Positions 1 to 41,219 of a stretch of DNA of 41,219 nt are shown here, one piece after another (the first letter of the stretch is position 1; each line of letters opens with the position of its first letter). Origin of the DNA: a virus. The DNA is taken from IMG/VR virus record IMGVR_UViG_3300024255_000059, positions 1 through 41,219 of that record; one strand, written 5' to 3'. The notes below the pieces were generated by a model. It worked only from the letters and a program-made list of their open reading frames with translations, searched no databases and was not told the DNA's origin. Position numbers and translations under genes: made by a program.

Positions 1-150
1 AAAGAATTTACAGGTAAAGATATTTGCCGTAAACGAGACATTGAACTCTTTTTTAATAAAAGAGACCACAGATTCAGTACATCAGGTTTACGAAAAGCTT
101 GCGCTTGGGTCAATAAAGATAGTGATTGGAAAATGACTCAAGAAGGATAA
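1..150 (+). CDS. C-terminal fragment of an unidentified gene upstream of gp16
   Basis: An open frame enters from the left edge and ends at a TAA at 148-150, giving 49 residues ending KMTQEG. The fragment is basic and aromatic (RKRDIELFFNKRDH). In T4 the genes before gp16 encode neck and sheath-completion proteins (gp13-gp15), so a tail or neck protein is possible by position only. I do not recognise the fragment. Its last codons (AGAAGG at 141-146) supply the ribosome binding site for the next gene. Confidence 0.6.
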   Translation, partial: KEFTGKDICRKRDIELFFNKRDHRFSTSGLRKACAWVNKDSDWKMTQEG

Positions 151-157
151 ATAGTAT

Positions 158-664
158 ATGAGCGATGATAAGATAGCACAGGCACTAAACATGAGGTCTT
201 TACAAGATATCAATGACGAGAAACAGGAATTGTTGGACGAAGCAAATCCTGACAAATTGCCTGACCTACCTGTTAACGCTTTTTCTACAAACGAAGAAGT
301 AGAAAATTTACCTATAGAAGCACCTGTTCAACATCCCGTAGTAATAGATGATGCTGGTGCTGAAGAAAATTTAAAAGATATTGAGTTAGCTAAAGCTAAT
401 ATTGAAAACATTATTAGTTTAGGAGATGACTCTATTAAAGAGATGGTTGAGATTGCAAAACAATCAGAATCACCTCGAGCATTTGAGGTTGTGTCAACTC
501 TTATGAAAACATTGCTAGATGCAAACAAAGATTATGTTGAAATGAGTACTAAGAAGCGATACGCTAAAGAAGAAGCTAATCCTGCTAAGAATGAAGTTAC
601 TAATAATAATCTGATTGTATCAACTGCAGATTTACTTAAGATGATAAAGGGCGAGAGTGAGTAA
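158..664 (+). CDS. 16: Terminase small subunit (T4 gp16-like)
   Basis: A 168-aa acidic, helix-rich protein directly before, and overlapping, the large terminase. That is the position of T4 gene 16, whose product is about 164 aa and forms the ring that regulates gp17 packaging. The middle (about residues 70-135) is helical and resembles the oligomerisation core of this family (GDDSIKEMVEIAKQ, then a TLMKTLLDANKDYVEM helix). The ATG has AGAAGG about 11 nt upstream. The GATAAATA at 146-153 looks like a late promoter but lies only 4 nt from the ATG, so it probably cannot start this gene. The identification rests on context, length and helical pattern. Confidence 0.85.
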   Translation: MSDDKIAQALNMRSLQDINDEKQELLDEANPDKLPDLPVNAFSTNEEVENLPIEAPVQHPVVIDDAGAEENLKDIELAKANIENIISLGDDSIKEMVEIAKQSESPRAFEVVSTLMKTLLDANKDYVEMSTKKRYAKEEANPAKNEVTNNNLIVSTADLLKMIKGESE

Positions 665-2264
665 CGGCTACTTAGGAAATAATTACCTCAAAAGGTCTAA
701 CGAGCAACATGAATATACTCCTGAGCAAATTAAGGAGTACATGAAATGTGCAGAAGACCCAATATATTTTGCTTCAAAGTATATTAAAATTGTGCATGTT
801 GATAAGGGATTTGTTCCCTTTGAAATGTATGACTATCAAAAAGAAATTACTACGAAGATTACAAACAATCGACGTGTTGCTGTATTGACTGCAAGACAGT
901 CTGGTAAAACAACTACAGCATGTGCAGTTATTCTGCATTATATTCTTTTTAACGAATTTAAAACAGTTGCAATTCTTGCTAACAAAGGAGATGCAGCTCG
1001 AGAAGTATTAGGTAGAGTACAACTCGCCTATGAAGCATTACCTAAATGGATGCAACAAGGTATTGAAGAATGGAACAAAGGTAATATATCTTTGGAAAAT
1101 GGTTGTAAAATTTACGCAGGTACCACAACATCAAGTGCTATTCGTGGTAAATCAATCTCATTCCTATACCTAGACGAGGTTGCATTTATTGAAGGATTTG
1201 ATGAGTTCTTTGCTTCAGTATATCCAACAATATCATCTGGTAAAACTACAAAATTATTAATGACTTCTACTCCTAATGGATTAAACCATTTTTGGAAAAC
1301 CTGTAAAGGTGCTGAAGAAGGCACAAACGGTTATGAATTTGTTAAGGTAATGTGGGACGATGTTCCTGGTAGAGATGATGCGTGGAAAAACGAAACACTC
1401 GAAGCACTAGACTTTGATAATGAAAAGTTTAATCAAGAGTATTGTTGTCAATTCTTAGGTAGTTCGGGAACACTTATTGATGGTTCTAAATTAAAAGAAT
1501 TAGCATATTCTCGACCAATACAAGAGAATGAGGGAGTATCTCAATACGAAGCTGCACTAGAAGACCACACTTATGTTATGACAGTTGATGTATCTCGAGG
1601 CAAAGGCCTCGATTATAGTACATTTAATGTTATAGATATCACAAAAATGCCTTATACTCAGGTTTGTGTATATAGAGATAACACTGTTTCCCCAGTGGAT
1701 TTCGCAGCAATTATATATAGAATAGGATTAATGTACAATGAGAGTGCTGTACTCATCGAAATCAACGATATCGGTGAACAAGTATCAGATGTACTCTTAA
1801 TGGACTATGGGTATGAGAATCTTCTTTATACTGAAAATGCTGGAAGGTCTGGTAAACGGATTTCAAGTGGTTTCGGAAAAAGAGTAGATAATGGCATAAG
1901 AACAACAAAAAGTGTTAAAAGTATCGGTTGTTCTATATTAAAATTGCTGGTTGAACAAAACCAGTTAATATTACAGGATTATAACACAATACAAGAGTTA
2001 TCGCGATTTAGTAAAAGAGGGAATTCTTACGAAGCAGAATCTGGAGCACACGATGATTTGGTAATGAATTACGTTATCTTTTCATGGCTTACAGACCAAA
2101 CATTCTTTAAAGACCTTACCGATATTAATACTATGATGCGTTTAAGACAGAAAACTGAAGAACAGATTGAACAAGACTTGTTACCATTTGGGTTTATCGA
2201 CGACGGAGGAGATATTCCAGAAGAAGATGGTTTTGATTTCGTAAGAGAATCATGGCAAATCTGA
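657..2264 (+). CDS. 17: Terminase large subunit, DNA-packaging ATPase/nuclease (T4 gp17-like)
   Basis: A 535-aa motor protein that drives DNA into the prohead and cuts the concatemer. The Walker A motif is at 79-86 (ARQSGKTT) and the Walker B acidic pair at 173-174 (LYLDE). A coupling motif TSTPNG lies near 203-208. The C-terminal RNase H-like nuclease has Asp311 in VDVSRGKG, an acidic strand LIEIND near 366-371 and HDD at 465-467. T4 gp17 is 610 aa, so this copy is compact. The start is a GTG at 657 that overlaps the gp16 stop by 8 nt. AAAGGG lies at the usual distance upstream, which indicates translational coupling. Confidence 0.97.
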   Translation: MSNGYLGNNYLKRSNEQHEYTPEQIKEYMKCAEDPIYFASKYIKIVHVDKGFVPFEMYDYQKEITTKITNNRRVAVLTARQSGKTTTACAVILHYILFNEFKTVAILANKGDAAREVLGRVQLAYEALPKWMQQGIEEWNKGNISLENGCKIYAGTTTSSAIRGKSISFLYLDEVAFIEGFDEFFASVYPTISSGKTTKLLMTSTPNGLNHFWKTCKGAEEGTNGYEFVKVMWDDVPGRDDAWKNETLEALDFDNEKFNQEYCCQFLGSSGTLIDGSKLKELAYSRPIQENEGVSQYEAALEDHTYVMTVDVSRGKGLDYSTFNVIDITKMPYTQVCVYRDNTVSPVDFAAIIYRIGLMYNESAVLIEINDIGEQVSDVLLMDYGYENLLYTENAGRSGKRISSGFGKRVDNGIRTTKSVKSIGCSILKLLVEQNQLILQDYNTIQELSRFSKRGNSYEAESGAHDDLVMNYVIFSWLTDQTFFKDLTDINTMMRLRQKTEEQIEQDLLPFGFIDDGGDIPEEDGFDFVRESWQI

Positions 2265-2278
2265 TAAATGCTAAATAT

Positions 2279-2286
2279 TATAAATA
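2279..2286 (+). promoter_or_regulatory. T4-type late promoter TATAAATA upstream of gp18
   Basis: An exact TATAAATA octamer 63 nt before the sheath ATG, in the gap after the terminase stop. T4 late promoters consist of this -10 octamer and are used by RNA polymerase carrying the phage late sigma factor gp55. A clear ribosome binding site (AAAGGAG) follows just before 2350. Confidence 0.8.
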
Positions 2287-2349
2287 TAACTGTGATAACT
2301 AATTTTAGACTAAGATTTTTAAATTTTATAATTTTAAAGGAGAAATAAT

Positions 2350-4269
2350 ATGGCTTTTTCCGTAAGTCCTTCGGTAATAGTTCGTGAAGTGGACGCATCA
2401 GCAGCGGTTCCTGCCATCGCAACGCCACCTGCCGCAATCGCAGGTGTTTTTAGATGGGGTCCGGTAGGCGAAACAGTACTGATTTCTTCAGAGAACGAAC
2501 TAGTAAATCGATTCGGTAAACCAACCAACGATAACTATGAAACATTCTTTGTAGCAGCAGATTACCTTTCATATGCAAATGCTCTCTACATAGCTAGAGT
2601 CGATAACGGTGCTGTCAAAGCATCAGCATCAGATACAACAAGTGCAAACACACAATTACATACATTCGGCGCATTCGACGCAAAATATCCTGGAGCTTTA
2701 GGTAATTCCTTAGAAGTTGGATATGTTAAAGATGACAAGTTCGAAGCTGATATAATTGATGTTGCAGATGTATCTGGTAGTAAATTAACAGGAAACACAC
2801 AGGTTTCACAGACATTAAATTTCAACGCAACTTCATTAACTTTTGAAGTAATACCTGCAGACGCACTTACTACTTCATGGTCTGAAGATGACGTGATTGT
2901 AATTGGTAATGATTCCGTTGGATACCAAGATATTCCAGTAACAAGCTTTACTGAATCTACTCTTGACTCTTCCGGTAACGTTACTGCTAACACATCATTG
3001 ATTGTATCTCATTCATATACAATTGCTTTAGGTCAATCATACAGATTAGCAGAATCTGAATTAAGTAAATTATCTCTTTCACGTAAGTGGAAGTATCATA
3101 GCTTATTTGGTAAAGCTCCACAAACTGGTAACTATCATGTTATCGTTGTTGACGAAGATGGAGATATTTCAGGTGAAACTGGTGCAGTATTAGAGTTATA
3201 TGAAGATGTTTCAACAACTTCAACAGCAAAACTATCCAACGGTGGTTCAAATTACTATAAAGACGTAATTTTAGCTCAATCAAGCTGGGTAGAAGTTGCT
3301 AATACAACACACTTCGAAGCAGGTGCTCAGAATAGCACATACGAAAGTTTAGCACTGGGTACTGATGGTACTACAGAGAGTGCAACAACTCTTGGTGCTT
3401 TAGCAGGTGGATACGACTTATTTAAGAACTCAAATGAAATTGATGTTTCTTTCGTATTACAAGGTAAGGGTGACAACTCTGGTAATCTTGCAAATTATAT
3501 TATTTCTAATATTGCAGAATACAGAAAAGACGCTGTTGCTTTCTTATCACCTTCTAAAGAAGCTGTTGTTGACGAGAATAAAACAAACACTAAACTTGCT
3601 AATGTAATTGCTTATGGTAATGCATTACAAAATAGTTCTTACTCCTTCATGGATTCTGGTTACAAATACAGATACGACAAGTATAATGATGTATACAGAT
3701 ATGTGCCACTGAATGGTGATACTGCAGGACTAGCTTCAAGAGTTGAACCTTTTGAATCTCCAGCAGGATTCCGTAAGGGTGTAATTAAGAATGTTGTTAA
3801 ACTCGCGTTTAACCCTAATAAAGCTCAACGTGACCAACTATACAGTAAAGATATTAACCCAGTAATGAGTCAAGTAGGACAGGGAATTGTTCTATTCGGT
3901 GATAAGACTGGATTAGGTCTACCAAGTGCATTTGACAGATTAAATGTTCGTAGATTGTTTATCTCTGTTGAAAAAGCGATCGCTAACGCAGCTCAATCAT
4001 TCTTGTTTGAATTGAATGACGAGTTTTCACAAACACAATTTAAGAATATTGTTGAACCATTCCTAAGAGAAATTCAAGGACGTAGGGGAATTATAGACTT
4101 CAGAGTAGTATCTGATGGCACTATTAATACTCCAGCAGTAGTTGACCAAGGTAAATTTAAAGCTAATATCTTTATTAAGCCTGCTAGGTCAATTAATGTT
4201 ATTGAACTGACTTTTGTAGCAACACGAAGCGGAATTGAGTTTGAAGAAATTGTTGGCTCAATCGGTTAA
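2350..4269 (+). CDS. 18: Contractile tail sheath protein (T4 gp18-like)
   Basis: A 639-aa protein with the characteristic sheath N-terminus: PSVIVREVD at 7-15, then an Ala/Pro-rich strand and FRWGPVGE. T4 gp18 is 659 aa. The C-terminal third (from about 510) has the conserved sheath core with VGQGIVLFGDKT, LNVRRLFISVEKAI and the closing RSGIEFEEIVGSIG. The protein polymerises around the gp19 tube and contracts at infection. The central part (about 100-330) is the variable surface insertion typical of phage sheaths. It has its own late promoter and a strong AAAGGAG site. Confidence 0.96.
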   Translation: MAFSVSPSVIVREVDASAAVPAIATPPAAIAGVFRWGPVGETVLISSENELVNRFGKPTNDNYETFFVAADYLSYANALYIARVDNGAVKASASDTTSANTQLHTFGAFDAKYPGALGNSLEVGYVKDDKFEADIIDVADVSGSKLTGNTQVSQTLNFNATSLTFEVIPADALTTSWSEDDVIVIGNDSVGYQDIPVTSFTESTLDSSGNVTANTSLIVSHSYTIALGQSYRLAESELSKLSLSRKWKYHSLFGKAPQTGNYHVIVVDEDGDISGETGAVLELYEDVSTTSTAKLSNGGSNYYKDVILAQSSWVEVANTTHFEAGAQNSTYESLALGTDGTTESATTLGALAGGYDLFKNSNEIDVSFVLQGKGDNSGNLANYIISNIAEYRKDAVAFLSPSKEAVVDENKTNTKLANVIAYGNALQNSSYSFMDSGYKYRYDKYNDVYRYVPLNGDTAGLASRVEPFESPAGFRKGVIKNVVKLAFNPNKAQRDQLYSKDINPVMSQVGQGIVLFGDKTGLGLPSAFDRLNVRRLFISVEKAIANAAQSFLFELNDEFSQTQFKNIVEPFLREIQGRRGIIDFRVVSDGTINTPAVVDQGKFKANIFIKPARSINVIELTFVATRSGIEFEEIVGSIG

Positions 4270-4275
4270 TAAATA
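4268..4275 (+). promoter_or_regulatory. T4-type late promoter AATAAATA upstream of gp19
   Basis: AATAAATA matches the late octamer TATAAATA in 7 of 8 positions and ends 23 nt before the tail-tube ATG. It is followed by AAAGGAG. The spacing is similar to the octamers before the 6412, 7780 and 8508 genes. Confidence 0.7.
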
Positions 4276-4298
4276 AGTATTAAAGGAGAATAACGAAC

Positions 4299-4832
4299 AT
4301 GGCATTTAATATTAATGAATTTAAATCACAGCTAGTAGGTGGTGGTGCACGTCCTAGTCTGTTCCAAGTTCAAATTCTTAACCCCGTTGCTCCAGAGGCA
4401 GATTTTAAGGTTCCATTTATGTGTAGAGCAGCTGGAATACCAGCCTCGACAGTAGGAACTTTCAATACGAATTACTTTGGACGACAGGTTAAGTATGCAG
4501 GTGATAGAACATTTGCAGATTGGACAGTAACAATAATTAATGATGAAGACTTTATAGTCAGAAACGGAATGGAAGCGTGGATGAATTCTATCAATACACA
4601 CGATAGTAATTTACGTTCTTTACCACAAGATTATAAGTCAAATGGTATCATTACACAATATAGTAAAGAAGGAGACGCAATTAGAACATACGTCTTTGAA
4701 GGGATGTACCCAACCCAGGTAGACCAGATAACTATGGACTGGAGCACAGTTGACCAAATCGAAGAATTTACGGTTACGTTCAGCTATGACTTCTGGAGAG
4801 TTGAAGGCGCTACTGGTATCCCTACAACCTAA
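4299..4832 (+). CDS. 19: Tail tube protein (T4 gp19-like)
   Basis: A 177-aa protein directly after the sheath gene; T4 gp19 is 163 aa and has the same neighbour. It begins MAFNINEFKSQLVGGGARPS and has CRAAGIPAST, the YFGRQVKYAGDR segment and a C-terminal strand FTVTFSYDFWRVE, the pattern of T4-family tube proteins. These stack as hexamers to make the DNA channel inside the sheath. A good AAAGGAG site precedes the ATG. Confidence 0.95.
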   Translation: MAFNINEFKSQLVGGGARPSLFQVQILNPVAPEADFKVPFMCRAAGIPASTVGTFNTNYFGRQVKYAGDRTFADWTVTIINDEDFIVRNGMEAWMNSINTHDSNLRSLPQDYKSNGIITQYSKEGDAIRTYVFEGMYPTQVDQITMDWSTVDQIEEFTVTFSYDFWRVEGATGIPTT

Positions 4833-4849
4833 GATTAGGTAATTAAATA

Positions 4850-6373
4850 ATGAAGATTTTTGGATTTGAAATAAACAGGCCACAAGACGAGGCGAACAAT
4901 GAAGTCGTCTCTTTTGTGGAACCTCAAAATGATGACGGAGCAATTACTGTTAGTAGTAATTCTCTCGGTGGATTTTATAGTACGATACTTGATATGGAAG
5001 GTTCCGCTAAGTCGGAATCTGAACTTATAACAAAATATCGTGGAATGGCAATGCAACCTGAAATTGCACAAGCTATTGATGATGTTGTTAACGAAGCAAT
5101 ATCAGTTGAAATGGACGAAAGCGTTGTAAATATTACATTAGGTGAAGCAGATTTACCTGATAAAGTAAAAGAACGAATCGTAGAAGAATTTGGTAATATC
5201 GTTTCTTTGCTTGATATGGCAAATAACGGTTACGATATGTTCCATAAGTTCTATGTAGATGGTAGGTTAAACTATCATGTTATTATTAACCCTAAAGATA
5301 TTAAAAAGGGTATACAAGAAATAAGATATTGCGACCCTCGTAAATTAAAATTGATACGAGAAGTTGACAAGAAGAGTAAGGACCCACATAGCGGGTCTCC
5401 TACTAAGAAGATTAAAAATGAGTACTATATGTACTCAGAAAATGGATTTGGTTCTACTAGTGCTTCAGGAAGTGCTACAGGATTTAGAATCGCTAAAGAC
5501 AGTATAGCTCGAGTAACATCGGGTTTGATGAATGAGAATAATAGTTTAGTACTATCTCATTTACATCCAGCGATCAAGCCGTTGAACCAATTAAGAATGT
5601 TAGAAGATGCTACTGTTATCTATACTTTAACAAGAGCACCTGAAAGAAGAATTTTTTATATTGATGTTGGTAACTTGCCTAAGAATAAGGCCGAGCAGTA
5701 TCTAAGAGATATGATGACTCGACATAAGAACAAGTTACAATATAATTCATCAACTGGTGAGATTAGTGACTCACGTAAAATGTTAACAATGACTGAAGAT
5801 TTTTGGTTCCCACGAAGAGGTGGTGAACGAACAACTGAAGTTGATACACTGGCCGGAGGTAGTGCTCAAGGTTTAAGTGATGATACAAACATGTTGTATT
5901 TTCAACGTAAATTATATAAAGCGTTGAAAGTACCTTTAACACGTTTAGAGCCAGAGAGTCAAGCATCCTTTGGTAGAACTTCAGAGATAACAAGAGATGA
6001 ACTGAAGTTTGGTAAGTTTATTAAAAGAATTAGAACACGTTTTTCTTGGTTGTTTAATATTATTCTGGAAAAACAATTAATTCTAAAGGGTATTTTAACA
6101 CCTGAAGAATTTGAAGCAATTCGTAACGATATACGATATGAATTTGCTAAGGATAATTATTACGACGAATTGAAGCAGTCTGAGATACTACGTGAACGTA
6201 TGAGTACACTAAGAGATATCGAAGACCAAATTGGAAAATATTATTCTAGAGAATGGGTCATTCGTAACATTTTACAGCTAAGCGAAGAAGAGTTTACTGA
6301 AATGAATGACCAAATGGAAAAAGAGAAACTTGAGGCACCCGATGAAGAAGGTGACGAAGACAATCCATTTTGA
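4850..6373 (+). CDS. 20: Portal vertex protein (T4 gp20-like)
   Basis: A 507-aa portal subunit (T4 gp20 is 524 aa). The dodecameric ring starts head assembly and docks the terminase. Typical portal features are the early stretch AMQPEIAQAIDDVVNEAI, the YCDPRKLKLIRE strand, TRAPERRIFYIDVGNLP near 260-280, and FGRTSEITRDELKFGKFIKRIR in the late stem/clip region. The tail is strongly acidic (EEGDEDNPF). No exact late octamer precedes it, so it probably reads through from the gp19 promoter. Confidence 0.96.
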   Translation: MKIFGFEINRPQDEANNEVVSFVEPQNDDGAITVSSNSLGGFYSTILDMEGSAKSESELITKYRGMAMQPEIAQAIDDVVNEAISVEMDESVVNITLGEADLPDKVKERIVEEFGNIVSLLDMANNGYDMFHKFYVDGRLNYHVIINPKDIKKGIQEIRYCDPRKLKLIREVDKKSKDPHSGSPTKKIKNEYYMYSENGFGSTSASGSATGFRIAKDSIARVTSGLMNENNSLVLSHLHPAIKPLNQLRMLEDATVIYTLTRAPERRIFYIDVGNLPKNKAEQYLRDMMTRHKNKLQYNSSTGEISDSRKMLTMTEDFWFPRRGGERTTEVDTLAGGSAQGLSDDTNMLYFQRKLYKALKVPLTRLEPESQASFGRTSEITRDELKFGKFIKRIRTRFSWLFNIILEKQLILKGILTPEEFEAIRNDIRYEFAKDNYYDELKQSEILRERMSTLRDIEDQIGKYYSREWVIRNILQLSEEEFTEMNDQMEKEKLEAPDEEGDEDNPF

Positions 6374-6381
6374 GATAAATA
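6374..6381 (+). promoter_or_regulatory. T4-type late promoter GATAAATA
   Basis: GATAAATA (7 of 8 to consensus) overlaps the portal stop and ends 30 nt before the ATG at 6412. The distance is nearly identical to the octamers before gp21 and gp22. Confidence 0.65.
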
Positions 6382-6411
6382 AAACTATATTAAATTAAAT
6401 AGGGACTAAAT

Positions 6412-7497
6412 ATGAAAAACTTTAAAGACCTACTTTCGGAAGTGGCCCAACCAAAGTCACCCGAAGAGAAAGCTTTTAAAGATCAGCACAAGATTGAGTT
6501 AATCAAACACCCAGTCGCGCCTGATTTTGTTCATACCGGTGAAATTCCTGGTAAGACAAAGAAGGAAAGACCTGCTGATGTTAAAGCTGGGGAAGACGCA
6601 AAAAAATACGACGGTGGAGCAGCTGCTAAAGCTAAACCATTCAAAATGCCACGAAACATCGATGAGACTAAACTTTCATTTAAAGATTTAATTACAAAAG
6701 TTTCTGATAACGAAGAACTTCTTGAAAGTCCCCAAGAAGAGATTTCGATGATGATGAAGCAACTACACTTTATCTGTTATGCATCTGAAGAGATTATGGA
6801 ATACCTTGGTGCTGAAGATATGGACCCAGAAGAATGGTGGCAGAATAAATTAGCACAAGTATTTGGTAATGTTAAATCATTATATGCATATGCTAAAGGT
6901 TCAGAAGTTGTTAAAAAAGACATTGAACAAGATGATGATTTAGATACAGAACTAGGTGATGATGATGTTGCTTTACCTAGTGATACAGAAGTAGACGATT
7001 TAATGAATAGCGTATACGAAGACGTTCAAATCGAAAACTTAGTTACTGAATCATTCTTATTAAGTGAAGCTAAAATCGATATCGATTATATTGGTAACGA
7101 TAGTCAAAAAGCTTCTCACGAAAAAAAATTCGGAGTTAAAATCTCATTAAAAGGAGATGACGAAGCATTTGTAAGCGGAGACGCCAAAAACGTTTGGAAC
7201 TTTGCGGTCAACCATTACGGTGGTGACAAAGACGATGCTGCTGATATACATGGAAAACTTGCTAAAGAAGTTGGATATGAAGTATCAGAAGAGGTTAACG
7301 AAGCAAATTTTAAACCTGGCAGTCTTAAACTTAAGAATGGACAAACAATTAAAGTTGATTTTGCAGATGTAAAACATTTAAATCACTTTATGAAAGGTTT
7401 GAATCCAAAGAATAAGAAAGAGATGGAAGACCAGTTAATGAAAGACCAAAAAGGATTTAAAGAAATCCTTGCATTCGCTACTAAAGCGGGTATTTAA
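6412..7497 (+). CDS. Prohead core/internal head protein
   Basis: A 361-aa highly charged protein in the slot held by T4 genes 67 and 68 (prohead core) between portal and protease. It is rich in Lys, Glu and Asp, with an acidic run at 170-195 (DIEQDDDLDTELGDDD). A conserved-looking segment EISMMMKQLHFICYASEEI lies near 110-128. It contains LxE sites of the kind cut by the gp21 protease (LLSEV near 7-11 and LLSEA near 215-219). This suggests it is processed into head-internal fragments. T4 gp67 is only about 80 aa, so most of this gene is not T4-like. The role is inferred from position and composition. Confidence 0.7.
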   Translation: MKNFKDLLSEVAQPKSPEEKAFKDQHKIELIKHPVAPDFVHTGEIPGKTKKERPADVKAGEDAKKYDGGAAAKAKPFKMPRNIDETKLSFKDLITKVSDNEELLESPQEEISMMMKQLHFICYASEEIMEYLGAEDMDPEEWWQNKLAQVFGNVKSLYAYAKGSEVVKKDIEQDDDLDTELGDDDVALPSDTEVDDLMNSVYEDVQIENLVTESFLLSEAKIDIDYIGNDSQKASHEKKFGVKISLKGDDEAFVSGDAKNVWNFAVNHYGGDKDDAADIHGKLAKEVGYEVSEEVNEANFKPGSLKLKNGQTIKVDFADVKHLNHFMKGLNPKNKKEMEDQLMKDQKGFKEILAFATKAGI

Positions 7498-7500
7498 ATT

Positions 7501-7740
7501 ATGGCATGGGTTAGCGTCCCAGGTTCGAACAGTATTTGGGAATATGAAAATACTGCAACAGCATCAAACACTTATAGTGATGCGAACGGAACCACCACTG
7601 CTGGAGTTAGAACATTCACTCCAACCGGTGGAAATGCTCAATATACCTATGTAAGGTGTAGAAAGGCAGGACAAACTATAGAGCGTGGAGAGTTAAATAA
7701 GAACTTCTACGATAATAGATTTGCTAACGGAATTACATAA
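7501..7740 (+). CDS. Small structural-type protein between core protein and gp21
   Basis: A 79-aa protein starting 3 nt after the preceding stop. It is rich in Thr, Asn, Gly and aromatic residues (MAWVSVPGSNSIWEYEN) and has a basic centre (YVRCRKAGQ) and the end GELNKNFYDNRFANGIT. The composition suggests a small beta-rich virion protein. Its place in the head block supports that, but I cannot assign a function. Confidence 0.65.
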   Translation: MAWVSVPGSNSIWEYENTATASNTYSDANGTTTAGVRTFTPTGGNAQYTYVRCRKAGQTIERGELNKNFYDNRFANGIT

Positions 7741-7742
7741 GT

Positions 7743-7750
7743 AATAAATA
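7743..7750 (+). promoter_or_regulatory. T4-type late promoter AATAAATA upstream of gp21
   Basis: AATAAATA (7 of 8) just after the 7740 stop and 29 nt before the gp21 ATG. AAGGTGAT follows as ribosome binding site. Confidence 0.65.
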
Positions 7751-7779
7751 ATTATAAGAAATTTAATTAAGGTGATAAT

Positions 7780-8466
7780 ATGCAACTTATTACAGAACTA
7801 AATGAAAACCTAGAGGTGATAACCGAAGCTAAAGAGGACGGTACTAAGTCCCACTTTATCGAAGGTATATTCATGCAGGGTGACATTAAAAACAGAAACG
7901 GTAGAACATATCCATGTGATACTCTTGAAAAAGAGATGAAGCGTTACGAGGCTGAATTTATTAAGCCTAAGCGTGCACTTGGAGAACTCGGACATCCCGA
8001 TGGTCCTACTATTAATGGTGACAGAGTATCACACTTAATTACATCGATGAGGCGCGAAGGTAATGATTTTTATGGAAAAGCAAAAATCTTAAAAACACCT
8101 ATGGGAGAGATTGTAAAAGCTCTTTTAGATGAAGGTGTTAAAATTGGCGTTTCAACAAGAGGGTTAGGTTCGGTAAAACAATTAAAAGACGGTGTTATGG
8201 AAGTTCAAAAAGATTTCCATCTCGCTACTGTAGATATTGTAACCGACCCATCAGCTCCTAATGCATTTGTAAATGGCATTATGGAGAACAGAGAGTATTA
8301 TTACGATATAGCTTCTTCATCTTGGAAGCCTCAGGAAGTAGCTAAAGTCCTCGAGGAAATTGTTGAAGAGGTTGAAAAGAAAATTACTCGCGTAGTAAAA
8401 ACTATTGACGAAGAAACTGCACAGAGAATGTTCCGTACATTCTTAAGTTCTTTAAGAAATAAATAA
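7780..8466 (+). CDS. 21: Prohead core protease (T4 gp21-like)
   Basis: A 228-aa serine protease that cuts scaffold, core and capsid precursors after assembly; T4 gp21 is about 212 aa. The catalytic His is His72 in GELGHPDG and the Ser is Ser125 in GVSTRGLG, the U9/herpesvirus-protease-like arrangement. The N-terminus carries LxE-like sequences (ITEA near 14-17) that may be self-cleavage sites. Its position before scaffold and capsid is exactly as in T4. Confidence 0.96.
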   Translation: MQLITELNENLEVITEAKEDGTKSHFIEGIFMQGDIKNRNGRTYPCDTLEKEMKRYEAEFIKPKRALGELGHPDGPTINGDRVSHLITSMRREGNDFYGKAKILKTPMGEIVKALLDEGVKIGVSTRGLGSVKQLKDGVMEVQKDFHLATVDIVTDPSAPNAFVNGIMENREYYYDIASSSWKPQEVAKVLEEIVEEVEKKITRVVKTIDEETAQRMFRTFLSSLRNK

Positions 8467-8469
8467 ATT

Positions 8470-8477
8470 AATAAATA
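8470..8477 (+). promoter_or_regulatory. T4-type late promoter AATAAATA upstream of gp22
   Basis: AATAAATA (7 of 8), 30 nt before the scaffold ATG and followed by an AAAAGGAG ribosome binding site. It may also serve gp23, because no terminator separates the two genes and no octamer precedes gp23. Confidence 0.65.
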
Positions 8478-8507
8478 TTTTTAAACAAGTATTAAAAGGA
8501 GAAAATT

Positions 8508-9482
8508 ATGGCAGACGACAAAAATAAATTCGTTGCTGATGACGGTTACTCAGAAGTACCTCAGCCTGTAAAGCCTGAAGGTGGAGAGAATAACTTTAAA
8601 AAAGGCAAGAAAGGCGAAGTCGAAGCTAAGAAATCAGATGTTAAGACTCCTGGCCAAGAAAAGGCTGGCGAGAAGGTACCAACTGCTGAAGAAGTAGAAA
8701 CTACTGAATCAGAAGAAGTGGTAGAAGAAGTTGTAGTTGAATCTACAATCGAATCTATCTTTGAAGGTACTGAACTTTCAGATGAATTTAAACAAAACAT
8801 TAAGCTAGTATTCGAAGCAGCTGTTAACGAAGAAGTTGCAACAAAGACTGAGTCTTTGAAAGAAGAACTAGAAAGTAAACTCGAAACTGAATTATCAGAA
8901 GCTATTGATAACCGTATGAAGGATGTTGTTGAAAATGTAGACAAATATCTAGACTACGTTGTTGGTGAGTGGATGGAAGAGAACAAGATTGCTGTTGAAG
9001 CTGGAATTAAAGTTGAAATGGCTGAATCTTTACTCGGTGGTCTTAAAGACCTATTCAACGAGCACAACATCGAAATCGACGAAGATACATTCGACGTTGT
9101 TGAGAGTTTAGAGAAACAAGTTGCTGAATTAGAATCAGGTAGTAACGATGTTGTCAATGAGAACATCACACTTAAAGCTACTATTGCTTCTATGAGTGCA
9201 GAAAAAGTATTTGAAGGTATGACTGAAGGCCTTTCCGACAATCAAGTCGAAAGATTCAAAGTACTTTCTGAAAAGCTTGACGTTGAAGATTTAGAAGATT
9301 ATACTTCGAATCTTTCAGTAATCAAGGAATCCTTCTTTAGCGAAGGCAAAATTGCCGCACCTAAAGTAGAGGATGTCGAAGAAGACGAAATTATTCTAGA
9401 GGAACAGGAAGTCACTAAACCAGCTTCTGATTACGACTCTATTAATGCTCTAGTTGAAGCTTTTACAGCTAAAACAAAGTAA
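8508..9482 (+). CDS. 22: Prohead scaffold protein (T4 gp22-like)
   Basis: A 324-aa, extremely acidic, coiled-coil-rich protein between protease and capsid, the place of T4 gp22 (269 aa). Glu/Val-rich repeats (EEVVEEVVVEST) fill residues 60-85. Long helices such as SLKEELESKLETELSEA follow. It forms the temporary core around which gp23 assembles and is then digested by gp21. Several LxE sites (for example LSEA near 134) fit that fate. Sequence similarity between scaffolds is low, so this rests on position, charge and helicity. Confidence 0.9.
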   Translation: MADDKNKFVADDGYSEVPQPVKPEGGENNFKKGKKGEVEAKKSDVKTPGQEKAGEKVPTAEEVETTESEEVVEEVVVESTIESIFEGTELSDEFKQNIKLVFEAAVNEEVATKTESLKEELESKLETELSEAIDNRMKDVVENVDKYLDYVVGEWMEENKIAVEAGIKVEMAESLLGGLKDLFNEHNIEIDEDTFDVVESLEKQVAELESGSNDVVNENITLKATIASMSAEKVFEGMTEGLSDNQVERFKVLSEKLDVEDLEDYTSNLSVIKESFFSEGKIAAPKVEDVEEDEIILEEQEVTKPASDYDSINALVEAFTAKTK

Positions 9483-9544
9483 GGATTAGAATAATTAAAT
9501 TGGTTAAAAACATAATTTAATATTAACATAAAGGGAGAATTACT

Positions 9545-10864
9545 ATGAGTAATTATCAAGCATTGGTAGAAAAGTGGGGCCCTATCCTAGAGCACGAATC
9601 TTTTTCACCAATTACTGACTCACATAAGAGGGCAGTAACAGCTACTATCCTAGAAAACACAGAAAGAGCACTTGCAGAAACTGGTGATTTATCAGCTAAC
9701 ATGACAAGCCTTCTTTCAGAAGCAGCACCAACTAATGATGCTGGAACAGGTGGTTTCGGGGCTGGAGCAACTGCAGGTGGTCCTGCAGCTGGTTACGACC
9801 CAATCTTAATTTCACTAGTACGTAGAGCGGTTCCTAACCTAATCGCTTATGACATCTGTGGTGTTCAGCCAATGACTGGTCCAACTGGTCTTATCTTCGC
9901 GATGAGAGCACGTTACGGTTCACAGGCTGGAGACGAAGCTTTCTATAACGAAGCTGATACAGATTTCTCAGGTGCTGGAACACACGCTAACACATTACCA
10001 AATGCTAACGCATCACTTATCACGACTGGTACAGGTCTTGACACAGGTGCTGGTGAAGCTTTAGGTGACGGTGTTGGAGATGCATACGCAGAAATGGCTT
10101 TCTCAATTGAGAAAGTAACTGTTGCTGCTAAGACAAGAGCTTTAAAAGCTGAATACACTACTGAGCTTGCTCAGGACTTAAGAGCTGTTCACGGCCTAGA
10201 CGCTGAAACAGAACTTGCTAACATCCTTCAAACTGAAATCTTAACAGAAATCAACCGTGAAGTTGTTAGAACAATCTACAAAACTGCTGAAGTTGGAGCT
10301 CCAGGCTCTGCGTCTGCAGGTGTTTTCGACTTAGACGTCGATGCAAATGGTAGATGGTCCGTAGAGAAGTTCAAAGGCTTAATGTTCCAAATCGAACAAG
10401 AAGCTAACGCTATTGCAAAGGGAACTCGTAGAGGGAAAGGTAACATCGTTATTTGTTCTTCAGACGTTGCTTCTGCTTTACAAATGGCTGGTGTACTCGA
10501 CTACGCTCCTGCTCTTAACTCTAACTCTTTAGAAGTTGATGACACAGGCAATACTTTTGCTGGTGTTCTTAACGGAAGATTCAGAGTATACATCGACCCA
10601 TTCGCTGGTTCAAACTACTTAGTAGTTGGCTACAAGGGTTCAAGCGCATTTGACGCTGGCTTATTCTATTGCCCATACGTTCCATTACAAATGGTACGTG
10701 CTGTTGGTGAGAATAGTTTCCAACCAAAAATCGGATTCAAAACTCGATATGGTATGGTAGCTAATCCATTCGCACAGGGTGATGCATCTAGCCAAGGTCT
10801 TGGTGCACTTACTCAAGATACTAACAAGTACTACAGACGTGTACGTGTAACTAACTTATTCTAA
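9545..10864 (+). CDS. 23: Major capsid protein precursor (T4 gp23-like)
   Basis: A 439-aa HK97-fold shell protein; T4 gp23 is 521 aa, so this is the shorter form seen in many marine relatives. The propeptide probably ends after Glu59 in LLSEA, matching the LxE rule of the gp21 protease. The sequence is Ala/Gly-rich and includes TGPTGLIFAMRARYG, VTVAAKTRALKAEYT, the QDLRAVHGLDAETELANIL helix and the end GLGALTQDTNKYYRRVRV. Codon choice is visibly less AT-biased than in neighbours, as expected for the most highly expressed gene. An AAGGGAG site precedes the ATG. Confidence 0.97.
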   Translation: MSNYQALVEKWGPILEHESFSPITDSHKRAVTATILENTERALAETGDLSANMTSLLSEAAPTNDAGTGGFGAGATAGGPAAGYDPILISLVRRAVPNLIAYDICGVQPMTGPTGLIFAMRARYGSQAGDEAFYNEADTDFSGAGTHANTLPNANASLITTGTGLDTGAGEALGDGVGDAYAEMAFSIEKVTVAAKTRALKAEYTTELAQDLRAVHGLDAETELANILQTEILTEINREVVRTIYKTAEVGAPGSASAGVFDLDVDANGRWSVEKFKGLMFQIEQEANAIAKGTRRGKGNIVICSSDVASALQMAGVLDYAPALNSNSLEVDDTGNTFAGVLNGRFRVYIDPFAGSNYLVVGYKGSSAFDAGLFYCPYVPLQMVRAVGENSFQPKIGFKTRYGMVANPFAQGDASSQGLGALTQDTNKYYRRVRVTNLF

Positions 10865-10888
10865 GAATAACAATTAGTTGTATCTTTA

Positions 10889-10915
10889 GGGGAGCCTTCG
10901 GGCTCCTCTTTTTTT
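10889..10915 (+). terminator. Strong intrinsic terminator after gp23
   Basis: An 8-bp GC-rich stem (GGGGAGCC / GGCTCCTC) closes a TTCG tetraloop of the very stable C(UUCG)G type and is followed by seven Ts. It ends the structural transcription unit. Confidence 0.92.
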
Positions 10916-10922
10916 GTTCATT

Positions 10923-10951
10923 AAAAAGGGACCATTAAGGTCCCTCTTTTT
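10923..10951 (-). terminator. Bidirectional terminator closing the minus-strand hemC unit
   Basis: Stem GGGACC / GGTCCC (10928-10933 and 10939-10944) with loop ATTAA, flanked by an A-run on the left and a T-rich run on the right. On the minus strand it follows the 10965 gene and has a U-tract. On the plus strand it backs up the gp23 terminator. Confidence 0.85.
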
Positions 10952-10964
10952 GTTTTGTATCTTA

Positions 10965-11186
10965 TTACTTAGATACTACAAACTCATTTAATTGAGTAGC
11001 AAGTCTGATTATCTGCGCTGCAGTAATCTTTCTATCCACAAGTGGTCTGTAACCAGCTGTTTCATTATTGTAAGAATTATACTCTGCTATCGCATAGTTT
11101 TCTCTATCAATATTACTCAATAAAATTCCTTCAGCTTGTGAAAGAAGGTCTGCTCGGATTTCATATCCGCTTTTTGTATCACTCAT
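10965..11186 (-). CDS. Small protein of unknown function
   Basis: A 73-aa soluble protein, last gene of the hemC transcription unit. It has a charged helical N-terminus (ESDT-like MSDTKSGYEIRADLLSQA) and the segment YNSYNNETAGYRPLVDRKIT. A strong GGAG site lies before the ATG. Similar short proteins with YEIRADLL-type starts occur in marine T4-like phages, as far as I recall, without a known role. Confidence 0.7.
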   Translation of the reverse strand: MSDTKSGYEIRADLLSQAEGILLSNIDRENYAIAEYNSYNNETAGYRPLVDRKITAAQIIRLATQLNEFVVSK

Positions 11187-11212
11187 AATTTTCTCCTGTG
11201 TGTATATGTGTG

Positions 11213-11437
11213 TTATTTGTATTTCTTAGAAAAGTAAGTTCGTAGTAAGAAAATACGTGTATATGCTACGAAGGTCATAACTAAGGTAACCATTGTACCT
11301 AGTGTGACTGGGTCGGTAATCTCAAATTTTTCAATATAGAGCCAAAGAAGAAAAAGGTTTAATGGATAGTTAACTACCAAACCTGTTGCAATCTGAGTTG
11401 CAGTTTCTTTGTGTATTTGTTTTGTTGCTTTATTCAT
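11213..11437 (-). CDS. Small membrane protein
   Basis: A 74-aa protein with two hydrophobic segments (about 17-36 and 44-64) separated by EKFEITDPV, and a basic C-terminus (FSKKYK). This is a two-span inner-membrane protein. Its ATG lies 2 nt from the hemC stop, so it is probably co-translated with hemC. I see no domain that gives a function. Confidence 0.7.
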   Translation of the reverse strand: MNKATKQIHKETATQIATGLVVNYPLNLFLLWLYIEKFEITDPVTLGTMVTLVMTFVAYTRIFLLRTYFSKKYK

Positions 11438-11438
11438 A

Positions 11439-12278
11439 TCATTTTAAAGATTGTCCTAACTTTTGACCAATTGCTAAATAATCTTCAATTGGTCCTTTAT
11501 TGATGCCTAACTGGTTTGTTTCAAAGTTTTTTGCAACCATGTTTAATATCCCATCTTCAATATAGGATAATACGCCAATCGGTGTAGAACAGTCACCGTC
11601 AATTTCTTTTAACATTTCTTTTTCGGCCATTACAGTATGCCATGTATCAATATCATTTCTTGCCCAACACCATGCTGTAATAGTTTCATCTATTGGTGTT
11701 TTAGGCTTTCTTGTTTGAAGAGCAATAACGCCTTGACCTGGTGCAGGTAACATATCTGCAGTTCCAAATACATGACTTGCTTTATGAGTTAATCCCAATG
11801 TATCAAGTCCTGCTTTAGCAACTACGATCGCATCATATTCGCCATTCTCTTGTTTAGCGATTCGACTATCAATATTACCTCTAATAGGGACTATAGTTGC
11901 TCCTGGATATAACTCTTGTAACTGGTAAGACCTTCTAGGGCTACTTGTGCCTATGGTCCTAGGGTTTATATTATTACCGACTAAACAGTCACTAAAGTCA
12001 CTTCTAGGTAACACACAGGTCACTTCAAGCAGGTCGTCGTTATCTCTTGTTAAATCTTTAAAGGCATGACATGCAATATCAATATCTCCATTAATAAGTG
12101 CTGTTTCTATTTCTTTACAGAATACTCCTTTGTTTCCCATTTCTTCAATGGTTAACTCTGGATTTAAGTCTGCTTGTGAATGTATGAATACAGTTTCTAA
12201 ATCAATGCTAAGATGATTTCTTGCTTTTTCAGTATATGCTACTGCTAACTGTGATTGTCTTGTTCCAATTTTGTACAT
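11439..12278 (-). CDS. hemC: Porphobilinogen deaminase (hydroxymethylbilane synthase)
   Basis: A 279-aa enzyme that joins four porphobilinogens into hydroxymethylbilane, the precursor of heme and other tetrapyrroles. The family signatures are present: GTRQSQLA at the N-terminus, FCKEIETALINGDIDIACH, the catalytic Asp75 in HAFKD, TSSPRRSYQL at 111-120, RGNIDSR at 133-139 and PAPGQGVIAL at 179-187. The dipyrromethane-cofactor cysteine is Cys230 in DGDCSTPIG. Bacterial HemC is usually near 310 aa, so the C-terminal domain is slightly short, but no key residue is missing. The ATG lies 12 nt after the 3' end of a tRNA-Glu gene and has only a weak ribosome binding site. HemE lies on the other strand 8 kb away. 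Confidence 0.95.
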   Translation of the reverse strand: MYKIGTRQSQLAVAYTEKARNHLSIDLETVFIHSQADLNPELTIEEMGNKGVFCKEIETALINGDIDIACHAFKDLTRDNDDLLEVTCVLPRSDFSDCLVGNNINPRTIGTSSPRRSYQLQELYPGATIVPIRGNIDSRIAKQENGEYDAIVVAKAGLDTLGLTHKASHVFGTADMLPAPGQGVIALQTRKPKTPIDETITAWCWARNDIDTWHTVMAEKEMLKEIDGDCSTPIGVLSYIEDGILNMVAKNFETNQLGINKGPIEDYLAIGQKLGQSLK

Positions 12279-12290
12279 AATATAATTTCT

Positions 12291-12365
12291 TGGTACCCCG
12301 TAGGAGAGTCGAACTCCTGTTGCCGAGATGAAAACCCGGTGTCCTAACCACTAGACGAACGGGGC
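12291..12365 (-). tRNA. tRNA-Glu (anticodon UUC)
   Basis: The reverse strand folds into a 75-nt cloverleaf. The acceptor stem pairs GCCCCGT with ACGGGGT (first pair G-U). The anticodon arm is CCGGG-TTTTCAT-CTCGG with anticodon TTC. The T-arm has GTTCGACTC, and CCA is encoded at the 3' end. It lies immediately upstream of hemC and was probably transcribed with it. Phage tRNAs usually supplement translation of AT-rich phage codons (here GAA). Charged tRNA-Glu is also the first substrate of C5-pathway heme synthesis. Confidence 0.95.
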
Positions 12366-12369
12366 GAGG

Positions 12370-12579
12370 TTAAATGTCTTCGTTAACTTTAACGAGCTCA
12401 ATGTTATCACCTTCACCAACAGTTTTAACATAGCCCAACGAGATTAAAGTATCTATTGTTTCTTGTGTTATTCTCTTGGTTTCTGCAAATGAGGCATGAG
12501 ATTTTTGTTTCTTATTAGCGAACCAATAACCTAATGTTGTATATATTGCAGCAGTAATAAAGAATTGAGTTGTATCCAT
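12370..12579 (-). CDS. Small membrane-anchored protein
   Basis: A 69-aa protein with one N-terminal hydrophobic segment (about 6-20, FITAAIYTTLGYWF) followed by a basic stretch and a soluble helical tail ending VKVNEDI. It overlaps the upstream gene by 1 nt (TAATG), indicating coupling, and ends 5 nt before the tRNA. The function is unknown. Confidence 0.65.
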   Translation of the reverse strand: MDTTQFFITAAIYTTLGYWFANKKQKSHASFAETKRITQETIDTLISLGYVKTVGEGDNIELVKVNEDI

Positions 12580-12863
12580 TAACTATCTCCGTATCTTGCT
12601 AAAACTTTTTCAATGATTTTCTGTTGTGCTGTAAGCTCAACATCTTCGTCGATTTCTTTCTGAATTCTGTCTGATTCGTCAGGGTCAGGTATTTCAGGTA
12701 GAAGTTCTTCTTGTACGATAAATTTCTTATCGACAGCCATGCTCAATACACTATTCTCACTGAGTTCTTCGAGCTCAGTTAGCGCAGCGTATAGCACTGT
12801 TTCAGTTTCAAGCTCACCTGATTTGCAAGCTTCCATTATTGTATTAACAATATCTCGGTTCAT
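12579..12863 (-). CDS. Small acidic protein of unknown function
   Basis: A 94-aa acidic, helical protein. It has repeated Glu-Leu patterns (ETETVLYAALTELEELSE) and the segment PEIPDPDESDRIQKEIDED. An excellent AAGGAGG site lies 5 nt before the ATG, so expression is probably high. It is the first gene of the run leading to the tRNA and hemC. I do not recognise it. Confidence 0.7.
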   Translation of the reverse strand: MNRDIVNTIMEACKSGELETETVLYAALTELEELSENSVLSMAVDKKFIVQEELLPEIPDPDESDRIQKEIDEDVELTAQQKIIEKVLARYGDS

Positions 12864-12902
12864 TATGCCTCCTTAAATATACTTATAATAAACAAGTTTT
12901 CT

Positions 12903-13499
12903 CTACGACGCTTCATTCAAGGCGTACGGAAGATGTCCGTCATATCCTTGAAATCCCTGCCACCAGCTAGGTGCTGGTCGACCCCAATCCCACTTAGCAA
13001 AAGGTTTTGCTGCATGGTAATAGTTCCTGTATGCCTTAACTGGGTCGCCTTCAACCTTACAGTCAGGATAGTGACTCATCGCCTGTGCGAATTCTGTGAG
13101 TCCAATGTCTGGTATATTTTTAGGTGGTTTACTGAGCATGATGCCGAGTTTTTGCCACGATACATGTTGTTTGTTTCTACGATACTCAAACTCATTAGCT
13201 AAGCCTCTAAAGTGATCGTAGTGCCATTCATAGTTAGTCTTACTTTTTGCAGTCCATGTTGTACATGGGTGAAATTTATGAACAGCTAAATAATATAAAT
13301 CATCTCTTTTGTCACCAAACGCGTAATACGTTTGTATTGTTTTACCAGAGCGAGATGGTCTTTTCTCTGGGATGCCGTCAAGCATACGATGAACTGTTGA
13401 AAGCATTTGTGCACTTTCAATAATCATTTTACCAACGTGTTTGTCACAAACCATTTGAGCTGCAACTATAGGGTCTTCATGTAATACAAATATATTCAT
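12903..13499 (-). CDS. Conserved phage protein of unknown function
   Basis: A 198-aa protein with the N-terminal signature DPIVAAQMVCDKHVGKMIIE, then SAQMLSTVHRMLDG. A His/Trp-rich middle follows (HKFHPCTTWTAKSKTNYEW) and then HYHAAKPFAKWDWGRPAP-type residues near 165-185. The regularly spaced Cys, His, Asp and Glu residues suggest an enzyme or metal-binding fold. I recall this family from marine T4-like phages and jumbo phages, where it is listed as hypothetical. The ATG overlaps the upstream stop (ATGA). Confidence 0.75.
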   Translation of the reverse strand: MNIFVLHEDPIVAAQMVCDKHVGKMIIESAQMLSTVHRMLDGIPEKRPSRSGKTIQTYYAFGDKRDDLYYLAVHKFHPCTTWTAKSKTNYEWHYDHFRGLANEFEYRRNKQHVSWQKLGIMLSKPPKNIPDIGLTEFAQAMSHYPDCKVEGDPVKAYRNYYHAAKPFAKWDWGRPAPSWWQGFQGYDGHLPYALNEAS

Positions 13500-13711
13500 T
13501 TAACCCACACGTGGTTGTACTTCGAAGGATAGTTACTACAGTTGTAGATAAACCTTTCGTCGTAGTTAATTACTTTAACACATTCACCAGTTGAGTTACT
13601 GACATGCACATCGGGCATATAACTGGTTGTGTTTAAAATACTGACAAGTAGATATATCATAACACTAGAAATTAAAAAAAGTATTGAGTATTCTTTCGTT
13701 TTCGTATTCAT
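13496..13711 (-). CDS. Small single-span membrane protein
   Basis: A 71-aa protein: basic N-terminus (MNTKTKEY), one membrane segment (about 9-27) and a 44-residue outside domain with two cysteines (GECVKV and YNCSNY) that could form a disulfide in the periplasm. It overlaps the next gene by 4 nt. The function is unknown. Confidence 0.65.
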   Translation of the reverse strand: MNTKTKEYSILFLISSVMIYLLVSILNTTSYMPDVHVSNSTGECVKVINYDERFIYNCSNYPSKYNHVWVK

Positions 13712-13713
13712 AA

Positions 13714-14019
13714 TTAAGCTACCTTATCTAAATGTTTGCACTGACCTCTGAACTTGAATCCAGGGCAACTGCATTTGTTGTCTACAATAATGTATGATTT
13801 ACCATTAGAACCTTTTACAACAATTCCGTTGTTTGGCAATTCTTCTTGGTACTCACTGATTTTTACAAATTTACGCCTTGATTTAGAAAACTGCTTCATA
13901 GGAGCTTTAAAAACCTTGTCGTTGTACTGAACTAAATGTCCAGCACCGTTGACATGATATATGCCATTTGCAATTTGAGCATCACCCCAATCAGTTACTT
14001 CTTGTAGAACTTCAATCAT
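13714..14019 (-). CDS. SWIM-type zinc-binding mini-protein
   Basis: A 101-aa protein ending in a SWIM zinc finger: Cys83-x-Cys85, then Cys94-x-His96 (CSCPGFKFRGQCKH). SWIM domains bind zinc and contact DNA or proteins. Here the finger stands almost alone. The N-terminal 80 residues are basic in the middle (FSKSRRKFVK), which could help nucleic-acid binding. The ATG overlaps the upstream stop as ATGA. Confidence 0.8.
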   Translation of the reverse strand: MIEVLQEVTDWGDAQIANGIYHVNGAGHLVQYNDKVFKAPMKQFSKSRRKFVKISEYQEELPNNGIVVKGSNGKSYIIVDNKCSCPGFKFRGQCKHLDKVA

Positions 14020-14240
14020 CGGTAAGAACCTAGTAGTTTAGGACCTTTAGATGTAAAATCCATTCCTGCAAAGCTACCGTGATAGTCACCATACTTTGCA
14101 TTATAAGTGAAGTTAACTTTAACGGTATTGATGTATACCGTTAAGCTTTGTTCTGCTGTGAAGTATGCAACTTCAGCTTCAACTTCTTTTCCACTGTTGA
14201 CATTTTCGACAATACATTCTTTAGCATAAGTCTGGTTCAT
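14016..14240 (-). CDS. Small beta-rich protein of unknown function
   Basis: A 74-aa protein with alternating hydrophobic/charged strands (CIVENVNSGKEVEAEVAYF, LTVYINTVKVNFTYN) and a Gly/Ser-rich end. It is translationally linked to the SWIM protein downstream (4-nt overlap) and starts 1 nt after the upstream stop. No family is recognised. Confidence 0.65.
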   Translation of the reverse strand: MNQTYAKECIVENVNSGKEVEAEVAYFTAEQSLTVYINTVKVNFTYNAKYGDYHGSFAGMDFTSKGPKLLGSYR

Positions 14241-14241
14241 A

Positions 14242-14517
14242 TTAAGCCGCCTTTAGAAGTGTAGGAGCTACTCTCCACATACCGGAGTCTGTAGTAACTT
14301 GAATGTTTTTAATCATTACCTTAGTAACAACTCCTTCAATTTTAGCACCACGCTTATCATTGAAGAATACGTTCTGTCCAACATTAAAAGCATTTTTGGC
14401 CATTTGTGTTTTGGCTTTGAATTGCATGTTAAACATTTGAGAAATCATTTTCATCTCGCTGGAATCAGCTTTGGCGAATAGAGTGTTCAGTTTAGTCATT
14501 TCAGATTTAGTTAGCAT
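14242..14517 (-). CDS. Small protein with an SH3/KOW-like C-terminal half
   Basis: A 91-aa protein. The N-terminal half is a Met/Lys-rich helix (MLTKSEMTKLNTLFAKADS). The C-terminal half (about 46-91) has the five-strand pattern VGQNVFFNDKRGAKIEGVV, then KVMIKNIQVTTDSGMWRV, like small SH3-type barrels that bind RNA, DNA or proteins. It is the first gene behind a perfect sigma70 promoter and has an AAGGAAA site. Confidence 0.65.
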   Translation of the reverse strand: MLTKSEMTKLNTLFAKADSSEMKMISQMFNMQFKAKTQMAKNAFNVGQNVFFNDKRGAKIEGVVTKVMIKNIQVTTDSGMWRVAPTLLKAA

Positions 14518-14551
14518 AATATATTTCCTTTCCTCATTAATTTATGGGTCT

Positions 14552-14580
14552 ATTATAACCCGTTTTGTTCCATTTGTCAA
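14552..14580 (-). promoter_or_regulatory. Consensus sigma70 (early) promoter for the 14517 gene
   Basis: On the minus strand TTGACA (14575-14580), a 17-nt spacer and TATAAT (14552-14557): a perfect consensus. It is preceded by GG, as in all members of this promoter family in the window. Confidence 0.93.
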
Positions 14581-14603
14581 CCTTTTTTTGCATTTATTTT
14601 CAA

Positions 14604-14927
14604 TTAAAATTCAAAAGATGGTTGAGGTGTAGAGTAACCAGCACCTTTTCCGTAGAATCCCATTGATTCTAGTTTAAGTACTAATTCGTCAAAATCGTAA
14701 GGTGTTTCGCCTTCTGCGTATTGTGGATATATGCCTACTGTTAATGGATCGTTTATAAAAAACTGGGTACCCTCGAACTCAGGATGTTCTGAACAAAATT
14801 CGTTGACTAATGCAACTCCTTTTCTCCATGTAGCTATTGACTTATGTCTTAGCTCAAAGTCTGATATGTACATTCCAGGCTGTGTCAAAGTCAGTTCTGG
14901 TTGGTTTCCTAGTATCCTATATTCCAT
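14604..14927 (-). CDS. Conserved small phage protein of unknown function
   Basis: A 107-aa soluble protein with the segments QPGMYISDFELRHKSIATW and NDPLTVGIYPQYAEGETP and an aromatic/Gly-rich end. It is the only gene between two early promoters. A GGAG site lies 7 nt before the ATG. I do not recognise a domain. Confidence 0.7.
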   Translation of the reverse strand: MEYRILGNQPELTLTQPGMYISDFELRHKSIATWRKGVALVNEFCSEHPEFEGTQFFINDPLTVGIYPQYAEGETPYDFDELVLKLESMGFYGKGAGYSTPQPSFEF

Positions 14928-14947
14928 TTAATCTCCGTTTTATTCAA

Positions 14948-14994
14948 AATATGAGTATATTATAATTGGTTTTGTTTCATTTGTCAACCCTTTT
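14948..14994. repeat. 47-nt promoter repeat, copy 1
   Basis: This 47-nt segment is identical to 26450-26496 and includes the whole early promoter plus flanks (GAGTATATTATAATTGG on the plus strand at its core). The two copies lie 11.5 kb apart and precede unrelated genes. This points to recent duplication or gene conversion of a promoter module. Confidence 0.9.
14959..14987 (-). promoter_or_regulatory. Consensus sigma70 (early) promoter for the 14927 gene
   Basis: On the minus strand TTGACA (14982-14987), 17 nt, TATAAT (14959-14964). It faces away from the late promoter at 15032, so the two form a divergent early/late pair between the two blocks. Confidence 0.93.
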
Positions 14995-15031
14995 TTGCAA
15001 TTATTTTGACTTATTTTCAATTTGCAATATT

Positions 15032-15039
15032 ATAAATAA
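15032..15039 (+). promoter_or_regulatory. Perfect T4-type late promoter driving the curli-like cassette
   Basis: An exact TATAAATA ending 36 nt before the first ATG of the cassette (15076). The genes that follow run to 24290, mostly overlapping or closely packed, with no other convincing plus-strand promoter or terminator until 24295. The whole 9 kb accessory block is therefore probably expressed late, with the virion genes. Confidence 0.8.
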
Positions 15040-15075
15040 GACTTGAGGCCCTAAGCTTCAAAAATGGAGTAAACA

Positions 15076-15372
15076 ATGGAACAAATCTTGCAATTGATAT
15101 CTGATGTAGGTTTACCTATAGCAGGCGCTTTAGTGATGGGATTCTTTATCTTTATCATTATTAAGCAGATGATGGAAGGACTTATTGATAATATCAAAAC
15201 TTTAACAATTTTCAGTGAAGGGCTAGAAAATAGAGCGCGCTCTATGAGTAATGAAATTGTTAAAATCGACCTGCTAGTTTCTAGCGCATTAGACTTGAAA
15301 CCAGATACAGAAAGAATTGCACGAGCTGAAAATTTTATTGAAGACGGTAAACTGGACGTGAGGAGAGATTAA
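15076..15372 (+). CDS. Small holin-like/YvrJ-like membrane protein A
   Basis: A 98-aa protein: short N-terminal helix (MEQILQLISDVGLP), one membrane span (about 14-32) and a helical, charged cytoplasmic or periplasmic tail. The layout resembles the 15574 protein (xLVSEYGFP then a span, then a coiled helix), so the two are probably paralogs. Small one-span proteins of this kind include YvrJ-family and some holin-like proteins. It is the first gene of the late cassette. A role in membrane permeabilisation or in anchoring the export system is possible but unproven. Confidence 0.65.
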   Translation: MEQILQLISDVGLPIAGALVMGFFIFIIIKQMMEGLIDNIKTLTIFSEGLENRARSMSNEIVKIDLLVSSALDLKPDTERIARAENFIEDGKLDVRRD

Positions 15373-15374
15373 CA

Positions 15375-15584
15375 ATGTTATACTGTGATTATACATTTTC
15401 TATTGACGGAAGTGGATTAAAATTAACAGACAAAGATACACAGTGGGAAAAGTACCAACAAGTAAAGATTGAGAATACACCTTTACAAGTAGGAGATACT
15501 TTTACTTTACTGACCGACGAAGACGGGTGCATGTTTTTTAGAAAAAATGCTCCTGTACAATATGAGTTGAACTTTGGAATTTGA
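15375..15584 (+). CDS. Small beta-rich protein of unknown function
   Basis: A 69-aa protein with strand-like segments (YTFSIDGSGLKLT, QVGDTFTLLTDEDGCMFFRK). It begins 2 nt after the previous stop and overlaps the next gene by 11 nt. Many marine T4-like phages carry a short protein of this shape. The function is unknown. Confidence 0.6.
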   Translation: MLYCDYTFSIDGSGLKLTDKDTQWEKYQQVKIENTPLQVGDTFTLLTDEDGCMFFRKNAPVQYELNFGI

Positions 15585-15873
15585 TGTAGCTCAATTAGTA
15601 TCAGAATACGGTTTCCCAACAATCATGGTTGTTGGTTTGGGTTACTTCGTATATTTCGTTTGGAAATTTATAAACGAGAAGATACAACCAGCTATTGATA
15701 AACATCACATGCAATTAATTAAAGTAATTGACCGTGTTAGAATGTTAGACCAAGACCTTATAAGATTACAACAAAAAGTAAATGTAGTTTTGGAATATAG
15801 AGCTCGACAAGAATTGTTAAAACATTACGAAGACAAAATCGAGCTAGAAAAGAGAAATAAAGATGAAGATTAA
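15574..15873 (+). CDS. Small holin-like/YvrJ-like membrane protein B
   Basis: A 99-aa protein with start codon TTG at 15574, inside the end of the previous gene. The N-terminus EFDVAQLVSEYGFP is followed by one membrane span (about 16-33) and a long amphipathic/coiled helix (IDRVRMLDQDLIRLQQKVNV). It resembles the 15076 protein in layout, and both precede csgF. The TTG start is inferred because no ATG or GTG lies before the conserved N-terminal helix. Confidence 0.65.
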   Translation: MEFDVAQLVSEYGFPTIMVVGLGYFVYFVWKFINEKIQPAIDKHHMQLIKVIDRVRMLDQDLIRLQQKVNVVLEYRARQELLKHYEDKIELEKRNKDED

Positions 15874-16366
15874 TGGAACATACTTAGGATTACTTGTAAT
15901 TGGATTGTATTTTTCAGTTCAAGTCTGTGCAGAACCTATTGTGCACAAATTTAAAAATCCTAGCTTCAGTGGTATAGGAACAGGTGCTCATTATTTGACT
16001 ATTGAGAACCAAGAACATTCACGTAAGAAAGCAATTAAGGATGCTCTTGAAGCTGCAGAAAGAGCAGCAGAAAGAGAAATTGACAACTCAACATTATCAA
16101 AATTTATACGGAACTTGGAAAGTAGAATATATGCTCAATTAGCAAAACAGTTAGTTGACAATATGTTTTCAAATGATAACCCAGTTCGATTTGGTTCATT
16201 TGTACTCGAAGGCTCAACAGTGACTTATGAAGTCATTACAAATATAGATGGAACTGAATTTATTAAAATGACAATTGTAGATGAGAATGGAACAACTACA
16301 GTCATTGAAATACCAATTGGTTCTGGTAACTTTGGCGGAGACGGCAATGCGACTGACGGCGGCTAG
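15863..16366 (+). CDS. csgF: CsgF-like curli assembly adaptor
   Basis: A 167-aa exported protein with a signal peptide (about 1-23, ending VCA). The mature N-terminus IVHKFKNPSFSGIG matches the CsgF segment F-x-N-P-x-F-G-G, known from E. coli to insert into the CsgG pore. A helix-rich middle (SKFIRNLESRIYAQLAKQL) and a C-terminal strand region (YEVITNIDGTEFIKMTIVD, then TTVIEIP) match the rest of the family. E. coli CsgF is about 138 aa; the extra length is a charged helical insertion near 48-75 and a Gly/Asp tail. It overlaps csgG, as expected for a coupled pair. Confidence 0.9.
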   Translation: MKINGTYLGLLVIGLYFSVQVCAEPIVHKFKNPSFSGIGTGAHYLTIENQEHSRKKAIKDALEAAERAAEREIDNSTLSKFIRNLESRIYAQLAKQLVDNMFSNDNPVRFGSFVLEGSTVTYEVITNIDGTEFIKMTIVDENGTTTVIEIPIGSGNFGGDGNATDGG

Positions 16367-17291
16367 TATTGCAATACTATTTCTAGCTGGTTGTGCACAG
16401 ATGCCACAATGGTCAGATGGACCTGGATATTGTTCATACGAGACTGGTCAATTTGAACAAGGGTTCGGTAAAGTTAGAGATAAAAACGGTGATGGTATGG
16501 TATTAGACAAACTATACACTGGTACAAGAAAATATGTTGGTGGTAAATTTATTTGCATAGAACAACCAGAAGTTGTTAACTTACCAGCATATGTAGAGTT
16601 ATTAAATCTACCACCTGCAAAAACAAAACCTGTAGTTGCAGTTTATAACTTTGGAGATAAAACTGGACAAAGAAAAGATTCACAAAGTGGTCAATCATTT
16701 TCTACAGCAGTAACACAAGGTGGAACAGAATTAATTATTGATGCGCTTAAAACAGCAGGTGGAGGAACCTGGTTTAGAGTAGCAGAAAGACAAGGGATTG
16801 ATGCTCTTGTTAGGGAAAGACAAATCATTCGCTCAGGCAGAGAAGAAGTAGCAAGAGCGACTGGTGAAGAAGTACAAAAACTGGGACCATTATTATTTGC
16901 AGGTATGGTAATCGAAGGCGGGATTATCGGATATGACAGTAATATTAAAACAGGTGGTCGAGGCGCAAGAACGCTCGGTATTGGTTTTAGTAGGCAATAT
17001 AGGCAAGACCAAGTAGTAATTTCATTAAGAGCAGTTAGTGTTCTTACAGGTGAAGTACTCTTAAATGTACAAACTAAAAAGACAATTTTAAGTTATGGCT
17101 CTGGTGGTGACGTATTTAGATTTTACGAGCAGGGCACACAGTTGGTTGAGTATGAAGACGGTGTAGGAAATAATGAGTCAGTGACGTATGCAGTACGAAC
17201 AGCAATAGAAGCTGCCGTGCTGGAAATGGTCTATCAAGGGAATCGTCGTGGGTTCTGGGAGATAGATTTTAATAAAGAGGAAGAAGAATGA
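16347..17291 (+). CDS. csgG: CsgG-like outer-membrane curli secretion channel (lipoprotein)
   Basis: A 314-aa protein homologous to the nonameric CsgG pore that exports curlin subunits. The lipobox LAGC at 13-16 follows a short hydrophobic signal, so it is lipidated and sent to the outer membrane. Clear family blocks are VVAVYNFGDKTGQ, SFSTAVTQGGTELIIDALK, the FRVAERQGIDAL helix, VEGGIIGYDSN, GARTLGIGFSRQYRQDQV, TKKTILSYGSGGDVFRF and the end RRGFWEID. I chose the ATG at 16347 because it has GGCGGAG upstream and gives a proper lipoprotein signal. The longer reading from 16281 would bury the lipobox. It overlaps csgF by 20 nt. Confidence 0.95.
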   Translation: MRLTAASIAILFLAGCAQMPQWSDGPGYCSYETGQFEQGFGKVRDKNGDGMVLDKLYTGTRKYVGGKFICIEQPEVVNLPAYVELLNLPPAKTKPVVAVYNFGDKTGQRKDSQSGQSFSTAVTQGGTELIIDALKTAGGGTWFRVAERQGIDALVRERQIIRSGREEVARATGEEVQKLGPLLFAGMVIEGGIIGYDSNIKTGGRGARTLGIGFSRQYRQDQVVISLRAVSVLTGEVLLNVQTKKTILSYGSGGDVFRFYEQGTQLVEYEDGVGNNESVTYAVRTAIEAAVLEMVYQGNRRGFWEIDFNKEEEE

Positions 17292-18016
17292 TTAAGAAAC
17301 TTTTAGGCCTAAGTTTATTGATACTTCCAGCTTTCGTATTTGCACAAGCTACTGATGATAATGAAATAAACATTGAGCAAGTTGGTGATACATTAACATT
17401 GTACATCGACCAATACGGATATGGTAACAAAATAGGATTAGACGACTTTTCAAGTAGTTCTAGTGCTATGACAATTACGGGTTCTTCATTGAACATAAAC
17501 ATTGACCAAATAGGTAATGAAAACTTATTATTTGGTCCTGTTGTATCTGACAGTAGTACTTATAATTTATTGTTTACTGGCGATAGTAACTCAATGGATT
17601 GGAATATCGGTTACATAGGTAGCTCAGATAGTTCAACTATTGATTTAGATATTTCTGGTGATAGTAATACCTTGGACTTTGACCAAGGATTCAATGCAAG
17701 TGCTGAAAGATTGGATTTTGATTTAACACTTATTGGCGACAGCAATATTTTTGATATTGATATAGACGTCGATGACGCTATTTGGAATTTTGATATTACA
17801 GGTGGAAGCAACAACATCAACACCATGCAGAAAGATGGTGGAGAGCACGAGATTAACTTGACTCTAGATGGCTCATCAGCTGATATCGATATTAATCAAA
17901 TGAGTGGTACATGTGCTACAGGTGTAACAACTTGTAATGGCATCATCACTTTAGATGTTGATAGCGAAAATGCGACTATACAAATCAATCAGAAAGATTC
18001 ATCTAGCGATAGTTAA
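17288..18016 (+). CDS. Curlin-like amyloid-repeat protein 1
   Basis: A 242-aa secreted protein: signal peptide (about 1-19, VFAQA), then INIEQVGDTLTLYIDQYGYG, the curlin-type N-x-I-x-Q-x-G pattern. The rest is built of about six units of some 23 residues with GDSN or a variant in the turn and alternating Asp/hydrophobic strands (SGDSNTLDFDQG, IGDSNIFDIDID, TGGSNNINTMQK). Canonical curlin repeats carry S-x5-Q-x-G-x2-N; here Asp often replaces Gln, so the fibre would be very acidic. A Cys pair (CATGVTTC) sits near the C-terminus. The start overlaps csgG by 4 nt and has GAGGAAG upstream. It is probably the major or minor subunit (CsgA/CsgB role). Confidence 0.88.
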   Translation: MIKKLLGLSLLILPAFVFAQATDDNEINIEQVGDTLTLYIDQYGYGNKIGLDDFSSSSSAMTITGSSLNINIDQIGNENLLFGPVVSDSSTYNLLFTGDSNSMDWNIGYIGSSDSSTIDLDISGDSNTLDFDQGFNASAERLDFDLTLIGDSNIFDIDIDVDDAIWNFDITGGSNNINTMQKDGGEHEINLTLDGSSADIDINQMSGTCATGVTTCNGIITLDVDSENATIQINQKDSSSDS

Positions 18017-19130
18017 AGCATTTTTATTTTTGACAGTATTGTCAATTAATCTGTCTGCAGCAGATTCTATTGGCAATATTGTCGAATTTAAGGGCGATGC
18101 ATCTCTTACGAGAGAAGCAGGTGCGGAACTCGTTATTGAACAAAAACAAATCCCCGAAGTTCAAATGAACGATACGGCCGAAACAGAAAATGGCCGAATT
18201 AAAATAGAATTCTTAGACGAGGCAGAACTTAGCCTCACAGAAAATACTCGAGTATATATCGACCGAGTATATTACGACCCAGACCCAAGTAAATCAAAAA
18301 TGGCTATGAGAATGGCAATGGGAACCGCTAGGTTCGCATCAGGTCGTTTGGGAATGGTCAATCAAAACAATATTGATATACAAACACCTACTGCTAGTAT
18401 TGCAGTTCGTGGAACAGACTTTACAACCACCATTGACGAGTTAGGGAGGTCTCTTGTAGTACTACTTCCTGATGCGTATGGTAACCCTTCGGGTGTCATA
18501 GAAGTATCTAATCTAGGAGGTACTGTGACCCTAGATGAGGCTTACGCAGCTACTATGGTATCAACTTTAGACAGTCCACCAACTCCTCGAGTACAACTAT
18601 CCAATATTACTCCAGCAATGATTGATAATATGTTTATTGTATCTCCACCTCAAGAAATACAAGAAGCTATTGATGAAGAATTGGCTGATGATTCAGACCA
18701 AGACCAAGGATTGTTGGATGTAGATTTTTTAGAATTTAACGAATTAGAATATGATGCACTTGAAGAAGATGCATTAGAATTTACAGAACTCGATATTGAC
18801 TATTTAGATGTCGATTTCTTAACAGATTTATTAGATGTTGTCGAGGAACTTGTTAAGACAACAGCAGCTCTTGATGATAGAGCAATTTCAGGTACATCAT
18901 TAGGAGCTCAAATTAAAGGAGCAAGTTTTGGTTTAAATGCAGATTCACAATATAATGTATTTGAACAAGATGGAAATATAGTTTTTTATAGAAATGTACA
19001 AGGCACAATAAGAATCGTGCTCGCAGTGGATTCTTCAGTAAAAATTGATACTGAAGTTGAAGGCTATTCTGGTATAATTGATTTAAACGGGGGAAATGAT
19101 TCCACAATTATAATTAAGCAAGGCGGATAA
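17970..19130 (+). CDS. Exported FecR-domain protein with a curlin-like C-terminus
   Basis: A 386-aa protein. The start is taken at ATG 17970, giving a signal peptide ending near NLSAAD; the ATG at 17955 is the alternative. Residues about 30-185 form a FecR domain (IGNIVEFKGDASL, a TAETENGRIKIEFLD strand, TPTASIAVRGTDF). FecR domains are periplasmic beta-sandwiches used in signalling and surface assembly. Residues about 230-310 are an acidic run with repeated L(D/E)(F/Y) steps (LDVDFLEFNELEYDALEEDA). The last 20 residues (SGIIDLNGGNDSTIIIKQGG) have the turn and spacing of a curlin repeat. It overlaps curlin 1 by 47 nt and precedes curlin 2, so it belongs to the fibre system. Confidence 0.85.
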   Translation: MRLYKSIRKIHLAIVKAFLFLTVLSINLSAADSIGNIVEFKGDASLTREAGAELVIEQKQIPEVQMNDTAETENGRIKIEFLDEAELSLTENTRVYIDRVYYDPDPSKSKMAMRMAMGTARFASGRLGMVNQNNIDIQTPTASIAVRGTDFTTTIDELGRSLVVLLPDAYGNPSGVIEVSNLGGTVTLDEAYAATMVSTLDSPPTPRVQLSNITPAMIDNMFIVSPPQEIQEAIDEELADDSDQDQGLLDVDFLEFNELEYDALEEDALEFTELDIDYLDVDFLTDLLDVVEELVKTTAALDDRAISGTSLGAQIKGASFGLNADSQYNVFEQDGNIVFYRNVQGTIRIVLAVDSSVKIDTEVEGYSGIIDLNGGNDSTIIIKQGG

Positions 19131-19133
19131 ATA

Positions 19134-19229
19134 ATGTATAACTATTACTATAATAATTATCAAAGATATTTAAAATTAAAATATGGATGGTCAGTACGAC
19201 CAGGGCAAATAGTGGATATTTACGTATGA
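19134..19229 (+). CDS. 31-aa tyrosine-rich micro-protein
   Basis: A short frame starting MYNYYYNNYQRYLKLKYG and ending VDIYV; 9 of 31 residues are Tyr. It has a good ribosome binding site (AAGGCGG, about 8 nt before the ATG). Its TGA overlaps the ATG of curlin 2 (ATGA), the coupling pattern used across this operon. The gap it fills would otherwise be the only non-coding 95 nt in the cassette. No family is known to me. Confidence 0.5.
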   Translation: MYNYYYNNYQRYLKLKYGWSVRPGQIVDIYV

Positions 19230-19951
19230 CAAAATTAACATTAACAAAATTATTTTGTATTTTATTATTAATTACTTTAGCTGTATCAGCTGATGATAAT
19301 GTAATCAGTATAGAACAAACTGGTGATAATTTTCAATTAGGTATTGACCAATTTGGTCACTCTAATAACATCAACATGCTAGATAGTAATTCATATATCT
19401 CTGCAACAAATTTAGACATGTATTTAGTTCAAGTGAATACAAGCTCTACAGCACTTCCTAATAAAATTAGATTTGATGAAATAAGTGGTCAAGGCAATCA
19501 AATGAAATTAGGTCAAGGTATTGACTGGACTGATATTACATCAGACACTAACTTGTCTTGGAGTTACGATGGTTGGGAAGGCGGTGGCCACGAAATAGAT
19601 ATCACAATGTATGGTGATTATAATCAATTAGCAGTACAACAAACAAACCAATCTACTGCACTCGACGGACATAACTTTGATTTACATTTAGCAGGTGATA
19701 ACAACGAAGTTAAAATAAAGCAACAAAGTGATGGTGCAAAGAGTATAGACCTTACAGTTTACAATGACTGGAACGATGTATTCATTAGACAAAAAGGAAA
19801 CGGTGCTACTCACAACGCAAATATTACTCTTGATGGATTATATGGAACTGATTTAATATTAAAGCAAATGAGCCAAACAAGTCAAACATATACATTAAGT
19901 GTTGACTGTATGAATTTTAATGGATGCGGAGTAACAGTAACACAGGAATAA
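19226..19951 (+). CDS. Curlin-like amyloid-repeat protein 2
   Basis: A 241-aa secreted paralog of curlin 1: signal peptide (about 1-21, LAVSA), then DDNVISIEQTGDNFQLGIDQ, matching the first repeat of curlin 1. Units of about 23-25 residues follow with a GDxN turn and Q-containing strands (MYGDYNQLAVQQTNQ, LAGDNNEVKIKQQSDGA, NDWNDVFIRQKGNGA). These are closer to canonical curlin repeats than those of curlin 1. A C-terminal Cys pair (CMNFNGC) and the final VTVTQE recall the end of curlin 1. I chose ATG 19226, which overlaps the 31-aa ORF stop; the upstream ATG at 19187 lies inside that ORF. Confidence 0.87.
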   Translation: MTKLTLTKLFCILLLITLAVSADDNVISIEQTGDNFQLGIDQFGHSNNINMLDSNSYISATNLDMYLVQVNTSSTALPNKIRFDEISGQGNQMKLGQGIDWTDITSDTNLSWSYDGWEGGGHEIDITMYGDYNQLAVQQTNQSTALDGHNFDLHLAGDNNEVKIKQQSDGAKSIDLTVYNDWNDVFIRQKGNGATHNANITLDGLYGTDLILKQMSQTSQTYTLSVDCMNFNGCGVTVTQE

Positions 19952-19953
19952 TT

Positions 19954-20265
19954 ATGGACTTAGATATATACGGCAATCCAGTAGGAACTAAATATCCAGG
20001 AGAAGGAAACTGTCCTGAAGGTATGATGTGTATTCCTGAAAACGAATTTCATATGCAGCTCGAGGAAGCAGGTATGGAATACGACGAAACATCAAGAGAG
20101 ATACAACCCGTAGGTGATGCCGAAGCCATCATAGACTTTACAAAAGATTTGTTATTTTTAGATATTAGTGTAATATTTAATATGGCAGTTCCTCTTACAA
20201 TATTCGCGGTATATGGTTTAACGATTTATGCGGCGGTGAAATTCATTCAAAAGAAATTAAGTTAA
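19954..20265 (+). CDS. Small membrane protein with C-terminal anchor
   Basis: A 103-aa protein beginning MDLDIYGNPVGTKYPGEGN, with two cysteines in NCPEGMMC, an acidic middle and one C-terminal membrane span (about 75-96) ending in a basic FIQKKLS. AGGA lies 7 nt before this ATG; the earlier ATG at 19924 lies inside curlin 2. It sits between the curlin and heme genes and has no resemblance I can see to CsgE or CsgC. Confidence 0.7.
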   Translation: MDLDIYGNPVGTKYPGEGNCPEGMMCIPENEFHMQLEEAGMEYDETSREIQPVGDAEAIIDFTKDLLFLDISVIFNMAVPLTIFAVYGLTIYAAVKFIQKKLS

Positions 20266-20268
20266 ATT

Positions 20269-21204
20269 ATGAAAACATTATTACAAAGAGTTATACAAGA
20301 TAAAGAAGTGAACTTATATCCAGTCTGGTTAATGAGACAAGCTGGAAGATACATGCCAGAATATATGGCGATCAAAGCAGAAAGTAATGGCTTTTTAGAT
20401 ATGGCATTAACGCCTGAAAAAGCAACTGAGATTACAATGCAACCTATTAAAGAATTTGATATGGATGCAGCAATTATATTCTCAGATATATTAATCATCA
20501 ATTATGCTTTAGGGCAAGAGTTAGATTATAACCCTGCTCCAGAGCTTGGACCTTATAAAGAATCTTTTTGGGAAACAACAGAAAGCGAGTTTATTGAAAA
20601 ATGTGAACCCGTTTATGAAGCAATACGAAGAGTAAGAGAAGAACTTGATGATAGTAAATCACTTATTGGATTTGCAGCAGCTCCTTATACGCTCTGTAAG
20701 TACATGTGTGATACTGTGGATTCAGATATAGTTAACCGATTAATACCATATATTGTTACTCACCTTTCAATGCAGATTGAAGCAGGTTGTGATACAGTAC
20801 AAATCTTTGATAGTCACGCTGGTGATATATCAGAACATGACTTTGATGAAATCATTATTGAACCAACAAAAATTATTGTTGATGTCATTAGAGCACATTA
20901 TCCTCATGTTTGTATTATTGCTTTCCCAAGATTAGTTGGTAATAAAATAAACGAATACATTGAGATTGTAAATCCTGATTGTACAAATATTAGTGATGAT
21001 TTACCAGTTGACGAAATTAATGGTGAAGTACTACAAGGTGGAATCTCAGTTAAAAGATTAATTAAGGGCGAAGACATCACCCCCGTTTTAGATAAAATGA
21101 AAGATAAACCTTACATTGTTAATCTAGCTCACGGCATACATAAAACTACACCAGTAGAAAATGTTAGAGCATTGGTTAATACAGTTAAAGAATATCGTGC
21201 TTAA
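20269..21204 (+). CDS. hemE: Uroporphyrinogen decarboxylase
   Basis: A 311-aa cytosolic enzyme that removes four carboxyl groups from uroporphyrinogen III to give coproporphyrinogen III. The defining motif PVWLMRQAGRYMPEY is at 18-32 with both arginines (Arg23, Arg27). FSDIL carries Asp73, GFAAAPYT carries Tyr140, QIFDSHAG carries Ser182 and NLAHGIH carries His288. All match the catalytic set known from the family. Cellular enzymes are about 340-350 aa; the shortening is spread through loops, so this looks functional. There is no clear ribosome binding site. It lies 3 nt after the preceding stop and may be read by coupling. Confidence 0.95.
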   Translation: MKTLLQRVIQDKEVNLYPVWLMRQAGRYMPEYMAIKAESNGFLDMALTPEKATEITMQPIKEFDMDAAIIFSDILIINYALGQELDYNPAPELGPYKESFWETTESEFIEKCEPVYEAIRRVREELDDSKSLIGFAAAPYTLCKYMCDTVDSDIVNRLIPYIVTHLSMQIEAGCDTVQIFDSHAGDISEHDFDEIIIEPTKIIVDVIRAHYPHVCIIAFPRLVGNKINEYIEIVNPDCTNISDDLPVDEINGEVLQGGISVKRLIKGEDITPVLDKMKDKPYIVNLAHGIHKTTPVENVRALVNTVKEYRA

Positions 21205-23245
21205 ATATCTCACAAAATGGTGGACTGTCTGTATTACTATTGCAGCATTCAGTGCAATTCAGATTAGTAACCCAGATTTAATTCAGAGCGTTAAGTATTC
21301 TTATTATGATTATCTACAATCCAAACAAGAAACAATTCACTCAAGTGATATTATATTAGTCAACATTGACGAAAAAGCGATCGCGCAAGAAGGTCAATAT
21401 CCATGGCCAAGAGATATACATGCTAAATATTTAGATGCAGCTCCTGCTGATGCACTCAATGTATTGAACATTATATTTTCCGAAAATGATAGATTTGGCA
21501 AAGACAATGTTCTTTCTCAAGCAATGGCAAATAAAGCAGTTGTATTATCTTCTGCTCCTACTCAACAAACATCAGATGGAGTTGGCACCTTTGTAGGTGT
21601 TGCAACTTTTGGAGAACAAAATGATAATTGGCTTTACGAATTTCCAGGCTTACTCTATCCTATTGATAGTTTGTCTAATTGGGCTTTTGGGGTTGGGGCT
21701 ACAGTTGCAATACCTGACCAACCAACAGGAGTTGTGCGAAGAGCCCCGTTGGTCGTCAAAGCAGCCGGGAATAGGTATCCATCTCTCGCGCTCGACACTT
21801 TACGAGTGTATTCTGGAGAACCAAGCTACCAAATGAAAGTAGGTCCACAAGGAGTGGAATGGATTCGCATGGGTCGACAAGACCCAATTACAACAAACTC
21901 TTTTGCAGAAGTACCAATATCTTTTTGGAATTCTTTTGACTCAATCAGTATAACAGAATTAAATGACTCCTATAGTGGTAAGATACTCTTGTATGGAATA
22001 ACAGCAGAAGGTTACTCTAATCCAGTTGCAACCCCAAAGGGTGCAGTGTATCCCCACGAAGTTCAAGCTCATCTAATCCAGACCGTCCTTTCAGGCGTTG
22101 AAATAAAGATTCCCGACTGGACTGCAATATTTGAGCTTTTCTTTCTTGTGATATGCTGTCTAGGAATCCTTGCAGCGGTCTATGTCTTGCCCACATCTCT
22201 TGCGGTGATAACGAGTCTTCTTCTCGTTGGTTCCGGAGCCGGATTGAGTTACTATTTTTGGACTTCCGCCTTAACCTTTGTTGATGCATCTTTAGTTTCA
22301 TTAGCTTCCTTAGTTGTATTTGCTCAGTCAAGTTATAATAAGTATTATATCACATTCCAAGAGAAACGTCAAATAGAAAAGCAATTTGCAGGTTATGCAT
22401 CGCCCACAGTTGTTCGCCTCTTACAAGAGAATCCTTCTCTAATAAAAGATGGCATGAAGCGTGAGATTAGTATTTGTTTTTCTGATTTACGAGGTTTCAC
22501 TCCACTAGGAGAAAGCTTTGGTGATGATGTCAAGGGACTGACAAAATTAATGAACGAATATATGGATGCGATCACCGAGCCTGTTCTCCATGCAGATGGT
22601 ATGATTATAAAATATATAGGGGATGCGTCAATGCACATTCACAATGCTCCTATAGAAGATAAAGAACATCCTAAAAATGCAGTACAAACTGGACTGAATA
22701 TGCTTCGAGCAGTAGAGAAATTTAATGAACAGATTACAGCAGAAGGTAGACCGCCAATTGGTATGGGAGCTGGGATTAACACTGGTCTTGGTTATCTTGG
22801 TGAGATGGGGTCTACAGCAAGACATAGTTATGATGTACTTGGTGACAGCGTTTCAACAGCTGCACGAATTGAGTCTAAATGTAAAGAATATGGTTGTTTA
22901 TTATTAGTTGGTGGAGATACAGTAAAACACTGTAAAAAGGATTTCTTTTTCCTCAAGGTAGATGATTTAGCAGTAAAAGGTAAAACTGTAGGAATTGAAA
23001 TATATACTGTGCTTGACTTGAATAAAGATAAATATATTAAACCGGCAGAGATGCACGAAGCAATGCATTCAAATTATCAAAAACAAAACTTTGATAAGGC
23101 GATCAAAATATGTAATGACCTTATGGATTGCTTTGAAGGACAGATGAAAGGTTATTACAACATGTGGATTGAGCGTTGTGAGTATATGAAAACGCAAGAT
23201 TTACCTAAGGATTGGAATGGGGTATTTATCGCGACTACTAAGTAG
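21197..23245 (+). CDS. CHASE2-domain class III adenylate/guanylate cyclase
   Basis: A 682-aa membrane sensor. The N-terminal span (about 8-25) is followed by an extracytoplasmic CHASE2 domain (about 45-300; IILVNIDEKAI, YPWPRDIHAKYLD, NIIFSEND), three spans (about 309-375) and a C-terminal cyclase domain (about 420-620). Metal-binding aspartates are Asp430 (FSDLRGFT) and Asp476 (KYIGDASM). Lys472 and Asp546 match the adenine-selecting pair, and Arg557 is kept. The transition-state Asn of class III cyclases is Ser553 here (GDSVSTAAR). The start is GTG 21197, which overlaps the hemE stop by 8 nt; the ATG at 21161 would add residues coded inside hemE. It would make cAMP in response to a periplasmic signal if active. 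Confidence 0.92.
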   Translation: MLKYLTKWWTVCITIAAFSAIQISNPDLIQSVKYSYYDYLQSKQETIHSSDIILVNIDEKAIAQEGQYPWPRDIHAKYLDAAPADALNVLNIIFSENDRFGKDNVLSQAMANKAVVLSSAPTQQTSDGVGTFVGVATFGEQNDNWLYEFPGLLYPIDSLSNWAFGVGATVAIPDQPTGVVRRAPLVVKAAGNRYPSLALDTLRVYSGEPSYQMKVGPQGVEWIRMGRQDPITTNSFAEVPISFWNSFDSISITELNDSYSGKILLYGITAEGYSNPVATPKGAVYPHEVQAHLIQTVLSGVEIKIPDWTAIFELFFLVICCLGILAAVYVLPTSLAVITSLLLVGSGAGLSYYFWTSALTFVDASLVSLASLVVFAQSSYNKYYITFQEKRQIEKQFAGYASPTVVRLLQENPSLIKDGMKREISICFSDLRGFTPLGESFGDDVKGLTKLMNEYMDAITEPVLHADGMIIKYIGDASMHIHNAPIEDKEHPKNAVQTGLNMLRAVEKFNEQITAEGRPPIGMGAGINTGLGYLGEMGSTARHSYDVLGDSVSTAARIESKCKEYGCLLLVGGDTVKHCKKDFFFLKVDDLAVKGKTVGIEIYTVLDLNKDKYIKPAEMHEAMHSNYQKQNFDKAIKICNDLMDCFEGQMKGYYNMWIERCEYMKTQDLPKDWNGVFIATTK

Positions 23246-23798
23246 TTTACTAATTTGCTTTCTTGCAAATCCGACCCATGCAAAGACCCATGCAAATTAC
23301 GAACCAGTCATTTATTACCATACAGATGCACAAATAGCATTGTTTATGAAGGGCTATCATTCTCCTTATAAACCAGAGTATGTTCGTAAAGTAGTTGGTA
23401 AAGTTCGTATAGGAAAAAATGGTGCTCTAATTAATTTACCAGACCCGGCTGTTGCTTATCCAAAACTTAATTTAGATTTTGATTTTGAAGAAGACGATTG
23501 GAACTATCAAGCAAACTTTTTAATCGTACATGCACTTGATTTATATTCAACATATAAAGGATTAAAGTATGATTGTATTTCAGAAGCAAATCCGTTAGTT
23601 GGTAAACATCCATCTCTAGGTGAACTAATATTCTTTAAAGTTGGTATTATTACTTTATTGGAAGGAATATATGGTGATTATCCAACGGAGTGGGAAGCGT
23701 TTCAAACAGTTTCAGCTATGACTACAGGAGTTGTAGTACAAAATAATTTCGATGTAATAAGCGATGCGAGAGATAATCCTCGTTGTAAGAAAAGATAA
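23217..23798 (+). CDS. Exported/membrane protein resembling DUF5658
   Basis: A 193-aa protein with a signal peptide (about 1-22, NPTHA) and a 75-residue outside part. A hydrophobic region at about 100-180 follows, with the signature LDLYSTYKGLKYDCISEANPLVG-type residues (LD..ST..GL....EANPL) seen in DUF5658-like small membrane proteins, and FKVGIITLLEGIYG. AAGGA precedes the ATG, which lies inside the end of the cyclase gene (29-nt overlap). The tight linkage suggests a partner of the cyclase or the export system. The function is unknown. Confidence 0.7.
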   Translation: MGYLSRLLSSLLICFLANPTHAKTHANYEPVIYYHTDAQIALFMKGYHSPYKPEYVRKVVGKVRIGKNGALINLPDPAVAYPKLNLDFDFEEDDWNYQANFLIVHALDLYSTYKGLKYDCISEANPLVGKHPSLGELIFFKVGIITLLEGIYGDYPTEWEAFQTVSAMTTGVVVQNNFDVISDARDNPRCKKR

Positions 23799-23799
23799 A

Positions 23800-24126
23800 A
23801 TGGTGGAGTTAACAGATGCAGCAATATCTAAAGCGATTGAAAAAACAACAAGCCCGTGCCCAAATAATATCAGACTTGGTGTTTCTAGCGGTGGGTGTGC
23901 TGGGTATGAGTATATTATTACTTATTCTCACGAAATAAACAATGACGATAATGTTTTAGATTATGGTAAATTTAAAATAGTCATAAACGAAATGTCTAAG
24001 CCTTATTTAGAAGGGTCTACGATAGATTGGGTAAAAGAAGGATTAAATGAATATTTTAAAATCATTAATCCAAAAGAAGTTGCATCATGTGGATGTGGCA
24101 TATCAATTCAATTTGAGGAAAATTAA
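23800..24126 (+). CDS. A-type Fe-S cluster carrier (IscA/ErpA/HesB family)
   Basis: A 108-aa protein of the HesB/IscA fold (E. coli IscA is 107 aa). It starts MVELTDAAISKAIEK and has the three cluster-ligand cysteines: Cys33 in GGCAGYEY, and Cys97 and Cys99 in SCGCG. A-type carriers hand Fe-S clusters to apo-enzymes. I chose ATG 23800 because the family starts at this helix; the ATG at 23764 lies in the previous gene. A link to heme synthesis is possible, since the oxygen-independent HemN uses an Fe-S cluster, but the target is unknown. Confidence 0.93.
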   Translation: MVELTDAAISKAIEKTTSPCPNNIRLGVSSGGCAGYEYIITYSHEINNDDNVLDYGKFKIVINEMSKPYLEGSTIDWVKEGLNEYFKIINPKEVASCGCGISIQFEEN

Positions 24127-24128
24127 AA

Positions 24129-24290
24129 ATGGAATTTATATTATTAGGAATTGTAATTTCAGTTAGTGTAGTAACTATAGCAAGTTTATTATTCATAAGA
24201 GAAGGTAGTAAAGGAATTACTAAACCTTATAAAACAAAAGATGGTACTTCTCGTACCGCTAAAGCAGCAAGAGTAGATTACATCGTATAA
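24129..24290 (+). CDS. 53-aa single-span membrane protein
   Basis: A 53-aa frame starting MEFILLGIVISVSVVTIASL: one membrane span (about 3-23), then a basic tail (IREGSKGITKPYKTKDG, ending ARVDYIV). GAGG lies 10 nt before the ATG, and the gene starts 2 nt after the IscA stop. Its stop is 5 nt before the terminator stem, so it is the last gene of the late cassette. No family is recognised. Confidence 0.75.
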   Translation: MEFILLGIVISVSVVTIASLLFIREGSKGITKPYKTKDGTSRTAKAARVDYIV

Positions 24291-24294
24291 GAAA

Positions 24295-24319
24295 AAAGGC
24301 TCTTGTTTAGAGAGCCTTT
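24295..24319. terminator. Bidirectional terminator between the late cassette and the minus-strand block
   Basis: A perfect 9-bp stem AAAGGCTCT / AGAGCCTTT with a 7-nt loop. The A-run to the left gives a U-tract on the minus strand and Ts follow on the right, so it can stop both converging transcripts. Confidence 0.88.
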
Positions 24320-24338
24320 CAGTTGGTCTTTGTTTAAC

Positions 24339-24449
24339 TTAAACGATGGTTGACACGCTGTATACCATTACACTTAAAAAAGTAGTAACTAATAAACACT
24401 CGATACAAATCTCACCATTCAAACTAAAAACGCTTTTAAGCAATTTCAT
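24339..24449 (-). CDS. 36-aa membrane peptide
   Basis: A 36-aa frame starting MKLLKSVFSLNGEICIECLL and ending VYSVSTIV, with one membrane span in the second half. AAGGA lies 7-8 nt before this ATG. The longer frame from 24521 would need translation through that site. It is the last gene before the terminator. Confidence 0.6.
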   Translation of the reverse strand: MKLLKSVFSLNGEICIECLLVTTFLSVMVYSVSTIV

Positions 24450-24468
24450 TTGATTTTCCTTTTGGCTA

Positions 24469-24591
24469 CTATTGAGATATTTTGTTTCGAGCTTCGAGCC
24501 AGAGTGCGTATTGTAAATCATACATTGGATTATGTTTGAGATGCAAATACGCTATTCCCGCACTACTAACTAATATTAAAAATTCAAACAT
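24469..24591 (-). CDS. 40-aa membrane peptide
   Basis: A 40-aa frame beginning MFEFLILVSSAGIAYLHLKH: a short hydrophobic segment, then YDLQYALWLEARNKISQ. Its ATG overlaps the stop of the next upstream frame by 8 nt, consistent with translational coupling. The function is unknown. Confidence 0.5.
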   Translation of the reverse strand: MFEFLILVSSAGIAYLHLKHNPMYDLQYALWLEARNKISQ

Positions 24592-24688
24592 CTTTAATAT
24601 GTCCGCCAGGGTGCAACGGTTTCACCCAATATTTAAAGAAAGTTCTTGTCCACCCTCGGGTGAAAAATCTCTTTAACTCTTTAAACAT
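24584..24688 (-). CDS. 34-aa basic micro-protein
   Basis: A 34-aa basic, aromatic peptide (MFKELKRFFTRGWTRTFFK at the start, PLHPGGHIKDV at the end). GGAG lies 9 nt before the ATG and the frame overlaps both neighbours. The amphipathic pattern suggests membrane or nucleic-acid contact. The function is unknown. Confidence 0.55.
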   Translation of the reverse strand: MFKELKRFFTRGWTRTFFKYWVKPLHPGGHIKDV

Positions 24689-24770
24689 TTGGATTGACTC
24701 CTAGTAATGAAACACAAAATAAAGAAAATAGAGCTACTAATTCTAAATTATCTTTAAATCTTTCTTTCAT
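24681..24770 (-). CDS. 29-aa hydrophobic micro-protein
   Basis: A 29-aa frame (MKERFKDNLELVALFSLFCV, then SLLGVNPNV) with one short span. Its ATG shares a base with the stop of the EF-hand gene (TAATG), and its end overlaps the 34-aa frame. The coupling chain supports it, but its size leaves doubt. Confidence 0.45.
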   Translation of the reverse strand: MKERFKDNLELVALFSLFCVSLLGVNPNV

Positions 24771-25021
24771 TATTTTACTTTAGGACATTTACTTTTTATG
24801 ATATACGATGTTGCCTCTCGGATTTCTCGTTTATCTAAAAAGGAGTCTCTGTTTTTATCAGCATGCTTATAAAGACTTAACTTTACTTTGCATCCTGATG
24901 CTTCTAGCTCATTCACGCTAATTAGATTGTCACCATTTATATCAAATCGTTCCATTCTCCAGTCGGCGTAGGCTGGTGTTGCTATTAAGCAAGCAACAAT
25001 TGCTGTTGTAACTTTGGTCAT
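24770..25021 (-). CDS. Exported EF-hand calcium-binding protein
   Basis: An 83-aa protein with a signal peptide (about 1-19, PAYA) and two EF-hand loops. Loop 1 is at 27-38 (D27, N29, D31, E38) and loop 2 at 55-66 (D55, N57, D59, E66). Both keep the calcium ligands at positions 1, 3, 5 and 12. Two cysteines (Cys44, Cys79) could form a disulfide. It would bind calcium in the periplasm or outside. The ATG follows GAGATAAATA, where the octamer-like sequence is part of the leader rather than a usable promoter. It heads the run of micro-genes that ends at the terminator. Confidence 0.85.
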   Translation of the reverse strand: MTKVTTAIVACLIATPAYADWRMERFDINGDNLISVNELEASGCKVKLSLYKHADKNRDSFLDKREIREATSYIIKSKCPKVK

Positions 25022-25135
25022 TATTTATCTCTAAAGTATGACACAAAATATGTCATACAATACTATATATAACTGAAATTAATAATGCTTTATAATTTTA
25101 TAACATAAATGTAATATTTTACACAAATGTTACAA
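25022..25135 (-). promoter_or_regulatory. AT-rich leader with a perfect inverted repeat upstream of the EF-hand gene
   Basis: This 114-nt gap contains GTATGACA (25036-25043) and its exact reverse complement TGTCATAC (25051-25058) with a 7-nt spacer, about 15-37 nt before the EF-hand ATG. A weaker inverted repeat TGTAA-4-TTACA is at 25110-25123. There is no clear -35/-10 pair. The repeat could be an operator or an RNA hairpin controlling translation. Confidence 0.55.
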
Positions 25136-25309
25136 TTACTTTCCAGAAGCGGTAAACCACTTCTTAAATTCTTGGTAATCTTCCCAAGGAAGTGCTAATC
25201 GTCTGCCTTTACGAGTTTCTTCATTCATATGAAATCCCATATAAGCAAACCAAGCCATAATAAAAAGTAAGATACATCCACCAATTATTTGCAGAATTTC
25301 CATTAACAT
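25136..25309 (-). CDS. 57-aa single-span membrane protein
   Basis: A 57-aa frame, MLMEILQIIGGCILLFIMAW at the start: one span, then a soluble tail with RKGRRLALPWEDYQEFKKW. The ATG overlaps the upstream stop (TAATG), and an in-frame ATG 6 nt later (25303) is an alternative start. The function is unknown. Confidence 0.65.
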   Translation of the reverse strand: MLMEILQIIGGCILLFIMAWFAYMGFHMNEETRKGRRLALPWEDYQEFKKWFTASGK

Positions 25310-25434
25310 TAGTCTTCGTCCTGCTCAGCTAAAGTTTCTAATCTTTCTTTTAATAGACCAAGTAAATCAATGATTTCTTCGCCTATTGCTCTATCTTCCG
25401 TTGTGTCGATTTCGACATCAAATCTAATTTTCAT
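25309..25434 (-). CDS. 41-aa acidic micro-protein
   Basis: A 41-aa frame starting MKIRFDVEIDTTEDRAIGEE and continuing in an acidic helix (DLLGLLKERLETLAEQDED). AAGGAC lies before the ATG. It overlaps both neighbours in the coupled run. Confidence 0.6.
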   Translation of the reverse strand: MKIRFDVEIDTTEDRAIGEEIIDLLGLLKERLETLAEQDED

Positions 25435-25549
25435 CTTTTTTGTCCTTTAACTCTTCGAGCTTTTTCTCAATCTCGTCAAGTCGGTTTAAAATTTTTTCCA
25501 TTCCTTTTACTAAAGCATTATGAGTTTGTGCTTGAGTAGGATATCCCAT
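25424..25549 (-). CDS. 41-aa coiled-coil micro-protein
   Basis: A 41-aa frame: MGYPTQAQTHNALVKGMEKI, then a heptad-like charged helix (LNRLDEIEKKLEELKDKKDE) typical of a short coiled coil. The ATG shares a base with the upstream stop and the end overlaps the next gene by 11 nt. Confidence 0.6.
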   Translation of the reverse strand: MGYPTQAQTHNALVKGMEKILNRLDEIEKKLEELKDKKDEN

Positions 25550-25971
25550 TATGCTTCTTTGTTAGGATTCCACATAACTAAGTTCTTAGTCCTAAGTCTG
25601 TTCACAACAATCTTATATCTCGATTGCTCTTCTTTCCATTCTTTTAGCCACTTATGACCATCACGTTCTGCATCAATAAAGATTGCATTAGTAAATGCCA
25701 AAGGTAACAATATAGCACAATGTATAATAATACTTGCAACTGTATTGTAGTTAAAGAATCCGAGATAGTTTGATGCTAAGAAGCCAAACCATACGCTCCA
25801 AATAGTAAACAATACTAACATAAAGTAAGTCTGTAAACTTGGGTCTGGAATATATTTAAGTGGATTGTATTTCACATCCATTACTCGTCTCCAGCCATTC
25901 ACAAGGCTAAAAAGAGTTCGCCTAAACAAAGGCGGCTTTTTTAAACTAGGTTCAATCATCTTTTTCTCCAT
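25549..25971 (-). CDS. Two-span membrane protein of unknown function
   Basis: A 140-aa protein with a basic N-terminus (SLKKPPLFRRTLFSLVNGWRR), two membrane spans (about 46-66 and 78-98) and a charged C-terminal tail (DGHKWLKEWKEEQSRYK). It is an inner-membrane protein by composition, with a positive-inside pattern at the N-terminus. I do not recognise a family. Confidence 0.7.
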   Translation of the reverse strand: MEKKMIEPSLKKPPLFRRTLFSLVNGWRRVMDVKYNPLKYIPDPSLQTYFMLVLFTIWSVWFGFLASNYLGFFNYNTVASIIIHCAILLPLAFTNAIFIDAERDGHKWLKEWKEEQSRYKIVVNRLRTKNLVMWNPNKEA

Positions 25972-26053
25972 ATCTAATAAATTCTTTTAGAGTATGCATT
26001 CCGTAAGTGGCCCATGTAATGACCACTATACTCCAAAAAAGAATTTCTATCAC
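25952..26053 (-). CDS. 33-aa membrane peptide with GTG start
   Basis: A 33-aa frame starting at a GTG that directly abuts the upstream stop (TAAGTG): VIEILFWSIVVITWATYGMH, then a charged end. One membrane span. The end overlaps the next gene by 20 nt. Linkage and hydrophobicity favour a real gene, but the GTG start is inferred. Confidence 0.45.
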   Translation of the reverse strand: MIEILFWSIVVITWATYGMHTLKEFIRYGEKDD

Positions 26054-26422
26054 TTATGAGTTTCCGTTTCTAGAAAAATCTCTCATCTTCCACATTGCAT
26101 CAGATAGATATCTGTGAATGTAAACATCGACTGCTCCAGCATTAGCCATTCCACCAATCACATCTCCGTGATATGTATAGCCTCTTAGCTCACCAGTTCT
26201 GTGATGTCTTACTTTATTGATTGGCTTTCTGCCTTTCAAAGAAGTTCTGAATCTAATTGGCATAGAGTTAGAGTCTTTAGCATTATAGTACTTAAGCTCT
26301 TTATTCATTTGCTTAACCATGTTTTTGATAGATTCAATCTCCATCATATCTCCAGCACACTGTGTAGAGAATGTTCCCACGTAAGCATCAGTTCTTTGTT
26401 TTCCGTTTTTGTCAAATTTCAT
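26054..26422 (-). CDS. Conserved small phage protein of unknown function
   Basis: A 122-aa soluble protein (MKFDKNGKQRTDAYVGTFST at the start). It has a basic centre (RFRTSLKGRKPINKVRHHRT) and an AVDVYIHRYLSDAMW end. I place the start at ATG 26422, because the longer reading begins with a TTG that lies over the AAGGA ribosome binding site. It is the first gene behind the early promoter at 26461-26489. Confidence 0.7.
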   Translation of the reverse strand: MKFDKNGKQRTDAYVGTFSTQCAGDMMEIESIKNMVKQMNKELKYYNAKDSNSMPIRFRTSLKGRKPINKVRHHRTGELRGYTYHGDVIGGMANAGAVDVYIHRYLSDAMWKMRDFSRNGNS

Positions 26423-26449
26423 AATATAGTTTTCCTTCAAGTTTAATTT

Positions 26450-26496
26450 AATATGAGTATATTATAATTGGTTTTGTTTCATTTGTCAACCCTTTT
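26450..26496. repeat. 47-nt promoter repeat, copy 2
   Basis: Identical over 47 nt to 14948-14994, including both promoter boxes, the spacer and the flanking AATATGAG and CCCTTTT. Confidence 0.9.
26461..26489 (-). promoter_or_regulatory. Consensus sigma70 (early) promoter for the 26422 operon
   Basis: On the minus strand TTGACA (26484-26489), 17 nt, TATAAT (26461-26466). It can drive the run of small genes from 26422 down to the terminator at 24295. Confidence 0.93.
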
Positions 26497-26538
26497 GTTG
26501 AAAAAAAGTCAATTATTTTCACAAAACCAAAGGTAGCT

Positions 26539-27492
26539 TTACGCTACCTCCGCCATTTCAACAGCTAGGTCTAATGCATCTAGCTTTCGTCTTGCATTTC
26601 CGCCGAATAGGGCAGATGATGCACGAGAGTCTGCACTTCGTCCGAGCTCGTGGTCAGTTAAGTAAGTCACAGCATTATATGCATTCCACCAAGAACCAGG
26701 TTTAAAGTTTGCTCCTGGTTGAGTTTCAACAATTTCTAATGCACGTTCACCTGTTCTGCTGAGAACTTTATCTTGCTGTGAAGATGTACCAAAGACTTTA
26801 CCAAGGAATCTAATATAAGCTTCGTCAGTATATCGCTTGGAACCAAGAAATTCTGCAGCTTCCTTGAATTGCTGAACACGAGTGTGTGAGATACCAAGTA
26901 GCTCTTTAACGACTTCAGCATCAAACTCGTTTCTGTGAGATAGCCTTACAGCAGGTTGTCCTTTTTCTGTAAGTGCCATTGATAATGTGTTGTTACATAC
27001 GACTCTTGTCATTACGAACTTAACATCAATAGATTTTCCATAAACATGTGGGTTAGAGAAAAGCAGATAGCCTTTCACTTCATCTCCGCCGAATACTTCA
27101 AATCCATCTTTAACATCTGCAGCTGCAAATACCATTCTACCATCATTGATAGAACCTGCAGTGTCCATTACCATATCTCCTGCATTAACGAAGTCATTAA
27201 AGAACTCGAATGCTTGTTGGTTTTGGCATGGATTCCAATTGTCACCTACATTGGTAAGAATTTTTCCATCAGTTTCCCTAATGAGAGCTTGCTGACCAGT
27301 TGGTAGCTTCTCGCCATTATGTTCTACGAAGGATGCTACCTTCTTTACAGTCCAATCTAAATTGGCTGCTTTCATCATTTCAATAGGTGACATGTCGTCA
27401 GTGACTGGAACTCCAAGTCCGTGCCAAGGCACTCCTTTGCTGAGTCTGTAAGCCATTTGTGCTTCACCGTTTATCATTTCTAAATTATGCAT
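26539..27492 (-). CDS. DUF932-family protein
   Basis: A 317-aa protein of the DUF932 phage/plasmid family. It shows VPWHGLGVPV near the N-terminus, KLPTGQQALIRETDG-type segment, VGDNWNPCQNQQAFEFFNDF and the conserved RVVCNNTLSMAL near 160-171. The molecular role of DUF932 proteins is unknown; they are often early genes in phages. It is the only gene behind its early promoter. GAGG lies 10 nt before the ATG. Confidence 0.9.
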   Translation of the reverse strand: MHNLEMINGEAQMAYRLSKGVPWHGLGVPVTDDMSPIEMMKAANLDWTVKKVASFVEHNGEKLPTGQQALIRETDGKILTNVGDNWNPCQNQQAFEFFNDFVNAGDMVMDTAGSINDGRMVFAAADVKDGFEVFGGDEVKGYLLFSNPHVYGKSIDVKFVMTRVVCNNTLSMALTEKGQPAVRLSHRNEFDAEVVKELLGISHTRVQQFKEAAEFLGSKRYTDEAYIRFLGKVFGTSSQQDKVLSRTGERALEIVETQPGANFKPGSWWNAYNAVTYLTDHELGRSADSRASSALFGGNARRKLDALDLAVEMAEVA

Positions 27493-27534
27493 AATATATT
27501 TTCCTCGTTTAAATGTAGTTTTTTGATTTTGTTG

Positions 27535-27569
27535 GGTATATTATAACATAACAAAATCGTTTTGTCAAC
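27535..27569. repeat. 35-nt promoter repeat, copy 1
   Basis: A 35-nt segment covering a whole early promoter, identical to 27840-27874. The two copies flank the 75-aa gene and have the same 17-nt spacer. Confidence 0.85.
27540..27568 (-). promoter_or_regulatory. Consensus sigma70 (early) promoter for the DUF932 gene
   Basis: On the minus strand TTGACA (27563-27568), 17 nt, TATAAT (27540-27545). Confidence 0.93.
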
Positions 27570-27586
27570 CTTTTTTGCATTTTTTT

Positions 27587-27814
27587 TCAATTTGTTTCAA
27601 ATATTAGAGTTTTAAGTTTTTTTTCAGTTGGGATAAACCCAAGTGTTTGTTGGATTAATTCTTCAAGGTGGTCAAAATTACCAGAAGAGAATCGAATGAG
27701 TTGTTTAGAGGCTTTAGATTCAATAAGTTTGTAAGTACAACCATGTGAAATTGCAAATTGGTCGAGTAAGTCTAGAGATTTAGTAGGGATGTGAAGTTGT
27801 ATGTTATAGACCAT
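27587..27814 (-). CDS. Small protein of unknown function
   Basis: A 75-aa soluble protein (MVYNIQLHIPTKSLDLLDQF at the start) with alternating strands and helices and a single Cys. It stands alone between two identical early promoters. AAGGAAAG precedes the ATG. No family is recognised. Confidence 0.7.
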   Translation of the reverse strand: MVYNIQLHIPTKSLDLLDQFAISHGCTYKLIESKASKQLIRFSSGNFDHLEELIQQTLGFIPTEKKLKTLIFETN

Positions 27815-27839
27815 GTTTCTTTCCTTTCATTTGATTAGG

Positions 27840-27874
27840 GGTATATTATAACATAACAAAATCGTTTTGTCAAC
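27840..27874. repeat. 35-nt promoter repeat, copy 2
   Basis: Second copy of the segment at 27535-27569, about 305 nt away. A duplication of the promoter, perhaps with insertion of the 75-aa gene, would explain the pair. Confidence 0.85.
27845..27873 (-). promoter_or_regulatory. Consensus sigma70 (early) promoter for the 27814 gene
   Basis: On the minus strand TTGACA (27868-27873), 17 nt, TATAAT (27845-27850). Confidence 0.93.
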
Positions 27875-27897
27875 ATTTATTTTAAATTTGTTTCAAA

Positions 27898-28326
27898 TTA
27901 AGCTGCAATCTTTGCAAGACGTTCTTTTCTGTAATTCAAAGCATCATCTCCAAGATAGATGTTACCATCTTTTGCTCTAAACAATGTAGCTAATGAAGCT
28001 TCATCATCTTTTGCTCTTTGAATAAGTGAGAACTCAGCTTGTTCTAAAGTGATTCCACCAATTTGTACAAAGTCAAGTAGCATATCCACAAAAGGGATTT
28101 CGCCATTTGATTGCCAAACTGTAAGGCCATCTACTTGAGCAGTCTGTTCAAATTGCATCTCAATGCTTTTTGAGAAGATGTTACCCTGTGGGTCAGCTCT
28201 CAGTTGGTCGGTGAATAGAACTTCACCTGTGAAAGTTTTGTTTTCGTCATACTGTGAAGCGAAGCCAAAACGTTGTTTAGTGACAATGTCACCATTGATT
28301 GTTACTTCGTTTGGAAGAATATTCAT
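27898..28326 (-). CDS. Conserved phage protein of unknown function
   Basis: A 142-aa protein with beta-rich N-terminal half (NEVTINGDIVTKQRFGFAS) and a helical C-terminal half with an acidic EFSLIQRAKDDEASLATL segment. It overlaps the upstream gene by one base (TAATG). The function is unknown. Confidence 0.7.
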   Translation of the reverse strand: MNILPNEVTINGDIVTKQRFGFASQYDENKTFTGEVLFTDQLRADPQGNIFSKSIEMQFEQTAQVDGLTVWQSNGEIPFVDMLLDFVQIGGITLEQAEFSLIQRAKDDEASLATLFRAKDGNIYLGDDALNYRKERLAKIAA

Positions 28327-28637
28327 TATGCAGCCCTCTTGTTGTATCGGCCTCGGCCTGACCAGCCGACTCTTTGGACAGCTTCCATTGGAGAAGTTTC
28401 TGATGAAACTTTAAGGTATTCCTCAACTGTATAGTTATCAACTAAGCAATTGATGTAAGATTTATATGGCTTTGAGCCGTACTTGAATCTTGCAATAAAA
28501 GATGGCTTTACTTTACCTACCCAAGATGGGTGACAGTCAGGATGTACTTCGTCCATAGTCTTAGAACCGATGTAATCGCCTCTGTACATAAGGTACATTC
28601 CGTCCCATGTAAATTCTGTTTTGTCAAATTTTGTCAT
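28326..28637 (-). CDS. Conserved small phage protein of unknown function
   Basis: A 103-aa protein with aromatic-rich N-terminus (DKTEFTWDGMYLMYRGDYIG), HPDCHPSWVGKVKPSFIARF and a basic end (GWSGRGRYNKRAA). AAAGGA precedes the ATG; it is the first gene behind the promoter at 28672-28700. The basic C-terminus may bind nucleic acid. No family is assigned. Confidence 0.7.
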   Translation of the reverse strand: MTKFDKTEFTWDGMYLMYRGDYIGSKTMDEVHPDCHPSWVGKVKPSFIARFKYGSKPYKSYINCLVDNYTVEEYLKVSSETSPMEAVQRVGWSGRGRYNKRAA

Positions 28638-28671
28638 AATAATTCCTTTCCATTTAATTTAATATGAGTCT

Positions 28672-28700
28672 ATTGTAACACGCTATTAGGCAAATGTCAA
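28672..28700 (-). promoter_or_regulatory. Sigma70 (early) promoter for the 28637-27898 pair
   Basis: On the minus strand TTGACA (28695-28700), 17 nt, TACAAT (28672-28677), one mismatch in the -10. Confidence 0.88.
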
Positions 28701-28743
28701 CCCTTTTCGTAAAAAAAGTTGAAATTGTTTTAAATTATTTGAA

Positions 28744-28827
28744 TTATATGAGGAAAATGAGGCAAAATAGACCTACCCACCATAACCAGTGGGCAGATTT
28801 TATTTCTTCGATGATTTTCTTAATCAC
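28744..28827 (-). CDS. 27-aa membrane peptide coupled to the HD hydrolase gene
   Basis: A frame starting at a GTG that overlaps the stop of the HD gene (GTGA): VIKKIIEEIKSAHWLWWVGL, then FCLIFLI and a stop. A charged helix is followed by one span. Size and alternative start leave doubt; the overlap and hydrophobic pattern support it. Confidence 0.4.
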   Translation of the reverse strand: MIKKIIEEIKSAHWLWWVGLFCLIFLI

Positions 28828-29351
28828 TTCTTATCCCAGTTCTCGTTGAGCACGGTCTGAGCTTTATATAGAAGATTAGCATCAGCTTTTGTTAAGATGT
28901 TCAACATATATTGCTTTTCATGTTTGAAAGCTTTATGGAAGAACTTTTGGTCATGCTTGATTATAGATTCAGCATTAGACAAAAGGTCTGCTATTTTAAT
29001 TGTTTGGGCCTCGGGTGGTCCTAAAGCAAAATGGTCAGCATCCATCTTCTTACGAAACGCACGGTTTCCGTCTTCCTTATCGGAGACGTTTGTGCAATAG
29101 TGTACATATTCGGCAACAGTATAGCCAAATTTTTCTTTGATATCTCTTAATGTAACTGGAGTATCTTCTACAACATCGTGTAGTAAAGCTGCAGCTATCA
29201 TTTCTGTTGTAGCTTCAACTTCTTTTTCTAGAATATCTGCAACATGAATTGGGTGAACAACATAAGGTTCACCAGTATATTTTCTGCGTTGATCGCCATG
29301 TGCTTCTATAGCAAACATTGTAGCGTCACTTATTACTTTTCTGTCTATCAT
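28824..29351 (-). CDS. HD-domain hydrolase of the SpoT/MESH1 (ppGpp hydrolase) type
   Basis: A 175-aa protein with the compact HD fold of small alarmone hydrolases: FAIEAHGDQRRKYTGEPYVVH-type start (AH..Q.RK.TGEPY..HP), the metal-binding pair in ALLHDVVEDTP, FGYTVAEYV, and KIADLLSNAESI, the position of KLADRLHN in SpoT. MESH1 proteins are about 180 aa. It would remove the 3' diphosphate of (p)ppGpp and damp the stringent response. The start is ATG 29351, because the longer reading begins on the -35 box of this gene's own promoter. The ATG lies 8 nt after the -10 box, so the mRNA may be leaderless. Confidence 0.87.
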   Translation of the reverse strand: MIDRKVISDATMFAIEAHGDQRRKYTGEPYVVHPIHVADILEKEVEATTEMIAAALLHDVVEDTPVTLRDIKEKFGYTVAEYVHYCTNVSDKEDGNRAFRKKMDADHFALGPPEAQTIKIADLLSNAESIIKHDQKFFHKAFKHEKQYMLNILTKADANLLYKAQTVLNENWDKK

Positions 29352-29358
29352 ACTCGTT

Positions 29359-29387
29359 ATTATAACATGCTTTAAGTAGTTTGTCAA
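29359..29387 (-). promoter_or_regulatory. Consensus sigma70 (early) promoter at the start of the HD hydrolase gene
   Basis: On the minus strand TTGACA (29382-29387), 17 nt, TATAAT (29359-29364). Only 7 nt separate the -10 box from the ATG at 29351, so transcription would begin at or next to the start codon. Confidence 0.93.
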
Positions 29388-29390
29388 CCC

Positions 29391-29738
29391 CTAATGTATT
29401 GTTTGGTTTCCATTCTCAAATAGTATTTCTAACATATCTGCAGATTCTTTTATGTGGCCAGATTTAACTATATCGACAACACTTGGAAATTCTGAATCAG
29501 TCATAACTTGAAGTGTTGTTAATCTTCTTTGTTTAGAAGGTGCAAACATATCTCTTGCAAAACTTTCTGCTGCACGTTCAGTTCTAAATGAACATGCTGT
29601 TGTTAAATTGAATGGATTATTTGTTGCAAAACATGCAAAGACTCTACCATCACCTTCGTAACCTAACTCTTCGCCATCGTAGGTACCAAGGAATACTCCC
29701 ATCTCTTCATCAGCTAAAATGTATCTTTTCTTTTTCAT
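29391..29738 (-). CDS. Conserved phage protein of unknown function
   Basis: A 115-aa protein starting MKKKRYILADEEMGVFLGTY, with GEELGYEGDGRVFACFATNN and an AESFARDMFAPSKQRR segment. The first 29 nt overlap the nuclease gene. Its stop lies just upstream of the next promoter. No domain is recognised. Confidence 0.7.
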   Translation of the reverse strand: MKKKRYILADEEMGVFLGTYDGEELGYEGDGRVFACFATNNPFNLTTACSFRTERAAESFARDMFAPSKQRRLTTLQVMTDSEFPSVVDIVKSGHIKESADMLEILFENGNQTIH

Positions 29739-30399
29739 GCAGTTCTGAGTATTTCTCCCTTACAGCTTTGAAGTGGTCCAAATATTCATTCGTATCAAAT
29801 ACAAATGTTTGTGGATCGTTATCATCTACACCAATAAAAACAACTCCTTTATTGACTTCTTGTCCAGTCATTTCAGTAAAAGCTTTTGCATAGAATGCGA
29901 CCTGCATGAAATAACCTGTAATGTCGGATTCCTTTTTAAGCCTACGAGACGTTTTAAAATCAATTACGGCAAGTTCTCCTTCCCATTCTCCAATACAATC
30001 TACTTGACCTGCAGTCTGTAGTTCGTCACTATAAAGAAAACATTCTTGGAACCAAACATTACTAATCTTGTCATCTAGTACTGGTTTCATAGAATTGAAC
30101 ATATACATGTTAGAAGGTTGTACACCTTCTTTCCAATCTTCTTTGTTATCTATATAGTTTTCACAGATTTTATGAACTGCAGTCCCACGCCTTGAAGCTT
30201 GAGATGATATGCGATTTGCAACATCTTCTCCTACTCTCTTACGCCATGCAATAATTCCTGCTTTACTTAAGATACTAAGTACTGTTGTTACTGAAGGATA
30301 GGCTTCACCTGTGGGGGTGAAATATCGTCTGCCTTCTTCTGTTGTTTTTCTTGTTAATTTTGGTAAATCAATACCATGTTCAAAATGCTTAAAAGCCAT
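29710..30399 (-). CDS. PD-(D/E)XK exonuclease, RecB/Cas4-like
   Basis: A 229-aa nuclease. It has YPSVTTVLSIL and the RGTAVHKICE helix with His76, then Asp134 in AGQVDCIGEWE, the core Asp147-x-Lys149 in AVIDFKTS and the QVAFYAKAF motif (Gln166, Tyr170). This is the RecB/Cas4 order H-D-DxK-Q..Y. The four-Cys Fe-S cluster of true Cas4 is not seen. Such exonucleases are common in marine T4-like phages, probably in DNA recombination or host DNA breakdown. Confidence 0.88.
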   Translation of the reverse strand: MAFKHFEHGIDLPKLTRKTTEEGRRYFTPTGEAYPSVTTVLSILSKAGIIAWRKRVGEDVANRISSQASRRGTAVHKICENYIDNKEDWKEGVQPSNMYMFNSMKPVLDDKISNVWFQECFLYSDELQTAGQVDCIGEWEGELAVIDFKTSRRLKKESDITGYFMQVAFYAKAFTEMTGQEVNKGVVFIGVDDNDPQTFVFDTNEYLDHFKAVREKYSELHEKEKIHFS

Positions 30400-30422
30400 A
30401 ATGTATTTTCCGTTCTATTGTT

Positions 30423-30671
30423 CTAGGCTATATCAACTGTTCTGGAATCACCTAAAAACTTTTCTCTAAAGGAATCTGCATCAGCTGCGATTTCAAACAT
30501 AAATGTATATTCATCAGCTTCAACATCAAGAGCGTGGGTGTAAGATTTTTCATCTACATTTCCTTGAATCCAATCAAAACATTCTGATTGAATCCCGCCA
30601 CTTACTTTCACTCTAAAGACTTGTTTGGTTAACCATTTTAGTCTATAGTCGTCTATTGTTTGTTGTATCAT
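30423..30671 (-). CDS. Small protein of unknown function
   Basis: An 82-aa protein (MIQQTIDDYRLKWLTKQVFR at the start) with alternating strands in the centre and an acidic EADEYTFMFEIAADADSF segment. It is separated from phoH by a stable hairpin. No family is recognised. Confidence 0.65.
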   Translation of the reverse strand: MIQQTIDDYRLKWLTKQVFRVKVSGGIQSECFDWIQGNVDEKSYTHALDVEADEYTFMFEIAADADSFREKFLGDSRTVDIA

Positions 30672-30695
30672 AATTATTTTACCTTAAAGGATTTT

Positions 30696-30713
30696 GGAGG
30701 ACCGAAGTCCTCC
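30696..30713 (-). terminator. C(UUCG)G hairpin between phoH and the 30671 gene
   Basis: On the minus strand a 7-bp stem GGAGGAC / GTCCTCC closes a TTCG tetraloop. No U-tract follows, so it is more likely an mRNA-stabilising or processing hairpin than a full terminator. Hairpins of this type are well known between T4 genes. Confidence 0.65.
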
Positions 30714-30727
30714 CTGTAATCTCCTTT

Positions 30728-30735
30728 TATTTATT
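30728..30735 (-). promoter_or_regulatory. Possible late promoter AATAAATA at the end of phoH
   Basis: On the minus strand AATAAATA (7 of 8 to the late octamer) overlaps the phoH stop, 57 nt before the 30671 gene. Transcripts from it would carry the UUCG hairpin in the leader. It is a weak call, because AT-rich stop regions produce such octamers by chance. Confidence 0.35.
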
Positions 30736-31510
30736 ATGCGACTGCATAGTTTTGTGCACCATCGGTAATCTGACGCACTGTTCTATTACTTGTTTCTTTC
30801 GCAATAATATATTCTTTTACCAATCCGCTTCGTACGATATCTTCAATTCCAAACTTAATTACGCTGAAACTGTCGATTCTATTTAAAACCTTCGTAAAAC
30901 TTTGAAGGCCAGAAATATCATTTCGATGTCGGTTACCTGCTAAATCATCTTGAGCTGTGTCACCACAAAAGATAATTTTACTAGTTTCACCAACTCGAGT
31001 GATAATACTATCGAGCTCGTGGTACGTCATACTTTGACATTCGTCTACAATAATAATTGAGTTATCGAATGTTAATCCTCTCACAAATGATGAAGTCATA
31101 AACCTAACTTGATTTTTCTGCTTCAGTATATCCCAAGCATCTCCTCTACTGAATAAATCATTTACGATATCAGAATAAGGCGTAGCATAAACAGCTTCCT
31201 TTTGAGCTTGTGAACCTGGCATAAAACCTTGTTCTCTAGTTTGAACTGCAGAGCGTACAATTATTACTTGGTCATATTCATCTTTGTTCATAATATCATT
31301 TAGTCCTAAGTAAAGTGCACACATTGTTTTACCAGTTCCTGCTGTGCCAACCGCAGCTATATTATAGCCATTTCGATAATCAGAAAATAATTCCGCCTGA
31401 GTATCTGTGATTGGTTGAATGGGACGCATACTAAACTTCCGGTCTAGTGTTCCATTCTTAGTAGCAGTTTTTCTTCTCTCCTTTTGCGAGATACGACGTT
31501 TGTTGGACAT
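30734..31510 (-). CDS. phoH: PhoH-like P-loop ATPase
   Basis: A 258-aa ATPase of the PhoH family. Walker A is at 55-62 (GTAGTGKT) and Walker B at 152-158 (IIIVDEC), followed by the family helix QSMTYHELDSIITRVGE and the sensor FCGDTAQDD. PhoH is among the most frequent genes in marine phages; its role is unclear and an RNA helicase/nuclease partner has been proposed. A basic N-terminal tail (KRRISQKERRKTATK) precedes the core. The start is ATG 31510 with AAGGAG upstream; the longer TTG reading lies inside that leader. Confidence 0.95.
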   Translation of the reverse strand: MSNKRRISQKERRKTATKNGTLDRKFSMRPIQPITDTQAELFSDYRNGYNIAAVGTAGTGKTMCALYLGLNDIMNKDEYDQVIIVRSAVQTREQGFMPGSQAQKEAVYATPYSDIVNDLFSRGDAWDILKQKNQVRFMTSSFVRGLTFDNSIIIVDECQSMTYHELDSIITRVGETSKIIFCGDTAQDDLAGNRHRNDISGLQSFTKVLNRIDSFSVIKFGIEDIVRSGLVKEYIIAKETSNRTVRQITDGAQNYAVA

Positions 31511-31542
31511 ATACAATCTCCTTGTTGATGGAAGATAAATTT

Positions 31543-31788
31543 CTATTTCCAGTCATTTATCTTGTTTCCTGTGTAACTTTTGTTTTGTTTCATAGACGAA
31601 AGTATATCACGAAAACCTTGGTCAGGTTTCATTCGACCAAGTCTTGCGGCTTCAATCACGGGGTTTGTCGCAGATATGATTTGTTTAAGATGGGGATTAT
31701 CTTTAAGGTAAGGTTCTCTTTCCGAGAGTTTTAGAAATTTCTCGAAGGTTTCACCTGTATCGGTGTTTTTAAATTCGTATGTTGGCAT
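31543..31788 (-). CDS. FmdB-like small protein lacking the zinc cysteines
   Basis: An 81-aa protein starting MPTYEFKNTDTGETFEKFLK. The start resembles FmdB-type zinc ribbons (MPxYxYxCxxCGxxFE), but both cysteines are replaced (Asn and Thr/Gly). The rest contains LSEREPYLKDNPHLKQI and a conserved-looking IEAARLGRMKPDQGFRDIL. I recall this short family in cyanophages and related marine phages, without known function. Confidence 0.75.
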   Translation of the reverse strand: MPTYEFKNTDTGETFEKFLKLSEREPYLKDNPHLKQIISATNPVIEAARLGRMKPDQGFRDILSSMKQNKSYTGNKINDWK

Positions 31789-31816
31789 TAACTAACTATC
31801 CAATTTATCATAAGTT

Positions 31817-31824
31817 TATTTATT
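31817..31824 (-). promoter_or_regulatory. Possible late promoter AATAAATA upstream of the FmdB-like gene
   Basis: On the minus strand AATAAATA overlaps the HAD stop and ends 28 nt before the ATG at 31788, the spacing seen for the structural late promoters. This is plausible but not certain in such AT-rich DNA. Confidence 0.45.
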
Positions 31825-32410
31825 ATGAGCCGGTCACCATTTCGTAAATTTCTTTCCAATTTTTTACTTTTGGAATGGAATCGTTTTGGTAACCAACATT
31901 AAATAAATGTTCAATAAGTACTGACCTGAGTCCTAAGTCATAACCACATTCTGCATTCAGTGGTTTATCTTCGACCCAAATGCAGCCACTATCTTTATAA
32001 GGTAGTAGACCATCATCTTTGTCAGCTCCGCAATCTAGACAGACTATCTTTTCAAATACAGACGGACCAAAGAGTTTCTCTAAGTTCTGCTGTCTGAGTT
32101 TTCCTGCATAGAAGTCAGTACTTAGACTTGTAATACAATGGAAAATATAGCCTTCTTCATGTAATCTTTTAACGTACTTAATAGCATCTCTTAAACCAGG
32201 AAGGAATCCAATCCTTGCTGATTCGTTAAACTGCCTTACAAGTACTCTACTTTCGGCTTTAGTAAGGTCAAACATCTCAGCGATGTCATATACGCCTTCT
32301 TTAACAACTTCGTAGTTATTCTCAGCCATCCATTTGACGAATGAGTATTTCCAATCTAGTAGGACACCATCGCAATCTACTAGTATTAATTTTTCTGTTC
32401 TATGGTCCAT
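31823..32410 (-). CDS. HAD-superfamily phosphatase
   Basis: A 195-aa HAD hydrolase. Motif I is LVDCDGVLLDW with nucleophile Asp12 and acid/base Asp14. Motif II is CITS near 93-96 and motif IV is WVEDKPLNA near 149-157. The helical cap between about 20 and 80 resembles that of 5'-nucleotidases. The substrate cannot be told; a nucleotide or DNA 3'/5' phosphate is possible. AGGA lies close to the ATG, which follows the early promoter at 32441. Confidence 0.85.
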   Translation of the reverse strand: MDHRTEKLILVDCDGVLLDWKYSFVKWMAENNYEVVKEGVYDIAEMFDLTKAESRVLVRQFNESARIGFLPGLRDAIKYVKRLHEEGYIFHCITSLSTDFYAGKLRQQNLEKLFGPSVFEKIVCLDCGADKDDGLLPYKDSGCIWVEDKPLNAECGYDLGLRSVLIEHLFNVGYQNDSIPKVKNWKEIYEMVTGS

Positions 32411-32440
32411 AATTTATCCTTTTCCTATTCATTATAATGT

Positions 32441-32469
32441 ATTGTAACATGTTTTAATGTATTTGTCAA
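32441..32469 (-). promoter_or_regulatory. Sigma70 (early) promoter for the HAD gene
   Basis: On the minus strand TTGACA (32464-32469), 17 nt, TACAAT (32441-32446), one mismatch in the -10. Confidence 0.88.
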
Positions 32470-32472
32470 CCT

Positions 32473-33273
32473 TTATTTGAATAGTCCTTCAATGTCCCAG
32501 TTGTCAACATACTGGTCAATCTCAGGCTCACCAGTCCACTTTATTTCTCTGTTATAGGGATTATATTGGTCCCCAGAAAAGTAATCTTCATAACAAACCA
32601 GTTCTCCTGGTACAAGCTTGTACATTTCTGCCATATACTTATAATTATCAACAAGTTGGTTAACAAGAGCTTCTATCGACATAGTTGTTTTGGCATGAAA
32701 TACTGGGTCATCTGGGTCCATTGTAGCTTTGTATGGCTCTGGAGTTTGACCAGCTCCACCAAGATGTAATTGATACATTCGTTCAACATGATCGCTTTCT
32801 TTCGTTTCATATGTTAAAGGTATTTTTGTAATAAAACCTGTTTGGCCAAATGAACCATCACGCCGAACAGCTAACCAACTTTTAATTTGAGCTCTAAAAT
32901 CACGACGATAAAGATAATAGACCTTATCAGCATGCTCTAGAATAGTTTGTATCTGAAACATATCGACATCTGTTTTGTAATGATATCTTTTGTTGAAATG
33001 AGTTGGCATAATTTTATAACATGCTTTCTCGTTACCAAGTCTTAACTCATCAAATATGTTCCAATTACTTAAAGCATGAGTTACAATATTGTGGTCTTTA
33101 TATGAGTATTTTGCAGTGAAGTCGGCAGTGTTTAATAGTTTGCCAATACCATGTGGTTTCTCATGCGAGAACAATTCACCTTTATAAGGTAAGTCAAACT
33201 CTTTTGCTTTTTTCAATGTGAAACTGGTACTACCTGTTCTGAAATTAGTCAGGATAGCTACATTAGTCGCCAT
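32473..33273 (-). CDS. Sulfotransferase-like protein
   Basis: A 266-aa protein with the two PAPS-binding signatures of sulfotransferases. The 5'-phosphosulfate loop is NFRTGSTSF at 10-18. The 3'-phosphate site is VYYLYRRDFRAQIKSW at about 118-133 (Arg123 or Arg124 and Ser132). The end is aromatic (EPEIDQYVDNWDIEGLF). It would transfer sulfate to a sugar, lipid or protein. Two glycosyltransferases lie 3-4 kb upstream in the same block, so a surface glycan is a reasonable substrate. The assignment is by motif only. Confidence 0.75.
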   Translation of the reverse strand: MATNVAILTNFRTGSTSFTLKKAKEFDLPYKGELFSHEKPHGIGKLLNTADFTAKYSYKDHNIVTHALSNWNIFDELRLGNEKACYKIMPTHFNKRYHYKTDVDMFQIQTILEHADKVYYLYRRDFRAQIKSWLAVRRDGSFGQTGFITKIPLTYETKESDHVERMYQLHLGGAGQTPEPYKATMDPDDPVFHAKTTMSIEALVNQLVDNYKYMAEMYKLVPGELVCYEDYFSGDQYNPYNREIKWTGEPEIDQYVDNWDIEGLFK

Positions 33274-33406
33274 ACTTATCTTTTAGTCTTTGTTTACGTT
33301 GGGTTTGTTTTCGCTTATTTTTACGTTTTTCGTTTAGACGGTTTTCTTTACTGGGGCTAGTTCCCCACCCGTCACCTTTGCGATACTCTTTAAATCGCTT
33401 CGGCAT
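33263..33406 (-). CDS. 47-aa highly basic micro-protein
   Basis: A 47-aa frame starting MPKRFKEYRKGDGWGTSPSK and continuing with a Lys/Arg/Gln-rich helix (RLNEKRKNKRKQTQRKQR). More than a third of residues are Lys or Arg. AAGGA precedes the ATG and the end overlaps the sulfotransferase-like gene by 11 nt. It probably binds DNA or RNA. Confidence 0.7.
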   Translation of the reverse strand: MPKRFKEYRKGDGWGTSPSKENRLNEKRKNKRKQTQRKQRLKDKYGD

Positions 33407-33419
33407 TGCTACATTCCTT

Positions 33420-33863
33420 CTATCGCATATCCATCGGAGAGGTGAAAAGGTCTGGGAAAGCTTCTTCTAAAGTAGCTTTGGTTAATCCTTTAACCTTTGT
33501 GTGAGATAACATATTGTTAGCTAACAGTTCAGCATCTTCATTGTCAACAGCTTCTAAAAGACTAATAAACAACTCTTCTCGCTTTACTGGTTTCATGCTA
33601 TCATAACCACCGCCTTTGAAGAATATTTTTAAACGTCTTGCTTCTCTATAAAGCATAGTTTTTGCTTCATCTTCAAATTCGTTTGGTTTCCAAGGTGGAG
33701 GGCTATCGGGTAAAAGAAACTCAATGGTTTCATCGTAAATTAAACGAAGTACATTACGAAAAGGTACGTTATCGTTTTGTTGTAGCCATGCTACTTTATC
33801 TGCTTTTGTTTTCTTTTTAGGAAGTTCAGATAGAACCTCCGTCATTGATAATCTAATTGCCAT
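33420..33863 (-). CDS. Conserved marine-phage protein (DUF6433-like)
   Basis: A 147-aa helical protein: LSMTEVLSELPKKKTKADKV, AWLQQNDN, LRLIYDETIEFLLPDSPPPW, and LEEAFPDLFTSP at the end. This pattern (short repeats of the AWL.QND / L.YD....LLP..PPPW kind) is one I recall from cyanophages as DUF6433. The role is unknown. It follows the RNase H gene by 1 nt and has AGGA before the ATG. Confidence 0.75.
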   Translation of the reverse strand: MAIRLSMTEVLSELPKKKTKADKVAWLQQNDNVPFRNVLRLIYDETIEFLLPDSPPPWKPNEFEDEAKTMLYREARRLKIFFKGGGYDSMKPVKREELFISLLEAVDNEDAELLANNMLSHTKVKGLTKATLEEAFPDLFTSPMDMR

Positions 33864-33864
33864 T

Positions 33865-34722
33865 TTAAAAATCCTGTATATCTGTAATCAAGTTTTTCAA
33901 CTTTTTCTTAACAAAGAAGTTAAAGAGATGTTCGCGACCAACTTCTTTTGCATTATTAAATTGCTCAAGAATCTCATCTTTGAAATTTTGAGGAACCAAG
34001 CTCAGGTCTATCATTTGCTTGTTTCTGTTTAAACGCAGTTTTGTTTCTTCGTCCATTGTTTCTGGCTCAGTTAAAAACTGTGTAATTCTTTTCTTAGTCA
34101 TTGGTCTTTGTCTTTCACCAACAGCTAAGCAATTGTCAGCACTTAGTATATTAGGGATGCCATCTCCAACATCACCTTTTAGAATGTGCTCTTCCAAATA
34201 TTTATCAGGATCGTTATGTCTTACCCATTTCTTTAGAACGGGATTATATTGGTCCACGTTACCATAAGTTTGTAATTGAATAAAGTCTTTGTCACCAGAG
34301 AGTACTAATATCTTTTCAGCACCAGTATTCATTACTGTACCATGTTCATGTACAAGAGTAGCAATAATATCATCTGCCTCACATCGCTCTATACTAATAA
34401 CTTTGTAAGGAAAAAATTCTTCAATCTCTGCTCTAATACCATGGATAACTTCAAAGAGTTTATTCCAATCCATATCAGAAGCATCACGACCTTTTTTACG
34501 ATTAGCTTTATAGTAGGGGAAGTAGTCTCGTCTCCAAACGTTTGGGTTATCGCAACAGAGTACAATTTCGCCATACTCTTTGTGAAACTTTTTACGATTG
34601 AAACGAACTGAGTTTAAGAACATATGACGAATAAGATTTTCGTCTGGTTCCACGTTGTGATGATTTCCTATACTTGCGAATAGTGAAGCCATCATTACTT
34701 GATTGTAGTCTAGTAATATCAT
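33865..34722 (-). CDS. rnh: RNase H, 5'-3' exonuclease family (T4 Rnh-like)
   Basis: A 285-aa FEN-type nuclease that removes RNA primers from lagging-strand fragments; T4 RNase H is 305 aa. Metal ligands are visible in order: Asp5, Asp58 (CCDNP), the RRDYFPYYKANR arch/helix, Glu115-x-Asp117-Asp118 (CEADD), Asp144/Asp146 (SGDKD), and Asp184/Asp187 (GDVGDGIPN), the helix-3-turn-helix region. Its promoter lies inside the end of the upstream gene. Confidence 0.95.
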   Translation of the reverse strand: MILLDYNQVMMASLFASIGNHHNVEPDENLIRHMFLNSVRFNRKKFHKEYGEIVLCCDNPNVWRRDYFPYYKANRKKGRDASDMDWNKLFEVIHGIRAEIEEFFPYKVISIERCEADDIIATLVHEHGTVMNTGAEKILVLSGDKDFIQLQTYGNVDQYNPVLKKWVRHNDPDKYLEEHILKGDVGDGIPNILSADNCLAVGERQRPMTKKRITQFLTEPETMDEETKLRLNRNKQMIDLSLVPQNFKDEILEQFNNAKEVGREHLFNFFVKKKLKNLITDIQDF

Positions 34723-34754
34723 ATTTTATCCATAATTTAATTTAAGTGAGGTAT

Positions 34755-34783
34755 ATTATATCACACTTCGTCGTCGTTGTCAA
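34755..34783 (-). promoter_or_regulatory. Consensus sigma70 (early) promoter for rnh, partly inside the upstream gene
   Basis: On the minus strand TTGACA (34778-34783), 17 nt, TATAAT (34755-34760). The -35 box lies within the last codons of the 35144 gene and encodes part of its VDNDDEV tail. Confidence 0.92.
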
Positions 34784-35144
34784 CCCCTAAGTCTGTTAGA
34801 TTGGTCTTTAAACCACCAACAGTATGAGCTCCATCCGACTCAAGTACTACTACATTAGTTAAAGCAAACTCTTGAAGTGGATGTTCCACTCCCAATGTTT
34901 GTAAATGTAGAGCTTTGATCGCCTCAAATATTAGAATCATATTAGGAAAATACTTTTCCATATCTGAATCAAAATCACAATTAGCACGAGCCATTTCGTG
35001 TAATACATTTTCCCAAATAATTTCTGCTAAATCATTTGCATAATTTTCTTTATATGCAGAAATCTTTTCACCAACTTCAGCTGCCGTCATCGGCGGGTCT
35101 GAAATTAGTCTTGGAAATTGTACAACGTTATCCTTGTCCGCCAT
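34761..35144 (-). CDS. Conserved phage protein of unknown function
   Basis: A 127-aa helical protein: MADKDNVVQFPRLISDPPMT at the start, then IIWENVLHEMARANCDFDSD and an acidic tail. The QFP..ISDPPMTA start is one I recall in cyanophages, with no role known. It overlaps the end of the glycosyltransferase gene by 17 nt. Confidence 0.72.
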   Translation of the reverse strand: MADKDNVVQFPRLISDPPMTAAEVGEKISAYKENYANDLAEIIWENVLHEMARANCDFDSDMEKYFPNMILIFEAIKALHLQTLGVEHPLQEFALTNVVVLESDGAHTVGGLKTNLTDLGVDNDDEV

Positions 35145-36090
35145 TAGTTAAGTTCCTTAAAATTGTGTTCCACATTACTTGGAATGATTGAACACTGTTT
35201 CTTGCTAGATTGAATCTATCAGAATATGTAAAACCATTAAAATAGTTTTCATTCTGTTTCATACTTTCTAACACTTGTCTTGCTACTGAGAATGCATAGT
35301 TAGCGTGAACCTGTGGGTCCTCATTCCAATCATACATAATAGTTGCATTTTGTGCTGTTTCAGGTAATGCACCATAATTTGGATGGATACAAATAACCTG
35401 ACTTTTAATTGCTTCAATAAGTGCAATACAACTTGTTTCTTTCCAAATATTTGGATATAGGAAAATATGAGCATCATCAAGTGCTGCTAAAACTTCTTCG
35501 TTAGATTTAACTCCGTGATATGTCATATTTGGATGTGCTTCAATGTTTGTAAATAAACCTTTATAAGCTTCGTTACGTTGTTCCCATCCATAAATTTCAA
35601 AACCAGAATAAACATCTAAATGAATATTTGGATATTGTTTAGCAAGAGCATCAAAGATTGGTACTAATAATTCCAATCCACGATGTGGTGTTGTATGATA
35701 AACAAACTTGATTGTATCTAATGGCTTTTCTTTTGGAGCAAATTGTTTTTCAATTGCATTATAAATCACTGTACATTTACTATAAGGCATACCAAATCTT
35801 ACAATGTATTGGTCACGTTGCCATGCTGATACAAAAACAAAATGGTCAAACTTTTCCCAACCACCATCTGCAAGAATCTTATTCTCTGGGTCTTCAGCTA
35901 AGTCGTGGCACCATAAGATATTTAATACATCATCTTTCAGTTCACGAGGTCTGCTCAAATGAACAGCTACCTTATCTTGTAAATCTTTATCTACGAGGTC
36001 AACAAAACGTTGCCTCATCATTTCAGTTCCACCATTTGCATTGGCAGATTGTTCTGAATTAATTACTTCACCTTTATACACGCAACTCAT
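35128..36090 (-). CDS. Glycosyltransferase, GT4-like (GT-B fold)
   Basis: A 320-aa retaining-type glycosyltransferase. The N-terminal half has ANANGGTEMMRQRFVDLV and DILWCHDLAED-type strand (NILWCHDL). The C-terminal half has FVYHTTPHRGLELLVPIFDA, YHGVKSNEEVLAAL and the sugar-nucleotide site ETSCIALIEAIKSQVICIHPNYGALPE (E..C.A..EA..S). The start is ATG 36090 with GGAGAG upstream; ATG 36111 lies over the end of the previous gene. It is likely to modify phage or host surface glycans or phage DNA; the acceptor is unknown. Confidence 0.88.
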   Translation of the reverse strand: MSCVYKGEVINSEQSANANGGTEMMRQRFVDLVDKDLQDKVAVHLSRPRELKDDVLNILWCHDLAEDPENKILADGGWEKFDHFVFVSAWQRDQYIVRFGMPYSKCTVIYNAIEKQFAPKEKPLDTIKFVYHTTPHRGLELLVPIFDALAKQYPNIHLDVYSGFEIYGWEQRNEAYKGLFTNIEAHPNMTYHGVKSNEEVLAALDDAHIFLYPNIWKETSCIALIEAIKSQVICIHPNYGALPETAQNATIMYDWNEDPQVHANYAFSVARQVLESMKQNENYFNGFTYSDRFNLARNSVQSFQVMWNTILRNLTNGGQG

Positions 36091-36253
36091 TTTTACTCTC
36101 CAGTTTTGCATTCACTGATTCTTTTAAAGAATCCGCATAATCTCTTAATGTGTTAATTGTTGTGTGAACATGACCAGTTGCTGTTGGTCTAATTTGTTTT
36201 TCTAAATCGCTAATCACAATTTGTACTGCACACAGTTTTTCTAAATCATTCAT
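36074..36253 (-). CDS. 59-aa helical protein
   Basis: A 59-aa frame starting MNDLEKLCAVQIVISDLEKQ with helical, charged sequence to KLESKNELRV. GAGGAAG precedes this ATG; an ATG 15 nt earlier (36268) would place the site inside the coding part. It links the two glycosyltransferase genes by overlaps at both ends. Confidence 0.6.
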   Translation of the reverse strand: MNDLEKLCAVQIVISDLEKQIRPTATGHVHTTINTLRDYADSLKESVNAKLESKNELRV

Positions 36254-37043
36254 ATTTCGCTTCCTCATAAATGTTGTCTAATGATTTTGTCGACCCTTTT
36301 TTTCTCCACCAATCTGTTAAGAATTCGTATGAGTAAATAGCAGAGTCTGCTTGTTTGTTATAATAATATATATTCTTTGAACGGAAGTCAATCACATTCT
36401 GATTGAACAATGGGAATGTATACACTGGTCCAAATCCATGCATCACGTTGTTTTCAAATGATGGTGGAGCTCCAAGTGGCATCTTATAATGGATTGCAAG
36501 TGCTTCATTGTTTTCTGTTTCAATAAAATAATAATCAATAATCTTTTTGGCATATTCTCTTTTGAGAGCATAACATTGTAAGCCATGGTCCCAAAGTCTA
36601 CGACGACGAAGCATCATTGGTGGATATTCAATAGTCTGTTCGTAAGGATACTCAAATACATTACACAGATGTAATGCTCCCCACTCTACTTCGATTCCTT
36701 CAATGAATTCCATTAAAGTAAAGTTCCAATGTTCTACAGGCTCAAAGTCAACATCATCTTCAAAGAATAAACCAATCTCTTCGTTCGTATTATCGTACCA
36801 CCATTTAATTGTTAATAGATGAGATGATGTAACGCCTTTGGTCATTTCTGCCAATAATCTTGGCTCACCAATAATTTCTATGGAATCTTTATTGTATCTT
36901 TCGTAAACATGCACATTGATATCAGAAACTCCAAGCTTACTAAACTCGTTTTCTGTATATGCTTTACGGTCGGGACAATCAATCAGATTGATTATGTTCG
37001 GCTTCGGTATGTTCTGTAATTTGCTCAAGGTTGTTATCTTCAT
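36246..37043 (-). CDS. Glycosyltransferase, GT25-like
   Basis: A 265-aa protein resembling LPS-type GT25 glycosyltransferases. The start NIINLIDCPDRKAYTENEF fits the family's INL..R..R pattern. KGVTSSHLLTIKWW corresponds to G..GC..SH, and GLFFEDDVDF carries the metal-binding EDD. Later blocks include WGALHLCNVFEY and HGFGPVYTFPLF. With the GT4-like gene it suggests glycan building. It begins inside the end of the dNMP kinase gene. Confidence 0.78.
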   Translation of the reverse strand: MKITTLSKLQNIPKPNIINLIDCPDRKAYTENEFSKLGVSDINVHVYERYNKDSIEIIGEPRLLAEMTKGVTSSHLLTIKWWYDNTNEEIGLFFEDDVDFEPVEHWNFTLMEFIEGIEVEWGALHLCNVFEYPYEQTIEYPPMMLRRRRLWDHGLQCYALKREYAKKIIDYYFIETENNEALAIHYKMPLGAPPSFENNVMHGFGPVYTFPLFNQNVIDFRSKNIYYYNKQADSAIYSYEFLTDWWRKKGSTKSLDNIYEEAKYE

Positions 37044-37653
37044 TTAACTCATTGTAAATATCAGTTAGAATACTATGGAAGTTTCTGACTGAGCCATTAT
37101 TATGTACACGATATGTATTGATGTTCATTTCTTCTTCAAGAACATAAGCACTGTCAATAGGTGTTTCGTAGTTAATTGCATATTCTTTTATTAGATTACC
37201 ATTAAAGTACCTACGGCTATCACTTGAATAGTCATGGCCATCTCTTGTGATTTGAACAATAACAATATTTTCTTTACCGACTCTTTCGATGAGTGGTTCA
37301 AGTTCTTCTACAAATCCGCCATCTGCTACAGCGTAATGTATTCCATCTTCAATTTCTTCACTAACCATTTTACCAAAATAGTTTAAACCTTTTTGTGGCT
37401 TGATAATATCTTCGGAAACATGAATCATTGCTTCTCTACGAGAATAGTTTTGCAAAGCAAATTCTTTAATCTCTTTACGCTCTCTGTCTTCGTAGCCTTC
37501 CATAAACCATTTCTTTTGAACACCAAAATGCTCAATGGTTTCTTTAAATAACTGGTGCTTAAAACTTAATGCTTTAAAACCAAACATCTCTTTATATAAA
37601 GATGCAGCTTCGTCTTTACCACTAGCTGGTGGTCCGTTAAATATTACTATCAT
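36979..37653 (-). CDS. Deoxynucleoside monophosphate kinase (T4 gp1-like)
   Basis: A 224-aa P-loop kinase with IVIFNGPPASGKDEA at 2-16, the same start as T4 gene 1 dNMP kinase (241 aa). The SRREAMIHVSEDIIKP segment (about 75-90) and VADGGFVEELEPLI follow. It phosphorylates dNMPs for DNA synthesis. The start is ATG 37653, which keeps the P-loop at the N-terminus; the longer reading lies in the resolvase gene. A promoter-like TTGACA-16-TATAAT sits upstream inside that gene. Confidence 0.88.
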   Translation of the reverse strand: MIVIFNGPPASGKDEAASLYKEMFGFKALSFKHQLFKETIEHFGVQKKWFMEGYEDRERKEIKEFALQNYSRREAMIHVSEDIIKPQKGLNYFGKMVSEEIEDGIHYAVADGGFVEELEPLIERVGKENIVIVQITRDGHDYSSDSRRYFNGNLIKEYAINYETPIDSAYVLEEEMNINTYRVHNNGSVRNFHSILTDIYNELNEDNNLEQITEHTEAEHNQSD

Positions 37654-38197
37654 TATCCTTTCCGTTAAAATGTTCAAATTTTGCGATAAAGTAAGCATCA
37701 ACAATATCTGAAATTGGATTATATCCCTTTATTATATCAAGTTTGACACGAATGTCAACCCCTGTTTCTTCTTTAAAAGAATCCAACATCATGTCTTTGT
37801 TTGCATTACCTTTACCTGTTGCAAACTTTTTAATTTCTGTAGGAGCAGGAACGCTATAAGGTATTCCTTGCTTCCATAATTTGTGTTTTAAGAGTCCACA
37901 GTTTTCTGCGATTTGGAAGACTCTTCCGACTGCACCAAAGGCATATCCTTCAATAGCAACTCTACTACATCCGGCGGCAGATATCCACTGTAAACTCCAC
38001 TCGGCCAGATTATTGAAGCGTTCACAGTCTTCGCTCCACTCAGGATATACTGAACAATTGTAGTTTTCAGCTTCTCTAATTTTTTTCTCATTTGGTACCA
38101 TGTAATAAAATTTGCAATTCTCGTATTTCCATTCTTCACCTGAATGCACACAAACTGCTGGACTTGTTAAACTGTAATCTACTCCCGCAACGACCAT
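37637..38197 (-). CDS. RuvC-like Holliday junction resolvase (RNase H fold)
   Basis: A 186-aa protein of the RuvC/RNase H fold. The first acidic strand is GVDYSLTSPAV with Asp7, the second is VAIEGYAFGA with Glu83, and the last is ISDIVDAYFIAKF with Asp164 and Asp167. A basic loop KKFATGKGNANK precedes the last acids. It probably does the job of T4 endonuclease VII (gp49), clearing branches before packaging. A perfect late octamer lies 22 nt before its ATG, matching that late role. Confidence 0.85.
   Translation of the reverse strand: MVVAGVDYSLTSPAVCVHSGEEWKYENCKFYYMVPNEKKIREAENYNCSVYPEWSEDCERFNNLAEWSLQWISAAGCSRVAIEGYAFGAVGRVFQIAENCGLLKHKLWKQGIPYSVPAPTEIKKFATGKGNANKDMMLDSFKEETGVDIRVKLDIIKGYNPISDIVDAYFIAKFEHFNGKDNDSNI
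37731..37758 (-). promoter_or_regulatory. Sigma70-like promoter inside the resolvase gene, for the dNMP kinase
   Basis: On the minus strand TTGACA (37753-37758), 16 nt, TATAAT (37731-37736), preceded by GG as in the other family members. It lies inside the resolvase coding sequence, about 78 nt before the kinase ATG. Confidence 0.8.
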
Positions 38198-38219
38198 AAT
38201 ATACTCCTCATTAAAGGAT

Positions 38220-38227
38220 TATTTATA
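38220..38227 (-). promoter_or_regulatory. Perfect late promoter TATAAATA for the resolvase gene
   Basis: On the minus strand an exact TATAAATA 22 nt upstream of the resolvase ATG, with GAGGAG in between. It is the only perfect late octamer found in the minus-strand block. Confidence 0.75.
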
Positions 38228-38779
38228 TTAGTCGGCACGATAAAATATGTGAGAACCTATAGTTCCTACTTGTTGTAGACTTGGAGCCCAGTATGGACTT
38301 ATAAAAGTTGTGTGATAATGTGTTGAGCCTTCTGTCAATCCACGAAACTTATTTTCGTTAATAATTTGTGATGCAATTAAAACAGATTCACTCCAAGAGT
38401 CAGCATCTAAAGGTGTATCACTTTTACCATCGCAATACCAACTGAACTGACAACGATTACGCACAGGTACGAGTTCATTAGGGTCTTTCCAAGAAGGTTT
38501 ATGTTGTCCTTGGTATATTACCCCACATATTGTTTGTGGGTATCTATCGTCTCGTACTCTATTTAGAACCACATCAGCAACTGCAAATTTACCTGCTAAA
38601 TTTTCTGAACGAGATTCGTGGTAAATATTCATTGCCATACAGTGTTCGCTTTCTGATAAGACATAATCATAGTCAATGTTTGGTTGTGCTTTTAAATCAT
38701 AAGCAAAACTCATCACAAGCATTATAACTACTGTTATCCATAGAGGCATAAAGTTCTTATCAAAATTACTTAGTTTCAT
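38228..38779 (-). CDS. Cell-wall hydrolase, SleB/CwlJ type (probable endolysin)
   Basis: A 183-aa protein of the Hydrolase_2 family. An N-terminal hydrophobic anchor or signal (about 12-31) precedes the domain. The domain starts EHCMAMNIYHESRSENLAGK with the likely catalytic Glu55, then AVADVVLNRVRDDRYPQTIC, and RCQFSWYCDG near 109-118. It would cleave peptidoglycan at lysis. The anchor suggests export by the host Sec system (SAR- or signal-type endolysin). It follows its upstream neighbour by 1 nt with no obvious ribosome site. Confidence 0.9.
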   Translation of the reverse strand: MKLSNFDKNFMPLWITVVIMLVMSFAYDLKAQPNIDYDYVLSESEHCMAMNIYHESRSENLAGKFAVADVVLNRVRDDRYPQTICGVIYQGQHKPSWKDPNELVPVRNRCQFSWYCDGKSDTPLDADSWSESVLIASQIINENKFRGLTEGSTHYHTTFISPYWAPSLQQVGTIGSHIFYRAD

Positions 38780-38780
38780 T

Positions 38781-39059
38781 TTATGTTTTACTCAGATAAG
38801 CATTAAGTAAATCATCGCCTTCGAGTTTAGTACCAAAGACATGAATGAGCTTTCCATTTTGGAATCTTTCGATATGTCCATCTGGATAAGAGAGATCTTG
38901 TACCATTCCATCGTCAGTATGTTTTTGAGTTTCTTCTGTTTCATACCACATACTTTTTAAACTATGCATATGTAATCCTGTGGATTTTTGGTTCCATTCT
39001 TCTGCTTCAATTGCTTTAGCAAATTTGTCTACCATTTCGGTGTGTTCAGTCATCATCAT
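38781..39059 (-). CDS. Small protein of unknown function
   Basis: A soluble protein of about 92 aa: TEHTEMVDKFAKAIEAEEWN at the N-terminus, then SLSYPDGH-like turn residues and an HVFGTKLEGDD segment. Three consecutive ATGs (39059, 39056, 39053) follow GGAGAG, so the exact start is uncertain. An ATG at 39068 precedes that site and is less likely. The function is unknown. Confidence 0.65.
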   Translation of the reverse strand: MMMTEHTEMVDKFAKAIEAEEWNQKSTGLHMHSLKSMWYETEETQKHTDDGMVQDLSYPDGHIERFQNGKLIHVFGTKLEGDDLLNAYLSKT

Positions 39060-39291
39060 TCTCTCCATGTATTTCTTTATTTAAATCTTCAAGTGCTTCT
39101 TCAAGGTCTTTTAAGTGAGGATATCTTGTATATGCAGGATGTGCATACTTTTCAATATCACGAGTATCTCCTTCAAGCCCTAGATCTTTATCGTCTTTTT
39201 TACCAAAGATCTTATCCCAATTATCTGAGTATGCTTTATCATCTCGATTTGTTCTTCGGCCTGAGCCTTTACCACCGTGCCACTTACTCAT
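39046..39291 (-). CDS. Small charged protein of unknown function
   Basis: An 81-aa hydrophilic protein: Gly/Lys/Arg-rich start (MSKWHGGKGSGRRTNRDDK), acidic middle and helical acidic end. Its ATG overlaps the preceding stop (ATGA). It shares the MSKW start with its upstream neighbour but little else. No family is recognised. Confidence 0.65.
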   Translation of the reverse strand: MSKWHGGKGSGRRTNRDDKAYSDNWDKIFGKKDDKDLGLEGDTRDIEKYAHPAYTRYPHLKDLEEALEDLNKEIHGENDDD

Positions 39292-39572
39292 AATGTTCCC
39301 AACTGACTCATTGCTTTATGTATTCTATCTAACTCTGGGTCATTTAAATGCCCATAGATTCCGACATCTCCTGAGAAAGAATATTCACTCATAAAATCAA
39401 GTGGTGGTTCCACAAAATCTTCTGTCTCTCTATCCATAAAAGCAACTTCCCATAAGTTTGCTTTGTACCCATAAGAACCTGTAAATCTTACAGCTGATAC
39501 TATGTAATCATCATAGTCAAATTGTATACGTTCACCATCATGCCATGGCTTTCTCTCTGGCCATTTACTCAT
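39288..39572 (-). CDS. Small protein of unknown function
   Basis: A 94-aa soluble protein rich in aromatic and acidic residues (ERIQFDYDDYIVSAVRF, SEYSFSGDVGIYGHL). It overlaps the ligase stop by one base (TAATG) and is coupled to the downstream gene. The function is unknown. Confidence 0.68.
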   Translation of the reverse strand: MSKWPERKPWHDGERIQFDYDDYIVSAVRFTGSYGYKANLWEVAFMDRETEDFVEPPLDFMSEYSFSGDVGIYGHLNDPELDRIHKAMSQLGTL

Positions 39573-40696
39573 TAGTCTTCCCTCTGGCCGAAGCCATAAT
39601 CAATTACAACTGGGAATCTTGGAATTCCATCGGGCGTCTCGTTGAAGTATCTTAATGTAGCCCAATCTGGAGTATTACCATCGTTCCACAATTTTTCTAG
39701 TACTTTTTGTGTACCTCTTACTCCTGCTCCGAAGTTTGTTCCATCAGGTTTACGTAATACAAAATGTTTTACATAACCAGCCCAGTTACCTTTACCTTCT
39801 AACATTGACACAACTTGAAATTCATCAGTAATAAACTCTTTACGTTTGAGTAAGAATTTACTTCTTTTGTTTTCGTAAGCTTTATCAATTCGTACCATTT
39901 GGCCTTCATAGCCATCTTCCATCCACGTTGAGTATAATTCATCAAGGCTATCTTGAGTTTGAGTTAAGATAGTTTCAACCACTTTCACAGAATCAAGCTT
40001 GGAAAGTGTCATACCAAGTTTAAAAAACCTGCCAGAGAAGATTAAATCCTTGTGAGAAGTGTCATACATGTCATAAACATGGTATTGTACAAGCTTTTTA
40101 GCTTCTAAAGTGTCATACTCTGTAGTTTTTTGTTTACGAACAAGAGATGTAATCTTATTAAAATCATCTTTAAGCTCGTGATTATATAGTTCACCATCAA
40201 ATGTAAACTCTGGATGTTTATCAAAAATTGGTTTAATCTCTTCCCATATATGTGGGCAACTTGTGATTGGCTTATTTGCTCTTGTCCAAAGTCCACTCTT
40301 ATTCGCAATACAGCGTATACCATCAAGCTTTGGTTGAGCAATAACAGGAAAGATATCATCATTCTTTTTGTAACCACCAGCTAGCATTGGTTTAAATGCT
40401 GTATAAGAGTCAATGTCTTTGATATCTTTAAAATACTCTTTTTCAAGTTTGCGATCGTAAATGCTCATTGCTTCAGATATTGCTTGAGTATGAGCTGTAG
40501 TAGAATTTGCACGACCAACATTTTTTGCAACTGTCTTTTTCCAACCAGAAGTTACAAGCTTTCCATCTTGTATTCCTGCTGTACTTCTTGTTGCAGCATC
40601 ATCATCAGAGTTCCAACCATACTCGATAGTCAATTCACGAACTTTACCTTTCGTATCTCTCTTATATAATGTTGGTAATGAAGATATATTTTGCAT
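39572..40696 (-). CDS. ATP-dependent DNA ligase
   Basis: A 374-aa ligase that seals nicks in phage DNA. Motif I is AQPKLDGIR with adenylated Lys123, motif III is FDGELYN near 165-171, motif IIIa is YHVYDM, motif IV is EGQMVR and motif V is LLKRKEF. The first 85 residues form an extra domain (YGWNSDDDAATRSTAGIQ, HTQAISEAMSIYDRKLEKEY). I recall this N-terminal extension from cyanophage and pelagiphage ligases. T4 gp30 is longer (487 aa), so this is the compact form. GGAAAG precedes the ATG. Confidence 0.95.
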   Translation of the reverse strand: MQNISSLPTLYKRDTKGKVRELTIEYGWNSDDDAATRSTAGIQDGKLVTSGWKKTVAKNVGRANSTTAHTQAISEAMSIYDRKLEKEYFKDIKDIDSYTAFKPMLAGGYKKNDDIFPVIAQPKLDGIRCIANKSGLWTRANKPITSCPHIWEEIKPIFDKHPEFTFDGELYNHELKDDFNKITSLVRKQKTTEYDTLEAKKLVQYHVYDMYDTSHKDLIFSGRFFKLGMTLSKLDSVKVVETILTQTQDSLDELYSTWMEDGYEGQMVRIDKAYENKRSKFLLKRKEFITDEFQVVSMLEGKGNWAGYVKHFVLRKPDGTNFGAGVRGTQKVLEKLWNDGNTPDWATLRYFNETPDGIPRFPVVIDYGFGQRED

Positions 40697-40697
40697 G

Positions 40698-41108
40698 TTA
40701 CTTTCCTATATGTTTTACGTCTGAGCGTGGTATTACTTGATATGCTCCTTTGTTATATGCAGGAGCTACTGTGAAGTTTTTACTTTGTTCTGCTTTCCAA
40801 GAGTGGTCGACAGATTTAACGGGTTTAGTTAATGGTGCTGATGGATAACGCTCACGATGATTTTCTAAAGTCTGTCTCCAGTCATTAGTTACTTCGAGTG
40901 GTTTGAAAGAAGATTGGATTTTAGTACGACCATAAGCATAGTCAATATACTGTTGTAATGTGTCGTATCGTAAGTCATGCATACCTTTACGTTTCATGCC
41001 ACGATTGTGCTGTCGCCATTGCAGTTCCAGCTCTTGCATCTTTGCTTTTGTGATTTTGACTTTACGCTTCTTAGAGCTTATTGCCGATAATCCTCTAGCT
41101 AATCCCAT
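40698..41108 (-). CDS. Conserved basic phage protein of unknown function
   Basis: A 136-aa strongly basic protein: MGLARGLSAISSKKRKVKIT at the start, a long helix (MQELELQWRQHNRGMKRKGM) and the end NKGAYQVIPRSDVKHIGK. It is first in the ligase operon behind the early promoter at 41136. The charge suggests nucleic-acid binding. I recall similar proteins next to ligase in marine T4-like phages. Confidence 0.75.
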   Translation of the reverse strand: MGLARGLSAISSKKRKVKITKAKMQELELQWRQHNRGMKRKGMHDLRYDTLQQYIDYAYGRTKIQSSFKPLEVTNDWRQTLENHRERYPSAPLTKPVKSVDHSWKAEQSKNFTVAPAYNKGAYQVIPRSDVKHIGK

Positions 41109-41135
41109 AAAATAAACCTCATAATATAAAGAACT

Positions 41136-41164
41136 ATTATAACACGTTCTGTAGCATTTGTCAA
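41136..41164 (-). promoter_or_regulatory. Consensus sigma70 (early) promoter for the ligase operon
   Basis: On the minus strand TTGACA (41159-41164), 17 nt, TATAAT (41136-41141). It can drive 41108 and the overlapping genes below it. Confidence 0.93.
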
Positions 41165-41219
41165 CCCCTAAGGGAAAATTGGTGGTCGATTATTTGGCGT
41201 TCCTTTCCTGTGCAGTATG

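Follow-up and report, generated by a model that had tools for sequence, protein, structure and literature searches.

A predicted late-transcribed curli-type fibre-export cassette accompanied by heme and Fe-S genes in a T4-like marine phage

The window analyzed here, a 41,219-nucleotide stretch of viral DNA, carries what is probably a complete, minimal type VIII (curli) secretion cassette of alphaproteobacterial type, belonging to a T4-like marine phage, transcribed late and making a surface fibre. The rightward operon comprises 14 same-strand, mostly overlapping ORFs running from the late-promoter box to 24290 (Table 1), close to the count of about 15 given in an earlier note on this DNA, and its products include CsgF, CsgG, two exported curlin-type beta-solenoid proteins, an exported FecR-domain protein, HemE, a CHASE2 adenylate cyclase (AC) and an A-type Fe-S carrier. 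The cassette is not a product of chance, since the gene-order comparison proposed in that note, once run, recovered the order tm1-tm2-csgF-csgG-csgA1-fecR-csgA2-AC-DUF5658 in about 80 phage contigs, and purifying selection acts on most cassette genes (dN/dS about 0.06-0.25). Relatives of the window's CsgG occur on more than 580 IMG/VR contigs. The curli core of the cassette is not new, its order having already been published for pelagiphages (PMC7029224, PMC9004378, PMC9599517).

Table 1. Features of the cassette and its surroundings, with positions in the window
Feature	Position	Strand	Evidence or remark
hemC, porphobilinogen deaminase	11439..12278	-	TIGR00212 E 5e-66, above cut-off
tRNA-Glu(UUC)	12291..12365	-	12 nt upstream of hemC
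Late promoter box, T4-type TATAAATA	15031..15038	+	exact match
tm1, one-helix membrane protein, coiled-coil tail (phrog_18771)	15076..15372	+	phrog_18771 E 1e-21
Small ORF	15375..15584	+	closest relatives only
tm2, tm1 paralogue, weak YvrJ-like motif	15574..15873	+	phrog_18771 E 3e-26
CsgF, signal peptide, NPxF-G-type N-terminus	15863..16366	+	PF10614 E 9e-15; alignment with E. coli CsgF
CsgG, outer-membrane pore lipoprotein, lipobox LAGC	16353..17291	+	PF03783 E 1e-53; 41% identical to E. coli CsgG; presumed TTG start at 16353
CsgA1, exported curlin-repeat subunit	17288..18016	+	PF07012 E 8e-4; CsgA NCBIfam E 1e-6; AlphaFold beta-solenoid
FecR-domain protein, exported, curlin-like C-terminal strand	17997..19130	+	PF04773 E 5e-10; presumed start
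CsgA2, second exported curlin-like subunit	19226..19951	+	Q.G..N motif; AlphaFold beta-solenoid
tm3, small membrane protein	19924..20265	+	clade-specific
hemE, uroporphyrinogen decarboxylase (shortened)	20269..21204	+	URO-D E 9e-70; TIGR01464 E 2e-72
CHASE2 adenylate cyclase (class III)	21161..23245	+	CHASE2 E 9e-31; Guanylate_cyc E 2e-16
DUF5658-like protein, exported	23217..23798	+	PF18902 E 4e-4
IscA/SufA-type Fe-S carrier (Cys...Cys-Gly-Cys)	23788..24126	+	TIGR00049 E 8e-27, above cut-off
tm4, small membrane protein	24129..24290	+
Stem-loop between convergent operons	24294..24320	.	T-tract on minus strand

The perfect promoter that the earlier note placed before the cassette is indeed an exact TATAAATA match, and the box is kept, again exactly, 5′ of tm1 in 60 of 91 loci (39 of 60 clusters), against a chance background of 0.015 per 160 bp. 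A -35 box is missing at TATAAATA upstream of tm1 in 45 of the 47 distinct contexts. Late transcription, as the note had proposed, is therefore well supported at the level of sequence, and conservation of the late-promoter box before the cassette appears to be new as far as the literature was searched. A sigma-70 promoter driving the cassette was rejected: TTGACA is matched at five of six positions at -35 in the window alone, and the window's TTGACT...TATTAT is not conserved in relatives. The stem-loop at the 3′ end, which the note read as a terminator closing the operon, is present, but because its T-tract lies on the minus strand it serves chiefly as a terminator for the leftward genes that converge on the operon.

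Profile searches, suggested as a check in the same note, matched CsgF, CsgG and FecR, with Curlin_rpt falling just under the cut-off on the first repeat protein; its statement that CsgG-like genes occur in some marine phages is correct and published. The type VIII secretion components found are thus the CsgG pore lipoprotein, CsgF and curlin-repeat subunits. CsgE, which the note had not seen either, was not found: PF10627 gave no match in the window, in its relatives G001 and G003, in HTVC008M or in Melnitz, and CsgE is absent from complete or long relatives. CsgE is a gating factor with an enhancing role, reported as not essential. Relative to E. coli csgBAC-csgDEFG, whose CsgF is 26% identical to that of the window and with which the curlin repeat motif is shared, the window lacks CsgE, adds FecR and a cyclase, and has a late phage promoter in place of CsgD control.

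Almost all complete cassettes retain both candidate fibre subunits, in which the curlin motif Q.G..N occurs 1.4-1.9 times per protein vs. 0.1-0.2 in shuffled sequences. On CsgA1 the Curlin_rpt match reaches 19.7 bits, just below the 20.7 cut-off; the AlphaFold model is a beta-solenoid (pLDDT 81, pTM 0.77), and its structural matches include the E. coli CsgA fibril 8enq (Z 11.1, 26% identity over 110 residues, rmsd 9.1). With a dN/dS of 0.06-0.11, CsgA1 is among the most constrained proteins of the cassette, which would not be expected if the pore alone mattered and hence counts for fibre export. CsgA2 has no Pfam curlin match; it is assigned to the curlins by repeat motif counts (1.87 Q.G..N per protein vs. 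0.20 shuffled), family alignment and a predicted beta-solenoid (pLDDT 80, pTM 0.80), and its gene reaches a dN/dS of 0.43 against the most distant relative. The note's two exported curlin-repeat proteins accordingly stand by family profile, although below the Pfam cut-off, for CsgA1 and by motif and fold for CsgA2, and its claim that CsgG/CsgF export fibre-type proteins is supported by conserved subunits modelled as beta-solenoids. For both, structural comparison ranks generic beta-solenoids (SufB/SufD) first rather than curli; comparison of their profiles with PDB sequences gave nothing convincing, and Foldseek gave no match at E <0.001.

Beyond what the earlier note described, the paralogues tm1 and tm2 are a conserved part of the cassette, the pair being found in 84 of 90 loci. 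Searches of this family against Pfam for kinases or holins returned YvrJ as the commonest match (8 of 50 members, best E 0.05) and no kinase family, HisKA/HATPase included, among the 50 members, which are of about 95 aa with one helix. These results speak against the literature label “histidine kinases”; that the proteins so named correspond to no kinase family appears to be new, as far as searched.

The exported FecR protein and CHASE2 cyclase named in the note were both recovered (Table 1). The former consists of a signal peptide, then a FecR domain, then a curlin-like tail; PF04773 is its sole match, and a cytoplasmic sigma-binding N-terminal domain preceding a transmembrane helix was not found. 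All 82 FecR relatives end in hxhxQ, as against 3% of shuffled tails, and this predicted curlin-like end strand is new as far as searched. In plasmid records of Paracoccus and Shinella, which hold no curli genes, an exported FecR-domain protein adjoins a CHASE2 cyclase as in the phage, and the adjacency in a Burkholderia LysM-FecR and CHASE2 kinase biofilm operon (PMC5192318) is comparable. Gene neighbourhoods thus indicate that FecR and the CHASE2 cyclase are a pre-existing bacterial gene pair, although the Paracoccus and Shinella partners lack the curlin-like end strand and, unlike in the bacterial pairs, a curlin gene separates the two in the phage. Because of the tail and of this pre-existing pair, the name “ferric citrate regulator” is probably wrong for the FecR protein. 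Cyclase residues D442, D488, K484 and R569 are invariant in 52 sequences, and N565 is replaced by Ser in the window's subgroup; of the class III residues, the window therefore has Asp, Asp, Lys, Asp and Arg, with Ser for the transition-state Asn.

The hemE gene and IscA-type carrier reported by the note do lie in the operon. HemE scores 244 bits, short of the 303-bit equivalog cut-off of TIGR01464, and lacks a loop of about 20 residues; its active-site residues R23, R27, D73, Y145 and H288 are invariant and its dN/dS is 0.08-0.11. In the window's clade hemE sits inside the cassette, often with hemC beside gp23. The window's own hemC was missed by the note, being just outside its range; D75, R115/R116 and C230 are invariant, so that the catalytic Asp and cofactor Cys are present. 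A tRNA-Glu neighbours hemC in 14 of 29 hemC loci, and a tRNA search of eight stretches of relative G001 found none. None of hemB, hemD, hemF or hemH was found in the long relatives searched. Cultured-phage records gave only bacterial-type hemE/hemC matches (26-34% identity), at least two of which are plain Salmonella chromosome contigs, and bacterial HemE relatives, only about 30% identical, indicated no host. The Fe-S carrier (Fe-S_biosyn E 9e-13; GGCAGYEY...SCGCG) has the Cys...Cys-x-Cys arrangement. The DUF5658-like gene, fast evolving (dN/dS 0.4-0.6), follows the cyclase in most complete cassettes and recurs at their 3′ end.

Most likely, hemE, hemC, iscA and iscU would keep heme and Fe-S enzymes working in the infected cell. 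It is also likely that they are ordinary auxiliary metabolic genes for which the cassette serves as a late-transcribed landing site, with no functional link to curli. The csgA2-AC gap also accepts glycosyltransferase, LpxH-like phosphoesterase and Mom-like genes, hemC and hemE co-occur in unrelated phages lacking curli, and the dS of hemE is lower than that of its neighbours, as after recent transfer. Against mere landing, iscU/iscA lie inside or just 5′ of the cassette, in at least three positions, in all 30 occurrences (24 of 24 cluster-level events, with about 10 kb of flank sampled). The note's picture of heme, Fe-S and cyclase genes “fused” with fibre export holds as gene order and, for iscU/iscA, as a statistically non-random placement, whereas any functional link would be conjectural. 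As far as the literature was searchable, no link of the curli cassette with heme or Fe-S genes was found, and both the iscU/iscA linkage and the presence of hemE, often with hemC near gp23, without hemB/hemD/hemF/hemH would be new.

The order small protein(s)-CsgF-CsgG-CsgA/B-FecR-CsgA/B-cyclase of the pelagiphage cassette (PMC7029224, PMC9599517; HTVC008M), which opens with two small proteins, is also that of the window. Found in the window but not in that cassette are hemE, IscA and the DUF5658-like protein, together with a hemC adjacent to gp23, and relatives add IscU; none of these five is tied to the cassette in the literature searched. Methylophilales phage Melnitz (PMC9004378) shares the order (CsgG 49% and cyclase 51% identical to the window's), but, unlike the window, lacks heme/Fe-S genes beside its curli genes. 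Aquatic phages are known to carry auxiliary heme-pathway genes, namely valaS, hemO and pcyX (PMC11480375), ferrochelatase in pelagiphages (PMC9599517) and porphobilinogen deaminase in deep pelagimyophages (PMC7029224). hemE was not found in these three publications, and the pairing of hemC with hemE, with hemB/D/F/H missing, represents another part of the pathway.

We propose that CsgF/CsgG would build an outer-membrane pore through which CsgA1 and CsgA2, exported by Sec, would exit to form, by stacking, a beta-solenoid fibre on the infected cell or on debris from it. The FecR-domain protein, with its curlin-like end strand, may join or cap this fibre and double as periplasmic partner of the CHASE2 cyclase, making the assembly state readable as cAMP, and hemE (with hemC elsewhere) and iscA (or, in relatives, iscU) would supply cofactors from the same late operon. 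Both fibre formation and signalling are predictions, and the fibre would most likely hold host cells, debris and virions together. A stronger version is unlikely, in which the cassette would couple the assembly of the fibre to the supply of iron cofactors: FecR would be at once fibre part and ligand or brake of the cyclase, and IscU/IscA/HemE would not be chance passengers but would serve the late programme, e.g., in the loading or recovery of iron. Counted against the main proposal are the missing CsgE, the lack of a Pfam curlin match in CsgA2, the generic solenoids among top matches, the absence of clumping with Melnitz, the missing cyclase Asn and the presence of just two heme-pathway genes. 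The earlier note's overall interpretation fares partly well: late expression and fibre-type export hold up, whereas the collecting of neighbouring hosts had already been proposed as “sibling capture” (PMC7029224), and no clumping occurred in OM43 cultures infected with Melnitz (PMC9004378).

The absence of clumping would suit exported solenoid proteins that coat the infected cell against competing phages or grazers, forming neither long fibres nor aggregates, as would the surface export machinery and the weak similarity of the FecR protein to the adhesin family Lsa33 (E 4e-7); a late promoter is bad timing for superinfection exclusion, however, and the curlin motifs suggest polymerization, which leaves this possibility rather doubtful. 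Still less probable is a CsgG/CsgF pore acting as a pinholin-like lysis or membrane-depolarizing device, as proposed for Melnitz (PMC9004378), with the other genes as passengers or triggers and tm1/tm2 possibly holin-like. The late promoter, the two small, weakly YvrJ-like membrane proteins opening the operon and a pore-constriction segment unlike that of E. coli CsgG agree with it. Its premise, the stated lack of csgA/csgB in Melnitz, is contradicted by the GenBank record of that phage, which annotates two curlin-repeat proteins; moreover, the subunits are strongly conserved across the family and the CsgG pore belongs to the outer rather than the inner membrane. The published scheme of an iron-citrate regulator FecR and two histidine kinases controlling curli expression (PMC9599517) agrees with the FecR domain match but is very improbable, given a FecR layout without cytoplasmic anti-sigma N-terminus and small proteins that match no kinase.

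For the curli genes of abundant ocean phages, roles as different as host capture and lysis have been suggested in the literature. The data speak for a complete cassette that exports fibres and is expressed late rather than for a pore alone. They also call into question two published gene labels, FecR regulator and histidine kinase, and show that genes for heme and Fe-S biosynthesis turn up repeatedly within or next to the curli cassette. Since HTVC008M and Melnitz are cultured, whether such phages make a fibre is directly testable.

The 14-gene curli cassette of the window is real and well conserved. Relatives of its CsgG are encoded on at least 588 IMG/VR contigs, and across the 80 of these that were kept the cassette gene order is nearly constant, with a DUF5658-like gene after the cyclase gene in many complete cassettes. 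The curli core is already published: csgF and csgG were described in pelagimyophages, where “sibling capture” was suggested (PMC7029224), and the order HK-CsgF-CsgG-CsgA/B-FecR-CsgA/B-AC was reported in podo- and myophages, with expression detected in metatranscriptomes (PMC9599517). New, as far as the literature searched shows, are the iron-cofactor cargo, the conserved late box, the FecR tail and corrected gene labels.

The window, an IMG/VR virus record of 41,219 bases (G+C 36%), carries T4-like gp16, gp17, gp18, gp19, gp20, gp21, gp22 and gp23 in its left part and phoH, exonucleases, a ligase and glycosyltransferases in its right part; its gp23 is about 65% identical to those of Sinorhizobium T4-like phages and of the Methylophilales phage Melnitz, and slightly less so to those of cyanophages. 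The hemC region recurs at 100% identity in three further IMG/VR contigs, two of which also bear the cassette (one whole, one as far as the cyclase gene); because each comes from another sample series, faulty assembly is an unlikely source of this layout. The sequence bears out the late box, rightward operon and gene families named in the earlier note. Its two curlin-repeat proteins and its terminator stand in part: the family assignment holds for the first protein, the second having no Pfam curlin match, and the stem-loop exists with its T-tract on the minus strand.

The T4-type late-promoter box TATAAATA is found exactly within 160 bp upstream of 60 of 91 tm1 genes, and NATAAATA upstream of 80 of them, against a late-box background of 0.015 per 160 bp. 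Counted by sequence cluster, 39 of 60 are positive, and 45 of 47 distinct contexts upstream of tm1 are without a -35 box. In 37 of the 91 loci (e.g., L101, L098, and L162), the tm1 ATG stands exactly 5 nt 3′ of TATAAATA, and the late message there would have little or no leader if the start-site spacing of T4 applies. Since a perfect sigma-70 promoter backs onto the late box of the window and points left, at divergent genes, the arrangement is consistent with an early/late divide between those genes and the cassette. It is very likely that the cassette is a real, selected and late unit. The small membrane proteins that open it, tm1 and tm2, are paralogues paired in 84 of 90 loci; a search of 50,697 phage records found relatives in Pelagibacter phage HTVC008M and Melnitz alone. 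A “histidine kinase” label for them is unsupported, as 0/50 family members gave a kinase-family match; their commonest weak match is YvrJ.

Coordinates of features in the window and its relatives
Feature	Sequence	Position	Strand	Remark
hemC	window	11439-12278	-	tRNA-Glu(UUC) directly upstream
tRNA-Glu(UUC)	window	12291-12365	-	directly upstream of hemC
Sigma-70 promoter TTGACA-17-TATAAT	window	14987-14959	-	perfect, 12/12; back to back with cassette late box
CsgA1 cysteine pair	window	17912-17935		near C-terminus; C209 invariant
CsgA2 cysteine pair	window	19907-19927		near C-terminus; C228 and C234 invariant
Small exported protein	window	24770-25021	-	adjoins cassette; two EF-hand calcium-binding motifs
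HD-type metal-dependent phosphohydrolase	window	28824-29387	-	phrog_990; alarmone-hydrolase-like
Mom-like DNA-modification gene	L107	13607-14185		csgA2-cyclase slot of a relative
hemC and hemE	L167	8007-8753, 10001-10936		second phage group, without curli

The motif Q.G..N occurs 1.43 times per protein in the CsgA1 family vs. 0.09 in shuffled sequences, and 1.87 vs. 0.20 times in the CsgA2 family; both alignments contain invariant Q/G/N columns. AlphaFold models both subunits as beta-solenoids (CsgA1, pLDDT 81, pTM 0.77; CsgA2, pLDDT 80, pTM 0.80). One of several structural matches of the CsgA1 model is the E. coli CsgA fibril 8enq (Z 11.1, 110 residues, 26% identity, but rmsd 9.1), and since the remaining matches are mostly generic solenoids, curli identity is unproven by structure alone. 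CsgA1 dN/dS is 0.06-0.11, as low as in capsid genes. The C-terminal cysteine pairs of both proteins may form a disulfide. The cassette probably exports and assembles a fibre. The likeliest of the roles proposed for this fibre, though less likely than not, is to bind cells, debris or virions to one another; a coat or exclusion function appears unlikely, and a lysis pore, as proposed for Melnitz (PMC9004378), more unlikely still. The published claim that Melnitz is without csgA/csgB is at odds with its GenBank record, in which two curlin-associated repeat proteins are annotated.

The phage FecR protein has an N-terminal signal peptide, identified by visual inspection of the sequence, and gave no sigma-binding domain match in the profile search. 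All 82 complete FecR relatives, which are mutually related and represent fewer than 82 independent events, end in hydrophobic-x-hydrophobic-x-Q plus 0-4 residues (vs. 3% of shuffled tails), and the same motif closes 88/88 CsgA1 and 59/75 CsgA2 proteins. In the two bacterial pairs examined (Paracoccus and Shinella), the FecR gene lies directly upstream of the CHASE2 cyclase gene with no curli genes nearby, and FecR is without the curlin-like C-terminal tail, whereas phage FecR has it. A Burkholderia LysM-FecR protein and CHASE2 kinase form a biofilm-regulating operon (PMC5192318). The phage cassette may be a curli export set joined to a FecR/CHASE2 sensing pair, its FecR adapted to the fibre; fibre association of FecR is proposed tentatively. 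The cyclase retains both metal Asp, the Lys/Asp adenine pair and the Arg (52 sequences), with Asn replaced by Ser in the window's subgroup (15/52).

Between csgA2 and the cyclase gene lies a cargo slot, which holds hemE, IscU or IscU plus IscA and, more rarely, a glycosyltransferase plus phosphoesterase or a Mom-like gene. The slot IscU matches NifU_N (E 5e-39 to 1e-41) with three active-site Cys present; IscA has two other locations, shortly before tm1 and at the 3′ end of the cassette, where the window has it. With flanks of up to 10 kb, every IscU/IscA gene across 97 loci (30/30, p 8e-10; 24/24 at cluster level, p 6e-8) is located within or next to the cassette, the expectation being the cassette's 50% share of surveyed sequence.

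The 35 HemE loci belong to the window's curli-phage clade, the only one with hemE among curli phages, to a second, non-curli phage group and to a few more distant viral contigs. Most of the window's clade has hemC adjoining gp23; among relatives, locus L079 has neither gene and L013 has hemE without hemC. In the non-curli phages, where hemC and hemE also co-occur (L167; L071/L072, G004), many 2-oxoglutarate oxygenase-like and radical-SAM-like genes surround them. In 14 of the 29 phage loci with hemC, a tRNA-Glu(UUC) gene immediately precedes it; the C5 route to heme precursors uses tRNA-Glu as its substrate. Neither the 156-kb relative nor other long relatives encode hemB, hemD, hemF or hemH. 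Porphobilinogen deaminase and coproporphyrinogen oxidase were reported in “deep” pelagimyophages (PMC7029224); phage hemE has no mention in the literature searched, and hemE with catalytic residues is absent from the cultured-phage records searched. Three phage-collection records with hemE (AFYI01000006, AGRM01000005, and CAKLQF020000018) appear to be bacterial chromosome contigs. Active-site residues of the phage hemE and hemC products are intact. Between close relatives, hemE dS is 0.51 vs. 0.9-1.7 for the csg genes and fecR, suggesting, because it falls below that of its neighbours, that hemE spread recently. On balance, the heme and Fe-S genes would serve the general upkeep of the infected cell.

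Follow-up and report, generated by a model that had tools for sequence, protein, structure and literature searches.

A CHASE2 sensor cyclase gene of T4-like phages with a clade-wide asparagine-to-serine change at the transition-state position

Why should a phage carry a complete membrane receptor cyclase, and is such an enzyme likely to be active when the asparagine expected at its transition-state position has become serine? The question is raised by a 41,219-base virus fragment from IMG/VR, here called the window, whose terminase, sheath, portal and capsid genes are T4-like; every feature described below lies on its plus strand. Positions 21197-23245 encode a CHASE2 sensor followed by a class III nucleotidyl cyclase domain of what is here called the Ser type. 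This gene sits inside an open reading frame at 21161-23245 (694 amino acids from ATG), and the GTG start at 21197 adopted in an earlier note on this DNA, which gives 682 amino acids, agrees with the start position of homologs, the ATG at 21161 being the alternative. That note's reading of the product as a full, phage-encoded membrane sensor cyclase is borne out by Pfam matches to CHASE2 (PF05226, 9e-31; 21245..22156) and Guanylate_cyc (PF00211, 1.8e-16; 22457..23005), and PHROG 35576, for which the PHROG library annotates no function, matches the protein over its full length (1.4e-148). In an AF2 model the CHASE2 domain is mostly periplasmic, with one transmembrane helix before it (residues 8-24) and three after it (309-330, 333-358 and 365-397). 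Foldseek matches the catalytic fold to 3r5g, 1wc3 and 4wpa with TM-scores by target of 0.82-0.84 (0.83 for CyaB, 3r5g), and pLDDT below 50 at residues 473-476 and 536-548 makes the active-site geometry of the model unreliable. For the sensor, no solved structure similar by sequence was found. The protein closes with a helical tail (23009..23242) ending LPKDWNGVFIATTK, which is common to alphaproteobacterial CHASE2 cyclases and absent from the Asn-type phage enzymes.

Most class III enzymes keep the transition-state asparagine, which has a part in catalysis in mammalian cyclase; it is typical of the class rather than defining, and here it is replaced by Ser553 (codon TCA; 22853..22855, numbered like the other catalytic residues on the 682-residue protein). 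In a profile alignment Ser553 faces the asparagine of 6fht, CyaB 3r5g, 2w01 and CyaC 1wc0 with no gap nearby, so a shifted asparagine is ruled out and the substitution first noticed from the sequence alone is confirmed. The remaining catalytic residues had been described as kept. This is correct for the metal-binding Asp430 (22484..22486) and Asp476 (22622..22624), for the adenine-binding Lys472 (22610..22612) and for the transition-state Arg557 (22865..22867), whereas Asp546 at the second adenine-binding position (22832..22834) is itself a derived, clade-specific change, since the closest bacterial CHASE2 cyclases carry Ser or Thr there. Lys472 with Asp546 makes an adenylate-type pair by the criterion of a purine-selecting Lys accompanied by Asp, Thr or Ser.

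The serine is fixed throughout one large phage clade (61/61 distinct catalytic domains), and it is encoded from both codon families, 25 TCN and 29 AGY among 54 distinct sequences. Among the 89 nearest bacterial homologs the same position is Asn in 87, Thr in two and Ser in none. A scan with a pattern permitting Ser, Thr, Cys, Arg or Trp recovered 101 distinct sites, all of them Ser, and the same scan with Asn found the phage motif in 0 viral contigs. The metal, Lys, Asp and Arg residues are invariant across all 61 domains. Further, Ser553 is one member of a set of linked changes that the earlier note had missed: 16 positions are clade-specific, including Ile471, Ser478, His480, His482, Asp546 and Ser553, the most striking of them around the active site, and position 471 is Asp in 88/88 bacterial sequences and Ile in the Ser clade. 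The dN/dS of the catalytic half, about 0.04-0.12 and mostly lower than the 0.11-0.19 of the sensor half, indicates purifying selection and argues against decay. A cellular Ser type was not found in 84,980 species genomes searched with patterns from the part before the site; that scan returned three loci only, all of them phage contigs binned into MAGs. Likewise, when about 1,030 genomes of Pseudomonadota and Planctomycetota were searched by HMM, nothing fell between the phage set (E ~1e-175) and the bacterial homologs (E 8e-70 or weaker). Matches that appeared to come from Acinetobacter phages are in fact bacterial chromosome contigs. The best explanation is that the Ser enzyme is a phage-specific catalytic variant whose single origin lies in an Asn-bearing ancestor of the type seen in alphaproteobacterial CHASE2 cyclases; the change from Asn to Ser would have arisen together with that from Ser/Thr to Asp in the adenine pocket and with other neighbouring changes.

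What such a site produces admits more than one answer. It may, tentatively, make cGMP, cCMP, cUMP or a mixture, or employ another catalytic arrangement, yielding a signal distinct from host cAMP. Clade-fixed changes in the nucleotide pocket (Asp471 to Ile, with Asp546, Ser553, His480 and His482) are consistent with altered chemistry, as is a best PADLOC match to the model of the Pycsar cyclase, also a class III enzyme (4.7e-16). Against this, Lys with Asp is the usual ATP-selecting pair (PMC4215837), and the PADLOC match covers the generic catalytic core only, with no Pycsar effector or defence context. Identity as a Pycsar cyclase (PycC) was rejected because the match is to a generic domain and the surrounding genes belong to curli, heme and phage functions. 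Loss of the asparagine might instead have left a binding-only receptor, or a dead domain retained for dimerisation, and the near-universal presence of Asn in the nearest relatives (87/89) and its importance in mammalian enzymes lend this idea some weight. It is nevertheless unlikely in view of the invariance of the other catalytic residues, the low dN/dS and the retention of Ser through both codon families; the same invariance, together with the catalytic-half dN/dS, weakens the earlier suggestion of a protein serving mainly as a sensor. Moreover, the natural class III cyclase Ma1120 is active with Ala at the Asn site, and putting Asn back harms its activity (PMC4215837).

The genetic setting points to late deployment. 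A T4-type late promoter element, TATAAATA (15031..15038), stands 37 bases before the operon's first gene and recurs within 150 bases in 32 of 80 distinct upstream regions of relatives, against 0.9% of random 150-base stretches, and this conservation supports the late expression that had been predicted for the cyclase. The operon begins with two small membrane proteins of phrog_18771 that lack Pfam matches (15076..15372 and 15574..15873), followed by the curli outer-membrane accessory protein CsgF (15863..16366; PF10614, 9e-15), the curli outer-membrane pore CsgG (16347..17291; PF03783, 2e-53; a probable lipoprotein start at 16347 in a frame open from 16281) and a CsgA/B-like secreted protein with curlin repeats (17288..18016; PF07012, 8e-4, slightly below the curated cut-off). 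Next come a secreted FecR-domain protein (17955..19130; PF04773, 5e-10), proposed to act with the CHASE2 sensor in the periplasm, and a second curlin-like secreted protein (19187..19951) with no Pfam match, whose positional homologs in phages HTVC008M and Melnitz have curlin repeats. A small protein with a C-terminal hydrophobic stretch and no Pfam match (19924..20265) then precedes HemE, a uroporphyrinogen decarboxylase (20269..21204; PF01208, 9e-70) that is inserted ahead of the cyclase in the window's subclade only; no literature on a phage uroporphyrinogen decarboxylase was found. Beyond the cyclase lie a small secreted or membrane protein, weakly DUF5658-like (23217..23798; 4e-4, below the curated cut-off), and an IscA/HesB-type iron-sulfur protein (23764..24126; PF01521, 1e-12). 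The window contains the order of the pelagiphage curli (T8SS) cluster, namely csgF, csgG, curlin repeats, FecR and adenylate cyclase. Podovirus curli clusters are reported to have a histidine kinase ahead of csgF (PMC9599517), a feature not taken here as defining; both window genes in that place are the phrog_18771 membrane proteins, of about 100 amino acids and with no Pfam kinase match.

The pairing of FecR with a CHASE2 cyclase already exists in bacteria as a module. Of 20 bacterial genomes, four, probably six, have a FecR gene directly ahead of the CHASE2 cyclase gene and on the same strand, and clusters of FecR with CHASE2 cyclases are described in Campylobacterota (PMC9239204). The studied case is NsrA-CyaK of Sinorhizobium meliloti: NsrA carries a FecR domain, its gene touches cyaK, and signalling requires both NsrA and CyaK (PMC7529298). 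A need for the FecR protein in cyclase activation is known for this pair only. In the window FecR likewise lies upstream of the cyclase on the same strand, with the curlin-like gene, the small gene and hemE between them, and four further phage loci have the FecR domain in the corresponding gene. The separation of FecR from the cyclase by a curlin-like gene in the phages points against their pairing. The published interpretation (PMC9599517) is that cAMP from the cyclase drives curli gene transcription, with FecR as an iron-citrate regulator. In its favour stand the conserved linkage to csgF, csgG, curlin repeats and FecR and the argument made there from the action of cAMP on csgD in enteric bacteria. 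It is nonetheless improbable: CsgD is lacking, as the same paper notes, and is not needed by an operon with its own T4-type late promoter; no cNMP-binding protein was found in 14 phage records; and the bacterial FecR-CHASE2 signalling pairs lack curli and iron genes in the named cases.

Sensor cyclases are far from rare in phages, contrary to the earlier note: the two catalytic types have relatives in at least 464 and at least 555 viral stretches, and a cyclase is annotated in the isolates Pelagibacter phage HTVC008M and Methylophilales phage Melnitz. Adenylate cyclase and FecR in pelagiphage curli clusters were already reported in 2022 (PMC9599517), and the papers on these clusters (PMC9004378, PMC9599517, PMC7029224) never mention CHASE2. 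What is new here is the fixation of Ser, the linked changes, the exchange of modules, the conserved late promoter and the recognition of FecR-CHASE2 as a bacterial module. The exchange is evident from the two halves of the protein, as the sensor tree rejects a single Ser clade (AU p=1.8e-6) and the catalytic tree rejects L013 joined to the window group (AU p=2.6e-56); the catalytic half has been swapped as a unit between phage lineages with different sensors. A neutral substitution confined to one phage, or an error of assembly, is hardly credible as the source of Ser553: although conserved sites do undergo single-position changes, Ser is fixed in 61/61 distinct domains including that of the sequenced isolate Melnitz, and viral contigs yield no Asn version of the motif. 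The fixation with mixed codons rules out sequencing or lineage noise.

The reading preferred here, with a probability of roughly 0.6, is a late-expressed, active phage receptor cyclase that probably makes cAMP within a FecR-CHASE2 relay. In this reading a CHASE2 domain in the periplasm, held in the membrane by one helix on its N-terminal side and three on its C-terminal side, would control a cytoplasmic class III domain working as a homodimer. The likely input would be the state of the cell envelope, sensed via the secreted FecR-domain protein and the CsgG/CsgF/curlin system, by analogy with the outer-membrane NsrA that feeds CyaK in Sinorhizobium. The likely output would be cAMP acting on cNMP-binding regulators of the host, since the search of the 14 phage records for a cAMP receptor (PF00027) found none. 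A bolder and doubtful proposal is that marine phages own a cyclase active-site class (Asp/Ser, not Ser-or-Thr/Asn, with other changes in the pocket), strongly selected and traded between sensors as a plug-in output domain, which would send a late nucleotide signal, possibly not plain cAMP, upon an envelope cue received via FecR and the curli pore. Little work has been done on phages that produce second messengers of the host kind, even though hundreds of marine viral contigs contain relatives of this gene. The Ser clade offers a natural test of a residue that textbooks treat as essential in cyclase chemistry, and the pair of Ser and Asn phage enzymes with related sensors permits a clean comparison. 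Seeing FecR-CHASE2 as a signalling pair that already existed gives the published iron and curli-regulator reading of this abundant cluster a testable competitor.

Among known systems, the Mycobacterium avium class III adenylyl cyclase Ma1120 likewise lacks the transition-state Asn and keeps the Lys/Asp pair and Arg; it differs from the phage enzyme in having Ala where the latter has Ser and in its non-phage origin, and the available portion of PMC4215837 describes no CHASE2 domain in it. The alphaproteobacterial CHASE2 cyclases, exemplified by NsrA-CyaK, share the CHASE2 and class III domains and have a FecR-domain gene immediately upstream, and the nearest homologs also share the DWDGVFVATTK tail, a motif that CyaK lacks. 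Unlike the phage Ser type, CyaK has Asn at the transition-state site (GDAVNLASR), these bacterial cyclases have Ser or Thr in place of Asp546, and NsrA is an outer-membrane protein of 1200 amino acids, whereas the phage FecR protein is secreted and has 391. The closest counterparts are Melnitz and HTVC008M, both with the window's gene order of csgF, csgG, curlin, FecR, curlin-like gene and cyclase; unlike them, the window has an additional hemE and an IscA-like gene. Melnitz gp104 has a Ser-type catalytic domain in common with the window and a sensor of the HTVC008M kind, whereas HTVC008M gp019, unlike the window, has an Asn-type catalytic domain and no C-terminal tail.

The gene under study lies in a plus-strand open frame at 21161-23245, and its product is by domain matches a membrane protein joining CHASE2 to a class III cyclase; the GTG at 21197, which the earlier note had taken as the start, agrees with the starts of homologs. 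An AlphaFold2 model (mean pLDDT 82) predicts a mixed alpha/beta extracytoplasmic domain set between one N-terminal membrane helix and three further ones, after which come the catalytic domain and a helical tail, and Foldseek groups the catalytic part with CyaB, CyaC, Cya2 and Ma1120. The proposed Asn-to-Ser replacement is borne out by an ungapped profile alignment to solved cyclases, in which Ser553 (codon TCA, 22853-22855) stands opposite the transition-state Asn. A shifted Asn can be dismissed, given that the stretch from the conserved INTG motif to the Arg contains none. Also present are both metal aspartates, the Lys, the Arg and, at the second adenine position, an Asp. The Lys/Asp pair is thus present as described, but calling it "kept" holds only in part, because Asp546 is itself one of 16 positions fixed in the Ser type of phage domain and unlike both Asn-type phages and bacteria. 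The most striking of these flank the active site (Ile471, Ser478, His480, His482, Glu536, Asp546 and Ser553); the residue before the Lys, here Ile471, is Asp in 88/88 bacterial sequences, and Ser478, His480 and His482 follow the second metal Asp. The Ser-type pocket looks rebuilt rather than damaged at a single residue.

Phage versions of the gene fall into these two catalytic-domain types, named by the residue at the transition-state position. A survey of homologs for Ser, counting distinct sequences since IMG/VR contigs are redundant, found it in all 61 Ser-type domains, with Asp at the adenine position, while all 57 Asn-type domains combine Asn with an adenine-position Ser; the loci were picked by similarity, so these frequencies are not population estimates. 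Among the nearest bacterial homologs, from 640-odd genomes of two phyla, the site is Asn in 87/89, Thr in two and Ser in none, and the closest alphaproteobacterial CHASE2 cyclases have Asn in 9/9. Distinct Ser-type loci use both TCN (25) and AGY (29) codons. Further, a collection scan accepting Ser, Thr, Cys, Arg or Trp at the site returned 101 distinct sites, every one Ser, and the same scan with Asn gave zero matches. These observations argue that Ser is retained by protein-level selection across a codon gap that no one-base change can bridge.

The trees speak against repeated point mutation as the way in which several phages acquired Ser. The catalytic tree separates the two types into clades with full support, whereas the sensor tree intermixes their members. 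One locus (L013) joins a window-type sensor to an Asn-type output, and the Methylophilales phage Melnitz, L022 and L084 join sensors like that of Pelagibacter phage HTVC008M to Ser-type outputs. With groups set by catalytic residue or first alignment prior to tree building, constraining the sensor tree to one Ser group was rejected (p 1.8e-6), as was constraining the catalytic tree to unite L013 with the window group (p 2.6e-56). Pairwise identity switches around KQF, a motif that follows the last membrane helix. Together, the conflicting trees and the identity switch indicate that Ser reached several phages with an exchanged domain. The Ser-type C-terminal tail, ending DW[ND]GVF.AT.K, recurs in alphaproteobacterial CHASE2 cyclases and points to these as the source of the domain, although the exact root is uncertain because the stem branch is long.

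In Ser-type pairs dN/dS is 0.04-0.12 in the catalytic half versus 0.11-0.19 in the sensor half, which speaks against decay of the enzyme. Nor does Ser necessarily imply inactivity, because Ma1120 is active with Ala at this site, and putting Asn back costs it activity (PMC4215837). A search of 14 phage records, the complete Melnitz and HTVC008M genomes included, turned up no cNMP-binding domain, which makes a host regulator the likely target. Several cNMP-binding proteins, one of them encoded next to the cyclase, are present in some streamlined alphaproteobacteria that have a CHASE2 cyclase on the chromosome. In 1.4-Mb alphaproteobacterial genomes (L399, L400) the gene after the CHASE2 cyclase encodes a small cNMP-binding protein that may be a direct effector.

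The T4-like terminase, sheath, portal and gp23 capsid genes mark the window as part of a T4-like myovirus genome. Its mostly tightly packed plus-strand genes at 15076-24126 begin with those for two small membrane proteins, followed by CsgF, CsgG and a curlin-repeat protein; FecR, a second curlin-like protein and a small protein come next, and HemE, the cyclase, a product weakly resembling DUF5658 and an IscA-like protein complete the series. The leading pair (15076-15372 and 15574-15873, +) are homologous proteins of ~100 aa (phrog_18771) in which Pfam finds no kinase domain; other pelagiphages are described as having one or two histidine kinases in that position (PMC9599517). The T4 late promoter element TATAAATA lies 37 bases upstream of the first gene. 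In the window as a whole the element shows no excess, with 3 copies against 5 expected, but its placement is conserved in 32/80 distinct upstream regions of relatives versus 0.9% of random stretches, which supports the late expression that the earlier note proposed. The other two copies each lie just upstream of a gene start in the correct orientation, at 38220-38227 before a RuvC-like gene starting at 38197 (-) and at 2279-2286 before the tail sheath gene at 2350. A further element, NATAAATA, stands 12-14 bases ahead of the cyclase start in 17/49 distinct Ser-type loci, including Melnitz (L016, upstream of 12001), against a control of 2.5% per 150 bases, and is perhaps a second late promoter or a piece of the start region.

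The window also carries heme-pathway genes. A full HemE (20269-21204, +; PF01208, 9e-70) precedes the cyclase only in the window's subclade, and a literature search found no paper on a phage uroporphyrinogen decarboxylase. HemC (11439-12278, -; PF01379, 6e-57), which a small number of related phage loci (L002, L004, L010, L015, L313) also have, adjoins tRNA-Glu(TTC) at 12291-12365 (-); charged tRNA-Glu is the C5-pathway precursor. Elsewhere, an HD_4 family protein (28824-29387, -; 3e-16), of a family that includes ppGpp hydrolases, is a possible phage alarmone hydrolase.

Cyclase and FecR in phage curli clusters have been described (PMC9599517), and the cyclases are already annotated in the HTVC008M and Melnitz records. 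CHASE2 is not mentioned in three pelagiphage papers (PMC9004378, PMC9599517, PMC7029224), and no earlier report of the Ser clade or the domain exchange was found in literature mostly outside subscription journals. Melnitz has two annotated curlin-repeat genes (L016 9191-9910 and 10969-11985), contrary to the statement that it is without fibre genes (PMC9004378). In HTVC008M (L017), gp017 (9560-10666), annotated as hypothetical, has a FecR domain (1e-8), and gp018 (10638-11963) combines curlin repeats with a PA14 domain. The curli-cyclase cluster also occurs on contigs of "Rhodobacteraceae bacterium Water_Bin34" and "Pirellulales bacterium BS30m-G48" (L020, L021, L022), which are apparently phage sequences that binning placed in MAGs; records titled "Acinetobacter phage MD-2021a" (L018) have the look of bacterial chromosome, with mfd, hscA and a host cyclase on them.

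The FecR-CHASE2 association has bacterial counterparts. By gene coordinates, the CHASE2 cyclase is immediately preceded, in the same orientation, by a gene for a FecR-domain protein in 4/20 bacterial genomes with close homologs (G737, G359, G363, G985) and probably in 6/20, adding G219 and G337 (very long FecR frame). Given these pairs and the cases that follow, we propose by gene association that the phage FecR protein would serve as periplasmic partner of the CHASE2 sensor and not as an iron regulator. In S. meliloti, nsrA and cyaK overlap by one base, NsrA has a FecR domain (2e-15), CyaK combines CHASE2 with a cyclase domain, and both are required for signal perception (PMC7529298). Likewise, FecR-CHASE2 cyclase clusters are present in Campylobacterota (PMC9239204), and a Burkholderia biofilm operon sets FecR alongside CHASE2 kinases (PMC5192318).
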